DNA from: Emcibacter sp. SYSU 3D8
Lineage (GTDB): Bacteria; Pseudomonadota; Alphaproteobacteria; SMXS01
NCBI RefSeq assembly: GCF_039655875.1
Contig: NZ_JBBYXK010000006.1
Span: 62,001 to 126,000, forward strand
DNA: 64,000 nt
Direction: 5' to 3'
The position numbers and the translations under genes are program-made. Shown one piece after another: positions 1 through 64,000 of the stretch. Below the pieces are notes generated by a model, which was given only the letters and a program-made list of their open reading frames with translations, ran no database searches and was not told the origin of the DNA. The first letter of the stretch is position 1; each line of letters opens with the position of its first letter.

Positions 1-954
1 GCGGTCAGGCTTGGCCCCTTCCGCGTGCTGTTCTTCACCCTGAGCGCAACCGCGCTCCTGCTGCTCGCATTCAAACTGCTCGACGACTATCGGTTGTGGT
101 TCGCGCTGCGTTTCCTGATGGGAATCGCCATTGTCGTGCCCTTCCTGATCAGCGAGATCTGGATCAACCAGATCGCCACGCCCGAGAACCGGGGACGCTT
201 GCTGGGCATCTATGCCGCCAGCATATCGGCCGGGTTCGGCGCCGGGCCGCTGCTGATGCAGCTGACCGGCGTGGACGGCTGGACACCCTTCATTGTCGCG
301 GCTCTGCTGGTGCTGGTCGCGATCGGCGCCATCACCATGGCGCGCAGCGACCGGCCCTACCTGGATCCGAAAGGCCACAAGTCGCCGCTGCCCTATATGC
401 GTGCGGCGCCAATCGCCATTCTGGCCGGCCTGATGTATGGCGCCATCGAAACCGGCATTTTCGGCCTGTTGCCGGTTTTCGGCGTGCGCTCGGGCTTTAG
501 CGAGGGCATGGCGGCGGCGCAATTGACGGTGATCGCGGCGGGCAACATCCTGCTGCAATATCCGGTGGGCTGGCTGGCCGACAAGGCGCCCGCACGCCGC
601 GTCCTGATGTTGTGCGCCGTCACCGGCGTACTGGGCGGCCTGCTGCTGCCGGCGGTGAAGGACTCGCTCCTGATGTGGCCGCTGCTGTTCTTCTGGGGCG
701 GCACCATCACCGGCATGTACACCGTGGCGCTGACCATGCTCGGTCGCAAATATACCGGCCTGGCGCTGGCCTCGGCCAATGCGGCGTTGATCCTGGCCTA
801 CAATGCGGGCGCCATGGGCGGTCCCCCCCTGCTGGGGCAGGCCATGGATCTGGTCGACCCTGACGGTCTGGTCTACGGGCTGGCCGGCTTCTTCCTGATC
901 TTCGTGATCGCCAACCTGGTCGTGCCCAGGGAACGGGCCGCGACCGCTGCGTGA
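1..954 (+). CDS. MFS transporter, 5' end outside window
   Basis: The frame is open from the first base and ends at TGA 952-954, so the N-terminus lies upstream of the window. The visible 317 codons hold about ten hydrophobic helices separated by short loops. A basic cytoplasmic-loop signature, ENRGRLLGIYAA, is seen near residue 60, and the second half contains GWLADKAPARR, the loop 8-9 counterpart of the MFS motif A. This is a major facilitator permease of the inner membrane, probably of the YcaD/sugar-efflux type. The substrate cannot be read from sequence. Its stop lies one base before the convergent stop of the next gene, so the two transcription units meet tail to tail. Confidence 0.85.
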   Translation, partial: AVRLGPFRVLFFTLSATALLLLAFKLLDDYRLWFALRFLMGIAIVVPFLISEIWINQIATPENRGRLLGIYAASISAGFGAGPLLMQLTGVDGWTPFIVAALLVLVAIGAITMARSDRPYLDPKGHKSPLPYMRAAPIAILAGLMYGAIETGIFGLLPVFGVRSGFSEGMAAAQLTVIAAGNILLQYPVGWLADKAPARRVLMLCAVTGVLGGLLLPAVKDSLLMWPLLFFWGGTITGMYTVALTMLGRKYTGLALASANAALILAYNAGAMGGPPLLGQAMDLVDPDGLVYGLAGFFLIFVIANLVVPRERAATAA

Positions 955-955
955 G

Positions 956-1642
956 CTAGCGGCCCATGCTCACCGGAGCGCTGTAGCTTAACTCGCCATC
1001 GGGATAGGTCGCGGTCATCCGCGCGGCGGTGCCGTCGATCACCACGTCGTCCCTCGACAGGTTCATTCGGCGAAGCGTCAGGTCCCCGAAATTGAGTCTC
1101 ACAAACGGTATGGCATCGGCGAAATTCTGCCGCAGCCAGGCCGTCGCGACCTGGCCGACCCGCTCGGCCACACCGTGCGCCTGCTGCAGATTTCGCGCCG
1201 ACGCGGCCAGCGCAATACGGCGCCCGGCACGAAGCGCCGCCCAGTCGCCCTTGACGAACCGGGCGGGCACCGTCACCTCGTTCGGCAGATCGCGGGCCCA
1301 GATACGCAGCAGCGGTTGACCGTTCACCGCCTTGCCCACAACAAATCCACGCGGTTCCTGACCTGGCGCGAAGCTGTCGTCGCGGGACTGCGGTGCGCTG
1401 CCGATACGCTGGCTTGCCAGCATGCCGCTACCATTCGCCGACAGGGTGTAGTGCAGCCGGGTACGGCTTACGGCATAACTCAACCGGGCAGGATCGCCAG
1501 CGTATTCTTCGGTGACGCCGCTGATGCCAATATGAACGTCGATACCGGCCGTGTCCGACTGGGCCAGCGCGGGCGCCGGCGTCAGGGCCAGACCGGCGAC
1601 GGCCAGAACGCGCAGCAGCGCGGATGTCCGGGGGCGCCTCAG
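956..1642 (-). CDS. Secreted protein, tandem paralog, probable CTG start
   Basis: Unrecognised exported protein. The only standard start in this frame is TTG at 1483, but that removes the N-terminus. The frame stays open upstream and encodes a clear signal peptide (RRPRTSALLRVLAVAGLAL then APALAQ). It aligns with the N-terminus of the neighbouring gene at 1639-2310, including a shared GxDVxI/L stretch after the cleavage site. The frame contains no ATG, GTG or TTG between the upstream stop at 1769 and 1483. A CTG at 1642-1640 overlaps the neighbour's TGA as CTGA, suggesting translational coupling from a non-canonical start. Conserved GxEPRGxxxxK and T-Y-P-x(4)-Y-S blocks are shared with the paralog. 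Function unknown. If the TTG is the real start, the product would be 175 aa without an export signal. Confidence 0.6.
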   Translation of the reverse strand: MRRPRTSALLRVLAVAGLALTPAPALAQSDTAGIDVHIGISGVTEEYAGDPARLSYAVSRTRLHYTLSANGSGMLASQRIGSAPQSRDDSFAPGQEPRGFVVGKAVNGQPLLRIWARDLPNEVTVPARFVKGDWAALRAGRRIALAASARNLQQAHGVAERVGQVATAWLRQNFADAIPFVRLNFGDLTLRRMNLSRDDVVIDGTAARMTATYPDGELSYSAPVSMGR

Positions 1643-2310
1643 GGCGCGGCTTTCAGTTCGGCGCTGTAAGTGGCCGTCGCCGAGGGATAACTGATGGTGA
1701 AGCCCATCTTGTTCCCCTGGATGATGACCTGGTCGCCGTCGGTGCGCATCGTGCGCAACTCCAGCATCTCAAGGCCGGGTTTTGGAAGACTCGTCAGTTG
1801 ATTGCTGACCTCCTTGGTGATCGGCGCCCTGATCTGGTCGAGAATACTCCGCAAGACCTGCATGTCCTCGACCGGGGCGATGATGGTAATGGTGCGGCCT
1901 TCGGTGAGCATGTTCCAGTCGCTGCGGATGAACTTGCCCTTCACCAGGACGTCGCCCTTCTTGCCCGACATGCGAATGCGCAACGTGGGCTGGTCGCCCG
2001 CGCCTTTCTCGATGATGATGCCGCGAGGCTCCTTGCCCGGTGTGATCGGCTGATCGACATCCTGACGGTCGACGCTGAATTTCTGTGAGCCGAGCGCGCC
2101 GCGGCCGGTGCCCGACATCTGGTAGCCAAAGCTGATGTCGCGCACCATGAATGCCAGCGACGTCTTCGACGACCAATACGACTCGACGACATCATCCATG
2201 CGCAACTGAACGTCGACACCGCCGTATTGCGCGGTTTGCGCCACCGACGGCGCCGCCATAAGGCAGGCAAACGCGGCGCCTATCATGCGTAGGGTGCTTG
2301 TCCGCTTCAT
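1639..2310 (-). CDS. Secreted hypothetical protein, paralog of 956-1642
   Basis: A 223-residue protein with a typical Sec signal peptide (basic MKR, hydrophobic core, cleavage after APSVAQ) and no later membrane segment, so it is probably periplasmic. GGGAG lies six bases before the ATG. The body is an alpha/beta mixture with a repeated pattern of short strands, and I recognise no catalytic motif. Its downstream neighbour is a diverged duplicate in the same orientation, overlapping by four bases. The pair probably forms one transcription unit and may work together as a hetero-oligomer; that is inference. Confidence 0.75.
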   Translation of the reverse strand: MKRTSTLRMIGAAFACLMAAPSVAQTAQYGGVDVQLRMDDVVESYWSSKTSLAFMVRDISFGYQMSGTGRGALGSQKFSVDRQDVDQPITPGKEPRGIIIEKGAGDQPTLRIRMSGKKGDVLVKGKFIRSDWNMLTEGRTITIIAPVEDMQVLRSILDQIRAPITKEVSNQLTSLPKPGLEMLELRTMRTDGDQVIIQGNKMGFTISYPSATATYSAELKAAP

Positions 2311-2720
2311 TCCGGCTCCCGGTCGTTATTGATCATTCATCATAGTTTAGGTGCTTCGATCCGCCCCTGCCACGATCACCTAGCGGATTTCGGAATAATC
2401 ACCGCCGCCCAGGGAACTCGATATCGCGCTGGCCGGCTCGGTGACTGGCGAGTCCGTGGCAAACCGGCATTCCCGGCGGAAGCATGGGCTGGGCGGCCAC
2501 CCCTTCACCAGCACGATCTGGCATAGCCGGCAGCGGACCTTCATCTCCTTTGAACGGGCCCAGCTCTTATATGCGGACTGCTTCAATGGACCCTCCATAA
2601 TCGAACAAAACAGGAACAATCTCATGCTAGGCGAGTCCCAGGCTCGCGGTCAACAATTATTCTGGTAGGTACAGCTGGTTTTGATTGATGTCCCACAAAT
2701 AATATTGTATTCAGGCCATT
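2311..2720. other. Intergenic region between secreted-protein and repressor genes
   Basis: About 410 bases without a confident gene. The right part (2660-2715) is AT-rich and is the likely promoter/operator zone of the XRE-S24 repressor gene. A cysteine-rich minus-strand ORF at 2380-2544 is listed separately at low confidence. I see no RNA gene or strong terminator. Confidence 0.6.
2380..2544 (-). CDS. Possible 54-aa cysteine-rich small protein
   Basis: A small open frame divergent from the repressor gene. It contains a CxLC pair followed after about 13 residues by CxxxxC, an arrangement that could bind zinc or an iron-sulphur cluster, then a hydrophilic tail. AAAGGAG directly abuts the ATG, which is closer than a functional Shine-Dalgarno site normally sits, so the start is uncertain; an upstream ATG at 2598 has no ribosome site. 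It might also be a chance ORF. No family recognised. Confidence 0.25.
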   Translation of the reverse strand: MKVRCRLCQIVLVKGWPPSPCFRRECRFATDSPVTEPASAISSSLGGGDYSEIR

Positions 2721-3368
2721 ATGAGCGAACTTGCGGAACGTGTGGCCAAGGCCCGGGAAGCGCGAGGCTGGAGCCAGGCGGAACTGGCGCGGCGAGTCAG
2801 CGCGCGCCGGCGCGCCCGCGGCAAGGGTGCAGTCAGGCAGCAGTCGGTCAACCAGCTGGAACAGGGTGGAGTCGACGCGCCGCGTTACCTGCTGGAATTG
2901 GCCGAGGCGCTCGAGGTGGACGTGGCCTGGCTGTCAGGCCATGGCGGCCGCGCGTCTCCCCCCCGCACGAAAGTGCCGGCCGGCATCGTGCGCGTGCCGC
3001 TGGTGAGTTGGGTGGAAGCCGGCGGCCTCGCCGACGCTGTGGAACCCTACGGTCCCGGCGACGCTGCGGAATGGCTGCCGGTGGTCCACAACCACGACAA
3101 TCTCATCGCGCTCCGGGTAAAGGGTCAGAGCATGGACCGGCTGGCGCCGGAAGGCACCGTGGTGATCGTCGACCTGGACGACAGGGCCCTGGTGGACGGC
3201 AGGCATTACGTGTTCCGCCACGAGGGCCGCGCAACCTTCAAGACCTGGCGGAAAGGCCCGCCTGAACGGCTGGAGCCGCAGAGTACCGATCCCGAATACC
3301 GTCCCATTGTGCCGCTGGACGGAGTCGAGGTGGTTGGCCGGGTGATCCGCAAGACCGAAGAAATCTAG
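2721..3368 (+). CDS. XRE-family repressor with S24 (LexA/CI-like) self-cleavage domain
   Basis: Phage-CI-like transcriptional repressor of 215 residues. Residues 4-72 form an XRE helix-turn-helix (WSQAELARRV, then QQSVNQLEQG) with a basic insertion of about ten residues between the helices. Residues 90-210 form an S24 peptidase domain: cleavage-type dipeptide A100-G101, nucleophile Ser137 in KGQSMD, general-base Lys174. In this family RecA* or another signal triggers autocleavage and derepression. It is not LexA itself, because LexA has a winged helix rather than an XRE domain. No prophage lies beside it. Its target is probably its own upstream AT-rich region. Confidence 0.88.
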   Translation: MSELAERVAKAREARGWSQAELARRVSARRRARGKGAVRQQSVNQLEQGGVDAPRYLLELAEALEVDVAWLSGHGGRASPPRTKVPAGIVRVPLVSWVEAGGLADAVEPYGPGDAAEWLPVVHNHDNLIALRVKGQSMDRLAPEGTVVIVDLDDRALVDGRHYVFRHEGRATFKTWRKGPPERLEPQSTDPEYRPIVPLDGVEVVGRVIRKTEEI

Positions 3369-3429
3369 CCCTCACCGCTCCGCATCCGCTAACCTGTCAG
3401 CTGACTTAAGCCATTTTGGGGAGACAATC

Positions 3430-3759
3430 ATGGCCGATCATCTGTTGGTGGCGATCAGCAACGCCCAGCCCGGACGCGACGACGAATACAGCACCTGGTA
3501 CGAGACCATCCACATGCCGGAAGTGCTCGCCCTGCCCGGCTTCGTTTCGGCCCAGCGCTTTGCGCCGGCGCCGCTGTCGGATGATGCGCCGAACCGCTAC
3601 ATGGCGGTTTACGAAATCGAAGGCGACGCGGACACCGCCATGGGCGGCTTGATGAGCGCGGTGCGCGGCGGCAAGCTGAACATGACCGACTCCATCGATT
3701 CAAAGACCGTGACCATGGTCGTCTACAAGGCAACCACGCCGAAGATTACCGGCCGGTAA
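3430..3759 (+). CDS. Small EthD/ABM-like ferredoxin-fold protein
   Basis: A 109-residue protein preceded by GGGGAGA. Its pattern (LLVAISNAQPGRDDEYSTWY, H-M-P-E near residue 30, then GF-x-S-A-Q-R-F, and a YMAVYEIEG strand) fits the dimeric alpha+beta barrel group that includes EthD and antibiotic-biosynthesis monooxygenase proteins. WYETIHMPEVLALPG is the typical EthD-like segment. These proteins are often auxiliary to oxygenase or aromatic-degradation pathways. It lies 79 bases upstream of two MFS genes on the same strand and may be cotranscribed with them. No specific reaction can be assigned. Confidence 0.7.
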   Translation: MADHLLVAISNAQPGRDDEYSTWYETIHMPEVLALPGFVSAQRFAPAPLSDDAPNRYMAVYEIEGDADTAMGGLMSAVRGGKLNMTDSIDSKTVTMVVYKATTPKITGR

Positions 3760-3838
3760 GAAAAGCATACATAAATGTGGACGGGGCGGGAGCGCCCTGC
3801 CTAAGCTTGGCCTCACGCTTATCGGGGAGACAAGCGGG

Positions 3839-5086
3839 ATGCCTTGGTACTACGGATGGAACGTGGTCGGCGTTGGAATGTCATTCCAGGCCATCACGTT
3901 CGGGCTAACGCTTTACGTCTATGGATTTTGGGTCAAGCCGCTGGCCGACGAGTTTGGCGCCAGCCGCTTCGATATCATGCTCGGTCTCATGCTGCTGAAC
4001 GTGGTCATGGGACTGGCCGCGCCCTTCGCTGGCCGGGCGATGGACATCAAGCCGATCCGGCTGCTGATCATCGGCGGCGCACTCGCCATGGCTGCCGGAT
4101 TCGTGATCGCCGGCTTAGCCCCTGCCCTCTGGGTATTCGTCGGCGCCTATGCGCTGCTGGTCTCCATGGGTGTCCTGCTGGCCGGGCCGCTGGCGTCGTC
4201 GACGCTGTCCGCCAAGTGGTTTCGCGCCCGCCGCGGATTGGCGATCGGCTGGTCTTCGGTCGGCACGTCGATCGGGGGACTGGCCATGCCGGCCGTCGTC
4301 ACCTGGCTGATCCTGAACGAAGGCTGGCGGAATGCTCACTTCGCCATGGCGCTGATCGTGCTGGTGGGAATCGTGCCTGTGGTATGGCTGATCGTTGCCA
4401 ACACGCCTGAGGACAAGGGCATCGAGCCCGAGCCCGAATCCACCAAGCCTCACCTGATCGCCCAGGCGGCAAAAGCCAGGCCATGGACCACCGGGCAAAT
4501 CCTGAGCGAACGCAGCTTCTGGGCCGCCGCCATCGCCTTCGGCTTTCTCACCATGGTGTTTGGCGGCGTACAGGCGCATCTGGTGCCCTATGTGCAGGAC
4601 AGAGGACTTGCGGGCGAAAATCCGGCGATCCTGATGTCGGTCATGGCGTTCGCGGGCATCATCGGCAAGATCCTTTTCGGCGCCGCCACCGACCGCCTGA
4701 GTCACCGGCTGCTGTTTTACTCGGCGTCGGTCGTTCTGGCCGCGGCACTGATCTTGCTGCGTCTGCTGCCAAGCTTCGATGTGCTGATCGTGGCAAGCGC
4801 GCTTCTCGGGCTGGCGACGGGCGGCTTCCTGCCGTTGATCGGCGCCGTCGTGGCCGGACAATTCGGCCCCATCGCCTTTGGACGTGTGATGGGCCTGCTT
4901 GGCCCATTCACCATGCCCGTCGCAGTGCTTGGTCCGCCGCTGGCTGGCTACATCTTCGATCTTACCGGCAGCTATGTTCAGGCGTTCGAACTCTTCCTGG
5001 GGATGATCGTGATCGCGGGCGTGGCGGTAATCTTCCTTCGGGACACGGACATGAACGAAAAGCCGTTGGTCACGCCGGCCGAATAG
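3839..5086 (+). CDS. MFS transporter (first of tandem pair)
   Basis: A 415-residue permease with 12 predicted helices. It starts at ATG after GGGGAGA and opens with the W-Y-Y-G-W-N-V signature. Motif A appears after TM2 (GRAMDIKPIRLL) and the loop after TM4 carries KWFRARRGLAIGWSSVG, a marker of the monocarboxylate/oxalate-formate (OFA-like) MFS subgroup. The likely cargo is a small carboxylate or related anion across the inner membrane; this is inferred from subgroup only. It is followed after 22 bases by a clear paralog, so the pair is a tandem duplication and probably one operon. Confidence 0.85.
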   Translation: MPWYYGWNVVGVGMSFQAITFGLTLYVYGFWVKPLADEFGASRFDIMLGLMLLNVVMGLAAPFAGRAMDIKPIRLLIIGGALAMAAGFVIAGLAPALWVFVGAYALLVSMGVLLAGPLASSTLSAKWFRARRGLAIGWSSVGTSIGGLAMPAVVTWLILNEGWRNAHFAMALIVLVGIVPVVWLIVANTPEDKGIEPEPESTKPHLIAQAAKARPWTTGQILSERSFWAAAIAFGFLTMVFGGVQAHLVPYVQDRGLAGENPAILMSVMAFAGIIGKILFGAATDRLSHRLLFYSASVVLAAALILLRLLPSFDVLIVASALLGLATGGFLPLIGAVVAGQFGPIAFGRVMGLLGPFTMPVAVLGPPLAGYIFDLTGSYVQAFELFLGMIVIAGVAVIFLRDTDMNEKPLVTPAE

Positions 5087-5108
5087 GCAGGCGAAGCGGG
5101 AGTAAGCC

Positions 5109-6353
5109 ATGCGCTGGTATTACGGGTGGAATGTCATCGCCATTGCGATTGCGTTCCAGGCCATCCTGTTCGGCTTCACCATTTCCTCATATACGCTGTG
5201 GGTGAACGTCTGGGCCGAAAGCTTCCGGGCGCCGCTTACCGATTTCATGATCGGCATCACGATTTTCATCATGATCCAGGGCGGCCTCGCTCCGTTCGCG
5301 GGCAAGGCGATGGACAAGTTCTCGATCCGCCTGCTGGTCACCATCGGCGTGATCGGTTCCGCCGCAGGCATTGCGCTGATCTCCCTGGTGACGGCGCCCT
5401 GGCAGATCGTGGCGCTCTACAGCACGCTGATCGCCTTCGGCACCCTGCTCGCTGGCCCCCTGGCGGCTCAGACGCTCGCGGCGAAGTGGTTTCGCGGCAG
5501 GCGCGGCTTCGCGATCGGCATTTCGACGGTCGGCACATCCCTGGGCGCCACCCTGATGCCGCCCGTGGTGACCAAGCTGTTTCTCGAATATGGCTGGCGC
5601 GACACGCACCTGATCCTGGCGGCCGCCGCGCTGCTGCTTGTCGGGCCGCCGGTCTGGTGGATCATCAGGAACGGTCCCGAGGAAATGGGCATCGAGCCGG
5701 ATCCCGAATCGCATATCAGCGTGGCTCGCGCGGCGACGGCCGCGTTTCCGGAATGGACAACCGCGACGATTCTGCGCGAGCCGACCTTCTGGATCATGGT
5801 TATTTCACTGGTGCCCATGGCGACCGCCCTTACCGGCGTGATGCACAATCTTGCACCGCTGGCGAAGGACTCGGGCATCGACCCGCTGCGCGCGTCTTAT
5901 CTGGTATCGGCAGCTGGCGGCTGCGCGGCCCTGGGCAAGATATTCTTCGGCCTTGTCACGGACCGTGTCGACCTGCGCCGGCTCTACTGGGGCGCGAATT
6001 TGACGCTGTTCGTCGCCATCTGGGTATTCGCTCTCCAGCCGGCCTATCCAATCCTGCTGGTGGCCAGCGTGCTGCTTGGATTCGCCGGCGGCGGCTTCCT
6101 GCCGCTACTGGCCGCGATCATCAGCACCCGGTTCGGGCCTGGGTCGTTCGGAAGGGTCATGGGCCTCGTCGGGCCGTTCACGGTGCTGACCGCGTTCGCA
6201 CCCTCGGCGGCCAGCCACATCCGCGATCTCAGCGGCACGTTCGAGACAGCCCTGATCGCGCTGTTGGCCATATTGGTGCCAGCAGCGCTGGTCATGGTCA
6301 TGCTGAAACCGCTGGCCGCAATCGTCCCGCCAAAACTCGCGCCCGGCGAGTAG
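5109..6353 (+). CDS. MFS transporter (second of tandem pair)
   Basis: A 414-residue, 12-helix permease that aligns along its whole length with the preceding gene (shared WYYGWNV start, GKAMDKFSIRLLV motif A, KWFRGRRGFAIGISTVGTS loop, and a GFAGGGFLPLLAA stretch near TM10). GCGGGAG lies before the ATG. The two copies have diverged well beyond strain variation, so they may have different cargo or work as partners. The stop codon is followed immediately by three TTGCGGCAA-like repeats and, about 170 bases on, by a strong terminator. Confidence 0.85.
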   Translation: MRWYYGWNVIAIAIAFQAILFGFTISSYTLWVNVWAESFRAPLTDFMIGITIFIMIQGGLAPFAGKAMDKFSIRLLVTIGVIGSAAGIALISLVTAPWQIVALYSTLIAFGTLLAGPLAAQTLAAKWFRGRRGFAIGISTVGTSLGATLMPPVVTKLFLEYGWRDTHLILAAAALLLVGPPVWWIIRNGPEEMGIEPDPESHISVARAATAAFPEWTTATILREPTFWIMVISLVPMATALTGVMHNLAPLAKDSGIDPLRASYLVSAAGGCAALGKIFFGLVTDRVDLRRLYWGANLTLFVAIWVFALQPAYPILLVASVLLGFAGGGFLPLLAAIISTRFGPGSFGRVMGLVGPFTVLTAFAPSAASHIRDLSGTFETALIALLAILVPAALVMVMLKPLAAIVPPKLAPGE

Positions 6354-6384
6354 TTGCGGCAATCCTGTGGCAATATTGCGGCAA
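6354..6384. repeat. Three TTGCGGCAA-type units at 11-bp spacing
   Basis: TTGCGGCAA occurs exactly at 6354-6362 and 6376-6384, with a one-sided variant CTGTGGCAA at 6365-6373, so units start every 11 bases, one helical turn. The unit is itself a near-perfect palindrome (TTGC-G-GCAA). The array begins directly after the MFS stop codon. It could be a protein-binding site or an RNA element of the 3' UTR. No known regulator is identified. Confidence 0.5.
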
Positions 6385-6521
6385 ATCCTACGGAAGCGGC
6401 TAGGTTGCTCCGGCCGCGCCCTATCGACCAGAGTGGACCTTGGCTGATGCGCAGAAGAGGCTAGACCCGTCAGGGCCAACCCCTTCACCTAAGTGCCTTT
6501 TTTCGGCATGACGCGTATCGA

Positions 6522-6550
6522 GGGGCGCACCGCAAGGTGCGCCCCTTTTT
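6522..6550 (+). terminator. Strong intrinsic terminator
   Basis: Ten-base-pair perfect GC stem (6522-6531 with 6536-6545), GCAA tetraloop, then T5 at 6546-6550. Orientation is plus, so it ends transcription from the MFS operon and any RNA in 6354-6521. It lies just beyond the convergent lipoprotein gene's stop. Confidence 0.9.
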
Positions 6551-6570
6551 ACGTCAGTCTGTCGAAACCG

Positions 6571-6879
6571 TTAGTGCGTGGCGTCGTGAGCCGCTTCACC
6601 AGCCTTCTCGGCGGCTTCGTCGGCCTTTTCGGCGGCCTCTTCGGCCGCGCCAGCCGCGCTGTCGGCCGCACCCTCGGCGGCGTCCATAGCGTCCTCGCCC
6701 GCCTCTTCGGCTGCTTCACCGGCCTGCTCGGCAGCATCCTTGCTGGCGTCGTATGCGTCTTCGGCGGCATTATCCATCTGCTCGCCGGCCTTCTCCATCG
6801 GACCTTCGTTGGTATCGCAGCCGGCTACCGCCATGCCCCCCAGAAGTGCCGCAGCGGCAATCCATGTCGTGATCTTCAT
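6571..6879 (-). CDS. Ala/Glu-rich helical lipoprotein
   Basis: A 102-residue protein with a short signal peptide ending in a lipobox (V-A-G-C, Cys near residue 20). The rest is almost entirely A, E, D, G and K in a repeating helical pattern, predicted as one long amphipathic helix. GGAG lies seven bases before the ATG at 6879; a longer frame reaches 6945 but has no ribosome site and would bury the signal peptide. Such small lipoproteins are often envelope-stress or osmotic-stress products; that role is an inference. It is divergent from the MDR reductase gene with 66 bases between starts. Confidence 0.7.
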   Translation of the reverse strand: MKITTWIAAAALLGGMAVAGCDTNEGPMEKAGEQMDNAAEDAYDASKDAAEQAGEAAEEAGEDAMDAAEGAADSAAGAAEEAAEKADEAAEKAGEAAHDATH

Positions 6880-6945
6880 GTCGTACTCCGTTACAGAATT
6901 GGGCTCAGCCGCCCACAACGACCGGCCTGCACGGGAGAACACCAC

Positions 6946-7935
6946 ATGTCCAGCCGCGACGCTAGGCAGATCAAGCTTACCAAACGCCCCAAAGGGCCTA
7001 TTAGTGCCGACAGTTTCGAATTAATCAGCCGTCCGGCACCAGAAGCGTCTACCGGACAGGTAGTGATTCGCAATCATTATCTGTCGCTGGACCCATATAT
7101 GCGAAGCGCCCTCAACAACGCCGACAATCTGGGAAAGCCGATCGAGGGTCGCGTGGTCGGCCAGATCATGGCCTCGCGCCATCCGGGCTTTCGCGAAGGC
7201 GATTGGGTGTTTGCCATGGGCCGATGGGAGGAAATTTCGCTGGTCGAGGGTGCCGCGGCAAGGCACGTAGACATCAATATCGCGCCGGCGTCAGCCTATC
7301 TGGGCGTCCTCGGCTTCACCGGTCTCACGGCCTGGTCGGGCCTGCGCCACTATGGCGGGCTCCGCGAAGGAGAAACCCTGTTTGTCTCTGCCGCCTCGGG
7401 AGCGGTCGGATCGATCGCCGGCCAGATCGGCAAGATCGGGGGAATGCGAGTCGCGGGATGCGCCGGCACCGATGCCAAGGTTGCCTGGCTGACCGAAGAA
7501 CTGGGATTCGACGCCGCATTCAACCATCGCACAGCGTCCGACATTACCGAATCCGTGGCACGCGCCTGCCCCGAAGGCATCGACATCGATTACGAAAATG
7601 TGGGCGGCGAGGTGTTCGATGCCGTGTTCCGCAACATGCGCCTGGGCGGACGCATCGTGGTCTGCGGCGCGATCTCGCAATACGAGCGCGAGCCCAGTCC
7701 TTGCGTGCCCAACATCGCCGACTTCATCGGCAAGCGGCTGACCATGCGGGGGTTCTCGGTCCGCGATCATGCGGCCGAGATCAACGACTACATCGACGAG
7801 GCGGCGGGCTGGCTGCGGGACGGCAAGCTGAAATACCGCGAGACGATCGTGGCGGGCATCGAGAACGCGCCAGCGGCGTTCGCCAGGCTCTTCAGCGGTG
7901 ACAACTTCGGAAAGCTTGTTATCCACATGCCTTGA
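6946..7935 (+). CDS. NADP-dependent oxidoreductase (MDR family, CurA/leukotriene-reductase-like)
   Basis: A 329-residue medium-chain dehydrogenase/reductase of the zinc-free group. It starts at ATG 6946 with GGGAGA upstream. The N-terminal GroES-like domain contains HYLSLDPYMR. The Rossmann domain begins with VSAASGAVGSIAGQIGK around residue 147. Members reduce the double bond of enones or enoyl compounds with NADPH; the substrate is unknown. A much longer open frame upstream (from 6493) is a composition artefact over the opposite-strand lipoprotein. A second family member lies at 35243-36271. Confidence 0.87.
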   Translation: MSSRDARQIKLTKRPKGPISADSFELISRPAPEASTGQVVIRNHYLSLDPYMRSALNNADNLGKPIEGRVVGQIMASRHPGFREGDWVFAMGRWEEISLVEGAAARHVDINIAPASAYLGVLGFTGLTAWSGLRHYGGLREGETLFVSAASGAVGSIAGQIGKIGGMRVAGCAGTDAKVAWLTEELGFDAAFNHRTASDITESVARACPEGIDIDYENVGGEVFDAVFRNMRLGGRIVVCGAISQYEREPSPCVPNIADFIGKRLTMRGFSVRDHAAEINDYIDEAAGWLRDGKLKYRETIVAGIENAPAAFARLFSGDNFGKLVIHMP

Positions 7936-8009
7936 CGGATCGGGACATTTACCGGTTCGCCGAGCCGTTTCGGCGCTACGACGCTGCGCCGCCATATCGC
8001 CGAAAAAAG

Positions 8010-8043
8010 AAAAGGCCGCCCGGATCGCTCCGGGCGGCCTTTT
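8010..8043. terminator. Bidirectional terminator
   Basis: Perfect 15-bp inverted repeat (8010-8024 with 8029-8043) with a TCGC loop, with A-rich sequence on the left and TTTT on the right. It therefore works on both strands and serves the convergent reductase (plus) and TetR (minus) genes. Confidence 0.85.
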
Positions 8044-8187
8044 CGCGCGTGCACAGGGGAGAGCCGCGCTCAGAACCGATTAGGTATCCAAAGCTTCTAT
8101 CGAGAGGCTTGCAGATGCAACACATAAATTCATCGCCGATGCTTTTCTGCGTCGCCAAGACCGGTCCCAGCCGGACGTTGAGGAAAC

Positions 8188-8853
8188 TCAGTTGCGGGAA
8201 GCGCCCGGGGTGCCGTGTTCGAAGATTTCACGAACCCTGTCGACCAGGTAGGTGCGTACACTCTCAGACCGCACCAGACTGCCCTGATGGGTCAGCCGCT
8301 GCAACGCCAGTCCCTCGAGAACCGCATGGGCGAGACCACATGCCAGTTCCAGATCGCTCTGGCGCCCTTCCCATTCCGGAAACGCCTCGAGCGCAGTAGC
8401 AACCCATTCGTTCCAGAAGGACTCATGTGCTTGCTGCATCAGCGACGCCAGGTCGTTATCGGTCCGCGACGCCACCGAAATCTCGAGATAGGCGACGCTC
8501 AGAGGCTCGAACATGAAATTCCACAACCCCTCTACTCGGGCGGCAAAGCCATCGCCGTTCGCACCGCGCATGGTTTCCCGGGCGGTTTGCCGCAACCTCT
8601 CGAGGCGCAACTCCTGGATATGCGCGAGCGTCGCCCGCAACACATCGGTCATGGTCTCGAAGTGATATTGCATGGCGCCGCGCGACAAGCCGGCCGTCTT
8701 GGCGATAACGGTCATGGTTGTCTTGGTGTAACCGATTTCGCCCAGACAGATGATCGCCGCATCCAGAATCAGCCGCCGGGTCTGATCGCTCTTTTCCGCT
8801 TGCCGGGTTCCTTCGCGGGACCGGGCGCGGCCGGTGGTCAGCAGGGTTTGCAC
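8188..8853 (-). CDS. TetR-family transcriptional regulator
   Basis: A 221-residue regulator. The start is set at GTG 8853 because GGAGG lies four bases upstream; an earlier GTG at 8889 has no ribosome site. The N-terminal helix-turn-helix is clear (ILDAAIICLGEIGYTKTTM then GLSRGAMQYHF), followed by an all-helical ligand/dimer domain. The family represses nearby efflux or catabolic genes until a small ligand binds. The best candidate target is the SDR gene immediately upstream on the same strand, or its own promoter in the 180-base gap. Ligand unknown. Confidence 0.85.
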   Translation of the reverse strand: MQTLLTTGRARSREGTRQAEKSDQTRRLILDAAIICLGEIGYTKTTMTVIAKTAGLSRGAMQYHFETMTDVLRATLAHIQELRLERLRQTARETMRGANGDGFAARVEGLWNFMFEPLSVAYLEISVASRTDNDLASLMQQAHESFWNEWVATALEAFPEWEGRQSDLELACGLAHAVLEGLALQRLTHQGSLVRSESVRTYLVDRVREIFEHGTPGASRN

Positions 8854-9033
8854 GTTGCCTCCGTCATTGCTGCGTGTCGTCCGTTGCACGAACTGTCGGC
8901 CATCACAAATACACCATACACCGCTCGAATTCCGTAAAATTCAGCGGAGGTGACTTTTGACGATAACTTAGACACGCGTTTCTCCATTCTGCAAGAACTA
9001 GCAGCGTTGGAGCAGCGGGGCTACCTGTCAGGC

Positions 9034-9846
9034 TCAGTCGAGGTCGAAGGATCGGTCGATGCGTTCGAACCGCCGGCGAACGAACTCGCGGCTCTCTTCG
9101 TGCGTGATGATGTAGAGTTCCTGCCGGCGAATGGCACGCAATACGCGCTCGGCGACTTCCGGCGTCTCAAGCGTGCGGCCCTGGAGGGAATTCTGCTCCT
9201 CCTGGTTACGCCGCCTCACCATGCTCGTGCCGCCCAGCTCCGACGGCCGGTTGCGTGCACTGTCGCCGATATTCGTCTTGACCAGCATGGGACAGAGCAC
9301 CGACGCGCTGAGCTTGGTGCCTCGCAGGTCCCTGTACAGGCACTCGGCCAGGGCGACCACGCCATATTTTGTCACGCAATAGACCCCCAAGCCGCTATTG
9401 GGGACCAGCCCGGCGAACGAGGCAGTGCTGATGATATGGCCTTCCTCGCCCTGTTCCAGCATGCGCGGCACGAAGGCTTCGATGCCGTGGATCACGCCCC
9501 ACAGATTGACGTTGATGGACCACTCCCAGTCCTCGTGCTTCATTTCCTGCAGCGGGCCATAGACCGCGACACCTGCATTGTTGAACAGCACGTTGACACC
9601 GCCAAACGCATCCCATGCCGCGTCGGCCAGCGCCTTGACCTGGTCGCGCTTGCTGACATCGGTCTTGACGCCGATAACCGGCGTCCCCTGCCCCTTGAAC
9701 TCTGCCACTGCCTTGTCCAGCGAGTTCTGCTCGATGTCCGCAAGCACCAGCTTCATGCCTTCCGCTGCAAGGCGCCGTGCAGTTGCAAGACCGATGCCGC
9801 TCGCGCCGCCGGTTATGACCGCCACGCGGCCGTTCAACTGTTCCAT
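9034..9846 (-). CDS. Short-chain dehydrogenase/reductase (SDR)
   Basis: A 270-residue classical SDR. Start at ATG 9846 with GGGAG six bases upstream. Visible are the TGGASGIG cofactor motif (12-19), NNAG (89-92), catalytic Ser143, Tyr156 and Lys160 (YCVTK). Asp at residue 37 at the end of strand 2 (LVLAD) favours NAD(H). The extended C-terminus (about residues 195-270) with RRRNQEEQNS is typical of SDRs acting on bulky alcohols or ketones such as steroids or terpenoids, but the substrate cannot be fixed. TetR lies downstream on the same strand. Confidence 0.87.
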   Translation of the reverse strand: MEQLNGRVAVITGGASGIGLATARRLAAEGMKLVLADIEQNSLDKAVAEFKGQGTPVIGVKTDVSKRDQVKALADAAWDAFGGVNVLFNNAGVAVYGPLQEMKHEDWEWSINVNLWGVIHGIEAFVPRMLEQGEEGHIISTASFAGLVPNSGLGVYCVTKYGVVALAECLYRDLRGTKLSASVLCPMLVKTNIGDSARNRPSELGGTSMVRRRNQEEQNSLQGRTLETPEVAERVLRAIRRQELYIITHEESREFVRRRFERIDRSFDLD

Positions 9847-10047
9847 GATTTGCTCCCGTTCCGTTCGGTGCACATCATGCCACGCGCGCGGCCAATGCCA
9901 ATGGTTCGAACTGCATCATTCTCACGAAATCAGGATTCACGGCCCGCAGCTGCCACACGTCATCCTGCACGGCAGCGAGGCCGGCGTGGCCAAGGCGCTC
10001 AACGAGCTTTATAGAGAAGCGCAGGGGACCATCTGGGAGGGGCATTC

Positions 10048-10446
10048 ATGGGTGATTACGTATATCCCGGCATCGTCAGCAGCCTGGCGCTGCTGGTCTG
10101 CTATTACACGCTGCTGCGCTCGGGAATTGCGCGGCGCAAATTCAAGATCGAGCCGCCGGCACACACCGGACCGGAAGAATACGAACGCTATGTGCGGGCA
10201 CATCAGAACACCATTGAACACCTCGTCCTGTTCCTGCCTGGCCTGTGGCTCTTTTCGCTGGCCTGGAATCCTGTCGTGGCGGCGGTCATTGGCGCCACCT
10301 GGCTACCCGGCCGCCTGTTCTATGCTCATGGCTACTACAGATCCGCGCCCGCTCGCAGGCCAGGATTGCTGGCCAGCATGCCAGCGGTCTACATCCTCGT
10401 GCTCGGATCGCTCATCGGCTTCGTAGCCGAATTATTCCGGGCCTGA
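10048..10446 (+). CDS. MAPEG-family membrane protein
   Basis: A 132-residue, four-helix inner-membrane protein. GGGAGGGG precedes the ATG. The RAHQNTIEHLVLFLP segment around residue 50 and the FYAHGYYRSA segment near residue 92 match the MAPEG signature (glutathione-dependent eicosanoid and xenobiotic enzymes; bacterial homologs mostly glutathione transferase/peroxidase-like). It ends 24 bases before the CphA-like gene, so the two may be cotranscribed. Confidence 0.82.
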   Translation: MGDYVYPGIVSSLALLVCYYTLLRSGIARRKFKIEPPAHTGPEEYERYVRAHQNTIEHLVLFLPGLWLFSLAWNPVVAAVIGATWLPGRLFYAHGYYRSAPARRPGLLASMPAVYILVLGSLIGFVAELFRA

Positions 10447-10470
10447 GGTTACGCGAATCCGGACCGCCCC

Positions 10471-12348
10471 GTGAAAGTCAGGATTCTCAGGATATATCAT
10501 GGGCCCAGCTGGTACTCGCTGCAGTCGGCGATCCTTTGGGCCCTGGACGGCGACGCTGACGAGGTCAGTGCTGCCGCAAATGCCGGCTGGCCGGCCTTCG
10601 ACGCCGAATTTCCTCATGCAACGCCGCTCAGGCCGGCGGCGAACGCCTCTCCGACACTGCGCGTCGCTCTCCTGATCGCTGCATGGACCAAGGAGCTGCT
10701 GAACAGCACCAACGGACTGGTCGAGGACGCCGGCGCGACCGATCGCGCGTCCGGCCAGGTCGTCGGCTGGTGTGGCTTTGAGAATGAAAGGGTAGCCCGC
10801 CAGGCTCTCGTCATCGCCGTCTCATCGATCGCAGCGAATGCCGGCACGCCGGTTGCCCCCGAGACAATGGCGCGCGAGATGTTGCATTTCAAGGCCGGTG
10901 CGGCATCGGCGTATCTCAGCCGTTCTAGGCGTGTGGTTAGCATGGGTGCACGTTCACGGGACATTCCCTATGCGCGCTCGCTGTTTCACCCGGGGCTTTG
11001 GCATTATGGCTGGGGACGCGCCGGTCGACACATCCAGGAAACCGCCAGCAACGGCGATGGCTTGATCGGCATGCGGATTGCCAGGGACAAGAGGGTTGCG
11101 TGCCAGTTCGTGCGCACGCTCGGCTATCCGGCCCCCGATCACGCGAGTGTAGCCAGCGCGGACGAAGCGGTCGCACTCGCTGCCCGCATGGGCGGGCCTG
11201 TCGTCATCAAACCGGCCGATGGTGGCAAGGGTCATGGCGTCTTCGTGAATGTCGAAAGCGAGCAGGCCATCAGGTGGGCATTCGCCGGAGCGCGAGAATG
11301 GACCACGGAACCTGTTCTCGTGGAGCGCTTCGTGCCAGGCGAAGATTACCGCCTTCTGGTCATCAACGGCGTGCTCGTTGCGGCGGCCTTGCGCAAGACA
11401 CCAACGGTCATCGGAGACGGAAAGCGCAATGTCAGGCGGTTGATCCGCGACCTCGAATGGACGCGCACCGCGAACCCGATCACGGCGAAATACCTGTTCA
11501 AGGTCGTTGTCGACGAGGCGCTCCTCGGCGAGTTGCGCCGGCAGGGCGCCGACATGGATACGGTTCCAGATGCAGGCGTAGCCTTGAAGCTGCGCGGCAA
11601 TGCCAATGTCAGCACCGGCGGCATACCCACGGATGTCATGGACATTGTTCACCCTCATGTCCGGGACATGGCCGAAGCCATTGCCCGTAATGTGGGGCTC
11701 CATGCGGCCGGCATTGACTATATCACCCCTGACATTTCCAGGTCCTGGCGGGACACTGCCGGCAGCGTCATTGAAATCAACGAAGTTCCGGGGCTCGACC
11801 TTCACATCGCGAGCGGCGTCAGCGAAGCAGAAATCGGGGCGGCAATCCTTGGTCCCAAGGTCGGCCGCATACCCGTCGCCGTGATTATTGCCCCGCTACC
11901 GGATCAGAACGTCCTGATCCGGCTGTTACGCGCCACGATCGGACAGAGCCATGCATGGCAGTTCGGCGTTCTGGGCGGCGGTAAACTGACGGTCGGTGAT
12001 ACCGAACTAACCTGTCTCAGCGACCGGCCCCAGAACCAGGTTCAGCAATTGTTGCAGAACCGGCAATGCGCCGCCGCCTTGCTGTGCGTAACGCCCGAGA
12101 CCGTCGCGGCGGCCGGCTTTCCCGTAGACCGGTGCCAGTTGACCGTGCTCGGCGCCGGCCTGCCGCAATCACGTTTCCTGCACGCGCTCGCCGCGCGCTG
12201 CTCCGAGCATGTTCTCGAGACTGAAGATGTGACTATATGGCCGGGGAACGAGGTAATTGCCGCGCTGCGGTCGGTCCTGCAAGCCCCCATCGAGGCGGCG
12301 AACCACAGTGTCCCCACCAAACTCCAAGTTGAACCGCAGCGGATTTAG
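10471..12348 (+). CDS. Cyanophycin-synthetase-like ATP-grasp protein with degenerate Mur-ligase module (CphA2-like)
   Basis: 625 residues, GTG start. Residues 1-150 correspond to the N-terminal CphA domain (opening K-V-R-I-L-R-I-Y-x-G-P-S). Residues 195-450 are the glutathione-synthetase-like ATP-grasp domain: VVIKPADGGKGHGV (Lys247), VERFVPGEDYRLLVING, NANVSTGGIPTDVMDIVHP, and the metal-binding EINEVPG (Glu435, Asn437). Residue 465 starts GRIPV, as in CphA where the Mur-ligase P-loop GTNGKTT follows. Here it is replaced by APLPDQN, and the module ends after about 160 residues instead of about 400. Full CphA alternately adds Asp and Arg at two ATP sites. CphA2 proteins with a shortened Mur domain polymerise beta-Asp-Arg dipeptides with one site. 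By analogy this enzyme has one amide-ligating site. No cphB or dipeptidase is nearby. Confidence 0.82.
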   Translation: MKVRILRIYHGPSWYSLQSAILWALDGDADEVSAAANAGWPAFDAEFPHATPLRPAANASPTLRVALLIAAWTKELLNSTNGLVEDAGATDRASGQVVGWCGFENERVARQALVIAVSSIAANAGTPVAPETMAREMLHFKAGAASAYLSRSRRVVSMGARSRDIPYARSLFHPGLWHYGWGRAGRHIQETASNGDGLIGMRIARDKRVACQFVRTLGYPAPDHASVASADEAVALAARMGGPVVIKPADGGKGHGVFVNVESEQAIRWAFAGAREWTTEPVLVERFVPGEDYRLLVINGVLVAAALRKTPTVIGDGKRNVRRLIRDLEWTRTANPITAKYLFKVVVDEALLGELRRQGADMDTVPDAGVALKLRGNANVSTGGIPTDVMDIVHPHVRDMAEAIARNVGLHAAGIDYITPDISRSWRDTAGSVIEINEVPGLDLHIASGVSEAEIGAAILGPKVGRIPVAVIIAPLPDQNVLIRLLRATIGQSHAWQFGVLGGGKLTVGDTELTCLSDRPQNQVQQLLQNRQCAAALLCVTPETVAAAGFPVDRCQLTVLGAGLPQSRFLHALAARCSEHVLETEDVTIWPGNEVIAALRSVLQAPIEAANHSVPTKLQVEPQRI

Positions 12349-12392
12349 CGCAAGTTTTAGCCAAAACTATATATTTGTCATAATTTTGCGCT
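12347..12392. promoter_or_regulatory. AT-rich nested inverted repeat before the histidine kinase gene
   Basis: Outer arms AGCGCAA (12347-12353) and TTGCGCT (12386-12392) enclose an inner AGTTTT/AAAACT repeat and a TATATATTTG stretch. It overlaps the stop codon of the CphA-like gene and lies about 50 bases before the kinase start. It could be an operator/promoter or a processing hairpin; there is no T-run. Confidence 0.4.
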
Positions 12393-12439
12393 CGGCGTAC
12401 GGCTATTGCTGACGAGGTTCGACGAAAAGGCTTGGGCAT

Positions 12440-14668
12440 ATGCTGGAGGGCGCTGATCTAGGCGGCATCAACGCCGTTGGCGCGGTCATATGGGGCGCCG
12501 CCGCCTGCGTATCCCTGTTCATGCTGGTCAGGATTCGCAGCATGCGGATTCTGCTGGGAGCAGCGTCGCTGATCCTGATCGCGCTGGGCGCCAGCCTGCA
12601 GGCCGGTATCCTTGACGTTACCGGCATCGACCTCAGCGGCTTCGACATCACGTCCATGGGCGGCAGCCAGATGTTGCTGACCCTCAGCAGCATTCCAATG
12701 CTTCTGTCGGTCTTGCTGGCTGCGCAGTACCGGCACCAGCGCAGCATTCAGGAGACGGCGCTGGGCAATTCAATCAGCGGTGTCGCCATTGCCACGCTCG
12801 ACGGCAAAATCCAGTACGCCAACGACTCGTTCCTGACACTCGTCGGGGCCGACGAGAGCAAGGATGTGCAAGGACATCGCACCCACGAGTTCTTCATGGA
12901 CCCTGAGCGTGCCAGGGACGTTCTCGATATCATTCGGGAAAAGGGCAGCTGGCGCGGCGAGATAATCGTCCGGCGCACCGACGGGAGCAGCAAGGAAGTG
13001 GATCTTCACGCCTCGCTGACTCGCGATTCCGAAGGCACGCCAACGGCCATCATCGGCTCATTCGCCGATATGAGCCATAGCCGCGAGAAGGAGCGTCAGC
13101 TGAGATTCAGCAATTCGCTCCTGACCAATCTGGTCGAGACCGCGCCGATCCTGCTGTGGACCGCCGATTCCGATGGCCAGATTGGCCTGGTGTGCGGCCG
13201 CGGCTTCGACCGCATCAAGCAGCTGGCCGATGAAGGTGTCGGCGTCGCGCGTCCGGCGCCGGGCACATCGATGTACGATCTGTTTCAAAACGTACCCGAC
13301 ATCGAGCAGCATGTGAGCCGGGCCCTGCTCGGCAGACCATCGCGATTCGAATGGCAATGCGGTCCTTCAGTCGTGTTCGAGGCCCAGATCAGTCCGCGGC
13401 ACGCACCCGGCGGCAAGGTCACAGGAATTGTCGGCGTCGCGCTCGATGTGTCTACGCGTGTCGCCGCCGAGCACGCGCTCGAGCGTAACCTCAAGCGGCA
13501 GGTCGAGATCGAACAACGGCTTGACCGGGCGCAAAGGCTCGAGGCGGTTGGCCGCCTCACCGGCGGCGTCGCCCACGATTTCAACAATCTGCTGACAACC
13601 ATCCTGGGGAACATTGATCTGGTCCTGGACCTGGCCGGCGCGGACTCCGAGATTAAACGCTATGCGGACTCGGCCTCGCGCGCGGCCAACCGGGGATCGG
13701 AACTGACTCACCGCCTGCTCGCGTTCTCGCGCCAGCAGGCGTTGCACCCTCAAGCGACCGACGTCCACAAGCTGCTTGATGACCTTACCGTCATGCTTGG
13801 CCGTACATTGCCGGAGACGGTCACCATTGTGCGGAATTTCGACAGGGAGACCGTGCTCGCGGCGATCGATCCGGGACAACTCGAGAACGCGATCCTCAAT
13901 CTCGCGCTCAACGCCCGCGACGCCATGCCCAATGGCGGCACCTTGACCATCTCGACACAGGCACGCCCACGCCACGCGGCAGGCTACACCGGCAGCGCCG
14001 AGCGCCTGGTCGCCATCGTGGTGAGCGACACCGGCACCGGCATGAGCCCGCAAGTGCTCGACAGGGCTTTCGAGCCGTTTTTCACCACCAAGATGGGGAA
14101 ACCATCCGAAGCGGTCGGATCCGGGCTCGGGCTCAGTATGGTCTACGGTTTCGCGGCCCAGTCTGACGGATACGTCGATATCGACAGCACGCCAGGCAAG
14201 GGTACCGTCGTCACGCTGTATCTGCCCTATGGTGCGGCGGCAGACGGTCAAGTAGAGGCCAAAAAGGCTGATTTGCGCGAGATTCAGAAGGGCAGCGACC
14301 GGATCATGGTGGTCGAGGACGATCCCGATGTGCGCCAGTTCGTCGTCAATGCCCTCAAGCGGCTCGGCTATTCGGTCGTGTCCGCCGAGAACGGTCCCGA
14401 GGCCATGGAGGTTGCCCATCAATCCGGCGGGATCGACCTGCTCATTTCCGACGTGGTGCTGCCGGGCGGCATGACCGGCCCCGATGTCGCCGACCGTTTC
14501 CTGGAGATCTTTCCCAACGGCAAGGTGCTCTTCACGTCAGGTTATATCGGCGACGACCTGGTAATGCGCTCGCGCCTCGAAAACGATGTCGAGCTGCTGC
14601 CGAAGCCCTATACGCTCCAGACACTCGCCACCAAGGTGCGAACCGTCCTCGATCCGATGCTTCACTGA
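12440..14668 (+). CDS. Hybrid histidine kinase (membrane, PAS, HisKA, HATPase, receiver)
   Basis: 742 residues. Two or three N-terminal membrane helices (about 12-100) are followed by a PAS domain (about 110-215), a second PAS-like sensor region (about 220-345), HisKA with phospho-acceptor His379 in GGVAHDFNNLL, HATPase_c (N box NLALNARDAM, G1 DTGTGM, F FFTTK, G2 GSGLGLSM) and a C-terminal receiver with Asp671 and Lys in LPKPY. The receiver being fused implies intramolecular phosphotransfer and probably an unlinked phosphotransfer or response partner. No response regulator gene is adjacent. The HDFNN variant and this layout are common in alphaproteobacterial HWE-unrelated hybrid kinases of unknown signal. 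Confidence 0.9.
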   Translation: MLEGADLGGINAVGAVIWGAAACVSLFMLVRIRSMRILLGAASLILIALGASLQAGILDVTGIDLSGFDITSMGGSQMLLTLSSIPMLLSVLLAAQYRHQRSIQETALGNSISGVAIATLDGKIQYANDSFLTLVGADESKDVQGHRTHEFFMDPERARDVLDIIREKGSWRGEIIVRRTDGSSKEVDLHASLTRDSEGTPTAIIGSFADMSHSREKERQLRFSNSLLTNLVETAPILLWTADSDGQIGLVCGRGFDRIKQLADEGVGVARPAPGTSMYDLFQNVPDIEQHVSRALLGRPSRFEWQCGPSVVFEAQISPRHAPGGKVTGIVGVALDVSTRVAAEHALERNLKRQVEIEQRLDRAQRLEAVGRLTGGVAHDFNNLLTTILGNIDLVLDLAGADSEIKRYADSASRAANRGSELTHRLLAFSRQQALHPQATDVHKLLDDLTVMLGRTLPETVTIVRNFDRETVLAAIDPGQLENAILNLALNARDAMPNGGTLTISTQARPRHAAGYTGSAERLVAIVVSDTGTGMSPQVLDRAFEPFFTTKMGKPSEAVGSGLGLSMVYGFAAQSDGYVDIDSTPGKGTVVTLYLPYGAAADGQVEAKKADLREIQKGSDRIMVVEDDPDVRQFVVNALKRLGYSVVSAENGPEAMEVAHQSGGIDLLISDVVLPGGMTGPDVADRFLEIFPNGKVLFTSGYIGDDLVMRSRLENDVELLPKPYTLQTLATKVRTVLDPMLH

Positions 14669-14710
14669 TCATCCGCTCGACAGGGATCGGTCCGCGGGAA
14701 TTGCGGCCTC

Positions 14711-15874
14711 TCAGGCCGTCGCCTCGAACAGTTCACGCCCGATCAGCATCCGGCGAATCTCGCTGGTGCCGGCACCGATCTCGTAGAGCTTGGCGTCGCG
14801 CAGCAGCCTGCCTGTCGGAAAGTCGTTGACGTAGCCGTTGCCGCCCAGCGCCTGGATCGCCTCGAGCGCCATCCAGGTCGCCTTCTCCGCAGAATACAGG
14901 ATGCACCCGGCCGCGTCCTTGCGGCTCGCCTCGCCCCGGTCGCAGGCCTGCGCGACGGCATAGACATAGGCCCGGCACGCGCTCCAGGTGCTGTACATGT
15001 CCGCGAGCTTGCCCTGCATCAGCTGAAACGTGCCGATCGGCTGCCCGAACTGTTCACGCTGGTGCACATAGGGCAGCACCGCGTCCATGCAGGCGCCCAT
15101 GATGCCCAGCGGCCCGCCGGCCAGCACCACTCGCTCGTAGTCCAGACCGGACATCAGCACCTGGACACCTCGACCTTCCGCGCCCAGCACGTTCACGAGA
15201 GGGACTTCGCAATCTTCGAAGATCAGTTCGCTGGTGTTCGATCCCCTCATGCCCAGCTTGTCGAGCTTGGCGCCGCTGGAGAACCCTTTCATGCCCCGTT
15301 CGATCAGAAACGCCGTTATGCCTTTCGGACCCGCCGCAGGATCGGTCTTGGCATACACCACCAGCACCCCTGCATCGGGCCCGTTGGTGATCCACATCTT
15401 GGCCCCATTGAGCACGAACCGGTCGTTTCGCTTCTCGGCACGCAGCCGCATGGACACCACGTCCGATCCCGACCCCGGCTCGCTCATTGCCAACGCGCCG
15501 ACCACGCTGCCATCAATCAGCCCCGGCAGAAACCGGCGCTTCTGCTCGGGCGTGCCGTTGCGCACGATCTGATTGACGCAGAGGTTGGAATGGGCGCCGT
15601 AGGAGAGTCCGACACTGGCCGAGGCGCGGGAAATCTCCTCCATGGCAATGACATGCGCCAGGTAGCCGAGCCCGGCACCGCCGTCCTCCTCCGGCACGGT
15701 GATCCCAAGGACTCCCAGCATTCCCAGTTTGGACCAGAGGTCGGCCGGAAAATCATTGTGTGCGTCGATAGCCGCCGCACGCGGCGCAAGCTCCTGCGCG
15801 GCGAAGCGGCTGACGCTGTCGCGCAGCATGCCGATCTCGTCACCATGGCCAAAATTCAACGCCGGTAGGTCCAT
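14711..15874 (-). CDS. ivd: Isovaleryl-CoA dehydrogenase
   Basis: A 387-residue FAD acyl-CoA dehydrogenase. The catalytic base is Glu247 in [17 protein letters not shown], which is the helix position specific to isovaleryl-CoA dehydrogenase (Glu254 in the human enzyme) rather than the C-terminal position of most family members. Other family signatures are [10 protein letters not shown] and [19 protein letters not shown]. It converts isovaleryl-CoA to 3-methylcrotonyl-CoA in leucine breakdown. GGGAG lies eight bases before the ATG. The carboxylase genes that usually follow are not beside it. Confidence 0.9.
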
Positions 15875-15935
15875 GCGGCAGCTCCCGTTTGTCTTCGACG
15901 ACAGGCTAGCGCGAAACCAGCCGTACCAACAGCCG

Positions 15936-16514
15936 TCAGCCGCCGGCGATTCCCGCCGCTTTCAACATGATCATGCCACCCAGCAGGATGAAGACCCCCG
16001 CGGCCGCCATCCGGATCGCCGTCAGCGGCAGCCTGTTTGCCGCCCGGTCGCCCATCAGGACGACAGGCACATTGGCCAGCATCATGCCCAGCGTCGTACC
16101 GGCGGTCACCCACAAGACGCTCTGGTATTTTGCGGCCAGCGCCATGGTCGCGACCTGTGTCTTGTCGCCGATTTCAACCAGGAAGAACGCCACCAGCGTC
16201 ACCAGAAATGCGCTGGCGCCGGTTGCCCTTTGCCGCTCTGCTTCCGCCAGCGTGTCCGGCTTGAGCGTCCACAAACCCATGAGGACGAACGAGACGCCGA
16301 GCACCCATTGGAACAGGTCGCCCTTGAGCCATCCGGCCAGCATCAGCCCCGCCAGCGCGGCCAGCGCATGATTGGCCAGCGTCGCGACGAGGATCGCCAG
16401 GATAATCGGACCCGGCTTCCGGAAGCGCGCGGCAAGCAGCAAGGCGAGTAGCTGGGTCTTGTCGCCGATTTCGGCGATGGCGACGACACCGGTGGAGACG
16501 AGGAACGAGTTCAT
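15936..16514 (-). CDS. GDT1/UPF0016 (TMEM165-like) cation exporter, probably Mn2+
   Basis: A 192-residue membrane protein made of two homologous halves, each with the family motif E-x-G-D-K-T ([15 protein letters not shown] near residue 14 and [15 protein letters not shown] near residue 110). Six or seven helices. Start at ATG 16514 with AGGG seven bases upstream. Bacterial homologs (MneA, Mnx) export manganese or transport it into a compartment. A yybP-ykoY manganese riboswitch lies in its leader, which supports Mn2+ as the cargo and efflux as the role. Confidence 0.9.
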
Positions 16515-16582
16515 GGACTTACCCTGGGCCGGGGTGCGAACAATGATCCGGCGCGCCGCCCGACCCATGATCGGGGTGCCGA

Positions 16583-16685
16583 ACCAATGGTCTCGCCATG
16601 CCCGCGGGCCGGATACGCCATGGCCAGAGCCAAGTGTGTTGACGTATCCCCTCCTGCATCGGAGGCGGCTACTCCCCAGTGGATG
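16583..16685 (-). promoter_or_regulatory. yybP-ykoY manganese riboswitch
   Basis: Read on the minus strand, the leader of the UPF0016 gene contains GGGGAGTAGCC, then GTCAACACACTTGGC, then GGCGAGACC, the conserved blocks of the yybP-ykoY aptamer in the right order and spacing. The outer P1 stem closes between CCACTGG and CCATTGG with a single mismatch. Internal stems are also visible, for example GGATACG with CGTATCC. This class binds Mn2+ and turns on exporters such as UPF0016 and MntP. It ends about 70 bases before the start codon, leaving room for an expression platform. Confidence 0.9.
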
Positions 16686-16864
16686 CGCGGCACACTAACG
16701 CGGCGCCGTCTCCCCGGCAACCATGCCGACGCCGGCGCCGCGAGACAACTGATCGACGTCTGTGCTCCCGGACGCCGAAGGATGGGCGTTGATCCCTCAA
16801 ATTGCTCGCCTCACCCCCCGTTCGGACCATGTCAGAACTGTTATCCTGCAATCGGGGGAAAGTC

Positions 16865-17107
16865 ATGTCATCGCCGGTCTACAAGAAGGTCACGCTCATC
16901 GGCACCTCGCGCCAGAGCATCGAGGGCGCCGTCCAGAACGCTGTCGCCACGGCATCGAAATCCCTGCGGCACCTGTCCTGGTTTGAAATCAAGCAGGTCC
17001 GCGGCCATATCGCCGGCGGCAAGATTGACAGCTATCAGGTCGAGGTCGCGATCGGCTTCAGCCTCGAGGGGCAGGAAGACGACGTGCATATCATGACGGC
17101 GCTTTAG
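16865..17107 (+). CDS. Dodecin (flavin-binding dodecamer)
   Basis: An 80-residue protein with the dodecin pattern VYKKVTLIGTS, SIEGAVQNAVATASKSLRHLSWFE, then GKIDSYQVEVAIGF. Trp39 and Gln58 match the residues that stack on and hydrogen-bond flavin in characterised dodecins (Trp36 and Gln55 in Halobacterium). GGGGGA precedes the ATG. It buffers free FMN/riboflavin or CoA in the cytosol. It is divergent from the manganese-riboswitch gene. Confidence 0.92.
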   Translation: MSSPVYKKVTLIGTSRQSIEGAVQNAVATASKSLRHLSWFEIKQVRGHIAGGKIDSYQVEVAIGFSLEGQEDDVHIMTAL

Positions 17108-17113
17108 CCGCCG

Positions 17114-17701
17114 TCAGTAGGGTTCGGTCTGGACCATCGACAGCCGCTGGGCAAAGGCGTCGTACCATGCCTTCAGCGCGGGCCGCGTCGTGTGCCAGGC
17201 ATCGTCCGGGAACCGGAAATCCAGATAACCCAGCGCGCAGGCCACGGCGATCGTGCCGATATTGACGCCATCCAGCCCCGCCACATCATTTTCCAGCGCA
17301 TCCAGCACCTGCCGGATCGAGCGCTCATAGGCGGCGATCCTCGCAGGCGACTGCTGCTGCTCGGGACGCAGCACCTCGCCGCGCCGCGGAACCGCCGCGT
17401 CCATGATCCCGTCGCCCAGGGCCTGCAGCTTCAGCACCCGCCAACGTTCCGCGCCTGCCGGCGGAAAGAAGCCGCCGCCGTGGGCCGCGTCCAAATATTC
17501 GCAGATCACCGGGCTGTCGAACAACATGTCACCATTGTCCAGTTCCAGCGTCGGCACCCGGTGTATCGGATTGATCTGCCCATAGGTCGAGTTCGCCGCG
17601 CCGGCGTCGGCCATGACAATCTCGAGCGGCACACCCAGTTCAACGGCAAGCGCGCGAACCTTGCGTACATAGGGCGACGCGGGCGAGGCGTGGATTTTCA
17701 T
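17114..17701 (-). CDS. Glutathione S-transferase family protein
   Basis: A 195-residue GST. Start at ATG 17701, where AGGAG sits six bases upstream; an in-frame TTG two codons earlier is not needed. The N-terminal thioredoxin-like domain opens KIHASPASPYVRKVR, with RVPTLELDNG and the D-S-x-x-I-x-E-Y segment that binds glutathione. The C-terminal helical domain follows. The active-site region S-P-x-S/A suggests a serine-type or beta-like bacterial enzyme. Substrate unknown. It converges with dodecin, stops seven bases apart. Confidence 0.88.
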   Translation of the reverse strand: MKIHASPASPYVRKVRALAVELGVPLEIVMADAGAANSTYGQINPIHRVPTLELDNGDMLFDSPVICEYLDAAHGGGFFPPAGAERWRVLKLQALGDGIMDAAVPRRGEVLRPEQQQSPARIAAYERSIRQVLDALENDVAGLDGVNIGTIAVACALGYLDFRFPDDAWHTTRPALKAWYDAFAQRLSMVQTEPY

Positions 17702-17759
17702 GGGCAACTCCTGTTTCGTCGGAGCGCAGATTGGCCGCTGCGGCCGCTCGTGACAAGCG

Positions 17760-20700
17760 TCAGTGGAAGAACCGCCCCTTGTCCAGGAATGCTTCCGGCG
17801 CGTCCTCGGGTCTGTCGGTCAACAGGGTCAACCAGCCGTTGATCTCGTGAACCTTCTCGACGATCAGGTGAATGACGTTATCGGCGCTCTCCACCTTTCC
17901 TTCACAGGCCATCAGCCGCGAGGTCAGCGTTTCACGCCGGTATTTCTCATATACGCCCGGAAACACCACCAGGTTGGCGACACCGGTCTCGTCCTCCAGG
18001 GTAATGAACATCACGTCCTTGGCCGTACCCGGCCGCTGCCGCGCCAGCACCACGCCCGCCACGATGATCCGGCTGCCGTTGCGTGCGGTCGCCAGAGCCC
18101 GTGTCGGCCGCGCGCCTGCTGCCGACAGCCGCTCCCGCAACAGCGCCACCGGATGCTGCTTCAGGGAAAGCTGCGTGGTCTGGTAATCGGCGACGACGTG
18201 CTCGCCCAGTCCCATGCCCGGCAGATGGGATTCCTGCTCCACCACGCCGCCGTGATCCAGCGCCTCGAACAATGGCAGTGGCTTGGCTTCCGACAACCGC
18301 TTGACCGCCCACGCCGCCTGGCGCCGGTCCAGCCCCAATGACTGGAACGCATCCGCTTCGGCAAGCCGCTCCAGCGCCCTCGGCGTCAAGCCGGCCTTCT
18401 GCCACAAATCCAGCGGCGACCGGTAGCCACTCCCGCGATACGCCATCAGCTTCTCGGCTTCGCGCGCGGCCAGACCCTTGATCTGCCGCAGCCCGAGCCG
18501 CAGGGCGGGGCGCTGTCCATCCACTGGCTCCAGCGTGCAGTCCCAATCCGACAGGTTCACATCGGCGGGCCGCACCGCGCCATTATGGTCGCGCAGGTCC
18601 CTCACCAGTTGCGCGGGCGCATAAAACCCCATCGGATAGGAGTTCAGCAGTCCTGCGGTGAACGCCTCCGGGTAATGATATTTCAGCCAGGACGATACAT
18701 AGGCCAGCAGTGCGAAGCTGGCCGCATGGCTTTCGGGAAAGCCGTAATCGCCAAAGCCCTCGATCTGGCTGAAGCAACGCTCCGCGAACTCCCGTTCATA
18801 ATCTCTCGCGACCATGCCCTCGATGAACTCGTCGCGGAACTGGTCGATGGTGCCAAGATGCCGGAACGTCGCCATGGCGCGGCGCAGCTTGTCGGCCCGC
18901 GACGGGCTGAAACCGGCGGCAACGATGGCGATCTTCATCGCCTGTTCCTGGAACAGCGGCACACCCAGGGTGCGCCTCAGCACCTCCTCCAGTTCCGGCT
19001 TGGGAAACGCCACCGGCTCCAATCCCTTCCGCCGCCGCAGATAGGGGTGCACCATGTCGCCCTGGATCGGCCCGGGCCGCACGATCGCCACCTCGATCAC
19101 CAGGTCGTAATACGTCGCTGGCTTCAGGCGCGGCAACATGGCCATTTGCGCCCGGCTCTCGATCTGGAACACGCCGACCGTGTCAGCCTTCTGGATCATC
19201 CCATAGACGTCCTGGTCTTCTTGTGGAATTGTTGCCAGATCAAATACTTGGCCGTGATACCTGCGAATAAACTCGAATGTCTTCCGGATTGCCGTCAACA
19301 TGCCCAGAGCCAGCACGTCGACCTTGATCAGTCCCAGTTCTTCCAGATCGTCCTTGTTCCACTCGATGACCGTGCGGCCTTCCATGGCCGCGTTCTCGAT
19401 CGGCACCACCTCGCACAGCGGCCCGCGCGATATCACAAAGCCACCCGTATGCTGCGACAGATGCCGTGGGAATCCACGCAGTTCCGCGGCCAGCGTCAGC
19501 GCCAGCATCAGGGTCCGGTCCGCCGGATCCAGTCCTTCTTCTCGCGCCCGGTCACCATCCAGCGGACCCGACCACCAGGTGATGGTCTGCGACAGCTTGT
19601 CGATCAGGTCCGTGCTCAGTCCCATGGCCTTGGCCACGTCGCGGATCGCGCCCTTGCTTCGATAGCAGATCACGGTGGCCACAATGCCCGCGCGCTCGCG
19701 ACCATATTTCTCGTAGATGTACTGCATCACCTCTTCGCGCCGCTCGTGCTCGAAGTCCACGTCGATATCGGGCGGTTCGTTGCGGTCCGCCGACACGAAA
19801 CGTTCGAACAGCAGATCGACGATGGTCGGGTCGACCGATGTGATGCCCAGGCAGTAACAGACGACGGAATTCGCCGCCGATCCGCGCCCCTGGCACAGGA
19901 TGCCCTTGCCGCGGGCGAACCGGACCACATCGTTCACAGTCAGAAAGTACGGCGCGTAGTCCTTGTAGGCGATGAGCTTCAATTCATCGTTGATGCTCTT
20001 CTTCACCGTGTCGGGAATGCCGCCCGGATAACGCCACGCAGCGCCTTTCCACGCAAGATTCTCCAATTCTTCCTGTGGGTTGCGGCCGTTCTCTGTAATC
20101 TCGTCGGGGTATTCGTACCGCAGCTCGTCAAGCGAGAAACAACACTGCTCCAGTACCTCCATGGTCCGCCGGACCGCCTCCGGATGCTGGCGGAACAGCC
20201 GGCCCATTTCCTCGGGCGGCTTCAGGTGCCGCTCGGCGTTGGCGGCCAGCCGCCAGCCGGCCGTGGCAATGGTGCAATGTTCCCGGATACAGGTCAGCAC
20301 ATCCTGCAACCGCCGCCGTGCCGGATCGTGATAGTGGATGTCCCCCGTCGCCACCAGCGGCGCTCCAAACCGCGCCGCCAGCGTCTCAAGCCGCTCCAGC
20401 CGCTTGGCGTCGTCGCCCCGGTAATAATGGGTCGCGGCCAGATAGAGCGGCGCCTTCAAACCGTCCCGCCAGGCTCCCAGCTCGGCCCCATACCCCTCAT
20501 CCAGCACCACCGGCGGCACGGCAATGAACAGATTGTCCTCGGCCGCCTCGAGCACGTCCGCTCGGGACAGCCAGCAATCTCCCTTGGGCGCGGCCCGCCG
20601 CCCCCTGGTAATCAGCCGCGCCAGCCGCGCATAGCCCGACCGGTTGCGCGGATAGCACAGCACGCTGGGCGCATCGGTCAGATCGAGCCGCGCACCCACC

Positions 20701-20906
20701 GCAAGCCTGATCCTGGTGCCGGTCTCCTTATGGATTTCCTTGGCGGCCCGATGCGCCCGCACCACCCCGGCCAGCGTGTTGCGGTCGGCGATCGATACAC
20801 CTTCCATGCCCAGTGCCGCCGCCTGCCCGACCAACTCCTCTGGATGAGAGCCACCCCGCAAGAAACTGAAATTACTGGTGATCTGAAGTTCCGCATAAGC
20901 CGTCAC
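17760..20906 (-). CDS. dnaE2: Error-prone DNA polymerase DnaE2 (ImuC)
   Basis: 1048 residues, near the usual DnaE2 length. N-terminal PHP domain (YAELQITSNFSFLRGGSHPEE abbreviated: Y-A-E-L-Q with SNFSFLRG), then the C-family polymerase core with the catalytic aspartates in PPDIDVDFEHERR and GRGSAANS near residue 340, then a helix-hairpin-helix and a C-terminal OB fold (about 935-1020). GTG start overlaps the imuB stop as GTGA. As ImuC it performs translesion synthesis together with ImuB during SOS-induced mutagenesis. Confidence 0.95.
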   Translation of the reverse strand: MTAYAELQITSNFSFLRGGSHPEELVGQAAALGMEGVSIADRNTLAGVVRAHRAAKEIHKETGTRIRLAVGARLDLTDAPSVLCYPRNRSGYARLARLITRGRRAAPKGDCWLSRADVLEAAEDNLFIAVPPVVLDEGYGAELGAWRDGLKAPLYLAATHYYRGDDAKRLERLETLAARFGAPLVATGDIHYHDPARRRLQDVLTCIREHCTIATAGWRLAANAERHLKPPEEMGRLFRQHPEAVRRTMEVLEQCCFSLDELRYEYPDEITENGRNPQEELENLAWKGAAWRYPGGIPDTVKKSINDELKLIAYKDYAPYFLTVNDVVRFARGKGILCQGRGSAANSVVCYCLGITSVDPTIVDLLFERFVSADRNEPPDIDVDFEHERREEVMQYIYEKYGRERAGIVATVICYRSKGAIRDVAKAMGLSTDLIDKLSQTITWWSGPLDGDRAREEGLDPADRTLMLALTLAAELRGFPRHLSQHTGGFVISRGPLCEVVPIENAAMEGRTVIEWNKDDLEELGLIKVDVLALGMLTAIRKTFEFIRRYHGQVFDLATIPQEDQDVYGMIQKADTVGVFQIESRAQMAMLPRLKPATYYDLVIEVAIVRPGPIQGDMVHPYLRRRKGLEPVAFPKPELEEVLRRTLGVPLFQEQAMKIAIVAAGFSPSRADKLRRAMATFRHLGTIDQFRDEFIEGMVARDYEREFAERCFSQIEGFGDYGFPESHAASFALLAYVSSWLKYHYPEAFTAGLLNSYPMGFYAPAQLVRDLRDHNGAVRPADVNLSDWDCTLEPVDGQRPALRLGLRQIKGLAAREAEKLMAYRGSGYRSPLDLWQKAGLTPRALERLAEADAFQSLGLDRRQAAWAVKRLSEAKPLPLFEALDHGGVVEQESHLPGMGLGEHVVADYQTTQLSLKQHPVALLRERLSAAGARPTRALATARNGSRIIVAGVVLARQRPGTAKDVMFITLEDETGVANLVVFPGVYEKYRRETLTSRLMACEGKVESADNVIHLIVEKVHEINGWLTLLTDRPEDAPEAFLDKGRFFH

Positions 20907-22426
20907 GCGAACACCCCGTGCAGGAACCAGCGCGGCGCGGTGCTTCCGTCATACAGGCCCTGCCGGAACAGCCAGTAGCGCCGCCCGTCCTCGTCCTCCA
21001 CCTGGTAATAGTCCCGCGGCGGCTCGTCCTTCAGCCACCATTCGCCTTCCAGCCGCTCCGGTCCATCGGCGGCGCGCACCCGATATGCCTTGCCTCCCCG
21101 CCGGAACATCATCGGCGGATCGTCGGGTACCAGCGCGGTCGCCTCCACGGGCTCGGGCACCTTCAGCAGCCGCAGCGGCCGCTCACGGCCGGTCGGCCAC
21201 CCGGGTGTCTCCGTTGCCGTAAACGGCGCGGCATCCTCCACCGCCCGTTCCGGCAGCCAGCTCTGGCGCGGCGCCGGACGGGCGATCCGCCCAAAGCCGA
21301 AGCGGTTGCCCAGCCGGTCGACCAGCTCGGTCAGGCCAGCCGCCCCGTCCCCCTTCACCTGCCAGTTCTCCTGGGCCGGCTTCAGCGTTTCCACGCGCGT
21401 GGCCGACACCGTCATGACCTCTACGCCGAAGCCCGGATCCACCTCATCCAGTTTCTCATAAAACAGCCGGAACAAGGGCTCACTCCAGCGCGATGGCCGG
21501 CTGGTCCCCACGCGGATTCGGGCTGCCGTGCCATCCACCCGATAGCAGGCCAGGGTCAGCTGCCGCGCGCCCTCGCCCGACCGGGTGAGGTTGCGGCAAA
21601 GTTCTTCCAGCAGCCTTCTCAGCCCGGTTTCGATACCATCGCGTGTCACCAGCGGCTCCAGGCACGCCACCCGCGCCTCGTGAACCGGTACCGGTACGAT
21701 CGGTGAAATCGGTTCGTCCACCACGCCCAGCGCCTGGTCCAGCCTTTGTACCGGTTCGGCCGCAAACCGCTCGGTCAACGCCCGCCGCTCCAGCGGATAG
21801 AGCGCACCGAACGTGCGCAGCCCGAACGAAGTCAGGCTGTCCAGCGTATCCGGTGACAGCCGCAACGCAGTCAGCGGAAAGTCCTTCATCGCCGTCATGG
21901 CGTCGGTCAGCGCCGCGAACGGCTCCAGGATGGTCATTTCCTCCCGCCGTGTCCGGCAGGCGGCCCAGGCGGCGCCCGGCGTGTCGGCGATCGCCGTCAG
22001 CGGCGTCAGGCCAAAGCCCTTCAGCCGGGCCACCAGGTCGGCTGCCAGCGCCGCCTCGCCGCCGAACAGATGCGCACAGCCCGAAATGTCGAGGAACAGG
22101 CTGTCACCCTCCGCCAGCCCGGTCCAGGGCGTGTAGCGCATCGTCCAGTTGGCGAGCCGTACCAGAGCCGCGCGATCCGCCGCCGCGTTGATGAAGCGGG
22201 TCTGCAGCGTCGGCTGCACCGCCCGCGCATCCGCCAGCACCATGCCCGGCTTCAGACCGCCATGAAATGCCCGGCGATTGACCGCTGCCAGCACCAGTCG
22301 GCCGCGCCGTTCCTCGATAGCCGCCAGCACCTGCTTGGCCAGTTCCGGCTCCCGCCGTACCAGCCGCTCGCTCACCAGCCACGGAAACCAGATCGTTAAA
22401 ATTCTTTTTTTGTTATTCCTTCTCAT
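20903..22426 (-). CDS. imuB: Y-family polymerase homolog ImuB
   Basis: 507 residues. Y-family fold with little-finger and C-terminal extension, including LTIWFPWLVSERLVRREPE and LDISGCAHLFGGE. The acidic residues that bind catalytic metal in active Y-family enzymes are not in place, as is known for ImuB, which acts as a hub bridging the beta clamp, ImuA and DnaE2. It starts three bases after the imuA stop. The start region is AT-rich and contains an A7 run at codons 6-8 (22405-22411). Confidence 0.93.
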   Translation of the reverse strand: MRRNNKKRILTIWFPWLVSERLVRREPELAKQVLAAIEERRGRLVLAAVNRRAFHGGLKPGMVLADARAVQPTLQTRFINAAADRAALVRLANWTMRYTPWTGLAEGDSLFLDISGCAHLFGGEAALAADLVARLKGFGLTPLTAIADTPGAAWAACRTRREEMTILEPFAALTDAMTAMKDFPLTALRLSPDTLDSLTSFGLRTFGALYPLERRALTERFAAEPVQRLDQALGVVDEPISPIVPVPVHEARVACLEPLVTRDGIETGLRRLLEELCRNLTRSGEGARQLTLACYRVDGTAARIRVGTSRPSRWSEPLFRLFYEKLDEVDPGFGVEVMTVSATRVETLKPAQENWQVKGDGAAGLTELVDRLGNRFGFGRIARPAPRQSWLPERAVEDAAPFTATETPGWPTGRERPLRLLKVPEPVEATALVPDDPPMMFRRGGKAYRVRAADGPERLEGEWWLKDEPPRDYYQVEDEDGRRYWLFRQGLYDGSTAPRWFLHGVFA

Positions 22427-22429
22427 GGC

Positions 22430-23149
22430 TTACCCGGCAATCTTGAGATTTTCCCGGAGAACCTCGGTTTCTGCCGCACTGATCGCCGTCCAGCCTTTGG
22501 GACTCCACACCACCGTCCATGTCGCCGGCCGGCCGTTGCGGCAGCGGGCCAGTTCTACACGCCAGCAGGGCCAGCCCACGCCCGAACCGTCCGGCAGGCT
22601 GGGCATGGCCGTCACCTGCCAGCGGCTCAATGCCGTCGCCGCGCCGCCGCGCCCGGCCTCGCCCAGCAACAGGCAGGTCACCCCGCCCGTCTCCGCCGCC
22701 AGCTGCAACCGCCGGCTGGCGGTGAAGTCCGCCGCACGGATCTCGCCCACCACCGCCGAAAGGGCACCGCAATGCAGCGCCTCCTCGATGGCCCACAGCA
22801 TGTCCGCGTCACGGCTGATGCCCGAGACGGTCAGCACCGATCCCGCCTGCAGCCCGAACCGTACCAGTCCGGGCATGTAGAGATCGTTACCCCGCTCCAG
22901 CCACAGTACCGGCCGTCCGTCCGTGTCATGGAGCCGGGCAAGCAGCGCCGCGCAGAACCCGGTCGCCGCCCCGTCGCCGCGCACCTCGTGCACGCCGGCC
23001 AGCGGCAGTCCGCCTTCCGGCAGCGCGCCATCCACAGGTTTCATGCCCAGCGGCAGAACTGGATGACCAGCCGCCTGGCCGATGCCTTCGATCCGGCGGA
23101 TGCGGTCCCGCAACATCGCCGTCACGCTGCTGTTCATGTTCCCTGGCAT
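22430..23149 (-). CDS. imuA: ImuA, RecA-like mutasome protein
   Basis: 239 residues with a RecA/SulA-like core (LPLGMKPVDGALPEGGLPLAGVHEV near residue 30, and GRPVLWLERG near residue 80). ImuA is required with ImuB and DnaE2 for damage-induced mutagenesis. It heads a three-gene operon in tight array. A LexA box lies about 20 bases upstream. A second ATG at 23137 has AGGG three bases before it and could also be used. Assignment rests on length, context and the partial core motif. Confidence 0.9.
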   Translation of the reverse strand: MPGNMNSSVTAMLRDRIRRIEGIGQAAGHPVLPLGMKPVDGALPEGGLPLAGVHEVRGDGAATGFCAALLARLHDTDGRPVLWLERGNDLYMPGLVRFGLQAGSVLTVSGISRDADMLWAIEEALHCGALSAVVGEIRAADFTASRRLQLAAETGGVTCLLLGEAGRGGAATALSRWQVTAMPSLPDGSGVGWPCWRVELARCRNGRPATWTVVWSPKGWTAISAAETEVLRENLKIAG

Positions 23150-23168
23150 GGTTGGTCACATTATATTT

Positions 23169-23183
23169 GTTCACTTTTTGTTC
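23169..23183 (-). promoter_or_regulatory. LexA box of the imuA operon
   Basis: GTTC-N7-GTTC is exactly present (GTTC at 23169-23172 and 23180-23183), which is the alphaproteobacterial SOS operator. It sits 20 bases upstream of the imuA start, in an AT-rich promoter-like stretch. LexA would repress imuA-imuB-dnaE2 until DNA damage. Confidence 0.9.
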
Positions 23184-23223
23184 TACTCCGCGATATATCT
23201 TGAGTCAACAGGATCGCCGGGCT

Positions 23224-23343
23224 CTATGCCATGCCCAGCCCCATCGCGAACGCCGCCACGGCCATCGCCGTCAGCGCCATCCAGAACTCACCAAACCTCG
23301 CCACATACTTGAAGTCACACCATCTAAGCACTTTTACTTTCAC
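23224..23343 (-). CDS. 39-aa single-helix membrane peptide coupled to Rz1
   Basis: A GTG-initiated 39-codon frame whose start overlaps the Rz1 stop as GTGA. The product has a basic N-terminus and one hydrophobic helix (WMALTAMAVAAFAMGLGMA), then a stop. Size, topology and translational coupling in a lysis cassette suggest a holin-like or accessory lysis peptide. It is too short to recognise as a family, and no protein evidence exists. Confidence 0.45.
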   Translation of the reverse strand: MKVKVLRWCDFKYVARFGEFWMALTAMAVAAFAMGLGMA

Positions 23344-23618
23344 CGTTTTTCCCCATTCAAAGTTTCCATTGCGGACTCATAGGCCGCCACCGCCGCAGCA
23401 TGACGGCGCTGACACTCCGCATAGGCGGTCACGGCTTCTCCATCGGCAATGGCAAGCGCGCCCATGGACGGATCAGCGACCGGCGGCAACGGCCGGCACG
23501 GCTGCGCCGCTTCCGGCGGAAGCGCCGGGATCAGTGGTCGCCCGCAAGTGATTGAGGTCCCGCCACACCCGCTCAGTAAGGCGGCACTCGCTGTAAACAG
23601 GTACGCTATGAACCTCAT
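23340..23618 (-). CDS. Rz1-like outer-membrane spanin lipoprotein
   Basis: 92 residues: signal peptide ending in a lipobox (L-L-S-G-C, Cys near residue 18), then a proline-rich stretch (PLIPALPPEAAQPCRPLPP), then a helical tail. AGGAG is eight bases before the ATG. It begins inside the Rz-like gene in another frame, the nested arrangement diagnostic of two-component phage spanins. The spanin pair fuses inner and outer membrane in the last step of phage lysis. Confidence 0.8.
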   Translation of the reverse strand: MRFIAYLFTASAALLSGCGGTSITCGRPLIPALPPEAAQPCRPLPPVADPSMGALAIADGEAVTAYAECQRRHAAAVAAYESAMETLNGEKR

Positions 23619-23916
23619 CCACGATTCTCCTGTTGATGGTTCTGTGCTCGATCCGCAGCCGCGCGAGATCGACGCTCAGCCGGGCGCCGATGGCATCCAC
23701 CGCCTGCTGCACCAGCCGTTCCTCGGCTCTCGCCCGTTGGTCCGCCGCACGTCCCGCTTCGTCCCAGCGGGCCTGCACCTCGGCCTTGCCGGCCTCATAC
23801 CCCGCCTGCCGTACAGACCAGACGGCCCAGCCAATCCCTGCCAACGCCAGCACGGCCGCCGCGACGGCAAGCGCCACCCGGTGCGCGCCCGCCCAGCGCA
23901 ACACTGTCAGCCACAT
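23473..23916 (-). CDS. Rz-like inner-membrane spanin
   Basis: 147 residues. ATG at 23916 with AGGAG six bases upstream (an earlier in-frame start at 23979 has no site). One N-terminal membrane helix (about residues 10-30), a long Ala/Arg/Glu-rich coiled coil in the periplasm, then V-P-V-Y-S-E-C-R-L-T, a segment typical of Rz proteins. Partner of the Rz1-like lipoprotein nested in it. Prophage-derived; no endolysin or holin gene of normal size is next to it. Confidence 0.78.
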   Translation of the reverse strand: MWLTVLRWAGAHRVALAVAAAVLALAGIGWAVWSVRQAGYEAGKAEVQARWDEAGRAADQRARAEERLVQQAVDAIGARLSVDLARLRIEHRTINRRIVDEVHSVPVYSECRLTERVWRDLNHLRATTDPGASAGSGAAVPAVAAGR

Positions 23917-24029
23917 GGCCCTCTCCTGATTGTTCAGAGGAAACGCCGGGATCCAGATGGGAAAGGCCAACCAGATCAATCAAAGGAATACAGAAAAGTA
24001 CTTTCAATCAATCAGATGAGAATCACTCT

Positions 24030-24194
24030 TCAGTATCCACTTCCATATCCCGCGCCATATCGGTCGGTCCGCCGGGCGCTGATGTCCTCCCACGCCGCAC
24101 CGAACACATATGTAAGATCGACCACATTCCCATAGCTGGTGCTGGAGGTTGTCTGCCGAGTCAGCGTCTGATTTCGGTACCAACTCCGCGCCAT
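24030..24194 (-). CDS. 54-aa ORF, probable prophage tail remnant
   Basis: A 54-residue frame with AGGAG seven bases before its ATG. Rich in Tyr, Thr, Ser and Gly (RSWYRNQTLTRQTTSSTSYG, then YVFGAAWEDIS), ending GYGSGY. Composition resembles the tip of a phage tail-fibre or structural protein. It lies just upstream of the spanins in the same direction. No family identified. Confidence 0.45.
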   Translation of the reverse strand: MARSWYRNQTLTRQTTSSTSYGNVVDLTYVFGAAWEDISARRTDRYGAGYGSGY

Positions 24195-24515
24195 GATTTA
24201 GCTCCTGATCCGTCCAGAGTTCATGGCCAAATCCCCCGGGGCCAATACCCTGCTGGGAACTCGCCGATCACGGCCATCGGCCTCGATATCTAGTGAGGAA
24301 GGCTGGATTCGGCGGCTTGCGCTCAATGCCCGGATTTCCAGCCTGATTTACGAAGCATCAGGTTGCTTGCATGACCTGTTCAAGAAATTTGTTATAGAAA
24401 AATCCATGGTGGACAACGCATTCGATAGGGGAACCTAATTTTCTCCAGCCCCATAGGTCGCCGCCCCACAACGTGCGTTCCACAATGACAAACTCTTACT
24501 GATATACGCTGTTTC
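24195..24515. other. Prophage-edge region without a clear gene
   Basis: The left part (24198-24347) holds an open minus-strand frame ending just before the 54-aa ORF, with a GRDRRVPSRVLAPGD-like segment that resembles C-termini of phage tail proteins, but no start codon; probably a truncated gene. The rest is AT-rich. A 71-codon plus-strand frame at 24223-24438 is not supported by any ribosome site or motif. Confidence 0.4.
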
Positions 24516-25973
24516 CTAGTAGAAGGCTCCTGAGATTACGAGACTGACAATAATTAGGCCACAAACGCGGCTAATTCGATCCTTCCATGCAAATACGATT
24601 GGATCATCATGCATTAGCCCCCGGTGCGCAATCATAACCATCCGGCTAATCCAGAATAGAAGAACTGGAGCAACCCCCCACAGCAAGGGAGGATTTTCAT
24701 AAAGAAGTTTTACTTCAGGTGAATCAATATAGAGCACCATGACTAATACAGAAACGTAGCCGGAAGCCACGGCCATCATCGGTACAACGGCAAGGTCTTC
24801 GGCTCGATATGCCCGGCCGAATGTGTGCGCATTACCTGCTGCGACGCTGTCCACCAGTTCAGTCTGGCGCTTCACCGCAGCAAGAGACAGAAACATAAAC
24901 ATGGAAAAAGCAAGCAGCCACACCGACAGTGGCACGTCCGAAGCTGCGCCGCCCGCGATAACCCGAATGGTGTACAAGCCGGCAAGCACGAAGATATCGA
25001 TGATTAGCTGGCGTTTCAGCACCAGAGAATAGGCAATAGTCAGGCTATAATAAACGACAATCACAACCAGAAATTCAGAACGTCCAACCGCTAACCCGCA
25101 AAGTAAACCTCCAATCAATAACAAGAGAGCCATCGCCATTCCATGAATAAGCGGTATAGCACCTGACGCGAGAGGACGATAACGTTTGCGCGGATGGGCA
25201 CGATCTACTGCAAGATCAAGTAGATCGTTGAGAAGGTAAACGCTGGATGCGACCATGCAAAACGCGACAAACCCAACAAGTGCCGATAACCATATGTCCA
25301 CTGCATAGGAATGTGCGAGGACCGCAGGCAACAGCACGAGTAGATTTTTTGACCATTGATGCGGTCTCAGTGCCCGAAAGTAATCTCGTGCGCTACCACT
25401 TGGCGCTTGCAAATGCTCGACGTTTACGCACTCAGCTTCAACTGCGCGACGCAATCGAGCAGGCACACCTACGGTGATAGCGCGATGCGCGCCACGCCAC
25501 ACCGGCAGATCGGCGCGTGAGTCGCCAACATAATCGTAGCCAGTAACGCCAAAGCGGTGGGTCAGGAATGTAGCTTTTGCCCCGCCTTTGAGGTTCCGGG
25601 TGCCATCTGAACCATGGACTTCGTCGAAAAGACCGAGATGCTCAGAGATCGCAAGAGCATATTTAGCATCCGACGCAGTAACCAAAGCCGTCCGCCCACC
25701 CGCGGCACGCCATTCTCGTACAAGTTGGAGCACTGCTTGGTTGTAGGGAAGCGCCGCCGGGTCTAACTCGACCCACTTGGCCAAGCGCGCCTTTATGCGC
25801 GCCCTACCGCCGCCGAACACTGAAGCAAGTCGCGCGACGTTGGCGGAGAGCGCTGCCCAGAATGTTTCCCAGAGCAGATCGGTGCCAATCAGCGTGCCGT
25901 CCAGATCAACGACCAAGACCGGCTGTCCGGTCGTTGACATCACGCTCCCAGGACTAGTGTCCCTCTCGCTCAT
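24516..25973 (-). CDS. HAD phosphatase - UbiA prenyltransferase fusion (DPPR-synthase-like)
   Basis: 485 residues. Residues 12-190 are a HAD domain: motif I VVDLDGTLIGTD, motif II VTASD, motif IV GDSRADLPVW. Residues 200-485 are an eight-to-nine-helix UbiA domain that opens RPHQWSKNLLVLLP and has NDLLDLAVDRAHPRKRYRPLASG, the Asp motif and basic stretch of decaprenyl-phosphate phosphoribosyltransferase (Rv3806c/NoeC type). Such enzymes put phosphoribose on polyprenyl phosphate, and the HAD part could remove the 5-phosphate. The start at 25973 is four bases past the stop of the upstream membrane protein, so the two are coupled. Codon use is AT-richer than the flanks. Reaction inferred. Confidence 0.8.
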   Translation of the reverse strand: MSERDTSPGSVMSTTGQPVLVVDLDGTLIGTDLLWETFWAALSANVARLASVFGGGRARIKARLAKWVELDPAALPYNQAVLQLVREWRAAGGRTALVTASDAKYALAISEHLGLFDEVHGSDGTRNLKGGAKATFLTHRFGVTGYDYVGDSRADLPVWRGAHRAITVGVPARLRRAVEAECVNVEHLQAPSGSARDYFRALRPHQWSKNLLVLLPAVLAHSYAVDIWLSALVGFVAFCMVASSVYLLNDLLDLAVDRAHPRKRYRPLASGAIPLIHGMAMALLLLIGGLLCGLAVGRSEFLVVIVVYYSLTIAYSLVLKRQLIIDIFVLAGLYTIRVIAGGAASDVPLSVWLLAFSMFMFLSLAAVKRQTELVDSVAAGNAHTFGRAYRAEDLAVVPMMAVASGYVSVLVMVLYIDSPEVKLLYENPPLLWGVAPVLLFWISRMVMIAHRGLMHDDPIVFAWKDRISRVCGLIIVSLVISGAFY

Positions 25974-25977
25974 TCGT

Positions 25978-27300
25978 TCACGTCCGCGAACCAGTCCGAT
26001 TGGCCAGCAGATGTTGGATCGCCAGCGCGGCCGGAACACAGAGCAGGATTTCCAACGGCATCCTGAAGCGTGACTCTGGAAATGTCACTGCGTGTACCGC
26101 AGCATGCCCTAAGAACAATAATAATACCGGGGCCGCCCAAAGTATTTCGTCTTTTCTACGGCGAGTTAGGAGGAAACCTCCAATTGCCGCCGCAAACAAC
26201 CCTGCATAGTAAAATACGGAAACGAAAGATGTGATTTTCCGTGGGTGAAAACTGATTATCTTGAGCTCCTGAGCATTTTTGTCAAAAGAAACGTCACCTG
26301 AACCAAGCGGCATCGGCGACGGAGCAAGGAAGTAGGTGAAAGATGCCGCGACTGATTTGATAAACCTAACAGGTCTCTTCTTAATGCCTCTCATTACTTC
26401 GGATTTTAGAAAGTCATCGCGAGCGCATACACTTGCCGGCTCATCCAGCATACGGACATGGCGGTCCGCGTAGTCATTTAGGAACTGGCCGGCGACGTCA
26501 ACATCCACAGCCGACTCTATGTCACCCATCATCTCATGATTGCCCTTGAATAGGTTCATTCCGCCAGTGCAACTGCCGGTCGGCTCATACCGATCGAATT
26601 TGGCATGCAGGTACATCTGCCAGGGCGCCAGAATTAGGAGAGATATCAGCAAGAAACTGCTTAGGAAAAGCAGGAGGTGTCGGGCGGATATGGTTTTCGT
26701 CATCCACAACCCACCACCAATGATTAACGCAGCAATAGCGAAAACGACCCCAGACGGGCGGAGTAGCATGGCCAAGCCAGTGACCGACCCGAGCGCAAGT
26801 CCAAGCAAGGGGCTGGCATAGAGGCGCTGGCAAAGACATACGAACAGAACACAGAAAAGTGCGTACCAAGCCGTCTCCCGTAATGCCAGCATTTCGCGGA
26901 AAAACCAGACATTGGTGAACAGGAGTCCAACAAGCACGATCTTGCCGACCGTCCCGAAAGCCATCAACCGGCTTCTGAATATCATCCAGAGAGCGAGTAG
27001 GGCGACAGCGAGATTTCCGAGCAACGCAATCTGAATTTGATAGGTGCCCGAGATTTTGCCCGCTGCGGCGATAACCGCCGAGTAAAATGGCGGTCGATAA
27101 GCGGCATAGTCATAGGGCATGTTAGGAGGCACAACACCGTCGAAAACCACATTCGAGTGCAAGAGATAGTGAGAAGAGTCGATTATATCGACCTTGCCTA
27201 ACGTCATACCTACGACGACGATGATGATTAGGACAGACGCGGGAAAAAAAAACAATACAGCGTCGCTTATCGCGCGCGGTGCTGAAAATCTTGCTAACAA
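25978..27300 (-). CDS. GT-C-like (ArnT/PMT type) membrane glycosyltransferase
   Basis: 440 residues, roughly ten membrane helices. After TM1, a periplasmic loop carries ...GKVDIIDSSHYL and YRPPFYS, which echoes the Asp-containing and R-P-P-x-Y-P features of GT39/ArnT-like enzymes. A later periplasmic part with several Cys (SCTGG, SVCARDD) follows residue 245. TTG start with AAGGA eight bases upstream. Such enzymes move a sugar from a polyprenyl-phosphate donor to an extracytoplasmic acceptor. Coupled to the HAD-UbiA gene, which could make the donor. AT-rich composition suggests transfer. Family-level call only. Confidence 0.65.
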   Translation of the reverse strand: MLARFSAPRAISDAVLFFFPASVLIIIVVVGMTLGKVDIIDSSHYLLHSNVVFDGVVPPNMPYDYAAYRPPFYSAVIAAAGKISGTYQIQIALLGNLAVALLALWMIFRSRLMAFGTVGKIVLVGLLFTNVWFFREMLALRETAWYALFCVLFVCLCQRLYASPLLGLALGSVTGLAMLLRPSGVVFAIAALIIGGGLWMTKTISARHLLLFLSSFLLISLLILAPWQMYLHAKFDRYEPTGSCTGGMNLFKGNHEMMGDIESAVDVDVAGQFLNDYADRHVRMLDEPASVCARDDFLKSEVMRGIKKRPVRFIKSVAASFTYFLAPSPMPLGSGDVSFDKNAQELKIISFHPRKITSFVSVFYYAGLFAAAIGGFLLTRRRKDEILWAAPVLLLFLGHAAVHAVTFPESRFRMPLEILLCVPAALAIQHLLANRTGSRT

Positions 27301-27902
27301 AGTCGCGTTCCTTCGTGCCTGCGCTGCGCTAGGCGCAGACGATAGTACCGACGGTGCGGCAACTCAAATGTTCGGTTTCGACCCCAATGGCTCTAACAAT
27401 GGGTAGGGCTTACCCTTGCTCGTAGAGACCGTTCATCTAGCATATTTTCAGCGACAGACTTGCAACCCCATGCGTGCAAATCTGGACTATTTTTAAGCGG
27501 CCTATAGCGCTGATGCGTGGAGACCGTAGCAATAAGCACTGTCGCGTTATAATGAACCGTTCGCTCAGCCCCGTCCCCGCCGTGAGTGGCGGGATCCGGG
27601 GCGCAACACCCGGACCCCCAGTTCACTCAGCCCCCTCCTGGAACGCGCCAGCTCGGTGTCGCGCCCGCCGGCAATCATTTTGACGTAAATTTGATCGATC
27701 GCCCTAACATGGATCAGTGTTGCGGTGCCGGAATTACCGGTGCCAACCGCCACCCTGTCAACAACCACAGGTGCGCGCACCCGGCGCCCTGATGCAGCAT
27801 CGGCCCGTCCTGTCCCGCCGGAATGTGTTTTACCCGGCACAAAATTGGGGCACGCTCCACCATCGCATGCCCGTAGGGGCGTGCCGGAACATTGGGGAAC
27901 AC
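27301..27902. other. Non-coding stretch before the AttH-like operon
   Basis: About 600 bases. It carries the AT-rich promoter region of the GT-C gene, a TATAAT at 27548-27553 without a good -35, a pair of GC hairpins around 27578-27616 (CCGCC/GGCGG, then TCCGG/CCGGA) without a T-run, and an open frame continuous with the AttH-like gene that is judged non-coding because the ribosome site is at 27903. No tRNA or repeat seen. Confidence 0.55.
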
Positions 27903-29030
27903 ATGCTCAGTCCGCTCGACGAAACCCTGATGCATCAGGGCCCGGTCACCTTCGATCATGCCCTGACCAGCGACCATCGATTTTTCGACCGCATGTGGCT
28001 GGGCGGCCATTGCGCCGACAATATCAAGTTCATCAGCGGCATGGCCGCCTACAAGAACATGAACGCCTTCGAAGGCTTCATCTGCGTGCAAAAGGATGGC
28101 CGGCAGTACAACGCCCGCTTCGCCCGCCCGTTCATCCCGCGCCTGGGCGATCTGTCCGTCGGCCCGCTCGCCCTCGATGTCGTCGAGCCGCTGAAGAAAC
28201 TGCGCCTCACCCTGGCCGCGCCCGACGGGCAGCCGGTCGAGGCCGACATCACCTTTACCGGTCTCTATCCGGCCCACGAGGAAGCCCATCACCTGCGCCG
28301 CATCACCGGCCGCCTGCAGCAGGATTACCGCCGTTTCGACCAGATCGGACGGCTGGACGGCTGGCTCAAGATCGCCGGCGAACGGATCGAGATCAGCGAC
28401 TGGTACGGCGCCCGCGACCATTCCTGGGGCGTCCGCCCGGGCGTGGGCGGCTACGAGCCGGCCACCTTCATCCCCGCCGCCGCCGAACCGGCCACCCTGG
28501 GCCAGCTCTTCATCTGGCTTGCCTTCCGCACCCCGTCCATGGCCGGCCAGATGCAACGCCAGGAGGACAGCCGCGGCAAGCCGCTCATGCAGGATGGCTA
28601 CATTCTCCGCGACGGCCAGGAAATCCGGGTCCGCGACATCCAGCACGATATCGAGTTCGTTCCCGGCACCCGCGTCTACAACACCTGCCGGCTCAAGGTC
28701 CTGCTCGAGAACGGCGAGACCCTTGATATCGAGGGACAGGCCCTGCTGGCCCCCTGGTGCTACAAGGGATCGGGCTACGACAGCGGCTATGACGACGAGA
28801 TGGGGCTCGGCTTTCACCGCGGCGAAACCGCCCAGTACGACGTCTACGACGTCTCCCACCCGGAAAAGGTCATTCTGCCCGACGGCCGCATCATCGAGCC
28901 CACGCACCGCGAGCAGCCCGCCACGATCACCGTCAACGGCGAGAAGGGGCTGGCGCACTTCCCGGTGATCAACTGGGGCGTCGTCGAACGCTACGGCCTG
29001 TCCAAGCCCGGCAGCAACCGCCGCACCTGA
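27903..29030 (+). CDS. AttH/CrtC-like beta-barrel protein of unknown function
   Basis: 375 residues. Start at ATG 27903, because GGGGAACAC sits directly upstream; the frame opens 62 codons earlier without a ribosome site. The conserved motif is DWYGARDHSWGVRPG (about 166-180), followed by a second half rich in beta strands (GLGFHRGETAQYDVYDV). The W-x-G-x-R-D-H-S-W-G-x-R signature occurs in lipocalin-fold proteins such as carotenoid 1,2-hydratase (CrtC), AttH and related DUF families. First gene of a three-gene operon; seven bases separate it from the next start. Substrate unknown, perhaps a hydrophobic lipid or steroid. Confidence 0.65.
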   Translation: MLSPLDETLMHQGPVTFDHALTSDHRFFDRMWLGGHCADNIKFISGMAAYKNMNAFEGFICVQKDGRQYNARFARPFIPRLGDLSVGPLALDVVEPLKKLRLTLAAPDGQPVEADITFTGLYPAHEEAHHLRRITGRLQQDYRRFDQIGRLDGWLKIAGERIEISDWYGARDHSWGVRPGVGGYEPATFIPAAAEPATLGQLFIWLAFRTPSMAGQMQRQEDSRGKPLMQDGYILRDGQEIRVRDIQHDIEFVPGTRVYNTCRLKVLLENGETLDIEGQALLAPWCYKGSGYDSGYDDEMGLGFHRGETAQYDVYDVSHPEKVILPDGRIIEPTHREQPATITVNGEKGLAHFPVINWGVVERYGLSKPGSNRRT

Positions 29031-29037
29031 GGAAACC

Positions 29038-30099
29038 ATGCCCGAACTCCAGCCCGGCGCCGTCGCCGCCTATCTGTCCCGGGGTCTCGGCGCGTCCGTC
29101 GCCATCCGCACGCTGCGTCAGACCTTTCCAGGCGCCTCCCGCGAAACCTGGCTGGTCGATGCCGAAGTCTCCGGCAGGCCTGAAGGCTTTGTCGTCCGTG
29201 TCGATTGCCCCGGTGGCCCCGGTGTGCCCCAGGACATGAAACACGAATGGAAGGTCTATGAGCGGCTCTGGAACACCGAAATTCCGGTCGCCGAGCCGCT
29301 CTGGTATGCCGACAGCATCGACTTCGCCGAAGGCCGCCCCCACATGGTGCGCCGCCTCGTCGACGGCAGCACCCACATCGCCGGCCTCACCGACCAGACC
29401 GACGAGGGCAAGCGCCTGCGCCGCGCCGTGGTATTCGAGCATGTCGAGAAGCTGGCCGCGCTCCACCGCATGGATTGGCGGGCCCATGGCTTCGGCGATT
29501 TCATCGACGCGCCCGCAACCCCGGCCCGGTCCCTGCGCACCGAATTCGATATCTGGAAAAAGCTCTGGGTCGCCGGTCGCAGCGAACCCTTCCCGCTGAT
29601 CACCGAGGTACTCTACTGGCTCGAGGAAAACCTGCCCACCGACACGCCCATGATCTCGCTGGTCAAGGGCAACAACGGTGTCGGCGAGGAAATCTGGCGA
29701 GGCGGCAAGATCGTCGCCATGAGCGACTGGGAACTGGCCTCCCTCGGCGACGGCGCCCTCGATCTTGCCTTCTCACAGGGCACGCTGGCGCTCGACAATT
29801 TTGGCGACGCCATCACCCATTACGAACAATGCGTCGGCCACGAGGTTTCGCCCCACCGCCTCGCTTTCTGCATGTTCTGGATCATGTTCAAGGCGCTCTG
29901 TTGCCTCAATGTCTACATGCTCGGCGGCTGGCTCCGCGGTAACCCGCGCCTCAACCGGCCGGCCTTCGGTCTGGTCAGCGTCAAGGCTTACGAGCGCCGG
30001 CTCGCAGGCTGCCTCGGCAAGGACCTGGTCGATGCCTGGCGCGAGATCGCCGGCGATCAGGTCAGCACCTACGCCCGCTTCGGGGAGAGCAGGAAATGA
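29038..30099 (+). CDS. APH-fold phosphotransferase family protein with altered catalytic loop
   Basis: 353 residues with the aminoglycoside-phosphotransferase fold. The usual Brenner motif H-x-D-x4-N is replaced by VKGNNGVGEEIW near residue 209, so both the catalytic Asp and the Mg-binding Asn positions differ (Asn and Glu). The following DFG counterpart, SDWELASLGDGALDLAF, is kept. GAGGAAACC precedes the ATG. Fused or adjacent APH proteins of this branch accompany acyl-CoA dehydrogenases and hydroxylases in lipid or steroid catabolism. It may be a pseudo-kinase or a family with another chemistry. Confidence 0.75.
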   Translation: MPELQPGAVAAYLSRGLGASVAIRTLRQTFPGASRETWLVDAEVSGRPEGFVVRVDCPGGPGVPQDMKHEWKVYERLWNTEIPVAEPLWYADSIDFAEGRPHMVRRLVDGSTHIAGLTDQTDEGKRLRRAVVFEHVEKLAALHRMDWRAHGFGDFIDAPATPARSLRTEFDIWKKLWVAGRSEPFPLITEVLYWLEENLPTDTPMISLVKGNNGVGEEIWRGGKIVAMSDWELASLGDGALDLAFSQGTLALDNFGDAITHYEQCVGHEVSPHRLAFCMFWIMFKALCCLNVYMLGGWLRGNPRLNRPAFGLVSVKAYERRLAGCLGKDLVDAWREIAGDQVSTYARFGESRK

Positions 30100-30590
30100 T
30101 CCCGTCCTCGCGCGATCTCATCGCCGGCATCGCCCGCACCCTTGAGGAAGAGGTACTGCCCGATCTGGCCACCGCCACCTGGACCGCCAGTTCCATCCGC
30201 AGTTGTCTCAGCCTCCTCGCCCATCTGGAAGAGCGGGTCGTCCACGAAGGCCGCATTCTGTTCGAGGACAATGCCGACATGCGCACCCTGCTCGGCCGGC
30301 TGCGCACCGATCTGTCCGAACCGCTGCCCGAGGCAGCCGTCGCCATATCCCTCGCGCTTGATGTCACCAGACCGCCTGCCGGATATCCGAGCGTCGCGGA
30401 CCTGGACGCCTTCAACCAGCGGCTCAAGACCGTGCTCGAGCAGACCATCACCGCCCTCCATGACGGCCGCGACAGTCTGGGCGAAGACCGGTTCCAGAGC
30501 CTGAACGGCAGCATCCTGGTCTATCTCGCCGCCGCCGCCGAGCGCGAAAGCATCATGTTCACCAGGGCCGGCGCCAGATCGCCGCTCTGA
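30096..30590 (+). CDS. Helical protein of unknown function, third gene of operon
   Basis: 164 residues, nearly all predicted helix with a pattern of L, A and E and no membrane segment or motif. Starts at ATGA overlapping the stop of the APH-fold gene, so translation is coupled and the three genes 27903-30590 form one operon. I do not recognise the family firmly; it resembles DUF6285-type proteins that sit beside APH-like phosphotransferases. Confidence 0.6.
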   Translation: MIPSSRDLIAGIARTLEEEVLPDLATATWTASSIRSCLSLLAHLEERVVHEGRILFEDNADMRTLLGRLRTDLSEPLPEAAVAISLALDVTRPPAGYPSVADLDAFNQRLKTVLEQTITALHDGRDSLGEDRFQSLNGSILVYLAAAAERESIMFTRAGARSPL

Positions 30591-30689
30591 ACCCATCCCG
30601 CATCAGGTCATGCGAAAGGTTGGCTTGCCATTGCCGCCGCGCCCATTAACGTGTCGGCAACATGTAAATTCTGTGAAGGCCTTGCTCCC

Positions 30690-31739
30690 ATGCCCACACT
30701 CTTCGATCCCCTCGATATCGGACCGCTCCACCTGCCCAACCGCATCATCATGGCGCCGCTCACCCGTGCCCGCGCTGGCGCCAGCCGCATCCCCAACGAC
30801 CTGATGCGCGACTATTATGTTCAGCGTGCCTCCGCCGGCCTGATCCTCACCGAGGCTACCTCGGTCGAGCCCATGGGCGTCGGCTATGCCGATACGCCCG
30901 GCATCTGGTCCGACGACCAGGTGGAAGGCTGGAAGCGCATCACGGATGCTGTCCACGCCGCCGGCGGCCGCATCGCCCTCCAGCTGTGGCATGTGGGCCG
31001 CATTTCGCACCCCATGTTCCTCAATGGCGACGAGCCCCTCGCGCCCTCCGCCGTCGCCGCCGAAGGTCATGTCAGCCATGTGCGCCCCAAGGTCGCCTTC
31101 CCCACACCCCGCTCGCTGGCGACGTCCGAGGTCCCCGGCATCGTCGAGGCCTTCCAGAACGGCGCCCGCAACGCCTTGCGTGCCGGTTTCGACGGCGTCG
31201 AGATTCACGGCGCCAACGGCTACCTGGTCGACCAGTTCCTCCAGACCGCCTCCAACCACCGCAACGATGGCTACGGCGGCTCCATCGAGAACCGCGCGCG
31301 CCTGATGCTTGAGGTGGCCGACGCCGTTACCGGCGTCTGGGGTGCCGACCGGGTTGGCATGCATCTCGCGCCGCGCGGCGACGCTCATTCCATGGGCGAC
31401 GAGAACCCTGCCGCGACCTTCGGCTATGTGGCGGCCGAGCTTGGCAAGCGCGGCCTGGCCTATCTCTGCGTCCGGGAATATGTCGGCGACAACCGCCTTG
31501 GGCCGCAGCTGAAAAAGCAGTTCGGCGGCCTCTATATCGCCAACGAGCGCTTCACCCAGGCGACAGCCGAAGCCGCCCTTGCCGCCGGCGAGGCCGACGC
31601 CATCGCCTTCGGCCAGCTCTTCATCTCCAACCCCGACCTGCCCCGCCGCTTCGCCGAGAACGCCGCGCTCAATGAGCCCGACCTGAAGACGTTCTATGCC
31701 AGCGGCCCCGCCGGTTATGTGGACTATCCTGCGCTCTAG
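30690..31739 (+). CDS. Old-yellow-enzyme family NADH:flavin oxidoreductase (NemA-like)
   Basis: 349 residues starting MPTLFDPLDIGPLHLPNRI; an upstream in-frame GTG at 30651 is ignored because this start fits the family. FMN TIM barrel with the substrate-binding pair His173 and Asn176 in EIHGANGYLVDQFLQ and the loop NDGYGGSIENRARL. Members reduce activated alkenes or nitro compounds with NAD(P)H. It stands alone between two operons, with a hairpin after its stop. Confidence 0.9.
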   Translation: MPTLFDPLDIGPLHLPNRIIMAPLTRARAGASRIPNDLMRDYYVQRASAGLILTEATSVEPMGVGYADTPGIWSDDQVEGWKRITDAVHAAGGRIALQLWHVGRISHPMFLNGDEPLAPSAVAAEGHVSHVRPKVAFPTPRSLATSEVPGIVEAFQNGARNALRAGFDGVEIHGANGYLVDQFLQTASNHRNDGYGGSIENRARLMLEVADAVTGVWGADRVGMHLAPRGDAHSMGDENPAATFGYVAAELGKRGLAYLCVREYVGDNRLGPQLKKQFGGLYIANERFTQATAEAALAAGEADAIAFGQLFISNPDLPRRFAENAALNEPDLKTFYASGPAGYVDYPAL

Positions 31740-31751
31740 AACACCGCTATT

Positions 31752-31777
31752 CCCGGCTCCGTCAGACCGGAGCCGGG
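31752..31777 (+). terminator. GC hairpin after the OYE gene
   Basis: 10-bp inverted repeat (31752-31761 with 31768-31777) with a six-base loop, followed only by GTCGTTTCC. Probable weak terminator or attenuator between the OYE-family and GST genes. Confidence 0.45.
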
Positions 31778-31814
31778 GTCGTTTCCTCAACCGATCCAGG
31801 AAGGAGGCGCCGCT

Positions 31815-32462
31815 ATGAGCGAACTGACCATCTGGACCTACGACTGGGTGCCCGCCGGCCCTCGCGGTTTCGTGCGCGATCTCAGGTTGAGATGGGCGTG
31901 CGAGGAGGCTGGCCTCCCCTATGCACTGCGCACGGTGCCGTTCGACGGCCGCGCAACCAACCACCTGGCGGACCAGCCGTTTGGCCAGGTGCCGTTTCTG
32001 AAGGACCGCGGCGTCGAGATATTCGAAAGCGGCGCGGGACTGCTGCACCTTGCGCGGAAAAGCGACAAGCTGATGCCGCGCGATCCGGTCGGAGAGGCGG
32101 AAACCCTGCAATGGACGATCGCCGCGCTCAACTCGGTCGAGATGGTGACCGTACCCTGGTGGTTCCTGAAGCTGGGCGGCGATGAAGACAACGGCCTCAG
32201 GGGATGGATGGCGCAACGCCTCGCCCATCTGGAAAGAGTTTTGGGCGAGCAGGACTGGCTCGCCGCCGGCCGCTTCACCGTCGCAGATCTCCTGATGGCG
32301 GATGTGCTGCGCGTTTCGGACATCCGCGCCTTCGGCAACCGGCCCGCCACCGAGGCCTATGTCGCTCGCGTGACCAGCCGCCCTGCCTTCCGAAAGGCTC
32401 TGGCCGACCAGATCGGCCATTTCGAGGCGGCCGACCGCACGAGAGAACAAGGGGCCGATTGA
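31815..32462 (+). CDS. Glutathione S-transferase family protein
   Basis: 215 residues. AAGGAGG precedes the ATG. Thioredoxin-like N-terminal domain with QPFGQVPFLKDRG and the E-S-G-A segment, then a helical domain ending in the F-T-V-A-D-L-L-M N-capping box (DWLAAGRFTVADLLMADVL). The N-terminus TYDWVPAGPRGFVRDLR is unusual, with no obvious catalytic Ser/Tyr/Cys at the normal site. Substrate unknown. Confidence 0.85.
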   Translation: MSELTIWTYDWVPAGPRGFVRDLRLRWACEEAGLPYALRTVPFDGRATNHLADQPFGQVPFLKDRGVEIFESGAGLLHLARKSDKLMPRDPVGEAETLQWTIAALNSVEMVTVPWWFLKLGGDEDNGLRGWMAQRLAHLERVLGEQDWLAAGRFTVADLLMADVLRVSDIRAFGNRPATEAYVARVTSRPAFRKALADQIGHFEAADRTREQGAD

Positions 32463-32638
32463 GGCCGCAGGCTTGGCGCCAGCCAAACGACGCCCGTCGC
32501 AGAGGCTCCGCCGCACGCTGAGTCAGCGTGGGCTGCCACTGCCTCGGCGCATGCTCCCATCCCGGACAGGACTCCCCGGCCCTCGCGCAACCTTTACGGA
32601 CGACTTGCGTTGTCCTTACAGGAAAGCGAGGAACCGTC

Positions 32639-33127
32639 ATGAGTTACATGCGCTTCGCGGCGATGATCGCGACATCGACCCTGCTGATGTTCGGCTTGAT
32701 GTACCTGAACACCTACGCGCTGGGTCATGTCGAATACAGCCAGACACGGATGTGGATGGCCGTCGTCATGGGCGCCTCGATGGCGGTGGTCATGATGGGT
32801 TTCATGTGGCGCATGTACGGCAATGCCAGGCTGAATGTCGCCATTGTGGCCGTCAGCCTTGCCGCATTTGCGGGCGCTCTTTGGCTGGTCCGCAGCCAGG
32901 AAACCGTCTCCGACGTCAGCTACATGAAGGCCATGATCCCGCATCATTCCATAGCGATCATGACCAGCGAACGCGCGCATATCAGGGATCCGGACGTGCG
33001 GCGCTTGGCCGATGGAATCATCGAGGCGCAGGTGCGTGAAATCCGGCAGATGCAACAGATGATCGATCGTCTGGAAGCCCGTCCGGTGCCTGACGGCGCG
33101 CCCGATCTTCCGCCCGAACGCCGGTAG
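32639..33127 (+). CDS. DUF305-type membrane protein
   Basis: 162 residues. Start at ATG 32639 with GAGGA upstream; the longer frame is not supported. Three helices in the first 90 residues, then a DUF305-like region with YMKAMIPHHSIAIMTSERAHIRDPDVRRLADGIIEAQVREIRQM. The His pair (H-H-S) and Met residues suggest metal binding, and DUF305 proteins often occur near copper-resistance genes, although none is adjacent here. Confidence 0.8.
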   Translation: MSYMRFAAMIATSTLLMFGLMYLNTYALGHVEYSQTRMWMAVVMGASMAVVMMGFMWRMYGNARLNVAIVAVSLAAFAGALWLVRSQETVSDVSYMKAMIPHHSIAIMTSERAHIRDPDVRRLADGIIEAQVREIRQMQQMIDRLEARPVPDGAPDLPPERR

Positions 33128-33158
33128 CCGCGCGGCCTGCGGCGCCTGGGAAAGTCAC

Positions 33159-33185
33159 GTCCCCGGCGCGCAACACGCCGGGGAC
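33159..33185. terminator. GC hairpin between convergent genes
   Basis: 10-bp perfect inverted repeat (33159-33168 with 33176-33185) without a T-run on either side, between the DUF305 gene and the thiolase stop. Possible terminator for either strand. Confidence 0.35.
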
Positions 33186-33195
33186 GCAAAACGGA

Positions 33196-34428
33196 TCAGA
33201 TGCGCTCGATGATCGTGCAGGGCGCCATGCCGCCGCCGGTGCACATGGTGACCAGGCCGGTCGCCAGGTTGCGGCGCTCCAGTTCATCGAGCAGCGTGCC
33301 CAGCAGCATGGCGCCGGTCGCACCGATCGGGTGACCCAGCGCCATGGCGCCGCCATTCACGTTGACCTTTTCCGGGTCCACGTTGAGATCGCGCATGAAC
33401 TTCAGCGGCACCACGGCGAACGCCTCGTTCACTTCCATCAGGTCGATATCGTTCAGGGTCATGCCCGCCTGCTTCAGCGCCTTCTTGGCGGCTGGCACCG
33501 GCGCGTTCAGCATCAATTCCGGGGAATCGCCCGCAGTCGCCACCGTGATGATACGCGCCCGCGGCTTCAGGCCATGCGCCTTGGCGTATTCCGGCGACGC
33601 CAGCACAACGCCGCTCGCGCCGTCGACCACGCCCGACGAATTGCCCGCATGGTGAATGAAATCGATCTTCACGTCCGGATAGGCCGCCTCGACCAGCTTG
33701 CGGTAGGTCAGGCCTTCCTCGTTGAGCGGATACTGGTACAGCTCCGTGAACGCCGGCTTCAGCTGCGCCAGCCCTTCCAGCGTGGTCTGCGGCCGCGGGA
33801 ATTCCTCACGGTCCAGCGCCACGGTGCCGTCTTCGTGATAGACCGGCACGACGCTGTTGTTGAAATAGCCGTTCTTGATGGCGTTATCGGCACGCTTTTG
33901 CGACTCGACCGCCAGGTTCTCGGTATCTTCGCGGGTGATCCCTTCCAGCGTCGCGATCAGGTCGGCGCACACGCCCTGATGCGGCTGCGGATGGATGGCG
34001 CGCAGATGCAGATTGTCACGGTCCATGGTCGGCAACCCGCCGCGCTGGGTCGAGGCATAGGACATGGACTCGACGCCGCCCGAAACCACCAGATGCTGCA
34101 TGCCCGACATGATGCCCATGGCGCCAAGATGGACCGCTGTCAGCGCCGAGCCGCAGAAACGGTCGAGCGAGAAGCCCGTCGCCAGGTTGCTCCAGCCCGC
34201 GTCCAGCGCCGACATGCGCGCAATGCAGGCGCCCTGCTTGCCCACCTGCGAGCCGCAGCCGGCGATCACGTCATCGACCTCGTCGGTATTCAGGTTGTTC
34301 CGCTCGCCCAGCGCCTTCAGCACCGTCGACAGCAGCCGCTGCGGGTGAACATCCGCAAGCGAACCCTTGCCTACCTTGCCAATGCCGCGCGGCGTGCGTG
34401 CCGTGTCGATGATCCATGCTTCGGTCAT
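33196..34428 (-). CDS. Acetyl-CoA acetyltransferase (thiolase)
   Basis: 410 residues. ATG 34428 with GGAG seven bases upstream; the frame runs on to 34572 without a site. Nucleophile Cys92 in [11 protein letters not shown], His366 in [16 protein letters not shown], and Cys396 in [10 protein letters not shown] complete the thiolase triad. It catalyses CoA-dependent cleavage or condensation of 3-ketoacyl-CoA; no partner hydratase or dehydrogenase is adjacent. Confidence 0.92.
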
Positions 34429-34684
34429 GATCTGCTCCGTTGACTTCCCGGCCCTGCGTCCGGGTCCAATATCAAGCCCTGAATGGGGCGGTGCCGCAGT
34501 TAGAGCATGGCGGACGCGTCTCTTCCAGTGGAATTTACCAGTCGGGAACCTGCTTTTTTTTCTCACCGGCATTATGAATTCGAAGTAGTCCCGCGAACGG
34601 CCCTAGCCAAACGCGTTCGGGCAACCTTATGCTTTTACAGAGGCTTATTCGAGGCGACCTCGACACAGTTGGAGAGGATGTGCC

Positions 34685-35224
34685 ATGGGATCCGAAACCG
34701 TTGACCTTCTCTCGCCGTACCGGCCCGAGGAATGCGCCCGGCGATTGCGGACAGTCACTGATCCCGGGCGTCGGTTTCGCGGCAACAACCCGCTCGTCGG
34801 CATGATCGCCGATGGCGCGCTACGCGTAAGGCGTCGGCTCGCCTACCGAAACTGGTTCCAGACCTACATGTTCGGCGTCATGGAACGGACGGGCGACGGC
34901 ACCCTGCTGCATTGTCGCTTCGGCCTGCACCCCGCCGCCCTGATCTTCCTGATCGTCTGGTTTTCGTTTGTGATCATCGGTGTGGGCGTCGGCCTTGCCG
35001 TGGCCCTTGACCTGTTCGGCGTCAATCAGGGCATCAAGGGGCCGCTCTGGCCGGCCGCCATCGTGCCCATCATCATGGCGGTCTTCGCGCTGGTTTGGCT
35101 GAAGCTGTCCCGGCGTCTCGCCGAGGAGGACGAACTGTTCATGATCGAGCTGATGCGCTTCAGCCTGGATGCTGAAGTGACACCTGAAGCGGCGTTGCGC
35201 CGCGCGGCCGTGGAGCCGCGCTGA
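34685..35224 (+). CDS. Membrane protein of unknown function, two helices
   Basis: 179 residues. Cytoplasmic Arg-rich N-terminal domain (about 80 residues), then two membrane helices (about 80-110 and 122-140) and a short acidic tail. AGAGG precedes the ATG. No family recognised. It is divergent from the thiolase and converges with the MDR reductase. Confidence 0.65.
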   Translation: MGSETVDLLSPYRPEECARRLRTVTDPGRRFRGNNPLVGMIADGALRVRRRLAYRNWFQTYMFGVMERTGDGTLLHCRFGLHPAALIFLIVWFSFVIIGVGVGLAVALDLFGVNQGIKGPLWPAAIVPIIMAVFALVWLKLSRRLAEEDELFMIELMRFSLDAEVTPEAALRRAAVEPR

Positions 35225-35242
35225 CGCACCATCCGGGCGATA

Positions 35243-36271
35243 TCAGTCCGGGTCGGAGACCTTCAGGATGGTCTTGCCCTTGTTCTGGCCGGTGAACAGG
35301 CCCTGGAGCGCGGCTGGCGCGTTCTCCAGCCCCTCCGAAAGCGTCTCGTGCACTTTCAGCTTGCCCTCCTTCACCCACTTGCCGATGTCGGCGATCGCCT
35401 GCGGGAACTTGTCCGCATAGTTGAACAGCAGGAAGCCTTCCATCCGCGCGCTTTTGAGGATCAGGAACAGGTAGTTCTTCGGCCCTTCCGGCATGCCCCA
35501 GCCCGAATAGCCCGAGGCGATGCCGCCGCAGATAGCGACCCGTGCGCCCTGCGCCAGATTGGCCAGCGCCGCATCGAGAATCGGTCCGCCCGTATTGTCG
35601 TAGAACACGTTGACGCCGTTGGGTGCCAGCTCGCGCAGCTTGGCTTCCATGTCATCGCTCTTGTAATCGATGGCCGCATCGCAGGCGCCTTCCTCGATCA
35701 CCCACTTGCATTTCTCGGGGCCGCCGGCCACGCCGATCACCTTGCTCGCACCGCGGATCTTGGCAATCTCCGCCACCGCGGAACCGGTCGCGCCCGCTGC
35801 ACCGGACACCAGCACCACGTCGCCCTCTTTCACCTGACCCACTTCCTGCAGGCCGAAATACGCGGTCAGCGTCGTCATGCCGAATACCGAGAACGCCCAG
35901 GTCAGCGGATAGTCCCGCGACACCACCTGAAGCGGCATCAGGCCGGCGCCGTTCTTTAGGATCGCGTAATCCTGCCAGGGGATCATGCCGTTGACCACGT
36001 CACCCACCTTGAAGGCCGGATCGTTAGACGTGACCACCTGGCCAAGCCCCGCGCCGAACATCGGCGCGCCGATCTTCAGCGGGTCCATGTAACCCGGACC
36101 CTCGTTGAGCCAGCCGCGCTGGGTCGGATCGAACGACAGGTAAAGCGTCTTCACCAGAAACTCGCCGGGCCCCGGATCGGGAACGGTCGTGGTGGTCAAC
36201 TCGAAATGTTCCGGGCCCACCAGGCCTGGTGGCCGCGACTTCAGCACCCACTGACGGCTTTCCTTGCTCAT
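35243..36271 (-). CDS. NADP-dependent oxidoreductase (MDR family, CurA-like)
   Basis: 342 residues, starting MSKESRQWVLKSRPPGLVG at ATG 36271 with AAGGG upstream. The GroES-like N-domain has YLSFDPTQRGWLNEG and the Rossmann domain VLVSGAAGATGSAVAEIAK. Full-length and zinc-free, clearly of the same family as the gene at 6946-7935 but only distantly alike, so not a recent duplicate. Reduces enone-type double bonds with NADPH; substrate unknown. Confidence 0.88.
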   Translation of the reverse strand: MSKESRQWVLKSRPPGLVGPEHFELTTTTVPDPGPGEFLVKTLYLSFDPTQRGWLNEGPGYMDPLKIGAPMFGAGLGQVVTSNDPAFKVGDVVNGMIPWQDYAILKNGAGLMPLQVVSRDYPLTWAFSVFGMTTLTAYFGLQEVGQVKEGDVVLVSGAAGATGSAVAEIAKIRGASKVIGVAGGPEKCKWVIEEGACDAAIDYKSDDMEAKLRELAPNGVNVFYDNTGGPILDAALANLAQGARVAICGGIASGYSGWGMPEGPKNYLFLILKSARMEGFLLFNYADKFPQAIADIGKWVKEGKLKVHETLSEGLENAPAALQGLFTGQNKGKTILKVSDPD

Positions 36272-36531
36272 ATAGGCATCCCTTCTGGAAAAATTCATCG
36301 ACGCCGAACATACCCGTCGGCGCATTCACCGCGCACCATAGATCATCCTGCGTCAGGGTCAATTCGCTGGGTCGCGCAGCCTGCCTTGTGGGCTCTTGCG
36401 CGGATGGCCGGAGGCGATCGATTCCGGTCCGCCGGTTAAGGCAAGCGATCCGCTGCATTTCCTCGACTTCACGCATCCGGGCATTGATGATGGCGGCATC
36501 CCCGAACGTCTGCCGTCGGAGTCCACACGCC

Positions 36532-36864
36532 ATGCCTACAAAGATGTTCTTGGCCGCCCTCCTCTTGCTGATCGGGCTCGGCCATGCCGCAGCCGCCGAG
36601 CAAGCGCTGTCGGCCGCCGGGACCGGCCATGACCTTGCGGCGCAGCGTTGTGGCGGCTGCCACGCCGTCGATCGCGGCGACAGCAGCGCCCTTCCCGCCG
36701 CGCCGCCGTTCCGGACCCTGGGCCAGCGCTACCCTCTCGAAACCCTGGAGGAGGCCCTGGCGGAAGGCATCTTCGCCGGGCATCCGGAAATGCCCGGCGA
36801 CCCTTGGGAACCCGCCGACATCCAGAGCCTCATCAGCTATCTCGAGACGATTCAAACCCGCTAG
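36532..36864 (+). CDS. Small c-type cytochrome
   Basis: 110 residues. Sec signal peptide (residues 1-22, cleaved near AAAAEQ), then a single heme-binding CGGCH (Cys40, Cys43, His44) and an axial-Met candidate (Met87) in GHPEMPGD. Class I, periplasmic, about 88 residues mature. GGAG lies about 10 bases before the start; a second ATG four codons in is possible. It may hand electrons to an oxidase or act with a nearby redox enzyme; partner unknown. Confidence 0.85.
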   Translation: MPTKMFLAALLLLIGLGHAAAAEQALSAAGTGHDLAAQRCGGCHAVDRGDSSALPAAPPFRTLGQRYPLETLEEALAEGIFAGHPEMPGDPWEPADIQSLISYLETIQTR

Positions 36865-36996
36865 ACCGGTAAACCGCACAAGCGGCGCGGGGCTGTTCGG
36901 CGCTACCGGCATCGACTAGGATTGCGGCCGAACCGCGCTGCCGGGCGGGCGGAATCGGCCCGTCACCGCGGATACCGACACAAGGGGAGTCAACCA

Positions 36997-37437
36997 GTGC
37001 GCCAGACCATGCCGTTGGAAGTGGGAATACCCGTCGTCGACCTCGACCGGATGTACGCGTTCTACACCCAGGTTCTCTCCTGCACCGAGGCCCGCCGCGC
37101 CGACATCCCGTCCACGCTCAGCCGCAGCCTTGGCGTCGCGCCCGACGGCTACATCAACATCTGGCTGAAGACACCGAACAACGAGGTCATCAAACTGGTG
37201 CGTCCGCCGGTACCACCGACGATCCCGCCCGCTCCCGAATGGATGAGCCGCCGCACCGGCATCGCCTACCTCACGTTCTATTGCAGTGACCTCGACGCCA
37301 CCCTGGCCGCCGCTGAGGCCGCTGGCGCGGTGTTGAAGTCCGAGCGCGCTCTCATCGGCAAGGACCGCGACCTCAGGCTCTGCTTTTTCGCCGACCCTGA
37401 AGACAACATCATCGAGCTCGTGGAAGTGAAACAGTAG
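36997..37437 (+). CDS. VOC (glyoxalase/dioxygenase superfamily) protein
   Basis: 146 residues. GTG 36997 chosen because GGGGAG sits seven bases upstream; an ATG at 37009 would lose four residues. Typical beta-alpha-beta-beta-beta modules: MPLEVGIPVVDLDRMYAFYTQVL, TGIAYLTFYCSDLDATL, and the end motif FFADPEDNIIELVEV, with a terminal Glu metal ligand. The reaction is unassigned. Confidence 0.82.
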   Translation: MRQTMPLEVGIPVVDLDRMYAFYTQVLSCTEARRADIPSTLSRSLGVAPDGYINIWLKTPNNEVIKLVRPPVPPTIPPAPEWMSRRTGIAYLTFYCSDLDATLAAAEAAGAVLKSERALIGKDRDLRLCFFADPEDNIIELVEVKQ

Positions 37438-37526
37438 CGGTCCAGTCTTGCCATCCTCGGCCCGCTCCCCCAATCTCCTGATCGGCCGATCAACAGAGCG
37501 GCTGACTACACTGAATGGGGATTCCG

Positions 37527-37874
37527 ATGGCTATCATTATCGCGGGCTGGATCGATCTCGACGTCGAGGACGTCACCGACATCATCGCCAGCGCCAAGGC
37601 GCACATCGACGGCGCCTACACCGAAAACGGTTGCATCCACTACATCTGGACCAAGGATGTCTTCGTTCCCGGCCGCATCCACGTCTACGAGGAATGGTCC
37701 GAGACCGCCGATCTGCAGTACCATTTCGACAATCACTGGTACAAGGATATGGGGGGCCATCTGCGCCAGTTCCCACGCAAGGGCTCGCAGATCCGCAAGT
37801 TCCGCGTCGATCTGATCGAACCGGTCTACGACCCCTCCGGCACCCCGCGCGCCGACTTCTTCACCGCCAAGTAA
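37527..37874 (+). CDS. ABM-like small monooxygenase/dimeric alpha+beta barrel protein
   Basis: 115 residues, starting MAIIIAGWIDLDVEDV with GGGG seven bases upstream (ATG four codons earlier is also in frame). Pattern GWIDLD...IIASAKAHID...GCIHYIW and IHVYEEWSETADLQYHFDN is that of antibiotic-biosynthesis-monooxygenase/quinol-monooxygenase folds. Eleven bases before the next VOC gene, so cotranscribed with it. Confidence 0.78.
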   Translation: MAIIIAGWIDLDVEDVTDIIASAKAHIDGAYTENGCIHYIWTKDVFVPGRIHVYEEWSETADLQYHFDNHWYKDMGGHLRQFPRKGSQIRKFRVDLIEPVYDPSGTPRADFFTAK

Positions 37875-37885
37875 CGGAGGCGGCC

Positions 37886-38428
37886 ATGTCGCTGCCCCGG
37901 TACCAGGTCATCCAGAACGCCTATCTGGTGAACGATCTCGACGAGGCGGTGCGCCGCCTCAATCGCCAGGCCGGCTACGGCCCGTGGCTCATGCTCCGCC
38001 ATGTCGAATTGCCCCGCGTCTGGTACCGCGGCGAGCCGGCCGTCATCGACATGTCGGGCGCGTTCACCCAGGCCGGCGACGTGCAGATCGAGTTGATCCA
38101 GGTTCACAGTGACGGTCCGTCCTGCTACCGGGACATCTATCCGGTCGGCAAGGAGGGCTTCCACCACACCGCCATGTTCGTCCCGGATTACGAGAAAGCC
38201 TATGCCGCGTTCGAAGCTGCAGGCTGCCCTTGCGCGCAGCTCTTCGAATTGCCCGACGGCGGTGTCGCCGCCTACATGGACACCAGTGCCGTCAACGGAC
38301 ACATGATCGAGATATACAAGGAATCACAGGGAATTCGGGCGCTCTACAGCATGGTCCGCGAATTCTGCGAGTCGCATCCGCCTGACGCGGTCATGGACGG
38401 TGGCACTGTCGCCAGCATCATGACCTGA
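37886..38428 (+). CDS. VOC-family protein
   Basis: 180 residues. GGAGG precedes the ATG. VOC fold: YQVIQNAYLVNDLDEAVRRL, then GFHHTAMFVPDYEKAYAAFEAAG and NGHMIEIYKES, with His and Glu metal-ligand candidates. Such enzymes include methylmalonyl-CoA epimerase-like and extradiol-type catalysts. The VOC - ABM - VOC succession suggests one small pathway; substrate not readable. Confidence 0.82.
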   Translation: MSLPRYQVIQNAYLVNDLDEAVRRLNRQAGYGPWLMLRHVELPRVWYRGEPAVIDMSGAFTQAGDVQIELIQVHSDGPSCYRDIYPVGKEGFHHTAMFVPDYEKAYAAFEAAGCPCAQLFELPDGGVAAYMDTSAVNGHMIEIYKESQGIRALYSMVREFCESHPPDAVMDGGTVASIMT

Positions 38429-38457
38429 AGGCTCGTTCGGGCAGGTTGCCTTCGGGG

Positions 38458-38607
38458 TCAGCGGGTCTCGGGACTACGGCTGATCTGCACCTTGGCAGCA
38501 CAGGCCGGGCCCGGACCTCGCATATAGTGCTTTTCCGGCTGGTAGCGCGGCGTCTTCTGGATGTGCGCCTGCAGTTTCTTGATGGTCTTGAGAAGTACGT
38601 CTTTCAT
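38458..38607 (-). CDS. Possible 49-aa basic protein downstream of AcuI
   Basis: A 49-codon frame starting six bases after the AcuI-type stop, same strand, so translation could be coupled. Basic (MKDVLLKTIKKLQAHIQKT, then a Pro-rich tail). Ribosome site weak (GAAGA). No family recognised. Confidence 0.35.
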   Translation of the reverse strand: MKDVLLKTIKKLQAHIQKTPRYQPEKHYMRGPGPACAAKVQISRSPETR

Positions 38608-38613
38608 TGTTCT

Positions 38614-39597
38614 TCATTCGGGTTGGAAGCGGATCAGGGTCCTTCCCCTGGTCCGGCCGGCGATCATTTCATCCATGACCTCCGGCAGTTGCTTGATATC
38701 TATGATGTTTAGCAGGTCGTTTATGAACCTGGGCTTAAGATTCGTCGCAAGACGCTGCCAAAGGCGTTCCCGAAGCGGCGGGCGGGTATCTGCGTTGATG
38801 CCGATCAGCCGCACGCCGCGCAGGATAAAAGGCAGCACGGACATGCTCAGCTCCAGCCCCGCCGCGTTGCCGAACGCCGCGATCACACCGTTCTGCTTCG
38901 TGGTCCGGATCAGCCATTCCAGCGGCGCGCCGCCTGTGGTGTCAATCGCACCCGCCCAGCGCGCGGTGTCCAGCGGCTTTCCCGACTCTTCAGGAACGGC
39001 GATCACGTCCGCCGCGCCCAGCCTGCGCAGGAACCCGTCGTCGCGCTTGCGCGAGACCGCCACGACCTCGTGCCCCAGCCCGGACAGCATGGATACAGCC
39101 AGGCTGCCCGTGCCGCCCGTTGCGCCGGTCACCGCAACCGGCCCATACCCCGGCGCAAGCCCGTTCAACTCCATCAGGTCGATGGACATGGCCACCGTGT
39201 GACCGGCCACGCCGATCGCCGCCGCCTCGAGCGCCGTCATCCCGTCGGGCAGCGCGGTAGCGAAAGCGCCCGGCACGCGCACCCACGGCGATAGCCCGCC
39301 ATCCCGCGCCACGCCCAGCCCGTAGCCATGCAGGATCACGGTCGTCCCGGGCGGCAGTTCGTCCGTTCCCGACTCCGCCACCACGCCGACGGCCTCGATC
39401 CCGCCTATGCACGGAAACCGCCGCACGATCTGGCCGCGGCCGGTGCCCGCCAGCGCATCCTTGTAGTTGACGCCCGCATAGAGCACGCGGACCAGCAGAT
39501 CGCCCTCATCCAGCCCGTCCAGCGAGACCGGGACGATGCCGCCCCGGCCCACCTTGCCGTCCTGCTCGATCCGGTATGCCTCGAACGTCCGCGTCAT
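38614..39597 (-). CDS. Acrylyl-CoA reductase AcuI-type (YhdH/YhfP) MDR oxidoreductase
   Basis: 327 residues, starting MTRTFEAYRIEQDGKV. The start overlaps the acyl-CoA dehydrogenase stop as ATGA. Quinone-oxidoreductase-like MDR: YAGVNYKDALAGTGRG, then VTGATGGTGSLAVSMLSGLGHEVVAVSRK near residue 153. AcuI-type enzymes reduce acrylyl-CoA to propionyl-CoA with NADPH. The frame runs on upstream for more than 350 codons inside the acyl-CoA dehydrogenase gene, which is a composition artefact. Confidence 0.87.
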   Translation of the reverse strand: MTRTFEAYRIEQDGKVGRGGIVPVSLDGLDEGDLLVRVLYAGVNYKDALAGTGRGQIVRRFPCIGGIEAVGVVAESGTDELPPGTTVILHGYGLGVARDGGLSPWVRVPGAFATALPDGMTALEAAAIGVAGHTVAMSIDLMELNGLAPGYGPVAVTGATGGTGSLAVSMLSGLGHEVVAVSRKRDDGFLRRLGAADVIAVPEESGKPLDTARWAGAIDTTGGAPLEWLIRTTKQNGVIAAFGNAAGLELSMSVLPFILRGVRLIGINADTRPPLRERLWQRLATNLKPRFINDLLNIIDIKQLPEVMDEMIAGRTRGRTLIRFQPE

Positions 39598-40751
39598 GTT
39601 GCGGCGCGCTTCATGGTCATGCGCGCGATGGTAGTCTGATGGATCTGGCTGGTGCCCTCGTACAGCCGAAACGGCCGCACATCCCGGTAGAACCGCTCGA
39701 TGCAGCTGTAGTCGGCGATGTAACCCGAGCCGCCGAAGATTTGCACCGCCCGGTCCGCAACCCGGCCGCACATCTCGGTTGCGAAATATTTCGACATGGA
39801 GGCCTCCATGCTGGTGTCCTCGCCCCGGTCGCGCTTGCGCGCCGTGTCCAGGATCAGCGCTTTCGCCGCATGGATCTCCGTCTGGCAGTCGGCGATCAGC
39901 CCCTGCACCAGCTGGAACTCGCCGATCGGCTGGCCGAACTGCTTGCGGGTCATGGCATGCCGCACCGCCTCGTCCAGCATCCGGATCGCCGGTCCCGTCG
40001 AGAGCGCCGACAGATGCAGGCGCTGCTTGTTGAGGATCTTCATGGTGGTTTTGAAGCCCACATTCTCGATGCCGCCGATCAGGGCGTCGGCCGGAATGCG
40101 GCAATCCTCGAAATACACCTCCGAAACCGGCGCGCCTTCCTGGCCCATCTTCCTGTACGGCCTGCCGGTAGTCAGACCGGCGCAATCGCGCTCGACGATG
40201 AACGCACTCACGCCACCGGCGCCCGGGATACTTTCGTCGGTGCGCGCCATCACCGTCATCAGGTCGGCAACGGGCGCGTTGGTGATGAACGCCTTGGTGC
40301 CGTTCAGCACATAGCCGTCGCCATCCCGGCGCGCCGTCGTCTGCAGCGCGGTCAGGTCCGACCCCGCCTCCGGCTCGGTCGCCGCCAGGCAGCCGATCAG
40401 TTCGCCCTTGGCCATCTTCGGCAGGTATTTCCGCTTCTGTTCGGGCGTGCCGTCGACGACCAGCGCCTCCGACCCAATGCCTGTATTCGTGCCCACATGG
40501 GCGCGGAACGCCACCGAGCACTGCGAGATTTCCAGCGCGCCCAGCACCAGTTCCTCTGCCGTCAGGCCCGCCCCGCCGAATTCTTCCGGAATGCTCCAGC
40601 CGAAGAATCCCTTGCGCGCCATTTCCGCCGAGATGTCTTTCGGCATGTACTCGCCCTGCGCCACCCGCTCCTCGTTGGGAACAGCGTAGCGGCGCACCCA
40701 ATCATGGACATCGGCAAGGAAGCGCTCGAATTCTTCCGGGTTCCTGATCAA
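39594..40751 (-). CDS. Acyl-CoA dehydrogenase
   Basis: 385 residues, TTG start overlapping the IclR stop as TTGA, with GGAG upstream. FAD-dependent dehydrogenase; FAD-binding AATEPEAGSD (124-132) and KAFITNAPV, and the catalytic base at the usual C-terminal position, Glu365 in LYEGTSQIHQTTIARM. Oxidises an acyl-CoA to the 2,3-enoyl-CoA; the acyl chain is unknown. Placed between an IclR regulator and an AcuI-type reductase, as in small-carboxylate catabolic operons. Confidence 0.9.
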   Translation of the reverse strand: MIRNPEEFERFLADVHDWVRRYAVPNEERVAQGEYMPKDISAEMARKGFFGWSIPEEFGGAGLTAEELVLGALEISQCSVAFRAHVGTNTGIGSEALVVDGTPEQKRKYLPKMAKGELIGCLAATEPEAGSDLTALQTTARRDGDGYVLNGTKAFITNAPVADLMTVMARTDESIPGAGGVSAFIVERDCAGLTTGRPYRKMGQEGAPVSEVYFEDCRIPADALIGGIENVGFKTTMKILNKQRLHLSALSTGPAIRMLDEAVRHAMTRKQFGQPIGEFQLVQGLIADCQTEIHAAKALILDTARKRDRGEDTSMEASMSKYFATEMCGRVADRAVQIFGGSGYIADYSCIERFYRDVRPFRLYEGTSQIHQTTIARMTMKRAAT

Positions 40752-41728
40752 ATGCTCTCTCCGTCTGGTTCACTCACGCCCATGTCCTCCGGCAATCTCA
40801 ACTTGCCCAGCTGGCTGACGATCACCTTGCCCAGATGCTGCAGCCGGTCCGGTGGATTGCGGAACGCCGGCATCATCAGCCCCATCACGCCCCGCGCCCG
40901 GCCGCTCTCGTCACGGATCGACGCCGCCACCGCCGATGCGCCCTCGATGCGCTCACCCGTCGATGTCGCAAAGCCGGTCTCCCGAACACGTCCGATTTCG
41001 ACCATGATGCGGCGCTGGTCCGTTGCCGGAAGCGCCGCCTCGTTCAGGATTTCCCGGATCCTGGCATCAGCCATGGCGGCCAGCGCCGCCTTGCCGGCCG
41101 CACCGGTCGGCAGGTCGAACGACCGGCCGATCTCCAGTTCATAGCGCAGCGGCTCCCGGCTCGCGGCCACGTCGACCACCACCTGCTGCCGGCCCGACGT
41201 CACGAAAAGTGTCGCGGTCTCGCCGCTTTCGTCGCGCAGCCGTTCCATCAACGGCCTGACCGCCGTGCGCAACGACCCGCGCAGCAGCGGCCGCGCCAAC
41301 TCCAGCAAGCCAAAGCCGGGCGACCAGACATCCTGTCCCGACACGCTCGCAAGCTTGCGCTCGGCCAGCACGGTCAGCGCTGCGTCCACCTGCCCCGGTT
41401 CGGCGTCCAGCCTTGATGCCAGTTGCGAACGCCGCGCACCGTGCGGCCCCGCCGCCGCGAGCAGCTTCAGGATATCGAGCGGCAGCCCCATTCCGTCCGG
41501 TTCAGCGGCGCCTTTCGGAGAATAGCGCTTGTCCGGCAGTCGGCTGACAAAGCCATGATTCTCCAGCGTGTGCAGAATGCGGAACACCACCGGCACCGGT
41601 TCGCCCAGGGCCGCCGCGATTTCTGTTTGCGAAAGTGGCGAGCCCGCCCCCTCCAGCAGGCGCATGGTCTCGAGCGCCCGGGAGACGGTCTGCAATTGAT
41701 AGGAAGTCTGGGATGCTGCGTTTGCCAT
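40748..41728 (-). CDS. IclR-family transcriptional regulator
   Basis: 326 residues from ATG 41728; an ATG at 41758 adds ten residues and cannot be excluded. N-terminal winged helix (SPLSQTEIAAALGEPVPVVFRILHTLENHGFV), then a C-terminal effector domain with ATLFVTSGRQQVVVDV and FDLPTGAAGKAALAAM. It is the first gene of an operon with the two catabolic enzymes and may control it. A palindrome lies directly upstream. Confidence 0.85.
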   Translation of the reverse strand: MANAASQTSYQLQTVSRALETMRLLEGAGSPLSQTEIAAALGEPVPVVFRILHTLENHGFVSRLPDKRYSPKGAAEPDGMGLPLDILKLLAAAGPHGARRSQLASRLDAEPGQVDAALTVLAERKLASVSGQDVWSPGFGLLELARPLLRGSLRTAVRPLMERLRDESGETATLFVTSGRQQVVVDVAASREPLRYELEIGRSFDLPTGAAGKAALAAMADARIREILNEAALPATDQRRIMVEIGRVRETGFATSTGERIEGASAVAASIRDESGRARGVMGLMMPAFRNPPDRLQHLGKVIVSQLGKLRLPEDMGVSEPDGESI

Positions 41729-41731
41729 GGC

Positions 41732-41749
41732 GCAGGTAGAAACACCTGC
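41732..41749. promoter_or_regulatory. Palindrome at the IclR start
   Basis: GCAGGT-N6-ACCTGC, a perfect 6-bp inverted repeat three bases before ATG 41728. It lies where an autoregulatory operator would sit, if that start is right. Only 46 bases separate the czcA stop from the longer IclR reading frame. Confidence 0.35.
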
Positions 41750-41804
41750 CGCCACCATCCGTCAACGGTGTTTTTTCGCAATACAAAATTACCGCAGCCG
41801 ATAC

Positions 41805-46218
<4,414 letters not shown>

Positions 46219-46220
46219 AG

Positions 46221-47465
46221 TCAGAACTCCTGTGCCGCGTCGGATGAGATCCAGCGGCCGGTCAGCCGGTCGATGACGGCCTGTGCTGCATGAAATTTCT
46301 TCAGGGCGGCGATCTCCCGCGTCCGCAGGTCGGCCAGCTCGTGCTGGGCATCGGCCACGTCCAGATAGGCAAAGGCGCCGCGGTCATAGCCGTCCCGGGC
46401 ACCCCGTGCCGCTTCCGCCGCTCGGGGGATCATGTCGTCACGGATCGCCAGCGCCTCGGCCCGCGCCGCATCCTGTTCGGCCCGCGCCGCGCGAAGGGCT
46501 GCCGCATGACGGCGCCTGTCTTCCGCCAGCAGGAATTGCGCTTCCTGCCGCTCAGCCATGGCCTTGTTGATATTGCCCCGGTTCTTGTCGAAGAAGGCGA
46601 GCGGGATCGAGAAGGACACCAGCCCTGCTACCTCCCCGCCATCCTCGAACCGCCGCATCCCGACACCGATGGTCGGATCCTGCTTTGCCCGCGCCTTTTC
46701 AAGTTCATAGGCCTTGGCCGCGCGCTCGATCCGGGCCTCGCTCACCACCAGGTCGGGCGCGCCGGATCCCGCCGGACCTTCCTGCATCCGGAAGAATGCT
46801 GTAGCATCCACCGCAACCTCCGCGGCATCCCCTTCCCAGCGCGCCGCCAGCGCCGCACGCGCGGCCTCCAGCCGCAGCCTGTTCTGATCGACGCCGACAA
46901 GTGCGGCCGCCACCTTGTTGTCGGCCTTGAGCCCGGCAGCCAGCGGATCGCGCGCGGCCTCGACGCGGTGCCGCACGATCCCGGCCAAATCCTCTGCCAG
47001 ACGCAGCCGCTCCTTCGCGTCGCGCAGCGATGCCTCGGCCTCCAGCACGGCGCTCCATGCCTTCTGGGTCTCGAACGCGACCTCGGCCGTGGACCGGGTC
47101 CGTTCCAGCCGCGCAATCCCTTGATCGGCTTCCGCCAGAGCCGTCCGCGCGCGGCGCTTGGTGCCGCGTTCCAGCGTCTGACGATAGGAAATGGTGGTTT
47201 CTGTCGAGCCGAAGTCCGAGTAGCGACCGCTACCGGTGAAATTCTCGAACTCCACCTCCAGTTCGGGGTTTGGCCTGGCCCGTGCCTGATCCACGCCGGC
47301 GCCGGATGCGGCGATGCTGGCCTCGCGCGCATCGAGCAAGGGCGACCCTTGCACGCTCCGGGCGACCGCCTCTTCAAGGGTAAGCAGCGGCGCGGTCGGC
47401 GAGGCGATTGCAGGCTGGGTAGCCCAGCCTAAGGCGGTCATGGCCGCCAGAACGGTGAAACGCAT
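46221..47465 (-). CDS. czcC: Outer-membrane efflux channel (CzcC-type)
   Basis: 414 residues. Signal peptide, then the two TolC-type repeats with long coiled helices (LTLEEAVARSVQGSPLLDAREA, and the second repeat near residue 250 GLVSFSIPLAFFDKNRGNINKAMAE). Outer-membrane factor of the efflux complex. Its stop is two bases from the czcB start. Weakly conserved family, so the family call is firm but the exact partner comes from context. Confidence 0.88.
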   Translation of the reverse strand: MRFTVLAAMTALGWATQPAIASPTAPLLTLEEAVARSVQGSPLLDAREASIAASGAGVDQARARPNPELEVEFENFTGSGRYSDFGSTETTISYRQTLERGTKRRARTALAEADQGIARLERTRSTAEVAFETQKAWSAVLEAEASLRDAKERLRLAEDLAGIVRHRVEAARDPLAAGLKADNKVAAALVGVDQNRLRLEAARAALAARWEGDAAEVAVDATAFFRMQEGPAGSGAPDLVVSEARIERAAKAYELEKARAKQDPTIGVGMRRFEDGGEVAGLVSFSIPLAFFDKNRGNINKAMAERQEAQFLLAEDRRRHAAALRAARAEQDAARAEALAIRDDMIPRAAEAARGARDGYDRGAFAYLDVADAQHELADLRTREIAALKKFHAAQAVIDRLTGRWISSDAAQEF

Positions 47466-47533
47466 TTCGAGATCTCTCGCGATGACAGGGGAGCGCGGCA
47501 GGCGTGCTGCCGCACGGAGCTATCGTCGGAAGA

Positions 47534-47854
47534 TCAGGCTAGGGGCGGACGAACCGGCGGGCTGAGAACTCGGCCGTCCTCGATCATGCTCGACGCCACC
47601 GAAATTCCCGCGGACAGCGTCACGGCAGGGGACACGGCTTGTGCGGTTGCCCGCTGCATGGAATCGGCCATATGGCTTGCGCAATGCGCCGCACCATGCA
47701 GTCCGTTGTCTTCGCAATCGTCGTCGACGTCGAGCAAAACCGCGGCAGTCGGTACGGTTCCGTCATAGTCGTGTGCAACCATATGCGATGCCCCGTCCAC
47801 GAACCGGAGGGTCAGGACGGCCAGCAGCGCCAGGAATGCAATCGCACGGCTCAT
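47534..47854 (-). CDS. Small secreted metal-binding protein (CzcI-like)
   Basis: 106 residues. Signal peptide (ending near VDGASH), then a short acidic/His/Cys stretch (LLDVDDDCEDNGLHGAAHCASHMAD) suited to binding Zn, Co or Cu. First gene of the efflux operon. CzcI-type proteins at this spot modulate expression of the efflux genes. There is no Shine-Dalgarno site before the ATG; TATTAT lies five bases upstream, so translation from a leaderless transcript is likely. Confidence 0.7.
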   Translation of the reverse strand: MSRAIAFLALLAVLTLRFVDGASHMVAHDYDGTVPTAAVLLDVDDDCEDNGLHGAAHCASHMADSMQRATAQAVSPAVTLSAGISVASSMIEDGRVLSPPVRPPLA

Positions 47855-47858
47855 ACGC

Positions 47859-47865
47859 TATAATA
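47859..47865. promoter_or_regulatory. Overlapping -10 elements for divergent genes
   Basis: TATAAT on plus (47859-47864) and TATTAT on minus (47860-47865) overlap by five bases. The minus one would start transcription at or next to the CzcI ATG. No clear -35 at 17 bases for either strand, so dependence on an activator is possible. Confidence 0.4.
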
Positions 47866-48057
47866 TGGACTTCACCTTCCGCTGCGCGCAAGGGGCACCC
47901 TGTCGCTTATTCGCTTTACTTCCCGGCTGAAGGCCATAGTTGTCTGCTGCTACGCGCCAACTGCATAACAAACAGGCACAATACGGTTGCACCGGTCGAC
48001 CGTTGGGCGCATGAACGCGCCCTTGCCGTTCCATCGGCCCATACGAGTACGAAATCC

Positions 48058-50421
48058 ATGCCGTTCCCCGCCACCCATCCCGCCCTCGCCCGCGCGCTCG
48101 TTGCCCGCGCTTATGACGAACCAACATCCGTCCAGCGTGCCGTGCTCGAGGCGGACGCCGATGGCCGCGACCTGCTGGTGTCGGCTCAGACCGGATCGGG
48201 AAAGACGGTGGCATTCGGCCTGGCGCTTGCGCCGACCCTGCTCGGCGAGGAGGAGGTCTTCGGTCAGGCCGGCCCGCCGCTCGCCCTGATCATCGCCCCG
48301 ACGCGCGAACTCGCGCTGCAGGTGCACCGCGAACTGAGCTGGCTCTACGACGAGACAGGCGCCAAAATCGCCACCTGCGTCGGCGGCATGGACCCGCGCC
48401 AGGAAGCCCGGGCCCTTAATTTTGGCTGCCACATCGTCGTCGGCACGCCTGGACGCCTGCGCGATCACATGGAACGGGGCCGGCTCGACACCTCGGCCCT
48501 GCGCGCTGTCGTCCTCGACGAAGCCGACGAAATGCTCGACCTCGGCTTTCGCGAGGATCTGGAGTTTCTCCTCGAGGCCACGCCCCGGGCCAGGCGAACC
48601 CTGATGTTCTCCGCCACCATCGCCCGCGAGATCGCGGCGTTGGCGCGCTCCTATCAGCGGGATGCCCTGCGCATCGACACGGTCGAGCGCAATCGCCCCC
48701 ATGCCGACATCGAATATCGCGCCATCCGTGTCGCCCCCAACGAAGTCGAACTGGGCGTCGTCAACGTGCTCCGGCTGTTCGACGCCGCAGCGGCGCTGGT
48801 GTTCTGTTCGACCCGTGACGCCGTGCGCCATCTGCACGCAAGCCTGGTCGAGCGAGGCTTTGCCGCTACCGCCCTTTCCGGCGAGTTGACCCAGAACGAA
48901 CGCAACAACGCGCTCCAGTCGCTGCGCGATGGCCGCACCAAGATCTGCGTCGCCACCGATGTGGCCGCGCGCGGCCTCGACCTGCCCCAGCTCGACCTGG
49001 TCATCCACGCCGAGCTGCCCAACAACAAGGATACCCTGCTCCATCGCAGCGGCCGCACCGGCCGCGCGGGCCGCAAGGGCGTCTGCGTGTTGCTGGTCAC
49101 CTACACCAAGGGCCGCCGCGCCCAGCAACTCCTGTCGCTCGCCGGCGTCGATGCCGTCTGGTCTGGACCGCCGACCGCCGAGGAAATCCGCAAGCGCGAC
49201 AACGAGCGCTTTCTCACCGACCCGATTTTCAATGAACCCGGCGCCGACGAGGACCTCAGCCTGGTCCAGCCGCTGCTCGAAAACCGCACAGCCGAGCAGC
49301 TTGCCCTGGCGCTGGCCCGCATTCAGCGGTCGCGCTTGCCCGAGCCCGAGGACCTGTTCGACAATGGCGCCGCCCGCGAGCCGCGCCGCGATGAGCGTGG
49401 TCCCCGGGAACCCCGCGAGCCCCGCCAGTTCAACGACAGGGGGCCCGCTGGCGAAACCGTCTGGTTTCGTCTCAACGTCGGCCGCGCGAAGAACGCCGAT
49501 CCCAAATGGATCCTGCCGCTGCTCTGCCGACTTGGCCATGTCACCAAGCGCGACATCGGCGCCATCCGCATCTTCGATCGCGATACCAAGTTCGAGATTT
49601 CCAAGGACATGGCTGACCGCTTCAAGGCCGCGGTCGAGAAGTCCGACGACAAGGAATTCACCGTCCAGGCCGCCGAGGCCCCTGCCCCGCGCGACCGCGA
49701 ACAGCGGGACGGAGAGCGCGCACCCCGGCCCGAACGGCGCGAGCGGTACGAGCGTCCGGTCCGTGCGGCTGATCCCGTCACCCCGTCACGAACCGAGCCA
49801 CCGGCCTATCAATCGGCAGCCCCGGCGCCAGTCGCGCCCGAACCGGCCGCGCCTGAATCTGTCGCCCATGAACCGGCTGCCGCTGCCGATGTCCCCCGCC
49901 AGGACACTCCGAAGGTCGAGTACCAGCGTGAAGCAAGCGCGCCGTTCGATCCGCATGGCGGCGAGAAGCCGGCGCGCAAGAAGGAACGCTGGGACGGCGC
50001 CAAGCGCCGCGATGCCAAGGTCCGCCGCGAATATACCGACCGCGCTGCCCCCGAATCACGCGTCGACCACGCCGCCTCGGACCGTCAGCGGCCGGCCCGT
50101 GACGACCGTGCCGGCAAGAAGCCAGGCTATGCGCCAAAGCCGTGGAAGCAGGGCCCTCGGCCCGACCGCACCGCGGCGCCCGCCGCCGATTCCGCCCAGC
50201 GTGATCCTTCAAAGCCGGCGCAGCGGCCCAACCGCGATGAAGCCGGTCCGGAAAGATCGTTCCGGGATCGCACCAAGCCTGCCGCCGCAGGCAAGCCCTA
50301 TGGCAAACCCGCCTTCGGCAAGGCCAAGCCCGGCGCCGAGCGTCCCAAGCGCTTCAATCCGAAACGCGACGACACACGCACCACGCCGGGCGACCGTCCG
50401 CTGCGGCGCAAGCCGCGCTGA
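48058..50421 (+). CDS. DEAD-box RNA helicase, DbpA-like, with long basic tail
   Basis: 787 residues. Helicase motifs: Q motif E-P-T-S-V-Q, AQTGSGKT, PTRELA, DEADEML, FSATI, ATDVAARGLDLP, HRSGRTGRAGR. Residues about 460-545 form a DbpA-type RNA-binding domain (WFRLNVGRAKNADPKWILP). The last 230 residues are low-complexity Arg/Pro/Ala/Lys. It remodels rRNA in ribosome assembly or acts at low temperature. The frame is open upstream of 48058, but that part overlaps the divergent CzcI region and is unlikely to be coding. Confidence 0.92.
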   Translation: MPFPATHPALARALVARAYDEPTSVQRAVLEADADGRDLLVSAQTGSGKTVAFGLALAPTLLGEEEVFGQAGPPLALIIAPTRELALQVHRELSWLYDETGAKIATCVGGMDPRQEARALNFGCHIVVGTPGRLRDHMERGRLDTSALRAVVLDEADEMLDLGFREDLEFLLEATPRARRTLMFSATIAREIAALARSYQRDALRIDTVERNRPHADIEYRAIRVAPNEVELGVVNVLRLFDAAAALVFCSTRDAVRHLHASLVERGFAATALSGELTQNERNNALQSLRDGRTKICVATDVAARGLDLPQLDLVIHAELPNNKDTLLHRSGRTGRAGRKGVCVLLVTYTKGRRAQQLLSLAGVDAVWSGPPTAEEIRKRDNERFLTDPIFNEPGADEDLSLVQPLLENRTAEQLALALARIQRSRLPEPEDLFDNGAAREPRRDERGPREPREPRQFNDRGPAGETVWFRLNVGRAKNADPKWILPLLCRLGHVTKRDIGAIRIFDRDTKFEISKDMADRFKAAVEKSDDKEFTVQAAEAPAPRDREQRDGERAPRPERRERYERPVRAADPVTPSRTEPPAYQSAAPAPVAPEPAAPESVAHEPAAAADVPRQDTPKVEYQREASAPFDPHGGEKPARKKERWDGAKRRDAKVRREYTDRAAPESRVDHAASDRQRPARDDRAGKKPGYAPKPWKQGPRPDRTAAPAADSAQRDPSKPAQRPNRDEAGPERSFRDRTKPAAAGKPYGKPAFGKAKPGAERPKRFNPKRDDTRTTPGDRPLRRKPR

Positions 50422-50746
50422 CCCGTCAGATACTGTCCAGGAGGAGTGCCGCCCCGATAAGCGTCGGGCCGCCGCACTCGGAATGGGCTTGGGGGCTACA
50501 GATCCGAATGCGGCGACCCGACTGACGAGGCCAACAACACGAATGTCGCGTCGAACTGTGGCGGGATTTGGACGCAGTCTGGGCATTGTAACGTCAGCGC
50601 ATTTTTCGTCCGCTGGCCTGGCTCAGTCTTCCAGCGGATCCGCTGCGACGCACCGCACTGCTTGCGGCTCCCGGGCCAGATAGACCCGCCGCGGGTCGGA
50701 CTGCTCAGCCAGACGAGTATTGACGCATCCGGTCCGGTGCGAAGGC
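50422..50746. other. Convergent intergenic region after helicase
   Basis: 325 bases between the helicase stop and the Rieske gene's stop. An imperfect GC dyad lies at about 50448-50479 without a T-run. Minus-strand frames here (for example 50496-50804) lack ribosome sites and run into the Rieske gene. Nothing else seen. Confidence 0.5.
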
Positions 50747-52126
50747 CTACTCCGCCGCCTGTGCATCGGCAGCGCGCCGCCACATCGGGCCTCCATCCAG
50801 CCACATGTCGAGCCAGTCGTGGAAATGCTGCACCCGGGACTCGTCCTCGTTCAGCCAGGCCCTGCTGAAGCCGCGCGAATGCATCCCGGCCTGCATGTCC
50901 CGCAGCAGGTGGATGTCCTGGTCGATGGTGATCGTCATGGAGTTGTTTCCCGCGATCACGTCTTCCTGGGTGAACACTTCATGGGCGGGACGATCCCCCG
51001 CATTGGCCGGCGGGGCCATGGGATCACCCACCAGGCTCAGACCGCGCGCCGCGTCCGCGGACACACTGATCCGCAACGTCCACTTGTCGAAGAAGCACTT
51101 GTCCGGATCGGTGGGGTGCGGCCGGGGCCGCATCACCCACAGTTCTTCCGGCTTGATGGTCATGATCACATTCGGGAACAGGTCGTATTGCAGAACGTCC
51201 GACACCTGCTCGTCGGTGAACCCGGAATAGTCGAATCCCAGCGCCGCGCCCACGTCCCGCTTGCGCTGCTGCACCGCCTTGCGGATATCGGACACCCTTC
51301 CCTTGAAGTCGGCCGGATCGAGTCCAAGCGGGCGGATCGCCGCCTGCAGGATCGGCGGCACTTCGTCCGGCACGCCGTAGCGTGGGTTTGTCACATAACC
51401 TTCCACCAGCACCCGCCGGTGACCATAGGGCCACAGCTCGTTGCTGGCATTGCAGCAATCCACGAAGCTGGCATGCTGCGGATGGATGAAGTCCACATGA
51501 TACTGCTCGTTGAAATTGTCGATGCAGGTCTTCCAGTTGGCATCCAGGCATACGGTCTGATCGCCGACCAGCGTCATGTCCTCGCACCGGTAGGGCGCCA
51601 CCAGGTCCTGCACCACGCCTAGGAATTCCGATAGCGGCCCGGCCTCCATATCCATGTTGATCCAGACCATGCCGGCCCAATGGTCGACCTGGACCGGCTT
51701 CAGCGACAGGCTCTCGCAGGGCAGCCCCTGGCTGAAGCGCTCGGCGTCGGGAACCGTTTTCAGCGCGCCGTCCAGCTCATAGGTCCAGCCATGATACGGA
51801 CAGGCGATGGCCGTAACCGATCCGCGTTCGTTGGTCAGGATCCGGTTGCCCCGGTGCTGGCAGGCATTATACACCGCCGACAGCGCACCCTCGTCGGTCC
51901 GGGTGACGATGATCGACTCCCGGCCGATGTCGAACACGAAGTAGTCACCCGGCTCGCGCACGTCGCATTCGAGCCCGGCCAGCAGCCAGTTCCGCGTCCA
52001 CATGCCGTCCCATTCGCGCTGCATGAAATCCCGCGACGTATAGCGCGCCGCGTCCAGCGTCGCCTGCCTGGCGGCCTTGGCCGGCAGCCCGCCCGCAAAG
52101 TCGATAAAGGTGTTTGTCTGTGGCAT
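50747..52126 (-). CDS. Rieske aromatic-ring-hydroxylating oxygenase, alpha subunit
   Basis: 459 residues. Rieske [2Fe-2S] ligands Cys89-x-His91 and Cys109-x2-His112 (CPYHGW). Catalytic-domain iron ligands His210 and His215 in NEQYHVDFIHP, with Glu207 at the position of the bridging Asp in naphthalene dioxygenase; other Rieske enzymes also use Glu. It needs an electron-transfer partner that is not adjacent. Substrate not predictable; choline-, carnitine-, steroid- and aromatic-type enzymes share this pattern. Confidence 0.9.
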   Translation of the reverse strand: MPQTNTFIDFAGGLPAKAARQATLDAARYTSRDFMQREWDGMWTRNWLLAGLECDVREPGDYFVFDIGRESIIVTRTDEGALSAVYNACQHRGNRILTNERGSVTAIACPYHGWTYELDGALKTVPDAERFSQGLPCESLSLKPVQVDHWAGMVWINMDMEAGPLSEFLGVVQDLVAPYRCEDMTLVGDQTVCLDANWKTCIDNFNEQYHVDFIHPQHASFVDCCNASNELWPYGHRRVLVEGYVTNPRYGVPDEVPPILQAAIRPLGLDPADFKGRVSDIRKAVQQRKRDVGAALGFDYSGFTDEQVSDVLQYDLFPNVIMTIKPEELWVMRPRPHPTDPDKCFFDKWTLRISVSADAARGLSLVGDPMAPPANAGDRPAHEVFTQEDVIAGNNSMTITIDQDIHLLRDMQAGMHSRGFSRAWLNEDESRVQHFHDWLDMWLDGGPMWRRAADAQAAE

Positions 52127-52177
52127 CGACGTTCACTCCCCAGTTTCGTCTCCGCGCTCCCCGGAACCTTACCACGT

Positions 52178-52210
52178 AAAACGGGCGCGCCAAGTATTGG
52201 CGCGCCCGTT
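52178..52210 (-). terminator. Terminator of the TonB receptor gene at 52231
   Basis: 13-bp perfect inverted repeat (52180-52192 with 52198-52210), then TTTT when read on the minus strand. It ends transcription before the Rieske gene. Confidence 0.8.
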
Positions 52211-52230
52211 CCGCATCCCGAAGGGATGTC

Positions 52231-54660
52231 CTAGAAGTGCGACGTGACCTGGAAAGTGATTTCCCGTGCACGCAGCGAATTGCCGAAAATGTCACCCGAC
52301 AAACCACCCGGCTTGTCGGCGGTGCCACCAAGGGTCCGCTTGTTGCCCAGATTTCGCCCGATCACGGCGAAGTCCCAGCGCTCGTCATCCGAATAGAGCC
52401 GGATGCTGGCGTTGACCTTCTGGAACGAATCCTGCCGCGCCCGGTCGTCATCGGCCAGCGACGTGTAATAGCCGCTCGAGAAGACCAGGTCGCCGGTGAG
52501 GCCCAGGTTCCAGCCGTTGAAGATCGGCGTATCGTAGGTGAATCCCAGGCTGCCCGACCAGTCCGGTGCGAACACCAGCGGACGGCCGGTCAGATCCTGC
52601 ACGCCGCCGACGCACCCTGCTGCTGCGGATTGGCCGCGGTAGCATGGCGCGCCGGGGAACGCCGAATAGCGTGCCCGGTTGTAGCCCGCCGACGCCTTCA
52701 GCACGAGGCCAGGCGTCACCATGTAGTTCATGTCCGCTTCGATACCCGTGGTCCGCGCGCTTGCGGCGTTGCGGATCTGGAACGAGGTCGTGGCGGAGTC
52801 GAACGCACTCACCTGGAGATTGCTGAAGCTGTAGCGATAGCCGGTAAGGTTGAAGCGCATCGCCCCGTCCAGCAGCATGGACTTCAGGCCCACTTCGAAA
52901 CCTTCAGAGGATTCCGAATCGAAGCGGACGGAATCGCTGTCGGCATTCCAGGCGATCACGGTGTTGGTCGAGAAGCCGCCCGACTTGTAGCCCGTCTTGT
53001 ACGCACCATAGAGCGTCAACTCGTCCATCGGCGTCCAGGTCAGCGTCACCTCGGGTGAAATGTCGCTATCCTTGAAGTCGCTGAAGATCGGATCGTTCTC
53101 GCCCTTCATGAACGGCGCCGCCGGATTGCCGAAGAAGAACTCCATCAGCGGGTTCACATAGGTGTTCACCTGCATCGAGGTCTTCTTTTCCTTGGTCCAG
53201 CGTGCACCGCCCGCCAGTTCCACTTCCGGCACGATCTTCCAGATGGCCTGGCCGAAGGCAGAATAGGTGTCGCCCTTGACGGTCGATTCACCGCCCCAGT
53301 TGTTGGTGTTGCCCGTCACCGGATCGATGCCCAGCGCGGCGATCTTGCCGCGGTTGTCGGAATCCCGGTCCAGGTTTTCGTAGAACACGCCGAACATGAA
53401 GTTCACCGGCCCGTCGAACTCGCTGAGGAACCGGAATTCCTGGCTCCAGGTAACGCTCTTCTCCAGCTGGATGCCCATGAACTGGATGAACGACGTGCCG
53501 TCGAAATTGTCCCACCGCACATAGTCGTAATAGTAGATGCCGGTCTGCGACGTCAGCGTGAACTTGTCGGTCTTCCAGTTCATGTTGAGGGTCGTGAGCA
53601 GGGTATCGACCGTCGTGTAGGACCGGCCGCCCTTCTTTTCCGTGCCCTCGTAGCCGTCGCGGATTTCCGCCGGCAATTCCCCCTGCGACATCACGCCGTT
53701 CAGTTCGCAATCGCCATAAGGATCGGTCAGCGTCAGGCCGCTCAGCAGCGGAATGGTAATCGGCTTGGGACCCGAGCACGAGATGTTCTCGTTGGTCGAG
53801 GCGCCGTCATCCTTGTACTTGGCGCCCAGCACTTTCAGGGTCGCATCGAAACTGTCCGACGGAGTGACCGCCAGGGTGATGCGGCCCATGTGCTCGTCCT
53901 GCGATCCGCGGCGCGGATCGGTCGTGCCGGGAAAGTCGTAGGGCTCGTTGGCATAGCCGTATCCGGCCGTATAGGGCAGCGGCGCCGAGATCGGGCCGGC
54001 GACGTTCTTGAGCCAGCCCTTCTGCGTCCGTCCGCGATAGGCAACGCGCAGGCCTACCTTGTCGTTGATCGGGCCCGAGGCGATAGCCTCGCCGATGAAC
54101 TCGTCGGCCTCGATTTCATAGGACAGGCGGCCGGTGAACTCCCACTCGTCGGTGGGTCCGTTGCTGCTCAGCGAGATCACGCCTGCCGGGCTGTTCTTGC
54201 CGAAGAACAGGGCCTGCGGGCCCTTCAGCACTTCGACGCTGGCCACGTCGAACAGGCCGGCGCGGATGATATGGCCGCGGTTGATCTGCATGCCGTCGAG
54301 ATTCACGGTCACGCTGGAATCGATGCCCGGATCGCCCGAGGACGAACCGAGACCGCGGATATGGAACGATGCGCCGGCGCCCGAACCGGCCGGCACCAGG
54401 ATCACCTGGGTCGCCATTTCGCCGATCTTGCTCAGATCGATCGAACGGTATTTCTCAACGTCCGCCGACGTGAACGCCTGGATGGCCACGGGGACATCCT
54501 GCACGTCTTCTTCGCGCTTTCGGGCCGTGACCGTCACGCTTTCCGTGGCAAAGGCCGGCATTGCATCAACGCCGATGATCGAAATAACCGCAGCGGAAAG
54601 CAACAGCCCCCGCGCGGGCACGAATGGCCGACCACTAGGCCGGCGGCCATACAACTTCAT
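52231..54660 (-). CDS. TonB-dependent outer-membrane receptor
   Basis: 809 residues. Signal peptide cleaved near FATESVTV; TonB box ESVTVTARKRE; plug domain (DVPVAIQAFTSADVEKY, GPQALFFGKNSPAGVISL); 22-strand barrel ending in the terminal F (FQVTSHF). ATG 54660 with GGGAGG ten bases upstream. Imports a siderophore or other nutrient. Only distantly related to the pair at 57609-63056, but its upstream region carries the same 10-mer. Confidence 0.9.
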   Translation of the reverse strand: MKLYGRRPSGRPFVPARGLLLSAAVISIIGVDAMPAFATESVTVTARKREEDVQDVPVAIQAFTSADVEKYRSIDLSKIGEMATQVILVPAGSGAGASFHIRGLGSSSGDPGIDSSVTVNLDGMQINRGHIIRAGLFDVASVEVLKGPQALFFGKNSPAGVISLSSNGPTDEWEFTGRLSYEIEADEFIGEAIASGPINDKVGLRVAYRGRTQKGWLKNVAGPISAPLPYTAGYGYANEPYDFPGTTDPRRGSQDEHMGRITLAVTPSDSFDATLKVLGAKYKDDGASTNENISCSGPKPITIPLLSGLTLTDPYGDCELNGVMSQGELPAEIRDGYEGTEKKGGRSYTTVDTLLTTLNMNWKTDKFTLTSQTGIYYYDYVRWDNFDGTSFIQFMGIQLEKSVTWSQEFRFLSEFDGPVNFMFGVFYENLDRDSDNRGKIAALGIDPVTGNTNNWGGESTVKGDTYSAFGQAIWKIVPEVELAGGARWTKEKKTSMQVNTYVNPLMEFFFGNPAAPFMKGENDPIFSDFKDSDISPEVTLTWTPMDELTLYGAYKTGYKSGGFSTNTVIAWNADSDSVRFDSESSEGFEVGLKSMLLDGAMRFNLTGYRYSFSNLQVSAFDSATTSFQIRNAASARTTGIEADMNYMVTPGLVLKASAGYNRARYSAFPGAPCYRGQSAAAGCVGGVQDLTGRPLVFAPDWSGSLGFTYDTPIFNGWNLGLTGDLVFSSGYYTSLADDDRARQDSFQKVNASIRLYSDDERWDFAVIGRNLGNKRTLGGTADKPGGLSGDIFGNSLRAREITFQVTSHF

Positions 54661-54789
54661 GTAATTGTTCCCTCCCCGGGAATTCAGCACTGTGTACCGC
54701 TTGTCGTCCCTAGGCCCCGCTATCCGGGGTCTTTGCGTACCGTTTCGCGGCTGAACGGAACAGCCGGACGTTACCGCACGGGAATAAAA

Positions 54790-54800
54790 TTAATCAACGG
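54790..54800 (-). promoter_or_regulatory. TonB-receptor element, copy 1
   Basis: CCGTTGATTAA on the minus strand, 130 bases before the receptor start codon, flanked by AT-rich sequence. Exact core CGTTGATTAA is found at the same distance from two other TonB receptor genes here (60292 and 63189). Confidence 0.6.
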
Positions 54801-54953
54801 AGAATTTGTCCATACAATTTTATGGACCCGGCAAGCATCTTTACCGCCAACCGCTGCAGGAAGGCACGCCAACAGCCCGCCGGCCACTGGAGTCTCGTCC
54901 GGCATACCTCCGCTCGGAAACCGGAGCAGCCAGGCGCTCATATCACTGCACCC

Positions 54954-55415
54954 TCAGGAAGCAGCCGCATGAATCTCCAGTTGCGGCGGCGTCCGGAACC
55001 CTGCATTCAGCCGGTTCCAGGTGTTGATCACCCCGATCGCCACCGTCAGATCGACCAGCTCCTTTTCGCTGAACTGTGTCCTGACCTGCTCGTAAACGTC
55101 GTCCGGCACATGGGTTTCGCTGAGCCTTGTCAGCGATTCCGTCCACGCCAGCGCCGCCCGCTCGCGGTCGCTGTAGACCGGCGATTCCTCCCATGCATCG
55201 AGCAGGTAGACGCGCTGCTCGGTCTCGCCGTGTCTGCGTGCATCACGTACATGCATGTCCAGGCAGAAGGCACAGCCATTGATCTGCGACGCCCGGATTT
55301 TCACCAGTTCCAGCAGCGCGTGCTCCAGCCCGCATCCGTCGACATAGGTTTGCAGGCCGAGAACGGCCTTGATCGCGTCCGGATCGGTGGTGAACAGGTT
55401 CAATCGTGCTTTCAT
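54954..55415 (-). CDS. AhpD/carboxymuconolactone-decarboxylase-like protein
   Basis: 153 residues starting MKARLNLFTTDPDA, GGAG upstream. Helical AhpD-like fold with the redox Cys pair and His (NGCAFCLDMHVRDARRHGE). Acts as a peroxidase-reductase or decarboxylase-like enzyme in the family. The frame extends to 55463 without a ribosome site. Divergent from the LLM gene. Confidence 0.85.
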   Translation of the reverse strand: MKARLNLFTTDPDAIKAVLGLQTYVDGCGLEHALLELVKIRASQINGCAFCLDMHVRDARRHGETEQRVYLLDAWEESPVYSDRERAALAWTESLTRLSETHVPDDVYEQVRTQFSEKELVDLTVAIGVINTWNRLNAGFRTPPQLEIHAAAS

Positions 55416-55534
55416 CTCGCATACTCCGGTAATCCAGATGCCGTGGTGGGCTCCTGCACACATGACGATCCGGCCGCCCTTGTTGTGACATCGGCTTTGC
55501 GTGCAAAGTGCTGACCTCGAAGGGGAGACACCGC

Positions 55535-56509
55535 ATGGCGCACAAGAAACCGTTCCGCTTTTCCTGGCAGGCGTTCAACGCCACCTCCGCGTCCCAGTGG
55601 CGCGACAAGGCCCGCCGCGCCGAGGCGCTCGGCTATTCCACTTTCCATGTCGCCGACCACTATATCGGCCCCGGTCCCGCGCTCGCCGCCACCAACCATC
55701 CGGTGCAGGACATCGCTGCGGTTCCCGCCCTCGCCATGGCCGCGGAGGCAACCAGCACGATCAACATCGGCGCCCGCGTGTTCTGCACTGGCTATCGCCC
55801 GGCGCCCGTCCTGATCAAGGAAGCCATGACCCTGGACTTCCTGTCCGACGGCCGTTTCGAACTCGGTCTCGGCGCCGGCTGGATCAGGAACGAATACGAG
55901 GCCATGGGCATTCCCTTCCCCAGCGCCGGCACCCGCATCAAACGGCTCGAGGAAACCATCCGCCTCGCCAAGGCCGCCATGCGCGGCGAGATGCTGCAGA
56001 TCACCGGAGAGCATGTCCGCGCCGTCGACTACGAGGCACTGCCCCTGCCACCGCGCGGCAAAGTGCCGCTCATCGTCGGCGGCGGCGCACCCAGGGTGCT
56101 GGGGGTCGCCGGGCGCGAGGCCGACATCGTCAGCATCAATTTCAACAACCACACCGGCACCATCGGCCCGGAATCCCTCGCCAACTCCACCGCCGCCGAA
56201 ACCCGCAAGAAGATCGGCTGGGTTCGCGACGGCGCCGGCGGCCGCTTCGACGATATCGAGATCGAAATCGGCATGATCTTTGTCGCGCTCGACGACAGCC
56301 AGCGCGCCGCGGCCGAGACCTGGGCGCGCATGTTCAACATCGGCCTCGATGACCTGACGGACTGCCCGCATGCGCTGATCGGTTCCGTCGACAGCGTCTG
56401 TGACGATCTGCATCGCCTGCGCGAGGAATTCGGCATCAGCTATATCAACGTCCAGGACCAGTACGGCGAGGCCTTCGCCCCCGTCGTGGCTCGTCTGACC
56501 GGCAAGTAG
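55535..56509 (+). CDS. LLM-class F420/flavin-dependent oxidoreductase
   Basis: 324 residues, luciferase-like TIM barrel. GGGGAGA precedes the ATG. Segments FRFSWQAFNATSASQWRDKARRAEALGYST, DFLSDGRFELGLGAGWIRNEYEAMGI and VPLIVGGGAPRVLGVAGREAD are typical of F420-dependent LLM proteins of the MSMEG_2516 (TIGR03621-like) group. Reduces or oxidises an unknown substrate. Whether the organism makes F420 cannot be seen here. Confidence 0.85.
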   Translation: MAHKKPFRFSWQAFNATSASQWRDKARRAEALGYSTFHVADHYIGPGPALAATNHPVQDIAAVPALAMAAEATSTINIGARVFCTGYRPAPVLIKEAMTLDFLSDGRFELGLGAGWIRNEYEAMGIPFPSAGTRIKRLEETIRLAKAAMRGEMLQITGEHVRAVDYEALPLPPRGKVPLIVGGGAPRVLGVAGREADIVSINFNNHTGTIGPESLANSTAAETRKKIGWVRDGAGGRFDDIEIEIGMIFVALDDSQRAAAETWARMFNIGLDDLTDCPHALIGSVDSVCDDLHRLREEFGISYINVQDQYGEAFAPVVARLTGK

Positions 56510-56614
56510 GCCGCACGAGCCCGTCCTATAGATCGCAGGCCACATATTCTGGCAGCACGGCGCCATGGAGGCGCCGCAATGTGGCGCTAGGTCGGCCTGC
56601 GTCTTGTACTCATT

Positions 56615-57496
56615 ATGAAAGCCGTCCGGATGCTTACCCGCCGTGAATCGCTTGTTCTCGGATCCGCCACCGCCTGGCTGGCGCTGCTTCCCTCGCCCCT
56701 GTTCGCCAGTTACAGAACGAGGCTGCCCGCCGCCATCGCCGCCGCCGAGGCGCGTGTGGGCGGCCGCCTCGGCGTTGCCGTCTTGGATACCGCCACTGGC
56801 AAGCTGGATGGCCACCGCGCCGATGAGCGCTTCCCCCTGTGCAGCACATTCAAGCTGCTCGCCGTGGCATGTGTTCTCGGACGCATCGACAAGGGCGCCG
56901 AAAGCCTCACCCGCGAGGTACCGATCCCGTTCGGCGGCCTGATCGAACACTCGCCTGTCACCGGCGCCCACGCCGGCGGCGTCATGAAGGTGGCAAGCCT
57001 GTGCGAGGCTGCCATGACCATCAGCGACAACACCGCCGCCAACCTGCTGCTTGCCACCATCGACGGCCCTTCGGGCCTGACGGCGTGGCTTCGCGCGCTG
57101 GGCGATCCGGTCACCCGTCTCGACCGCATGGAACCCGATCTCAACGAGGCCGTACCCGGTGACCTGCGTGACACCACGTCCCCGGCAGCCATGATCGGCA
57201 CCATGCAACGCCTGCTGCTGGGCGACGCTCTCTCCCTTGCATCGCGGGAGCGGCTGACAGGGTGGCTGATCGCCAACAAGACCGGCGGCAAGCGCCTCCG
57301 GGCGGGACTCCCGTCTAGCTGGCAGGTCGGCGACAAGACTGGCAGCGGCCAGAGGGGCGCGTCCAACGACGTGGCGATCATCTGGCCCCCCAAGCAACGG
57401 CCCTTGCTGGTCGCCGCCTATCTGGCGGACACGCGGGCTGCGCCGGCCGACCGGGATGCGACCCTGGCGGCGGTCGGAAGGCTCGTGGCCGGCTGA
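56615..57496 (+). CDS. Class A beta-lactamase, twin-arginine signal
   Basis: 293 residues. N-terminal LTRRESLVLGSATAWLALL looks like a Tat signal. Catalytic set complete: Ser77 and Lys80 (CSTFK), Ser137-Asp138-Asn139, Glu173 in RMEPDLN, and Lys241-Thr-Gly. It hydrolyses beta-lactams in the periplasm. Cys next to the active Ser is present, but position 238 is Gly, so the disulphide of carbapenemases such as KPC is absent. No ampR-type regulator is adjacent, and ribosome site is weak. Confidence 0.92.
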   Translation: MKAVRMLTRRESLVLGSATAWLALLPSPLFASYRTRLPAAIAAAEARVGGRLGVAVLDTATGKLDGHRADERFPLCSTFKLLAVACVLGRIDKGAESLTREVPIPFGGLIEHSPVTGAHAGGVMKVASLCEAAMTISDNTAANLLLATIDGPSGLTAWLRALGDPVTRLDRMEPDLNEAVPGDLRDTTSPAAMIGTMQRLLLGDALSLASRERLTGWLIANKTGGKRLRAGLPSSWQVGDKTGSGQRGASNDVAIIWPPKQRPLLVAAYLADTRAAPADRDATLAAVGRLVAG

Positions 57497-57512
57497 GAAC
57501 GCCGCCACAAGA

Positions 57513-57544
57513 AGAGGCGTGCCGCCCGGTGGCCACACGCCTCT
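57513..57544. terminator. Convergent hairpin after beta-lactamase
   Basis: 9-bp inverted repeat (57513-57521 with 57536-57544) with a GC-rich 14-base loop, between the beta-lactamase and TonB receptor stops. No T-run. Confidence 0.4.
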
Positions 57545-57608
57545 CAAGTCACAGTTCGTCTTGATGGAGCAGCGGCGCGAGTTGGTCGCGCCGCCTTTGA
57601 AGTCTGGC

Positions 57609-60164
57609 CTAGAAGTCGGCCCCCACTTCGATACCCCAGGTAGAGCCGATGCCCACCGTACCGGACGCGAACAGCGGCTGGATGATCGCCGGAGACTCGT
57701 AGCGCTCGTTGAGCAGGTTACGGCCGAAGAAGGTCACCCGGTAATTGTCCCAGGAATAGGTGATCGACGCACTGATATCGTTGCGCGCCCCGACCTTGCT
57801 CAGGGTCTGGTTCAGCAGGTTGCCTTCCACCTTGCTGATGTAGCTCCACTTGCCGTTAACCTGCAGTGCGCCCGGGCCGATGGGAATGACGTAGCTGGCG
57901 CCAAGGCCTGCGGTCATCTTGGGCGCATTGCGCGGCTTCAGGAAGGTCGCATCGACGATGCATTCCGGACGCCCGGTGCAATCGTCGTTGGGATTCACAT
58001 CGGTGAAGAAGTCCTTGTACTTGGCATCAAGGATACCGATCGTGCCAAAGATATTGAACTCCTCGGTCACGGCCGCCTGCACTTCGGCCTCAATGCCCTG
58101 GTAGATCACGTTCGCCACATTGCTGAACACGGTGGCAACCGTATTGGTCGAGTCATCGAACTGGACCGCCGATTCCTGCTTGTTCTTGAACTTGTTGCGG
58201 AACAGGGCAATGTTCGTCTGCAGGCGGTTATCGAACCACTGGGCCTTCACACCGAATTCGAATGATTGCGAGGTTTCAGGCTCGTACTGATCGCGCTCGA
58301 AATCGGCCACGTTCTGGTTGACGCCGAAGAAGCCGCCCGAATGCCAACCTTCCGCATAGGACGCATACAGCAGAATATCGTCATTGGGCTTCCACGAGAT
58401 GCTGGCCTTGGGTGAAATGTCGGTCCAGCTGTTCTTCAGGTCCGCGAAATCAGGGAAACCGAATTCGTTGACCCGCGACAGCGGGGCCAGATAAGCCTGC
58501 GCTGCGATGAAATGCTTCTTCTCGTAGCTCCAGCGAATGCCGCCTTCGATCGTCCAGCCGGGAGCGAATTCCCAGTCGGCATTTGCGAACAGGGCATGCG
58601 CCTTGGTCGACTGATCCTCGAAGAGCTTCTGCACCAGCTTGTCGCCATAGGGAACGTCGCCCGCGCCGACATCGCAATGCGTATTGCCGAAGGATGGCCT
58701 TCTGGCAAGGCAGGCGCCGACGGGCGTCAGGCCAGGATTGGCGGCCTGGGCGGCTGGGCTGAGCCATTGGTTCGTCGCCAGCGAGTAACCGCCGAGACCA
58801 CCGACGAAGGTCCAGAAATCGCCGCCGGTTACCCAATCCTGGTCGAACTGGCTGTCCCAGTAATAATAGCCGACCAGCGCGTTGATCTTGCCGATCGACG
58901 CATCCCAATTGCCCTCAAGCCGCACTTCACCGCTGAACTGCTTGAACGAATTGTCGCGCTCGATGGTGATGAAGTCAGCCTCGGTACCGTCGAAATCGTA
59001 CTTCCGGTACTCCTGCATCTTCCGGTAGCCAAACAGCGACACCAGCTTCACCTCGTCGCTCAGATTGGCTGTCATGTCGAGGGTGTATGCGGTCGTGTTG
59101 ACCTTGCCCGGATTGGGCAAATCGGTCCGGATCTCCTTGCGGGGGAAGTCCAGTTCTGTCCGGCACGGCGCATTGGGCACCGCGCCGCCCGTTACCGCGC
59201 TGGCGAGGAAACACGACAGGAAGCCACCCGAATAGTTCGGATCGCTGTCGATGCCGGTCGGAGGAATAACCCCGGGGGCGAAGTTCCAGTTGGTCAGGTA
59301 GGCGCCACCCTGGCTGTGGTCTTCGAATCGCTCGATGGTCAGCTTCGCCTCGAACCAGTCGTTCGGCGTCGCGAGCAGCGTAACGCCATAATTCATGTAA
59401 TCTTTTTGCGGCTGGGTCGAGTTGAGATAGGTATTCTTGTAATAGCCGTCGCTTTGCAGGTTGCTGAAGAACCCCTTCACCGCCAGCTTGTCCCGGACGA
59501 TCGGGGCGTTCAGCACGGCGCGGAATTCCTGCTGATTGAAGCGGCCGTAATTGTACTGCAGCTTGGCGCCATACTCACCCGTGGGCCGGCTGCGCACCGC
59601 GTTCATCACGCCGCCGACCGTGTTCCGGCCATACAGCGTGCCCTGCGGGCCGCGCAGGATTTCGATGCGCTCGATATCGAAGTTCTCGATGACCTGTCCG
59701 GACAGCGAGCCCAGATAGATGCCGTCGATCATGATGGCGATCGGCGAGTCGAATGAATTGTCATCGGTGCGTGTCGGGCTGATGCCGCGAATGGTAATGG
59801 CGGCGGCGCCGGCGCGCGACGGATCGCTGTCGATCCGGACGTTGGCGGAGTAGCCGTTCAGATCCTTCAGATCGCGCACGGTCGCCAGTTTCAGTTCGCT
59901 GCTGATGGCGGTCATGGCCACCGGCACGTCCTGGATAGATTCCTCGGTCTTACGAGCCGTCACGAGAACCGAATCCACTCTGGGTCCGGCCCTGTTTGCC
60001 GATTGCAGGTCTTCCGCACTGACGACAGCAACCGGCGTGGGGGAATCCGCCCGCACTTCAGCTGCATTCGCATGGTGTAACGTTAAAAACAGGGCTGGTA
60101 GCGTCCACGCCGCCGCTCTGGCGGCGGGCGCAAGTCTGCCGCGCCCGAAGGGTCCCGATTTCAT
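57609..60164 (-). CDS. TonB-dependent receptor (tandem copy A)
   Basis: 851 residues. GGGGAGG seven bases before ATG 60164. Signal peptide, TonB box VDSVLVTARKTEES, plug with DVPVAMTAI, IRGISPTRTDDNSFDSPIA and GPQGTLYGRNTVGGVMNAV, then the barrel ending GADF. Very similar throughout to the next gene, with in-frame length differences only in external loops. No TonB/ExbB genes are nearby. Likely imports an unknown hydrophobic or organic nutrient; ligand not readable. Confidence 0.92.
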   Translation of the reverse strand: MKSGPFGRGRLAPAARAAAWTLPALFLTLHHANAAEVRADSPTPVAVVSAEDLQSANRAGPRVDSVLVTARKTEESIQDVPVAMTAISSELKLATVRDLKDLNGYSANVRIDSDPSRAGAAAITIRGISPTRTDDNSFDSPIAIMIDGIYLGSLSGQVIENFDIERIEILRGPQGTLYGRNTVGGVMNAVRSRPTGEYGAKLQYNYGRFNQQEFRAVLNAPIVRDKLAVKGFFSNLQSDGYYKNTYLNSTQPQKDYMNYGVTLLATPNDWFEAKLTIERFEDHSQGGAYLTNWNFAPGVIPPTGIDSDPNYSGGFLSCFLASAVTGGAVPNAPCRTELDFPRKEIRTDLPNPGKVNTTAYTLDMTANLSDEVKLVSLFGYRKMQEYRKYDFDGTEADFITIERDNSFKQFSGEVRLEGNWDASIGKINALVGYYYWDSQFDQDWVTGGDFWTFVGGLGGYSLATNQWLSPAAQAANPGLTPVGACLARRPSFGNTHCDVGAGDVPYGDKLVQKLFEDQSTKAHALFANADWEFAPGWTIEGGIRWSYEKKHFIAAQAYLAPLSRVNEFGFPDFADLKNSWTDISPKASISWKPNDDILLYASYAEGWHSGGFFGVNQNVADFERDQYEPETSQSFEFGVKAQWFDNRLQTNIALFRNKFKNKQESAVQFDDSTNTVATVFSNVANVIYQGIEAEVQAAVTEEFNIFGTIGILDAKYKDFFTDVNPNDDCTGRPECIVDATFLKPRNAPKMTAGLGASYVIPIGPGALQVNGKWSYISKVEGNLLNQTLSKVGARNDISASITYSWDNYRVTFFGRNLLNERYESPAIIQPLFASGTVGIGSTWGIEVGADF

Positions 60165-60291
60165 ACTTGTTCCTCCCCAAAAAGTGACCGCCTCAAAGGT
60201 TCTCGGGGAAATCGGAAACCACATTCATTGGTGGCATCTCGTTACCCTTCCAACCGCGGACAACTTGAGAAGCCTGCCTCCTGGACCAGAG

Positions 60292-60301
60292 TTAATCAAC
60301 G
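60292..60301 (-). promoter_or_regulatory. TonB-receptor element, copy 2
   Basis: CGTTGATTAA on the minus strand, 128 bases before the copy A start codon, preceded by an A/T-rich run. Same core as at 54790 and 63189. Confidence 0.6.
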
Positions 60302-60453
60302 ATTATTTTTTTATGAGTCCCTTGAATAAAACCACAACACATTGAGGAAAAAGACTTTTTGGATGACGATCCAATTTTAAGAAGCAATCATTCCGGTTTT
60401 TTGGGTGTTCCAAAGCCTGTGCCGCACAATTTGCCGCGTGCCGTGGTCGGGCC

Positions 60454-60491
60454 AAAAAGGAACGAGCCGTACCGCGGATGAGCGGCACGGC
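60454..60491 (-). terminator. Terminator of TonB receptor copy B
   Basis: 10-bp stem with one G-T pair (60466-60475 with 60482-60491), six-base loop, then TCGTTCCTTTTT on the minus strand. Good intrinsic terminator. Confidence 0.8.
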
Positions 60492-60536
60492 CCGATGGAA
60501 TTGTCGCCCTTAGTGCCCGAACGCCAGGCTGCAGGG

Positions 60537-63056
60537 TCAGAACTCTCCCGTTACCTCGATACCCCAACTCCGGCCGGGACCGACGGTGCCCGCCGCGAAC
60601 AGAGGCTGGATGATGGCAGGTGACTCGAACCTGTCATTGGTGAGATTTCGGCCGAATACCGACACCCGCACATTGTTCCACGAATAGCTGATCGATGCGT
60701 TCAGATCCTGGCGGGATGCGACCCTGCCGGATTCCAGGTTGACCAGGTTCCCTTCCACCTTGCTGATGTAGGTCCACTTCACACCGAGCGACAGATCGCC
60801 GGGACCAACCGGCACTGTATAGGTGCCGCCGAGACCGACAGTCATTTTTGGCGCGTTGCGAGGTGTGAGGAACGTCGCGTCGACGATGGTGCAGCAGCCA
60901 TCCTGCGGATTGATGTCGGTCTCGAAGGTCGAATACTTCGGATCGAGAAGACCGATGGTGCCGAACAGCCGCAATTCCTCGGTCACCACGGCCTGCACTT
61001 CGGCCTCGACGCCCTGATAGACGACCGAGCCCACATTGCTGAACACGGTCACGACCGTATTGGTCGTCCCGTCGAAGGCGATGACCGATTCCTGCTTGTT
61101 TTTGAAGTTGTTGCGGAACAGGGCGATATTGGTCTGGATGCGGTTGTCGAAGAATTGCGCCTTCACACCCACTTCGATCGACTGCGACGTTTCGGGATCG
61201 TACTGATCCCGCTCGAAGTCCGAGACATTCTGGTTCACGCCGAAAAATCCGCCGGAATGCCAGCCTTTGGCGTAGGACGCATAGACGAGGATGTCCGGCG
61301 TGGCCTTCCACGACAGGCCGAATTTCGGCGAGACGTTGGTCCAGGACTTCTTGAGGTCCGCGAATTCCGGGAAGTTGTCGATATAGGCCCGGTCAAGCGG
61401 CGTGATGTAGGCCTGCGCGCCGATGAAGTGCTTCTTCTCGTGCGTCCAGCGCACGCCGGCGGTCGCGGTCCAGCCCGGCGAGAACTCCCAGTCCGCATTC
61501 ACGAACGCAGCCTCGGAGGTGGTTTTCTGGCTTTCGAACAGCTTGTTGGGACTTTTTGGCCCATATGGCTGGTCACCCCAGGCGGAATCGCATCGCACCT
61601 GGCCGAACACCGTGTACAGGGGCGTCCCCGGGCCGCCCCGCGGCGCAAGGCAGGCTGCCGCCGGTGTATCGAACCCCGTATAGCCGGCAAGACTGGGATC
61701 TAGCCAGACGTTGTTGGCAAGCGAGTAGCCGCCAAGCGCCGGCACGAACACCCAGAAGTCACCGCCGGTAATCCATCTCTGCTCGAACTTGCTGGTGTAG
61801 AAATAGGCGCCGGCCACGGCGTTGATCTTGCCGATCGATGTGTCCCAACTGCCTTCCAGCCGCAGCTCTTCGCTGAACTGCTTGTAGCGGTTGTCCCGTT
61901 CGATGGTGATGAAATCGGCGGTGGAACCGTCGAAGTCGTATTTCCGGTATTCGTGCTGCCGCCTGAAGCCTGTGACCGACACGAGCTTCAGCTCATCGCT
62001 TAATCGCCCAGACATGCTGAGTGTGTAGGCGTTGGTCATCACCCGACCCGGGTTCGGCAGATCGGTGGCGATGTTCTTGCGCGGGAACGCCGTTTCCGTC
62101 CGGCAGGGGGCATTCTGCAGCCCGAAGGCGGCCGGCAGGAAACAGTCCAGGAAGCCGCCGCTGAAGTCATATTCCCGAGGATCCGTGGGCGGAGGAAACA
62201 CCCCCGGCGCGTAGTTCCAGTTGGTGAGATAGGCACCGCCCTGGCTGCGGTCCTCGAACCGCTCCACGGTCAGCAGGGCCTCGAACCAGTCGTTGGGCGT
62301 CGCCAGAACGGTAATGCCGTAATTCTTGTAGTCCTTCTGGGGCTGGGTGGTGTTGAGATAGGTGTTCTTGAACCAGCCATCCCGCTCCTGAATGGTGAAG
62401 AAGCCCTTCACCGCCAGCTTGTCGCGCACCACGGGTGCGTTCAGCACGGCGCGGAACTCCTGCTGGTTCCACCGCCCGAACGTGTATTGGAGTTTGGCGC
62501 CATATTCGCCGGTAGGCCGGGACCGCACCACGTTCAGCACGCCGCCGACCGTATTGCGTCCATACAACGTTCCCTGGGGACCACGCAGGATTTCGATGCG
62601 TTCGATGTCGAAATTCTCGATCACCTGCCCCGAGAGAGAACCGAGGTAGATGCCGTCGATCATAACGGCGATGGGCGAATCCAGCGAGGTGTCGTCGGTC
62701 CGTGTCGGGCTGATGCCTCGGATCGTGATTGCCGCCGCGCCGGCACGCTCGGGATTGCTGTCGATCCTGACGTTTGCCGAGTAGCCGTTCAGGTCCTTCA
62801 GGTCTCGAACCGTGGCCAGCTTGAGTTCCGTCGTGACCGCCGTCATCGCCACAGGCACGTCCTGTGCCGATTCCTCGGTCTTGCGGGCCGTGACAAGGAC
62901 AGAATCAACCTTGGGCCCCGATTTGGGGGCGACATTTTCCGCAGCCACCGGCTGGGCTAAGGCACCCCCGTCACCAAAAAACACTGTCGAAGCGGCCAGC
63001 GCGGCCGCCACGAGACCGGACGCAAGGCGCCCAGACCCGAAAACTCGCGAATTCAT
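60537..63056 (-). CDS. TonB-dependent receptor (tandem copy B)
   Basis: 839 residues; ATG 63056 with GGGGAGGGG just upstream. Same plug and barrel blocks as copy A (SVLVTARKTEESAQDVPVAM, IRGISPTRTDDTSLDSPIA, GRNTVGGVLNVVRSRPTGEYG). C-terminal end is GEF instead of GADF. The two copies are tandem and the same orientation, separated by a terminator and a copy of the shared element, so each has its own promoter. They have probably diverged in ligand range through the loops. Confidence 0.92.
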   Translation of the reverse strand: MNSRVFGSGRLASGLVAAALAASTVFFGDGGALAQPVAAENVAPKSGPKVDSVLVTARKTEESAQDVPVAMTAVTTELKLATVRDLKDLNGYSANVRIDSNPERAGAAAITIRGISPTRTDDTSLDSPIAVMIDGIYLGSLSGQVIENFDIERIEILRGPQGTLYGRNTVGGVLNVVRSRPTGEYGAKLQYTFGRWNQQEFRAVLNAPVVRDKLAVKGFFTIQERDGWFKNTYLNTTQPQKDYKNYGITVLATPNDWFEALLTVERFEDRSQGGAYLTNWNYAPGVFPPPTDPREYDFSGGFLDCFLPAAFGLQNAPCRTETAFPRKNIATDLPNPGRVMTNAYTLSMSGRLSDELKLVSVTGFRRQHEYRKYDFDGSTADFITIERDNRYKQFSEELRLEGSWDTSIGKINAVAGAYFYTSKFEQRWITGGDFWVFVPALGGYSLANNVWLDPSLAGYTGFDTPAAACLAPRGGPGTPLYTVFGQVRCDSAWGDQPYGPKSPNKLFESQKTTSEAAFVNADWEFSPGWTATAGVRWTHEKKHFIGAQAYITPLDRAYIDNFPEFADLKKSWTNVSPKFGLSWKATPDILVYASYAKGWHSGGFFGVNQNVSDFERDQYDPETSQSIEVGVKAQFFDNRIQTNIALFRNNFKNKQESVIAFDGTTNTVVTVFSNVGSVVYQGVEAEVQAVVTEELRLFGTIGLLDPKYSTFETDINPQDGCCTIVDATFLTPRNAPKMTVGLGGTYTVPVGPGDLSLGVKWTYISKVEGNLVNLESGRVASRQDLNASISYSWNNVRVSVFGRNLTNDRFESPAIIQPLFAAGTVGPGRSWGIEVTGEF

Positions 63057-63188
63057 AGCTCCCCTCCCCAGATAATGGCCGCCCCAGAAAGCGTCGGGAG
63101 AGAACGGATTCCGCATTCAAATCGGCGAAACCTCGTATCCACGGGCGCCATGCAGCCAAGGATGCAAGGCTACCCTGCGGAAAATGCA

Positions 63189-63199
63189 TTAATCAACGG
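63189..63199 (-). promoter_or_regulatory. TonB-receptor element, copy 3
   Basis: CCGTTGATTAA on the minus strand, 133 bases before the copy B start codon, followed by TGCATTTTCC. Same core as copies 1 and 2. Confidence 0.6.
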
Positions 63200-63282
63200 A
63201 TAATATTTTTGACCAGGCGGTTCAGATATCTCAACCCCTTGTTTTCACGCAGGATTCGGCTGATTTTTTTCTCGTCTGCCCT

Positions 63283-63489
63283 CTAGCGCCCGTCCATAGC
63301 CTCTCGGAACCGTACGGCCATGCTGTCAGGGTCGGTGGCCCATCCTTGCTCATCAGCCATGATGGTGAACAGCCTCGCCTTCATCGCGAGGCCCTGCTCT
63401 GGCGTGAGACGCGTATGACCGTCAGCGAGGCCGCGCAGGACCACGACGAGTTCGTTGAGCGCCTGCTGTTTGGCATGAGGACGGGGCAT
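63283..63489 (-). CDS. Small hypothetical protein
   Basis: 68 residues, ATG 63489 with AAGGG about seven bases upstream. Helical, no Cys, a short D/G-rich centre. No family recognised. Confidence 0.5.
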   Translation of the reverse strand: MPRPHAKQQALNELVVVLRGLADGHTRLTPEQGLAMKARLFTIMADEQGWATDPDSMAVRFREAMDGR

Positions 63490-63621
63490 CACCCACCCTT
63501 TGGAAAGCCCATGAATACCCGATGCTACCGCTAGCCCGGAACAGGCTCAGCCCGCTTTCGTACCAATCGACTGTTTTAAGTGGGCCCGATTGGGTCGGCC
63601 CGAGGGATAAACGGGAAAACT

Positions 63622-64000
63622 TTACGCAGGCTGCGTTGTTTCGGACCTGATCCACAGATCCCTCGGTATCCGCAGCGCCAGCGTCTCGACGAACTCAAAC
63701 CGGTTTCGCCCTTCGGACAGCGCAAAACCCATGCGCCGCGCGAGCAGCCGCTCGAACGCCGAATTCATCTCCTGCCGTGCCAGCGGCGAGCCCAGGCAAT
63801 GATGCGTTCCCTGCCCGAACGCCATGTGCGACGCCGCGTTCCTCCGGTCCAGATCCAGCACATCGGGATCGGTGAAGTGCCGTTCGTCCCGGTTCGCGGC
63901 GCCGAAGCGGATGTGGATCACGCTGCCCTTGGGAATGAATGTTCCATGCAGTTCCATGTCCTGCACCACCTGCCGCTCCAGCCCCTGAGTCGGCGACTGC
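63622..64000 (-). CDS. Cytochrome P450, C-terminal part only
   Basis: The frame is open to the window edge, so the gene continues outside. The visible 125 residues hold the P450 meander and heme loop, MAFGQGTHHCLGSPLARQEM, with the heme-thiolate Cys, and the preceding NRDERHFTDPDVLDLDR. Bacterial CYP of the soluble class; redox partner and substrate unknown. Confidence 0.92.
   Translation of the reverse strand, partial: QSPTQGLERQVVQDMELHGTFIPKGSVIHIRFGAANRDERHFTDPDVLDLDRRNAASHMAFGQGTHHCLGSPLARQEMNSAFERLLARRMGFALSEGRNRFEFVETLALRIPRDLWIRSETTQPA

Follow-up and report, generated by a model that had tools for sequence, protein, structure and literature searches.

The closest described systems are the cyanophycin synthetases CphA1 and CphA2. 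In TeCphA1, K220 and K261 bind the ATP phosphates, D431 and E450 bind Mg, R309 holds the carboxylate of the growing chain, and His267 lies in the G-domain loop that contacts phosphate; on the substrate side, Arg458 provides the contact to the alpha-carboxylate of the incoming Asp and Glu215 the one to the Arg side chain of cyanophycin (PMC9427784). CphA2 is defined by an N domain, a G domain and a truncated Mur core devoid of the P-loop and the lid (PMC9427784). CphA homologues are taken as evidence of cyanophycin storage, as was done for the 2-5 "CphA" copies per genome of coral Prosthecochloris (PMC10158934). The gene analyzed here lies in a stretch of 64,000 nucleotides from the alphaproteobacterium Emcibacter sp. 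SYSU 3D8 (the window), and its product belongs to an apparently undescribed family related to these enzymes. The features are collected in Table 1.

Table 1. Location of the gene, its neighbours, its domains and key codons, and of the CphA' genes used for comparison
Feature	Position	Strand	Basis
CphA-derived P-loop-less ATP-grasp protein, 625 aa, clade I member	10471..12348	+	homology, tree, model
MAPEG-family membrane protein	10048..10446	+	Pfam; stop 24 nt before the GTG of the gene under study
Hybrid sensor histidine kinase (PAS, HisKA, HATPase, receiver)	12440..14668	+	downstream syntenic neighbour
N domain, aa 1-149, without Cx19HxxEH	10471..10917	+	whole-length structural match to CphA1/CphA2, motif scan
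G domain (ATP-grasp), aa 150-465	10918..11865	+	alignment, residue census, single-domain structural matches
Degenerate Mur-ligase core (predicted), aa 466-608, no P-loop, no lid	11866..12294	+	model, profile, structural matches
APLPDQN (aa 474-480) in place of Mur P-loop GTNGKTT	11890..11910	+	translation, CphA1 alignment
Arg202 codon, place of TeCphA1 Glu215	11074..11076	+	alignment, census
Lys253 codon, place of TeCphA1 His267	11227..11229	+	alignment, census
Asp443 codon, place of TeCphA1 Arg458	11797..11799	+	alignment, census
CphA' beside CphA1 in betaproteobacteria	L117 5432-7963, L089 5416-7938, L203 1957-4143, L088, L092, L091, L086, L081, L209

Domain plan and predicted fold

The protein is encoded by a single open reading frame, from a GTG start at the first position of the gene to a stop codon that ends at its last, and this start was consistent with the N-termini of the orthologues. 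By sequence, the protein matched cyanophycin synthetases far above chance. The NCBIfam model PRK14016 (cyanophycin synthetase) was found with an E-value of 5.7e-93 and about 312 bits (312.6) over aa 104-559, below its cut-off of 877, and TIGR02068 scored 259.4 against a cut-off of 850; the sequences of the solved structures were matched at 1.2e-57 (CphA1) and 3e-45 (CphA2). The length of 625 aa compares with about 870-930 aa in CphA1. Furthermore, the motif Cx19HxxEH, with which CphA1 makes its primer, was not found by a motif scan in CphA2 or in the two P-loop-less clades described below.

A sequence-only reading of this DNA had described the gene as a CphA2-like enzyme with a vestigial Mur module, and most of its structural statements were confirmed. 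The landmarks it had listed for the ATP-grasp half of CphA were present, KPADGGKG at aa 247-254, NANVSTGG at aa 377-384 and EINEVPG at aa 435-441, and GRIPV was located at aa 465-469, where the Mur module begins. The replacement of the P-loop and the truncation of the module were also recovered, and the chain ended without a lid.

An AlphaFold2 model, computed with a 22-sequence alignment of relatives (A3), reached a mean pLDDT of 90.5 and a pTM of 0.87, and only the last 17 residues were predicted to be disordered. The superposition on CphA1 and CphA2, which that reading had proposed, gave a whole-length match to both. The best whole-length TM-score, 0.77/0.82, was obtained with Gloeothece CphA2 7TA5 (603 alignment columns); with the same aligner, structures of CphA1 also superposed along the entire chain. 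With a second aligner, the Z scores were 29.3 for CphA1 7WAE and 27.9 for CphA2 7TA5 (561 residues, rmsd 3.8 Å), while ATP-grasp enzymes from other families reached Z scores of 15-22, mostly aligned over aa 145-467.

When the profile of the C-terminal part was searched, the CphA M domain was the first match (1.3e-6, a value helped by about 25 G-domain residues at its edge); a query with aa 462-625 as a single sequence returned no matches at all. Since the profile found the CphA1 M domain first and the CphA structures matched the whole length, the C-terminus is, as modelled, a degenerate Mur core rather than a new domain. No unrelated domain was seen over aa 465-625, and membership in a non-CphA ATP-grasp family was discarded, with GshF, Ddl and RimK matching the G domain only. 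Hence, as judged from the model, the CphA2 plan is real in this alphaproteobacterial protein, with the G domain intact and the Mur P-loop and lid lost.

Phylogenetic position and substrate pocket

The phylogeny was based on the G domains of 127 sequences, including 29 CphA1, 11 cyanobacterial CphA2, 25 clade I proteins and nine CphA'. CphA1 and CphA' formed one group (support 97), and the 11 cyanobacterial CphA2 formed a separate clade on a long branch (support 100). The window protein was placed outside the CphA2 clade, in the P-loop-less clade I, together with sequences from proteobacteria, Chlorobiaceae and one record titled Synechococcus. A second large P-loop-less group, clade II, contained about 44 sequences. 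Clade I and CphA2 were joined at support 96, and none of the AU tests led to a rejection, whether clade I was placed with CphA2 (p 0.74), with CphA1 (p 0.19) or with clade II (p 0.60). Because these tests reject no deep branching order, the claim is limited to a position outside the CphA2 clade, a sister relation to CphA2 being neither supported nor rejected by them. The suggested comparison with both families resulted in a clade of its own within the CphA relatives, and the identification of the protein as a CphA2 had to be abandoned, given this exclusion and substrate-contact residues that differ from those of both CphA1 and CphA2.

These residues were obtained from a census of 13 sites in the 127 sequences by alignment to TeCphA1, with the roles taken from PMC9427784. 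K207, K247, R294 and R308 of the window protein corresponded to K220, K261, R309 and R323 of TeCphA1, N379, D416, E435 and N437 corresponded to N394, D431, E450 and N452, and E285 was also E in TeCphA1. The TeCphA1-type K220, K261, D431, E450, R309 and R323 did not vary among the 25 sequences of clade I, the window protein included. The ATP-grasp site (K207, K247, E285, D416, E435 and N437) was invariant, as in an ATP-grasp ligase with a CphA-type G domain.

The contacts to the substrates were different. Position 458 was R in 29 of 29 CphA1, F, Y, L or S in CphA2 and D in 21 of the 25 clade I proteins; this charge reversal at the invariant Asp-binding residue argued against Asp as the acceptor. 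At position 215, where the window protein has Arg202, all 11 CphA2 carried D or E. The change at this site weighs less than that at Arg458, because Glu215 was conserved in only 15 of the 29 CphA1. Lys253 occupied position 267, which was K in 10 of 11 CphA2 and H in 20 of 29 CphA1.

The nine CphA' lacked the Mur P-loop, kept Arg323 in no case and had mostly lost Ser396; for these reasons they may be non-catalytic partners. The window protein lay outside their clade and had no CphA1 neighbour.

Gene contexts and distribution of the family

The MAPEG gene and the gene studied here are probably in one transcript. MAPEG had been pointed out as an unusual partner; the neighbour itself is real, on the same strand and identified by Pfam. 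It also accompanied the orthologues of L043 and L044 and was absent in L045, so that it adjoined only this gene and its two closest orthologues, and an obligate partnership was not supported. The histidine kinase was kept downstream of the orthologues in all three loci and is a syntenic neighbour, for which no claim of pathway membership is made. The neighbours (MAPEG, SDR, TetR and the histidine kinase) constituted a genus-level syntenic block, and the gene had no biosynthetic cluster of its own. Since the surroundings are syntenic within the genus, adjacency alone says little. Elsewhere in the window, an apparent DnaE2-ImuB-ImuA-like mutagenic repair cassette was recognized by eye from the translations at 17760-23149 (-).

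The genome (4.07 Mb, 100% complete) contained three CphA-like genes, this one included, none of them with a Mur P-loop. The search for cphB, iadA and cphA1 that had been recommended was extended to this whole genome, in which neither a P-loop CphA, nor a cyanophycinase, nor an IaaA-type enzyme was found, and the isoaspartyl dipeptidase IadA was likewise absent, with a score of 20 bits where the cut-off is 331. Cyanophycinase and dipeptidase were also missing from about 1-27300 of the window, in agreement with the earlier statement that neither was a neighbour. Cyanophycin storage or recycling is unlikely in this genome because it lacks a P-loop CphA, a cyanophycinase and an isoaspartyl dipeptidase. 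The known task of CphA2 is to remake the polymer from recovered beta-Asp-Arg; with no cyanophycin made or degraded, this task would have no known substrate here.

The two paralogues were found in other contexts. The C1 paralogue (L056, 7943-17587) was accompanied by two methyltransferases, one AMP-binding and one chorismate-binding enzyme, an amidase-like protein and a protein of unknown family. This biosynthetic-looking cluster is conserved in the genus and was kept wholly or partly in L050, L052, L054 and L062. The locus of the C5 paralogue (L055) also encoded a glycosyltransferase and a phosphodiesterase of type I, a pair present in L051 as well, and similar genes occurred in L059 and in the Burkholderiaceae locus L073.

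P0001 matches were counted per genome, with P-loop CphA1 and CphA' included where present: Ramlibacter sp. WS9 had 13, a Burkholderiales MAG had 12, and two further Burkholderiales genomes, including Undibacterium fentianense, had nine each. Several matches were present in each of the six other searched genomes of the host's genus. Among 385 alphaproteobacterial genomes, matches at 1e-40 were limited to 19, and those of clade I type, the strongest, were all in this genus. In the order of Ramlibacter, matches of clade I strength (1e-75 or better) were limited to the two previously known of 300 genomes. Chlorobiaceae had matches in 20 of 81 genomes, and the P-loop motif was seen in one of the 31 frames read there, at least two of which were weaker, N-acetylglutaminylglutamine-synthetase-like matches. 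Nearly all CphA homologues of this family (L214-L243) lacked the Mur P-loop, and the storage reading for Prosthecochloris (PMC10158934) may need revision. L063 (titled Candidatus Kuenenia) and L083 (titled Rhizobium sp. Q54) are apparently MAGs of the host's genus, and their titles look wrong. The orthologue in L063 is 58% identical to the window protein.

Clade I and clade II genes were often adjacent (L072, L073, L084 and L102), and CphA-like relatives stood in tandem at these loci and at L074 and L200. One methyltransferase family was encoded beside CphA-like genes in 10 loci, from the host's genus, two Burkholderiales genomes and Cycloclasticus, and a methyltransferase domain was fused to the clade I protein of L084. 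Sulfotransferases, as well as fused or adjoining glycosyltransferases, were also observed in the contexts of relatives. Additionally, the clade I proteins of L066 (7812-10667) and L067 (7728-10622) measured 952-965 aa and were extended at the C-terminus, in L066 by a domain of glycosyltransferase family 2 (Pfam Glyco_tranf_2_4). In L060 (7108-18000), a CphA-like gene adjoined a phage-tail-like cluster of the contractile injection type, judged by eye from the translations.

Proposed function and comparison with known systems

Our data show the domain plan, the conserved ATP and Mg residues, the changed pocket, the missing cyanophycin pathway, the expanded family and its gene contexts; the activity, the chemistry and the metabolic role of the protein are inferred. 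The protein is fairly probably an active amide ligase of the ATP-grasp type whose product is not cyanophycin. Judging by the invariant residues and by homology, the G domain would bind ATP and two Mg ions and convert a substrate carboxylate to an acyl phosphate, which would then be attacked by an amine, so that this enzyme derived from the cyanophycin-synthetase family would form an amide (peptide or isopeptide) bond. The Mur half, its ATP site and lid lost, would be retained as a structural part. With the rebuilt pocket, a different small peptide or amide would be formed; it is probably a specialised metabolite, in line with the gene clusters of the paralogues. Other small-molecule substrates are probable because the pocket has changed and the rest of the cyanophycin pathway is missing from the genome; the earlier suggestion of a peptide other than cyanophycin agrees with both observations. 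Two findings counter this proposal: the G-loop His of CphA1 is replaced, although CphA2, which is active, mostly has Lys there as well, and no biosynthetic cluster surrounds the gene itself.

A functional CphA2 polymerising beta-Asp-Arg would account for the domain plan, the length, the top whole-length TM-score, the Lys in the G loop and the unrejected union of clade I with CphA2. Nevertheless, this is improbable, with cyanobacterial CphA2 in a fully supported clade of their own on a long branch, Arg202 where every CphA2 is acidic, Asp443 in place of F/Y/L/S, and no known source of beta-Asp-Arg, neither a P-loop CphA nor a cyanophycinase having been found in the genome. The dead Mur half and the lost G-loop His could also be those of a catalytically dead subunit or regulator of another CphA-like protein, as may hold for the betaproteobacterial CphA'; the frequent adjacency of clade I and clade II genes, and the clade II or other CphA-like gene that most examined clade I genomes also carry, would fit such a role. 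It is unlikely in view of ATP and Mg residues invariant throughout clade I, the Arg323 that CphA' has lost, the solitary position of the gene at its locus, and the genome of Synechococcus GreenBA-s, whose only match was one clade I gene.

An enzyme of RimK or graspetide type, modifying a ribosomally made protein or peptide, was considered because the G domain alone matched RimK, LysX/ArgX and PsnB, a graspetide ligase, and because the contexts of the broader family are varied; L072, for instance, adjoins genes for type I secretion. These matches were limited to aa 145-467 with scores far below those of CphA, and the 24 nt between the MAPEG gene and this gene leave no space for a precursor gene; we regard this possibility, too, as improbable. 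The amide ligase with a non-cyanophycin product is therefore the reading we prefer.

More tentatively, the window protein may represent a large family of amide ligases, undescribed and independent of NRPS, that arose from cyanophycin synthetase when the Mur active site was lost and then multiplied (up to 13 copies per genome in some Proteobacteria, several in Chlorobiaceae), building specialised metabolites with methyltransferases, AMP-ligases, sulfotransferases and glycosyltransferases under the database name of cyanophycin synthetase. No paper on a cyanophycin-synthetase-like ligase family in biosynthetic clusters was found in the open-licence literature. If the P-loop-less majority makes something else, inferences of storage from CphA homologues would fail, and a set of ligases for as yet uncharacterised peptides or amides would become accessible through gene clusters in public genomes. 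The CphA2 plan, in which one of two active sites is lost and the other re-used, would then not be confined to cyanobacteria.

In comparison with the described systems, the "CphA" of Prosthecochloris (PMC10158934), read there as cyanophycin storage, are multi-copy in Chlorobiaceae, a family that also yielded P-loop-less proteins of both clade I and clade II here. The betaproteobacterial CphA' are likewise CphA relatives without a Mur P-loop; however, they form their own clade (support 99) next to CphA1, measure 720-844 aa and have lost Arg323, whereas the window protein keeps Arg308. In contrast to CphA1 (TeCphA1, SuCphA1), the window protein has no Mur P-loop, lid or Cx19HxxEH, carries Asp for Arg458 and scores 312 bits against 877; the ATP and Mg residues, R309, R323, N394 and S396 are shared, as is the fold along the full shorter protein. 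Compared with CphA2, the window protein belongs to a separate clade, replaces the acidic residue at position 215 with Arg, has Asp443 instead of F/Y/L/S, and occurs outside cyanobacteria in a genome without the cyanophycin pathway. Nevertheless, it has in common with CphA2 (Gloeothece 7TA5, Stanieria 8FXH/8FXI) the N domain, the ATP-grasp G domain and the truncated Mur core, as well as a length of about 620-650 aa, the Lys in the G loop and the loss of the CphA1 primer motif.
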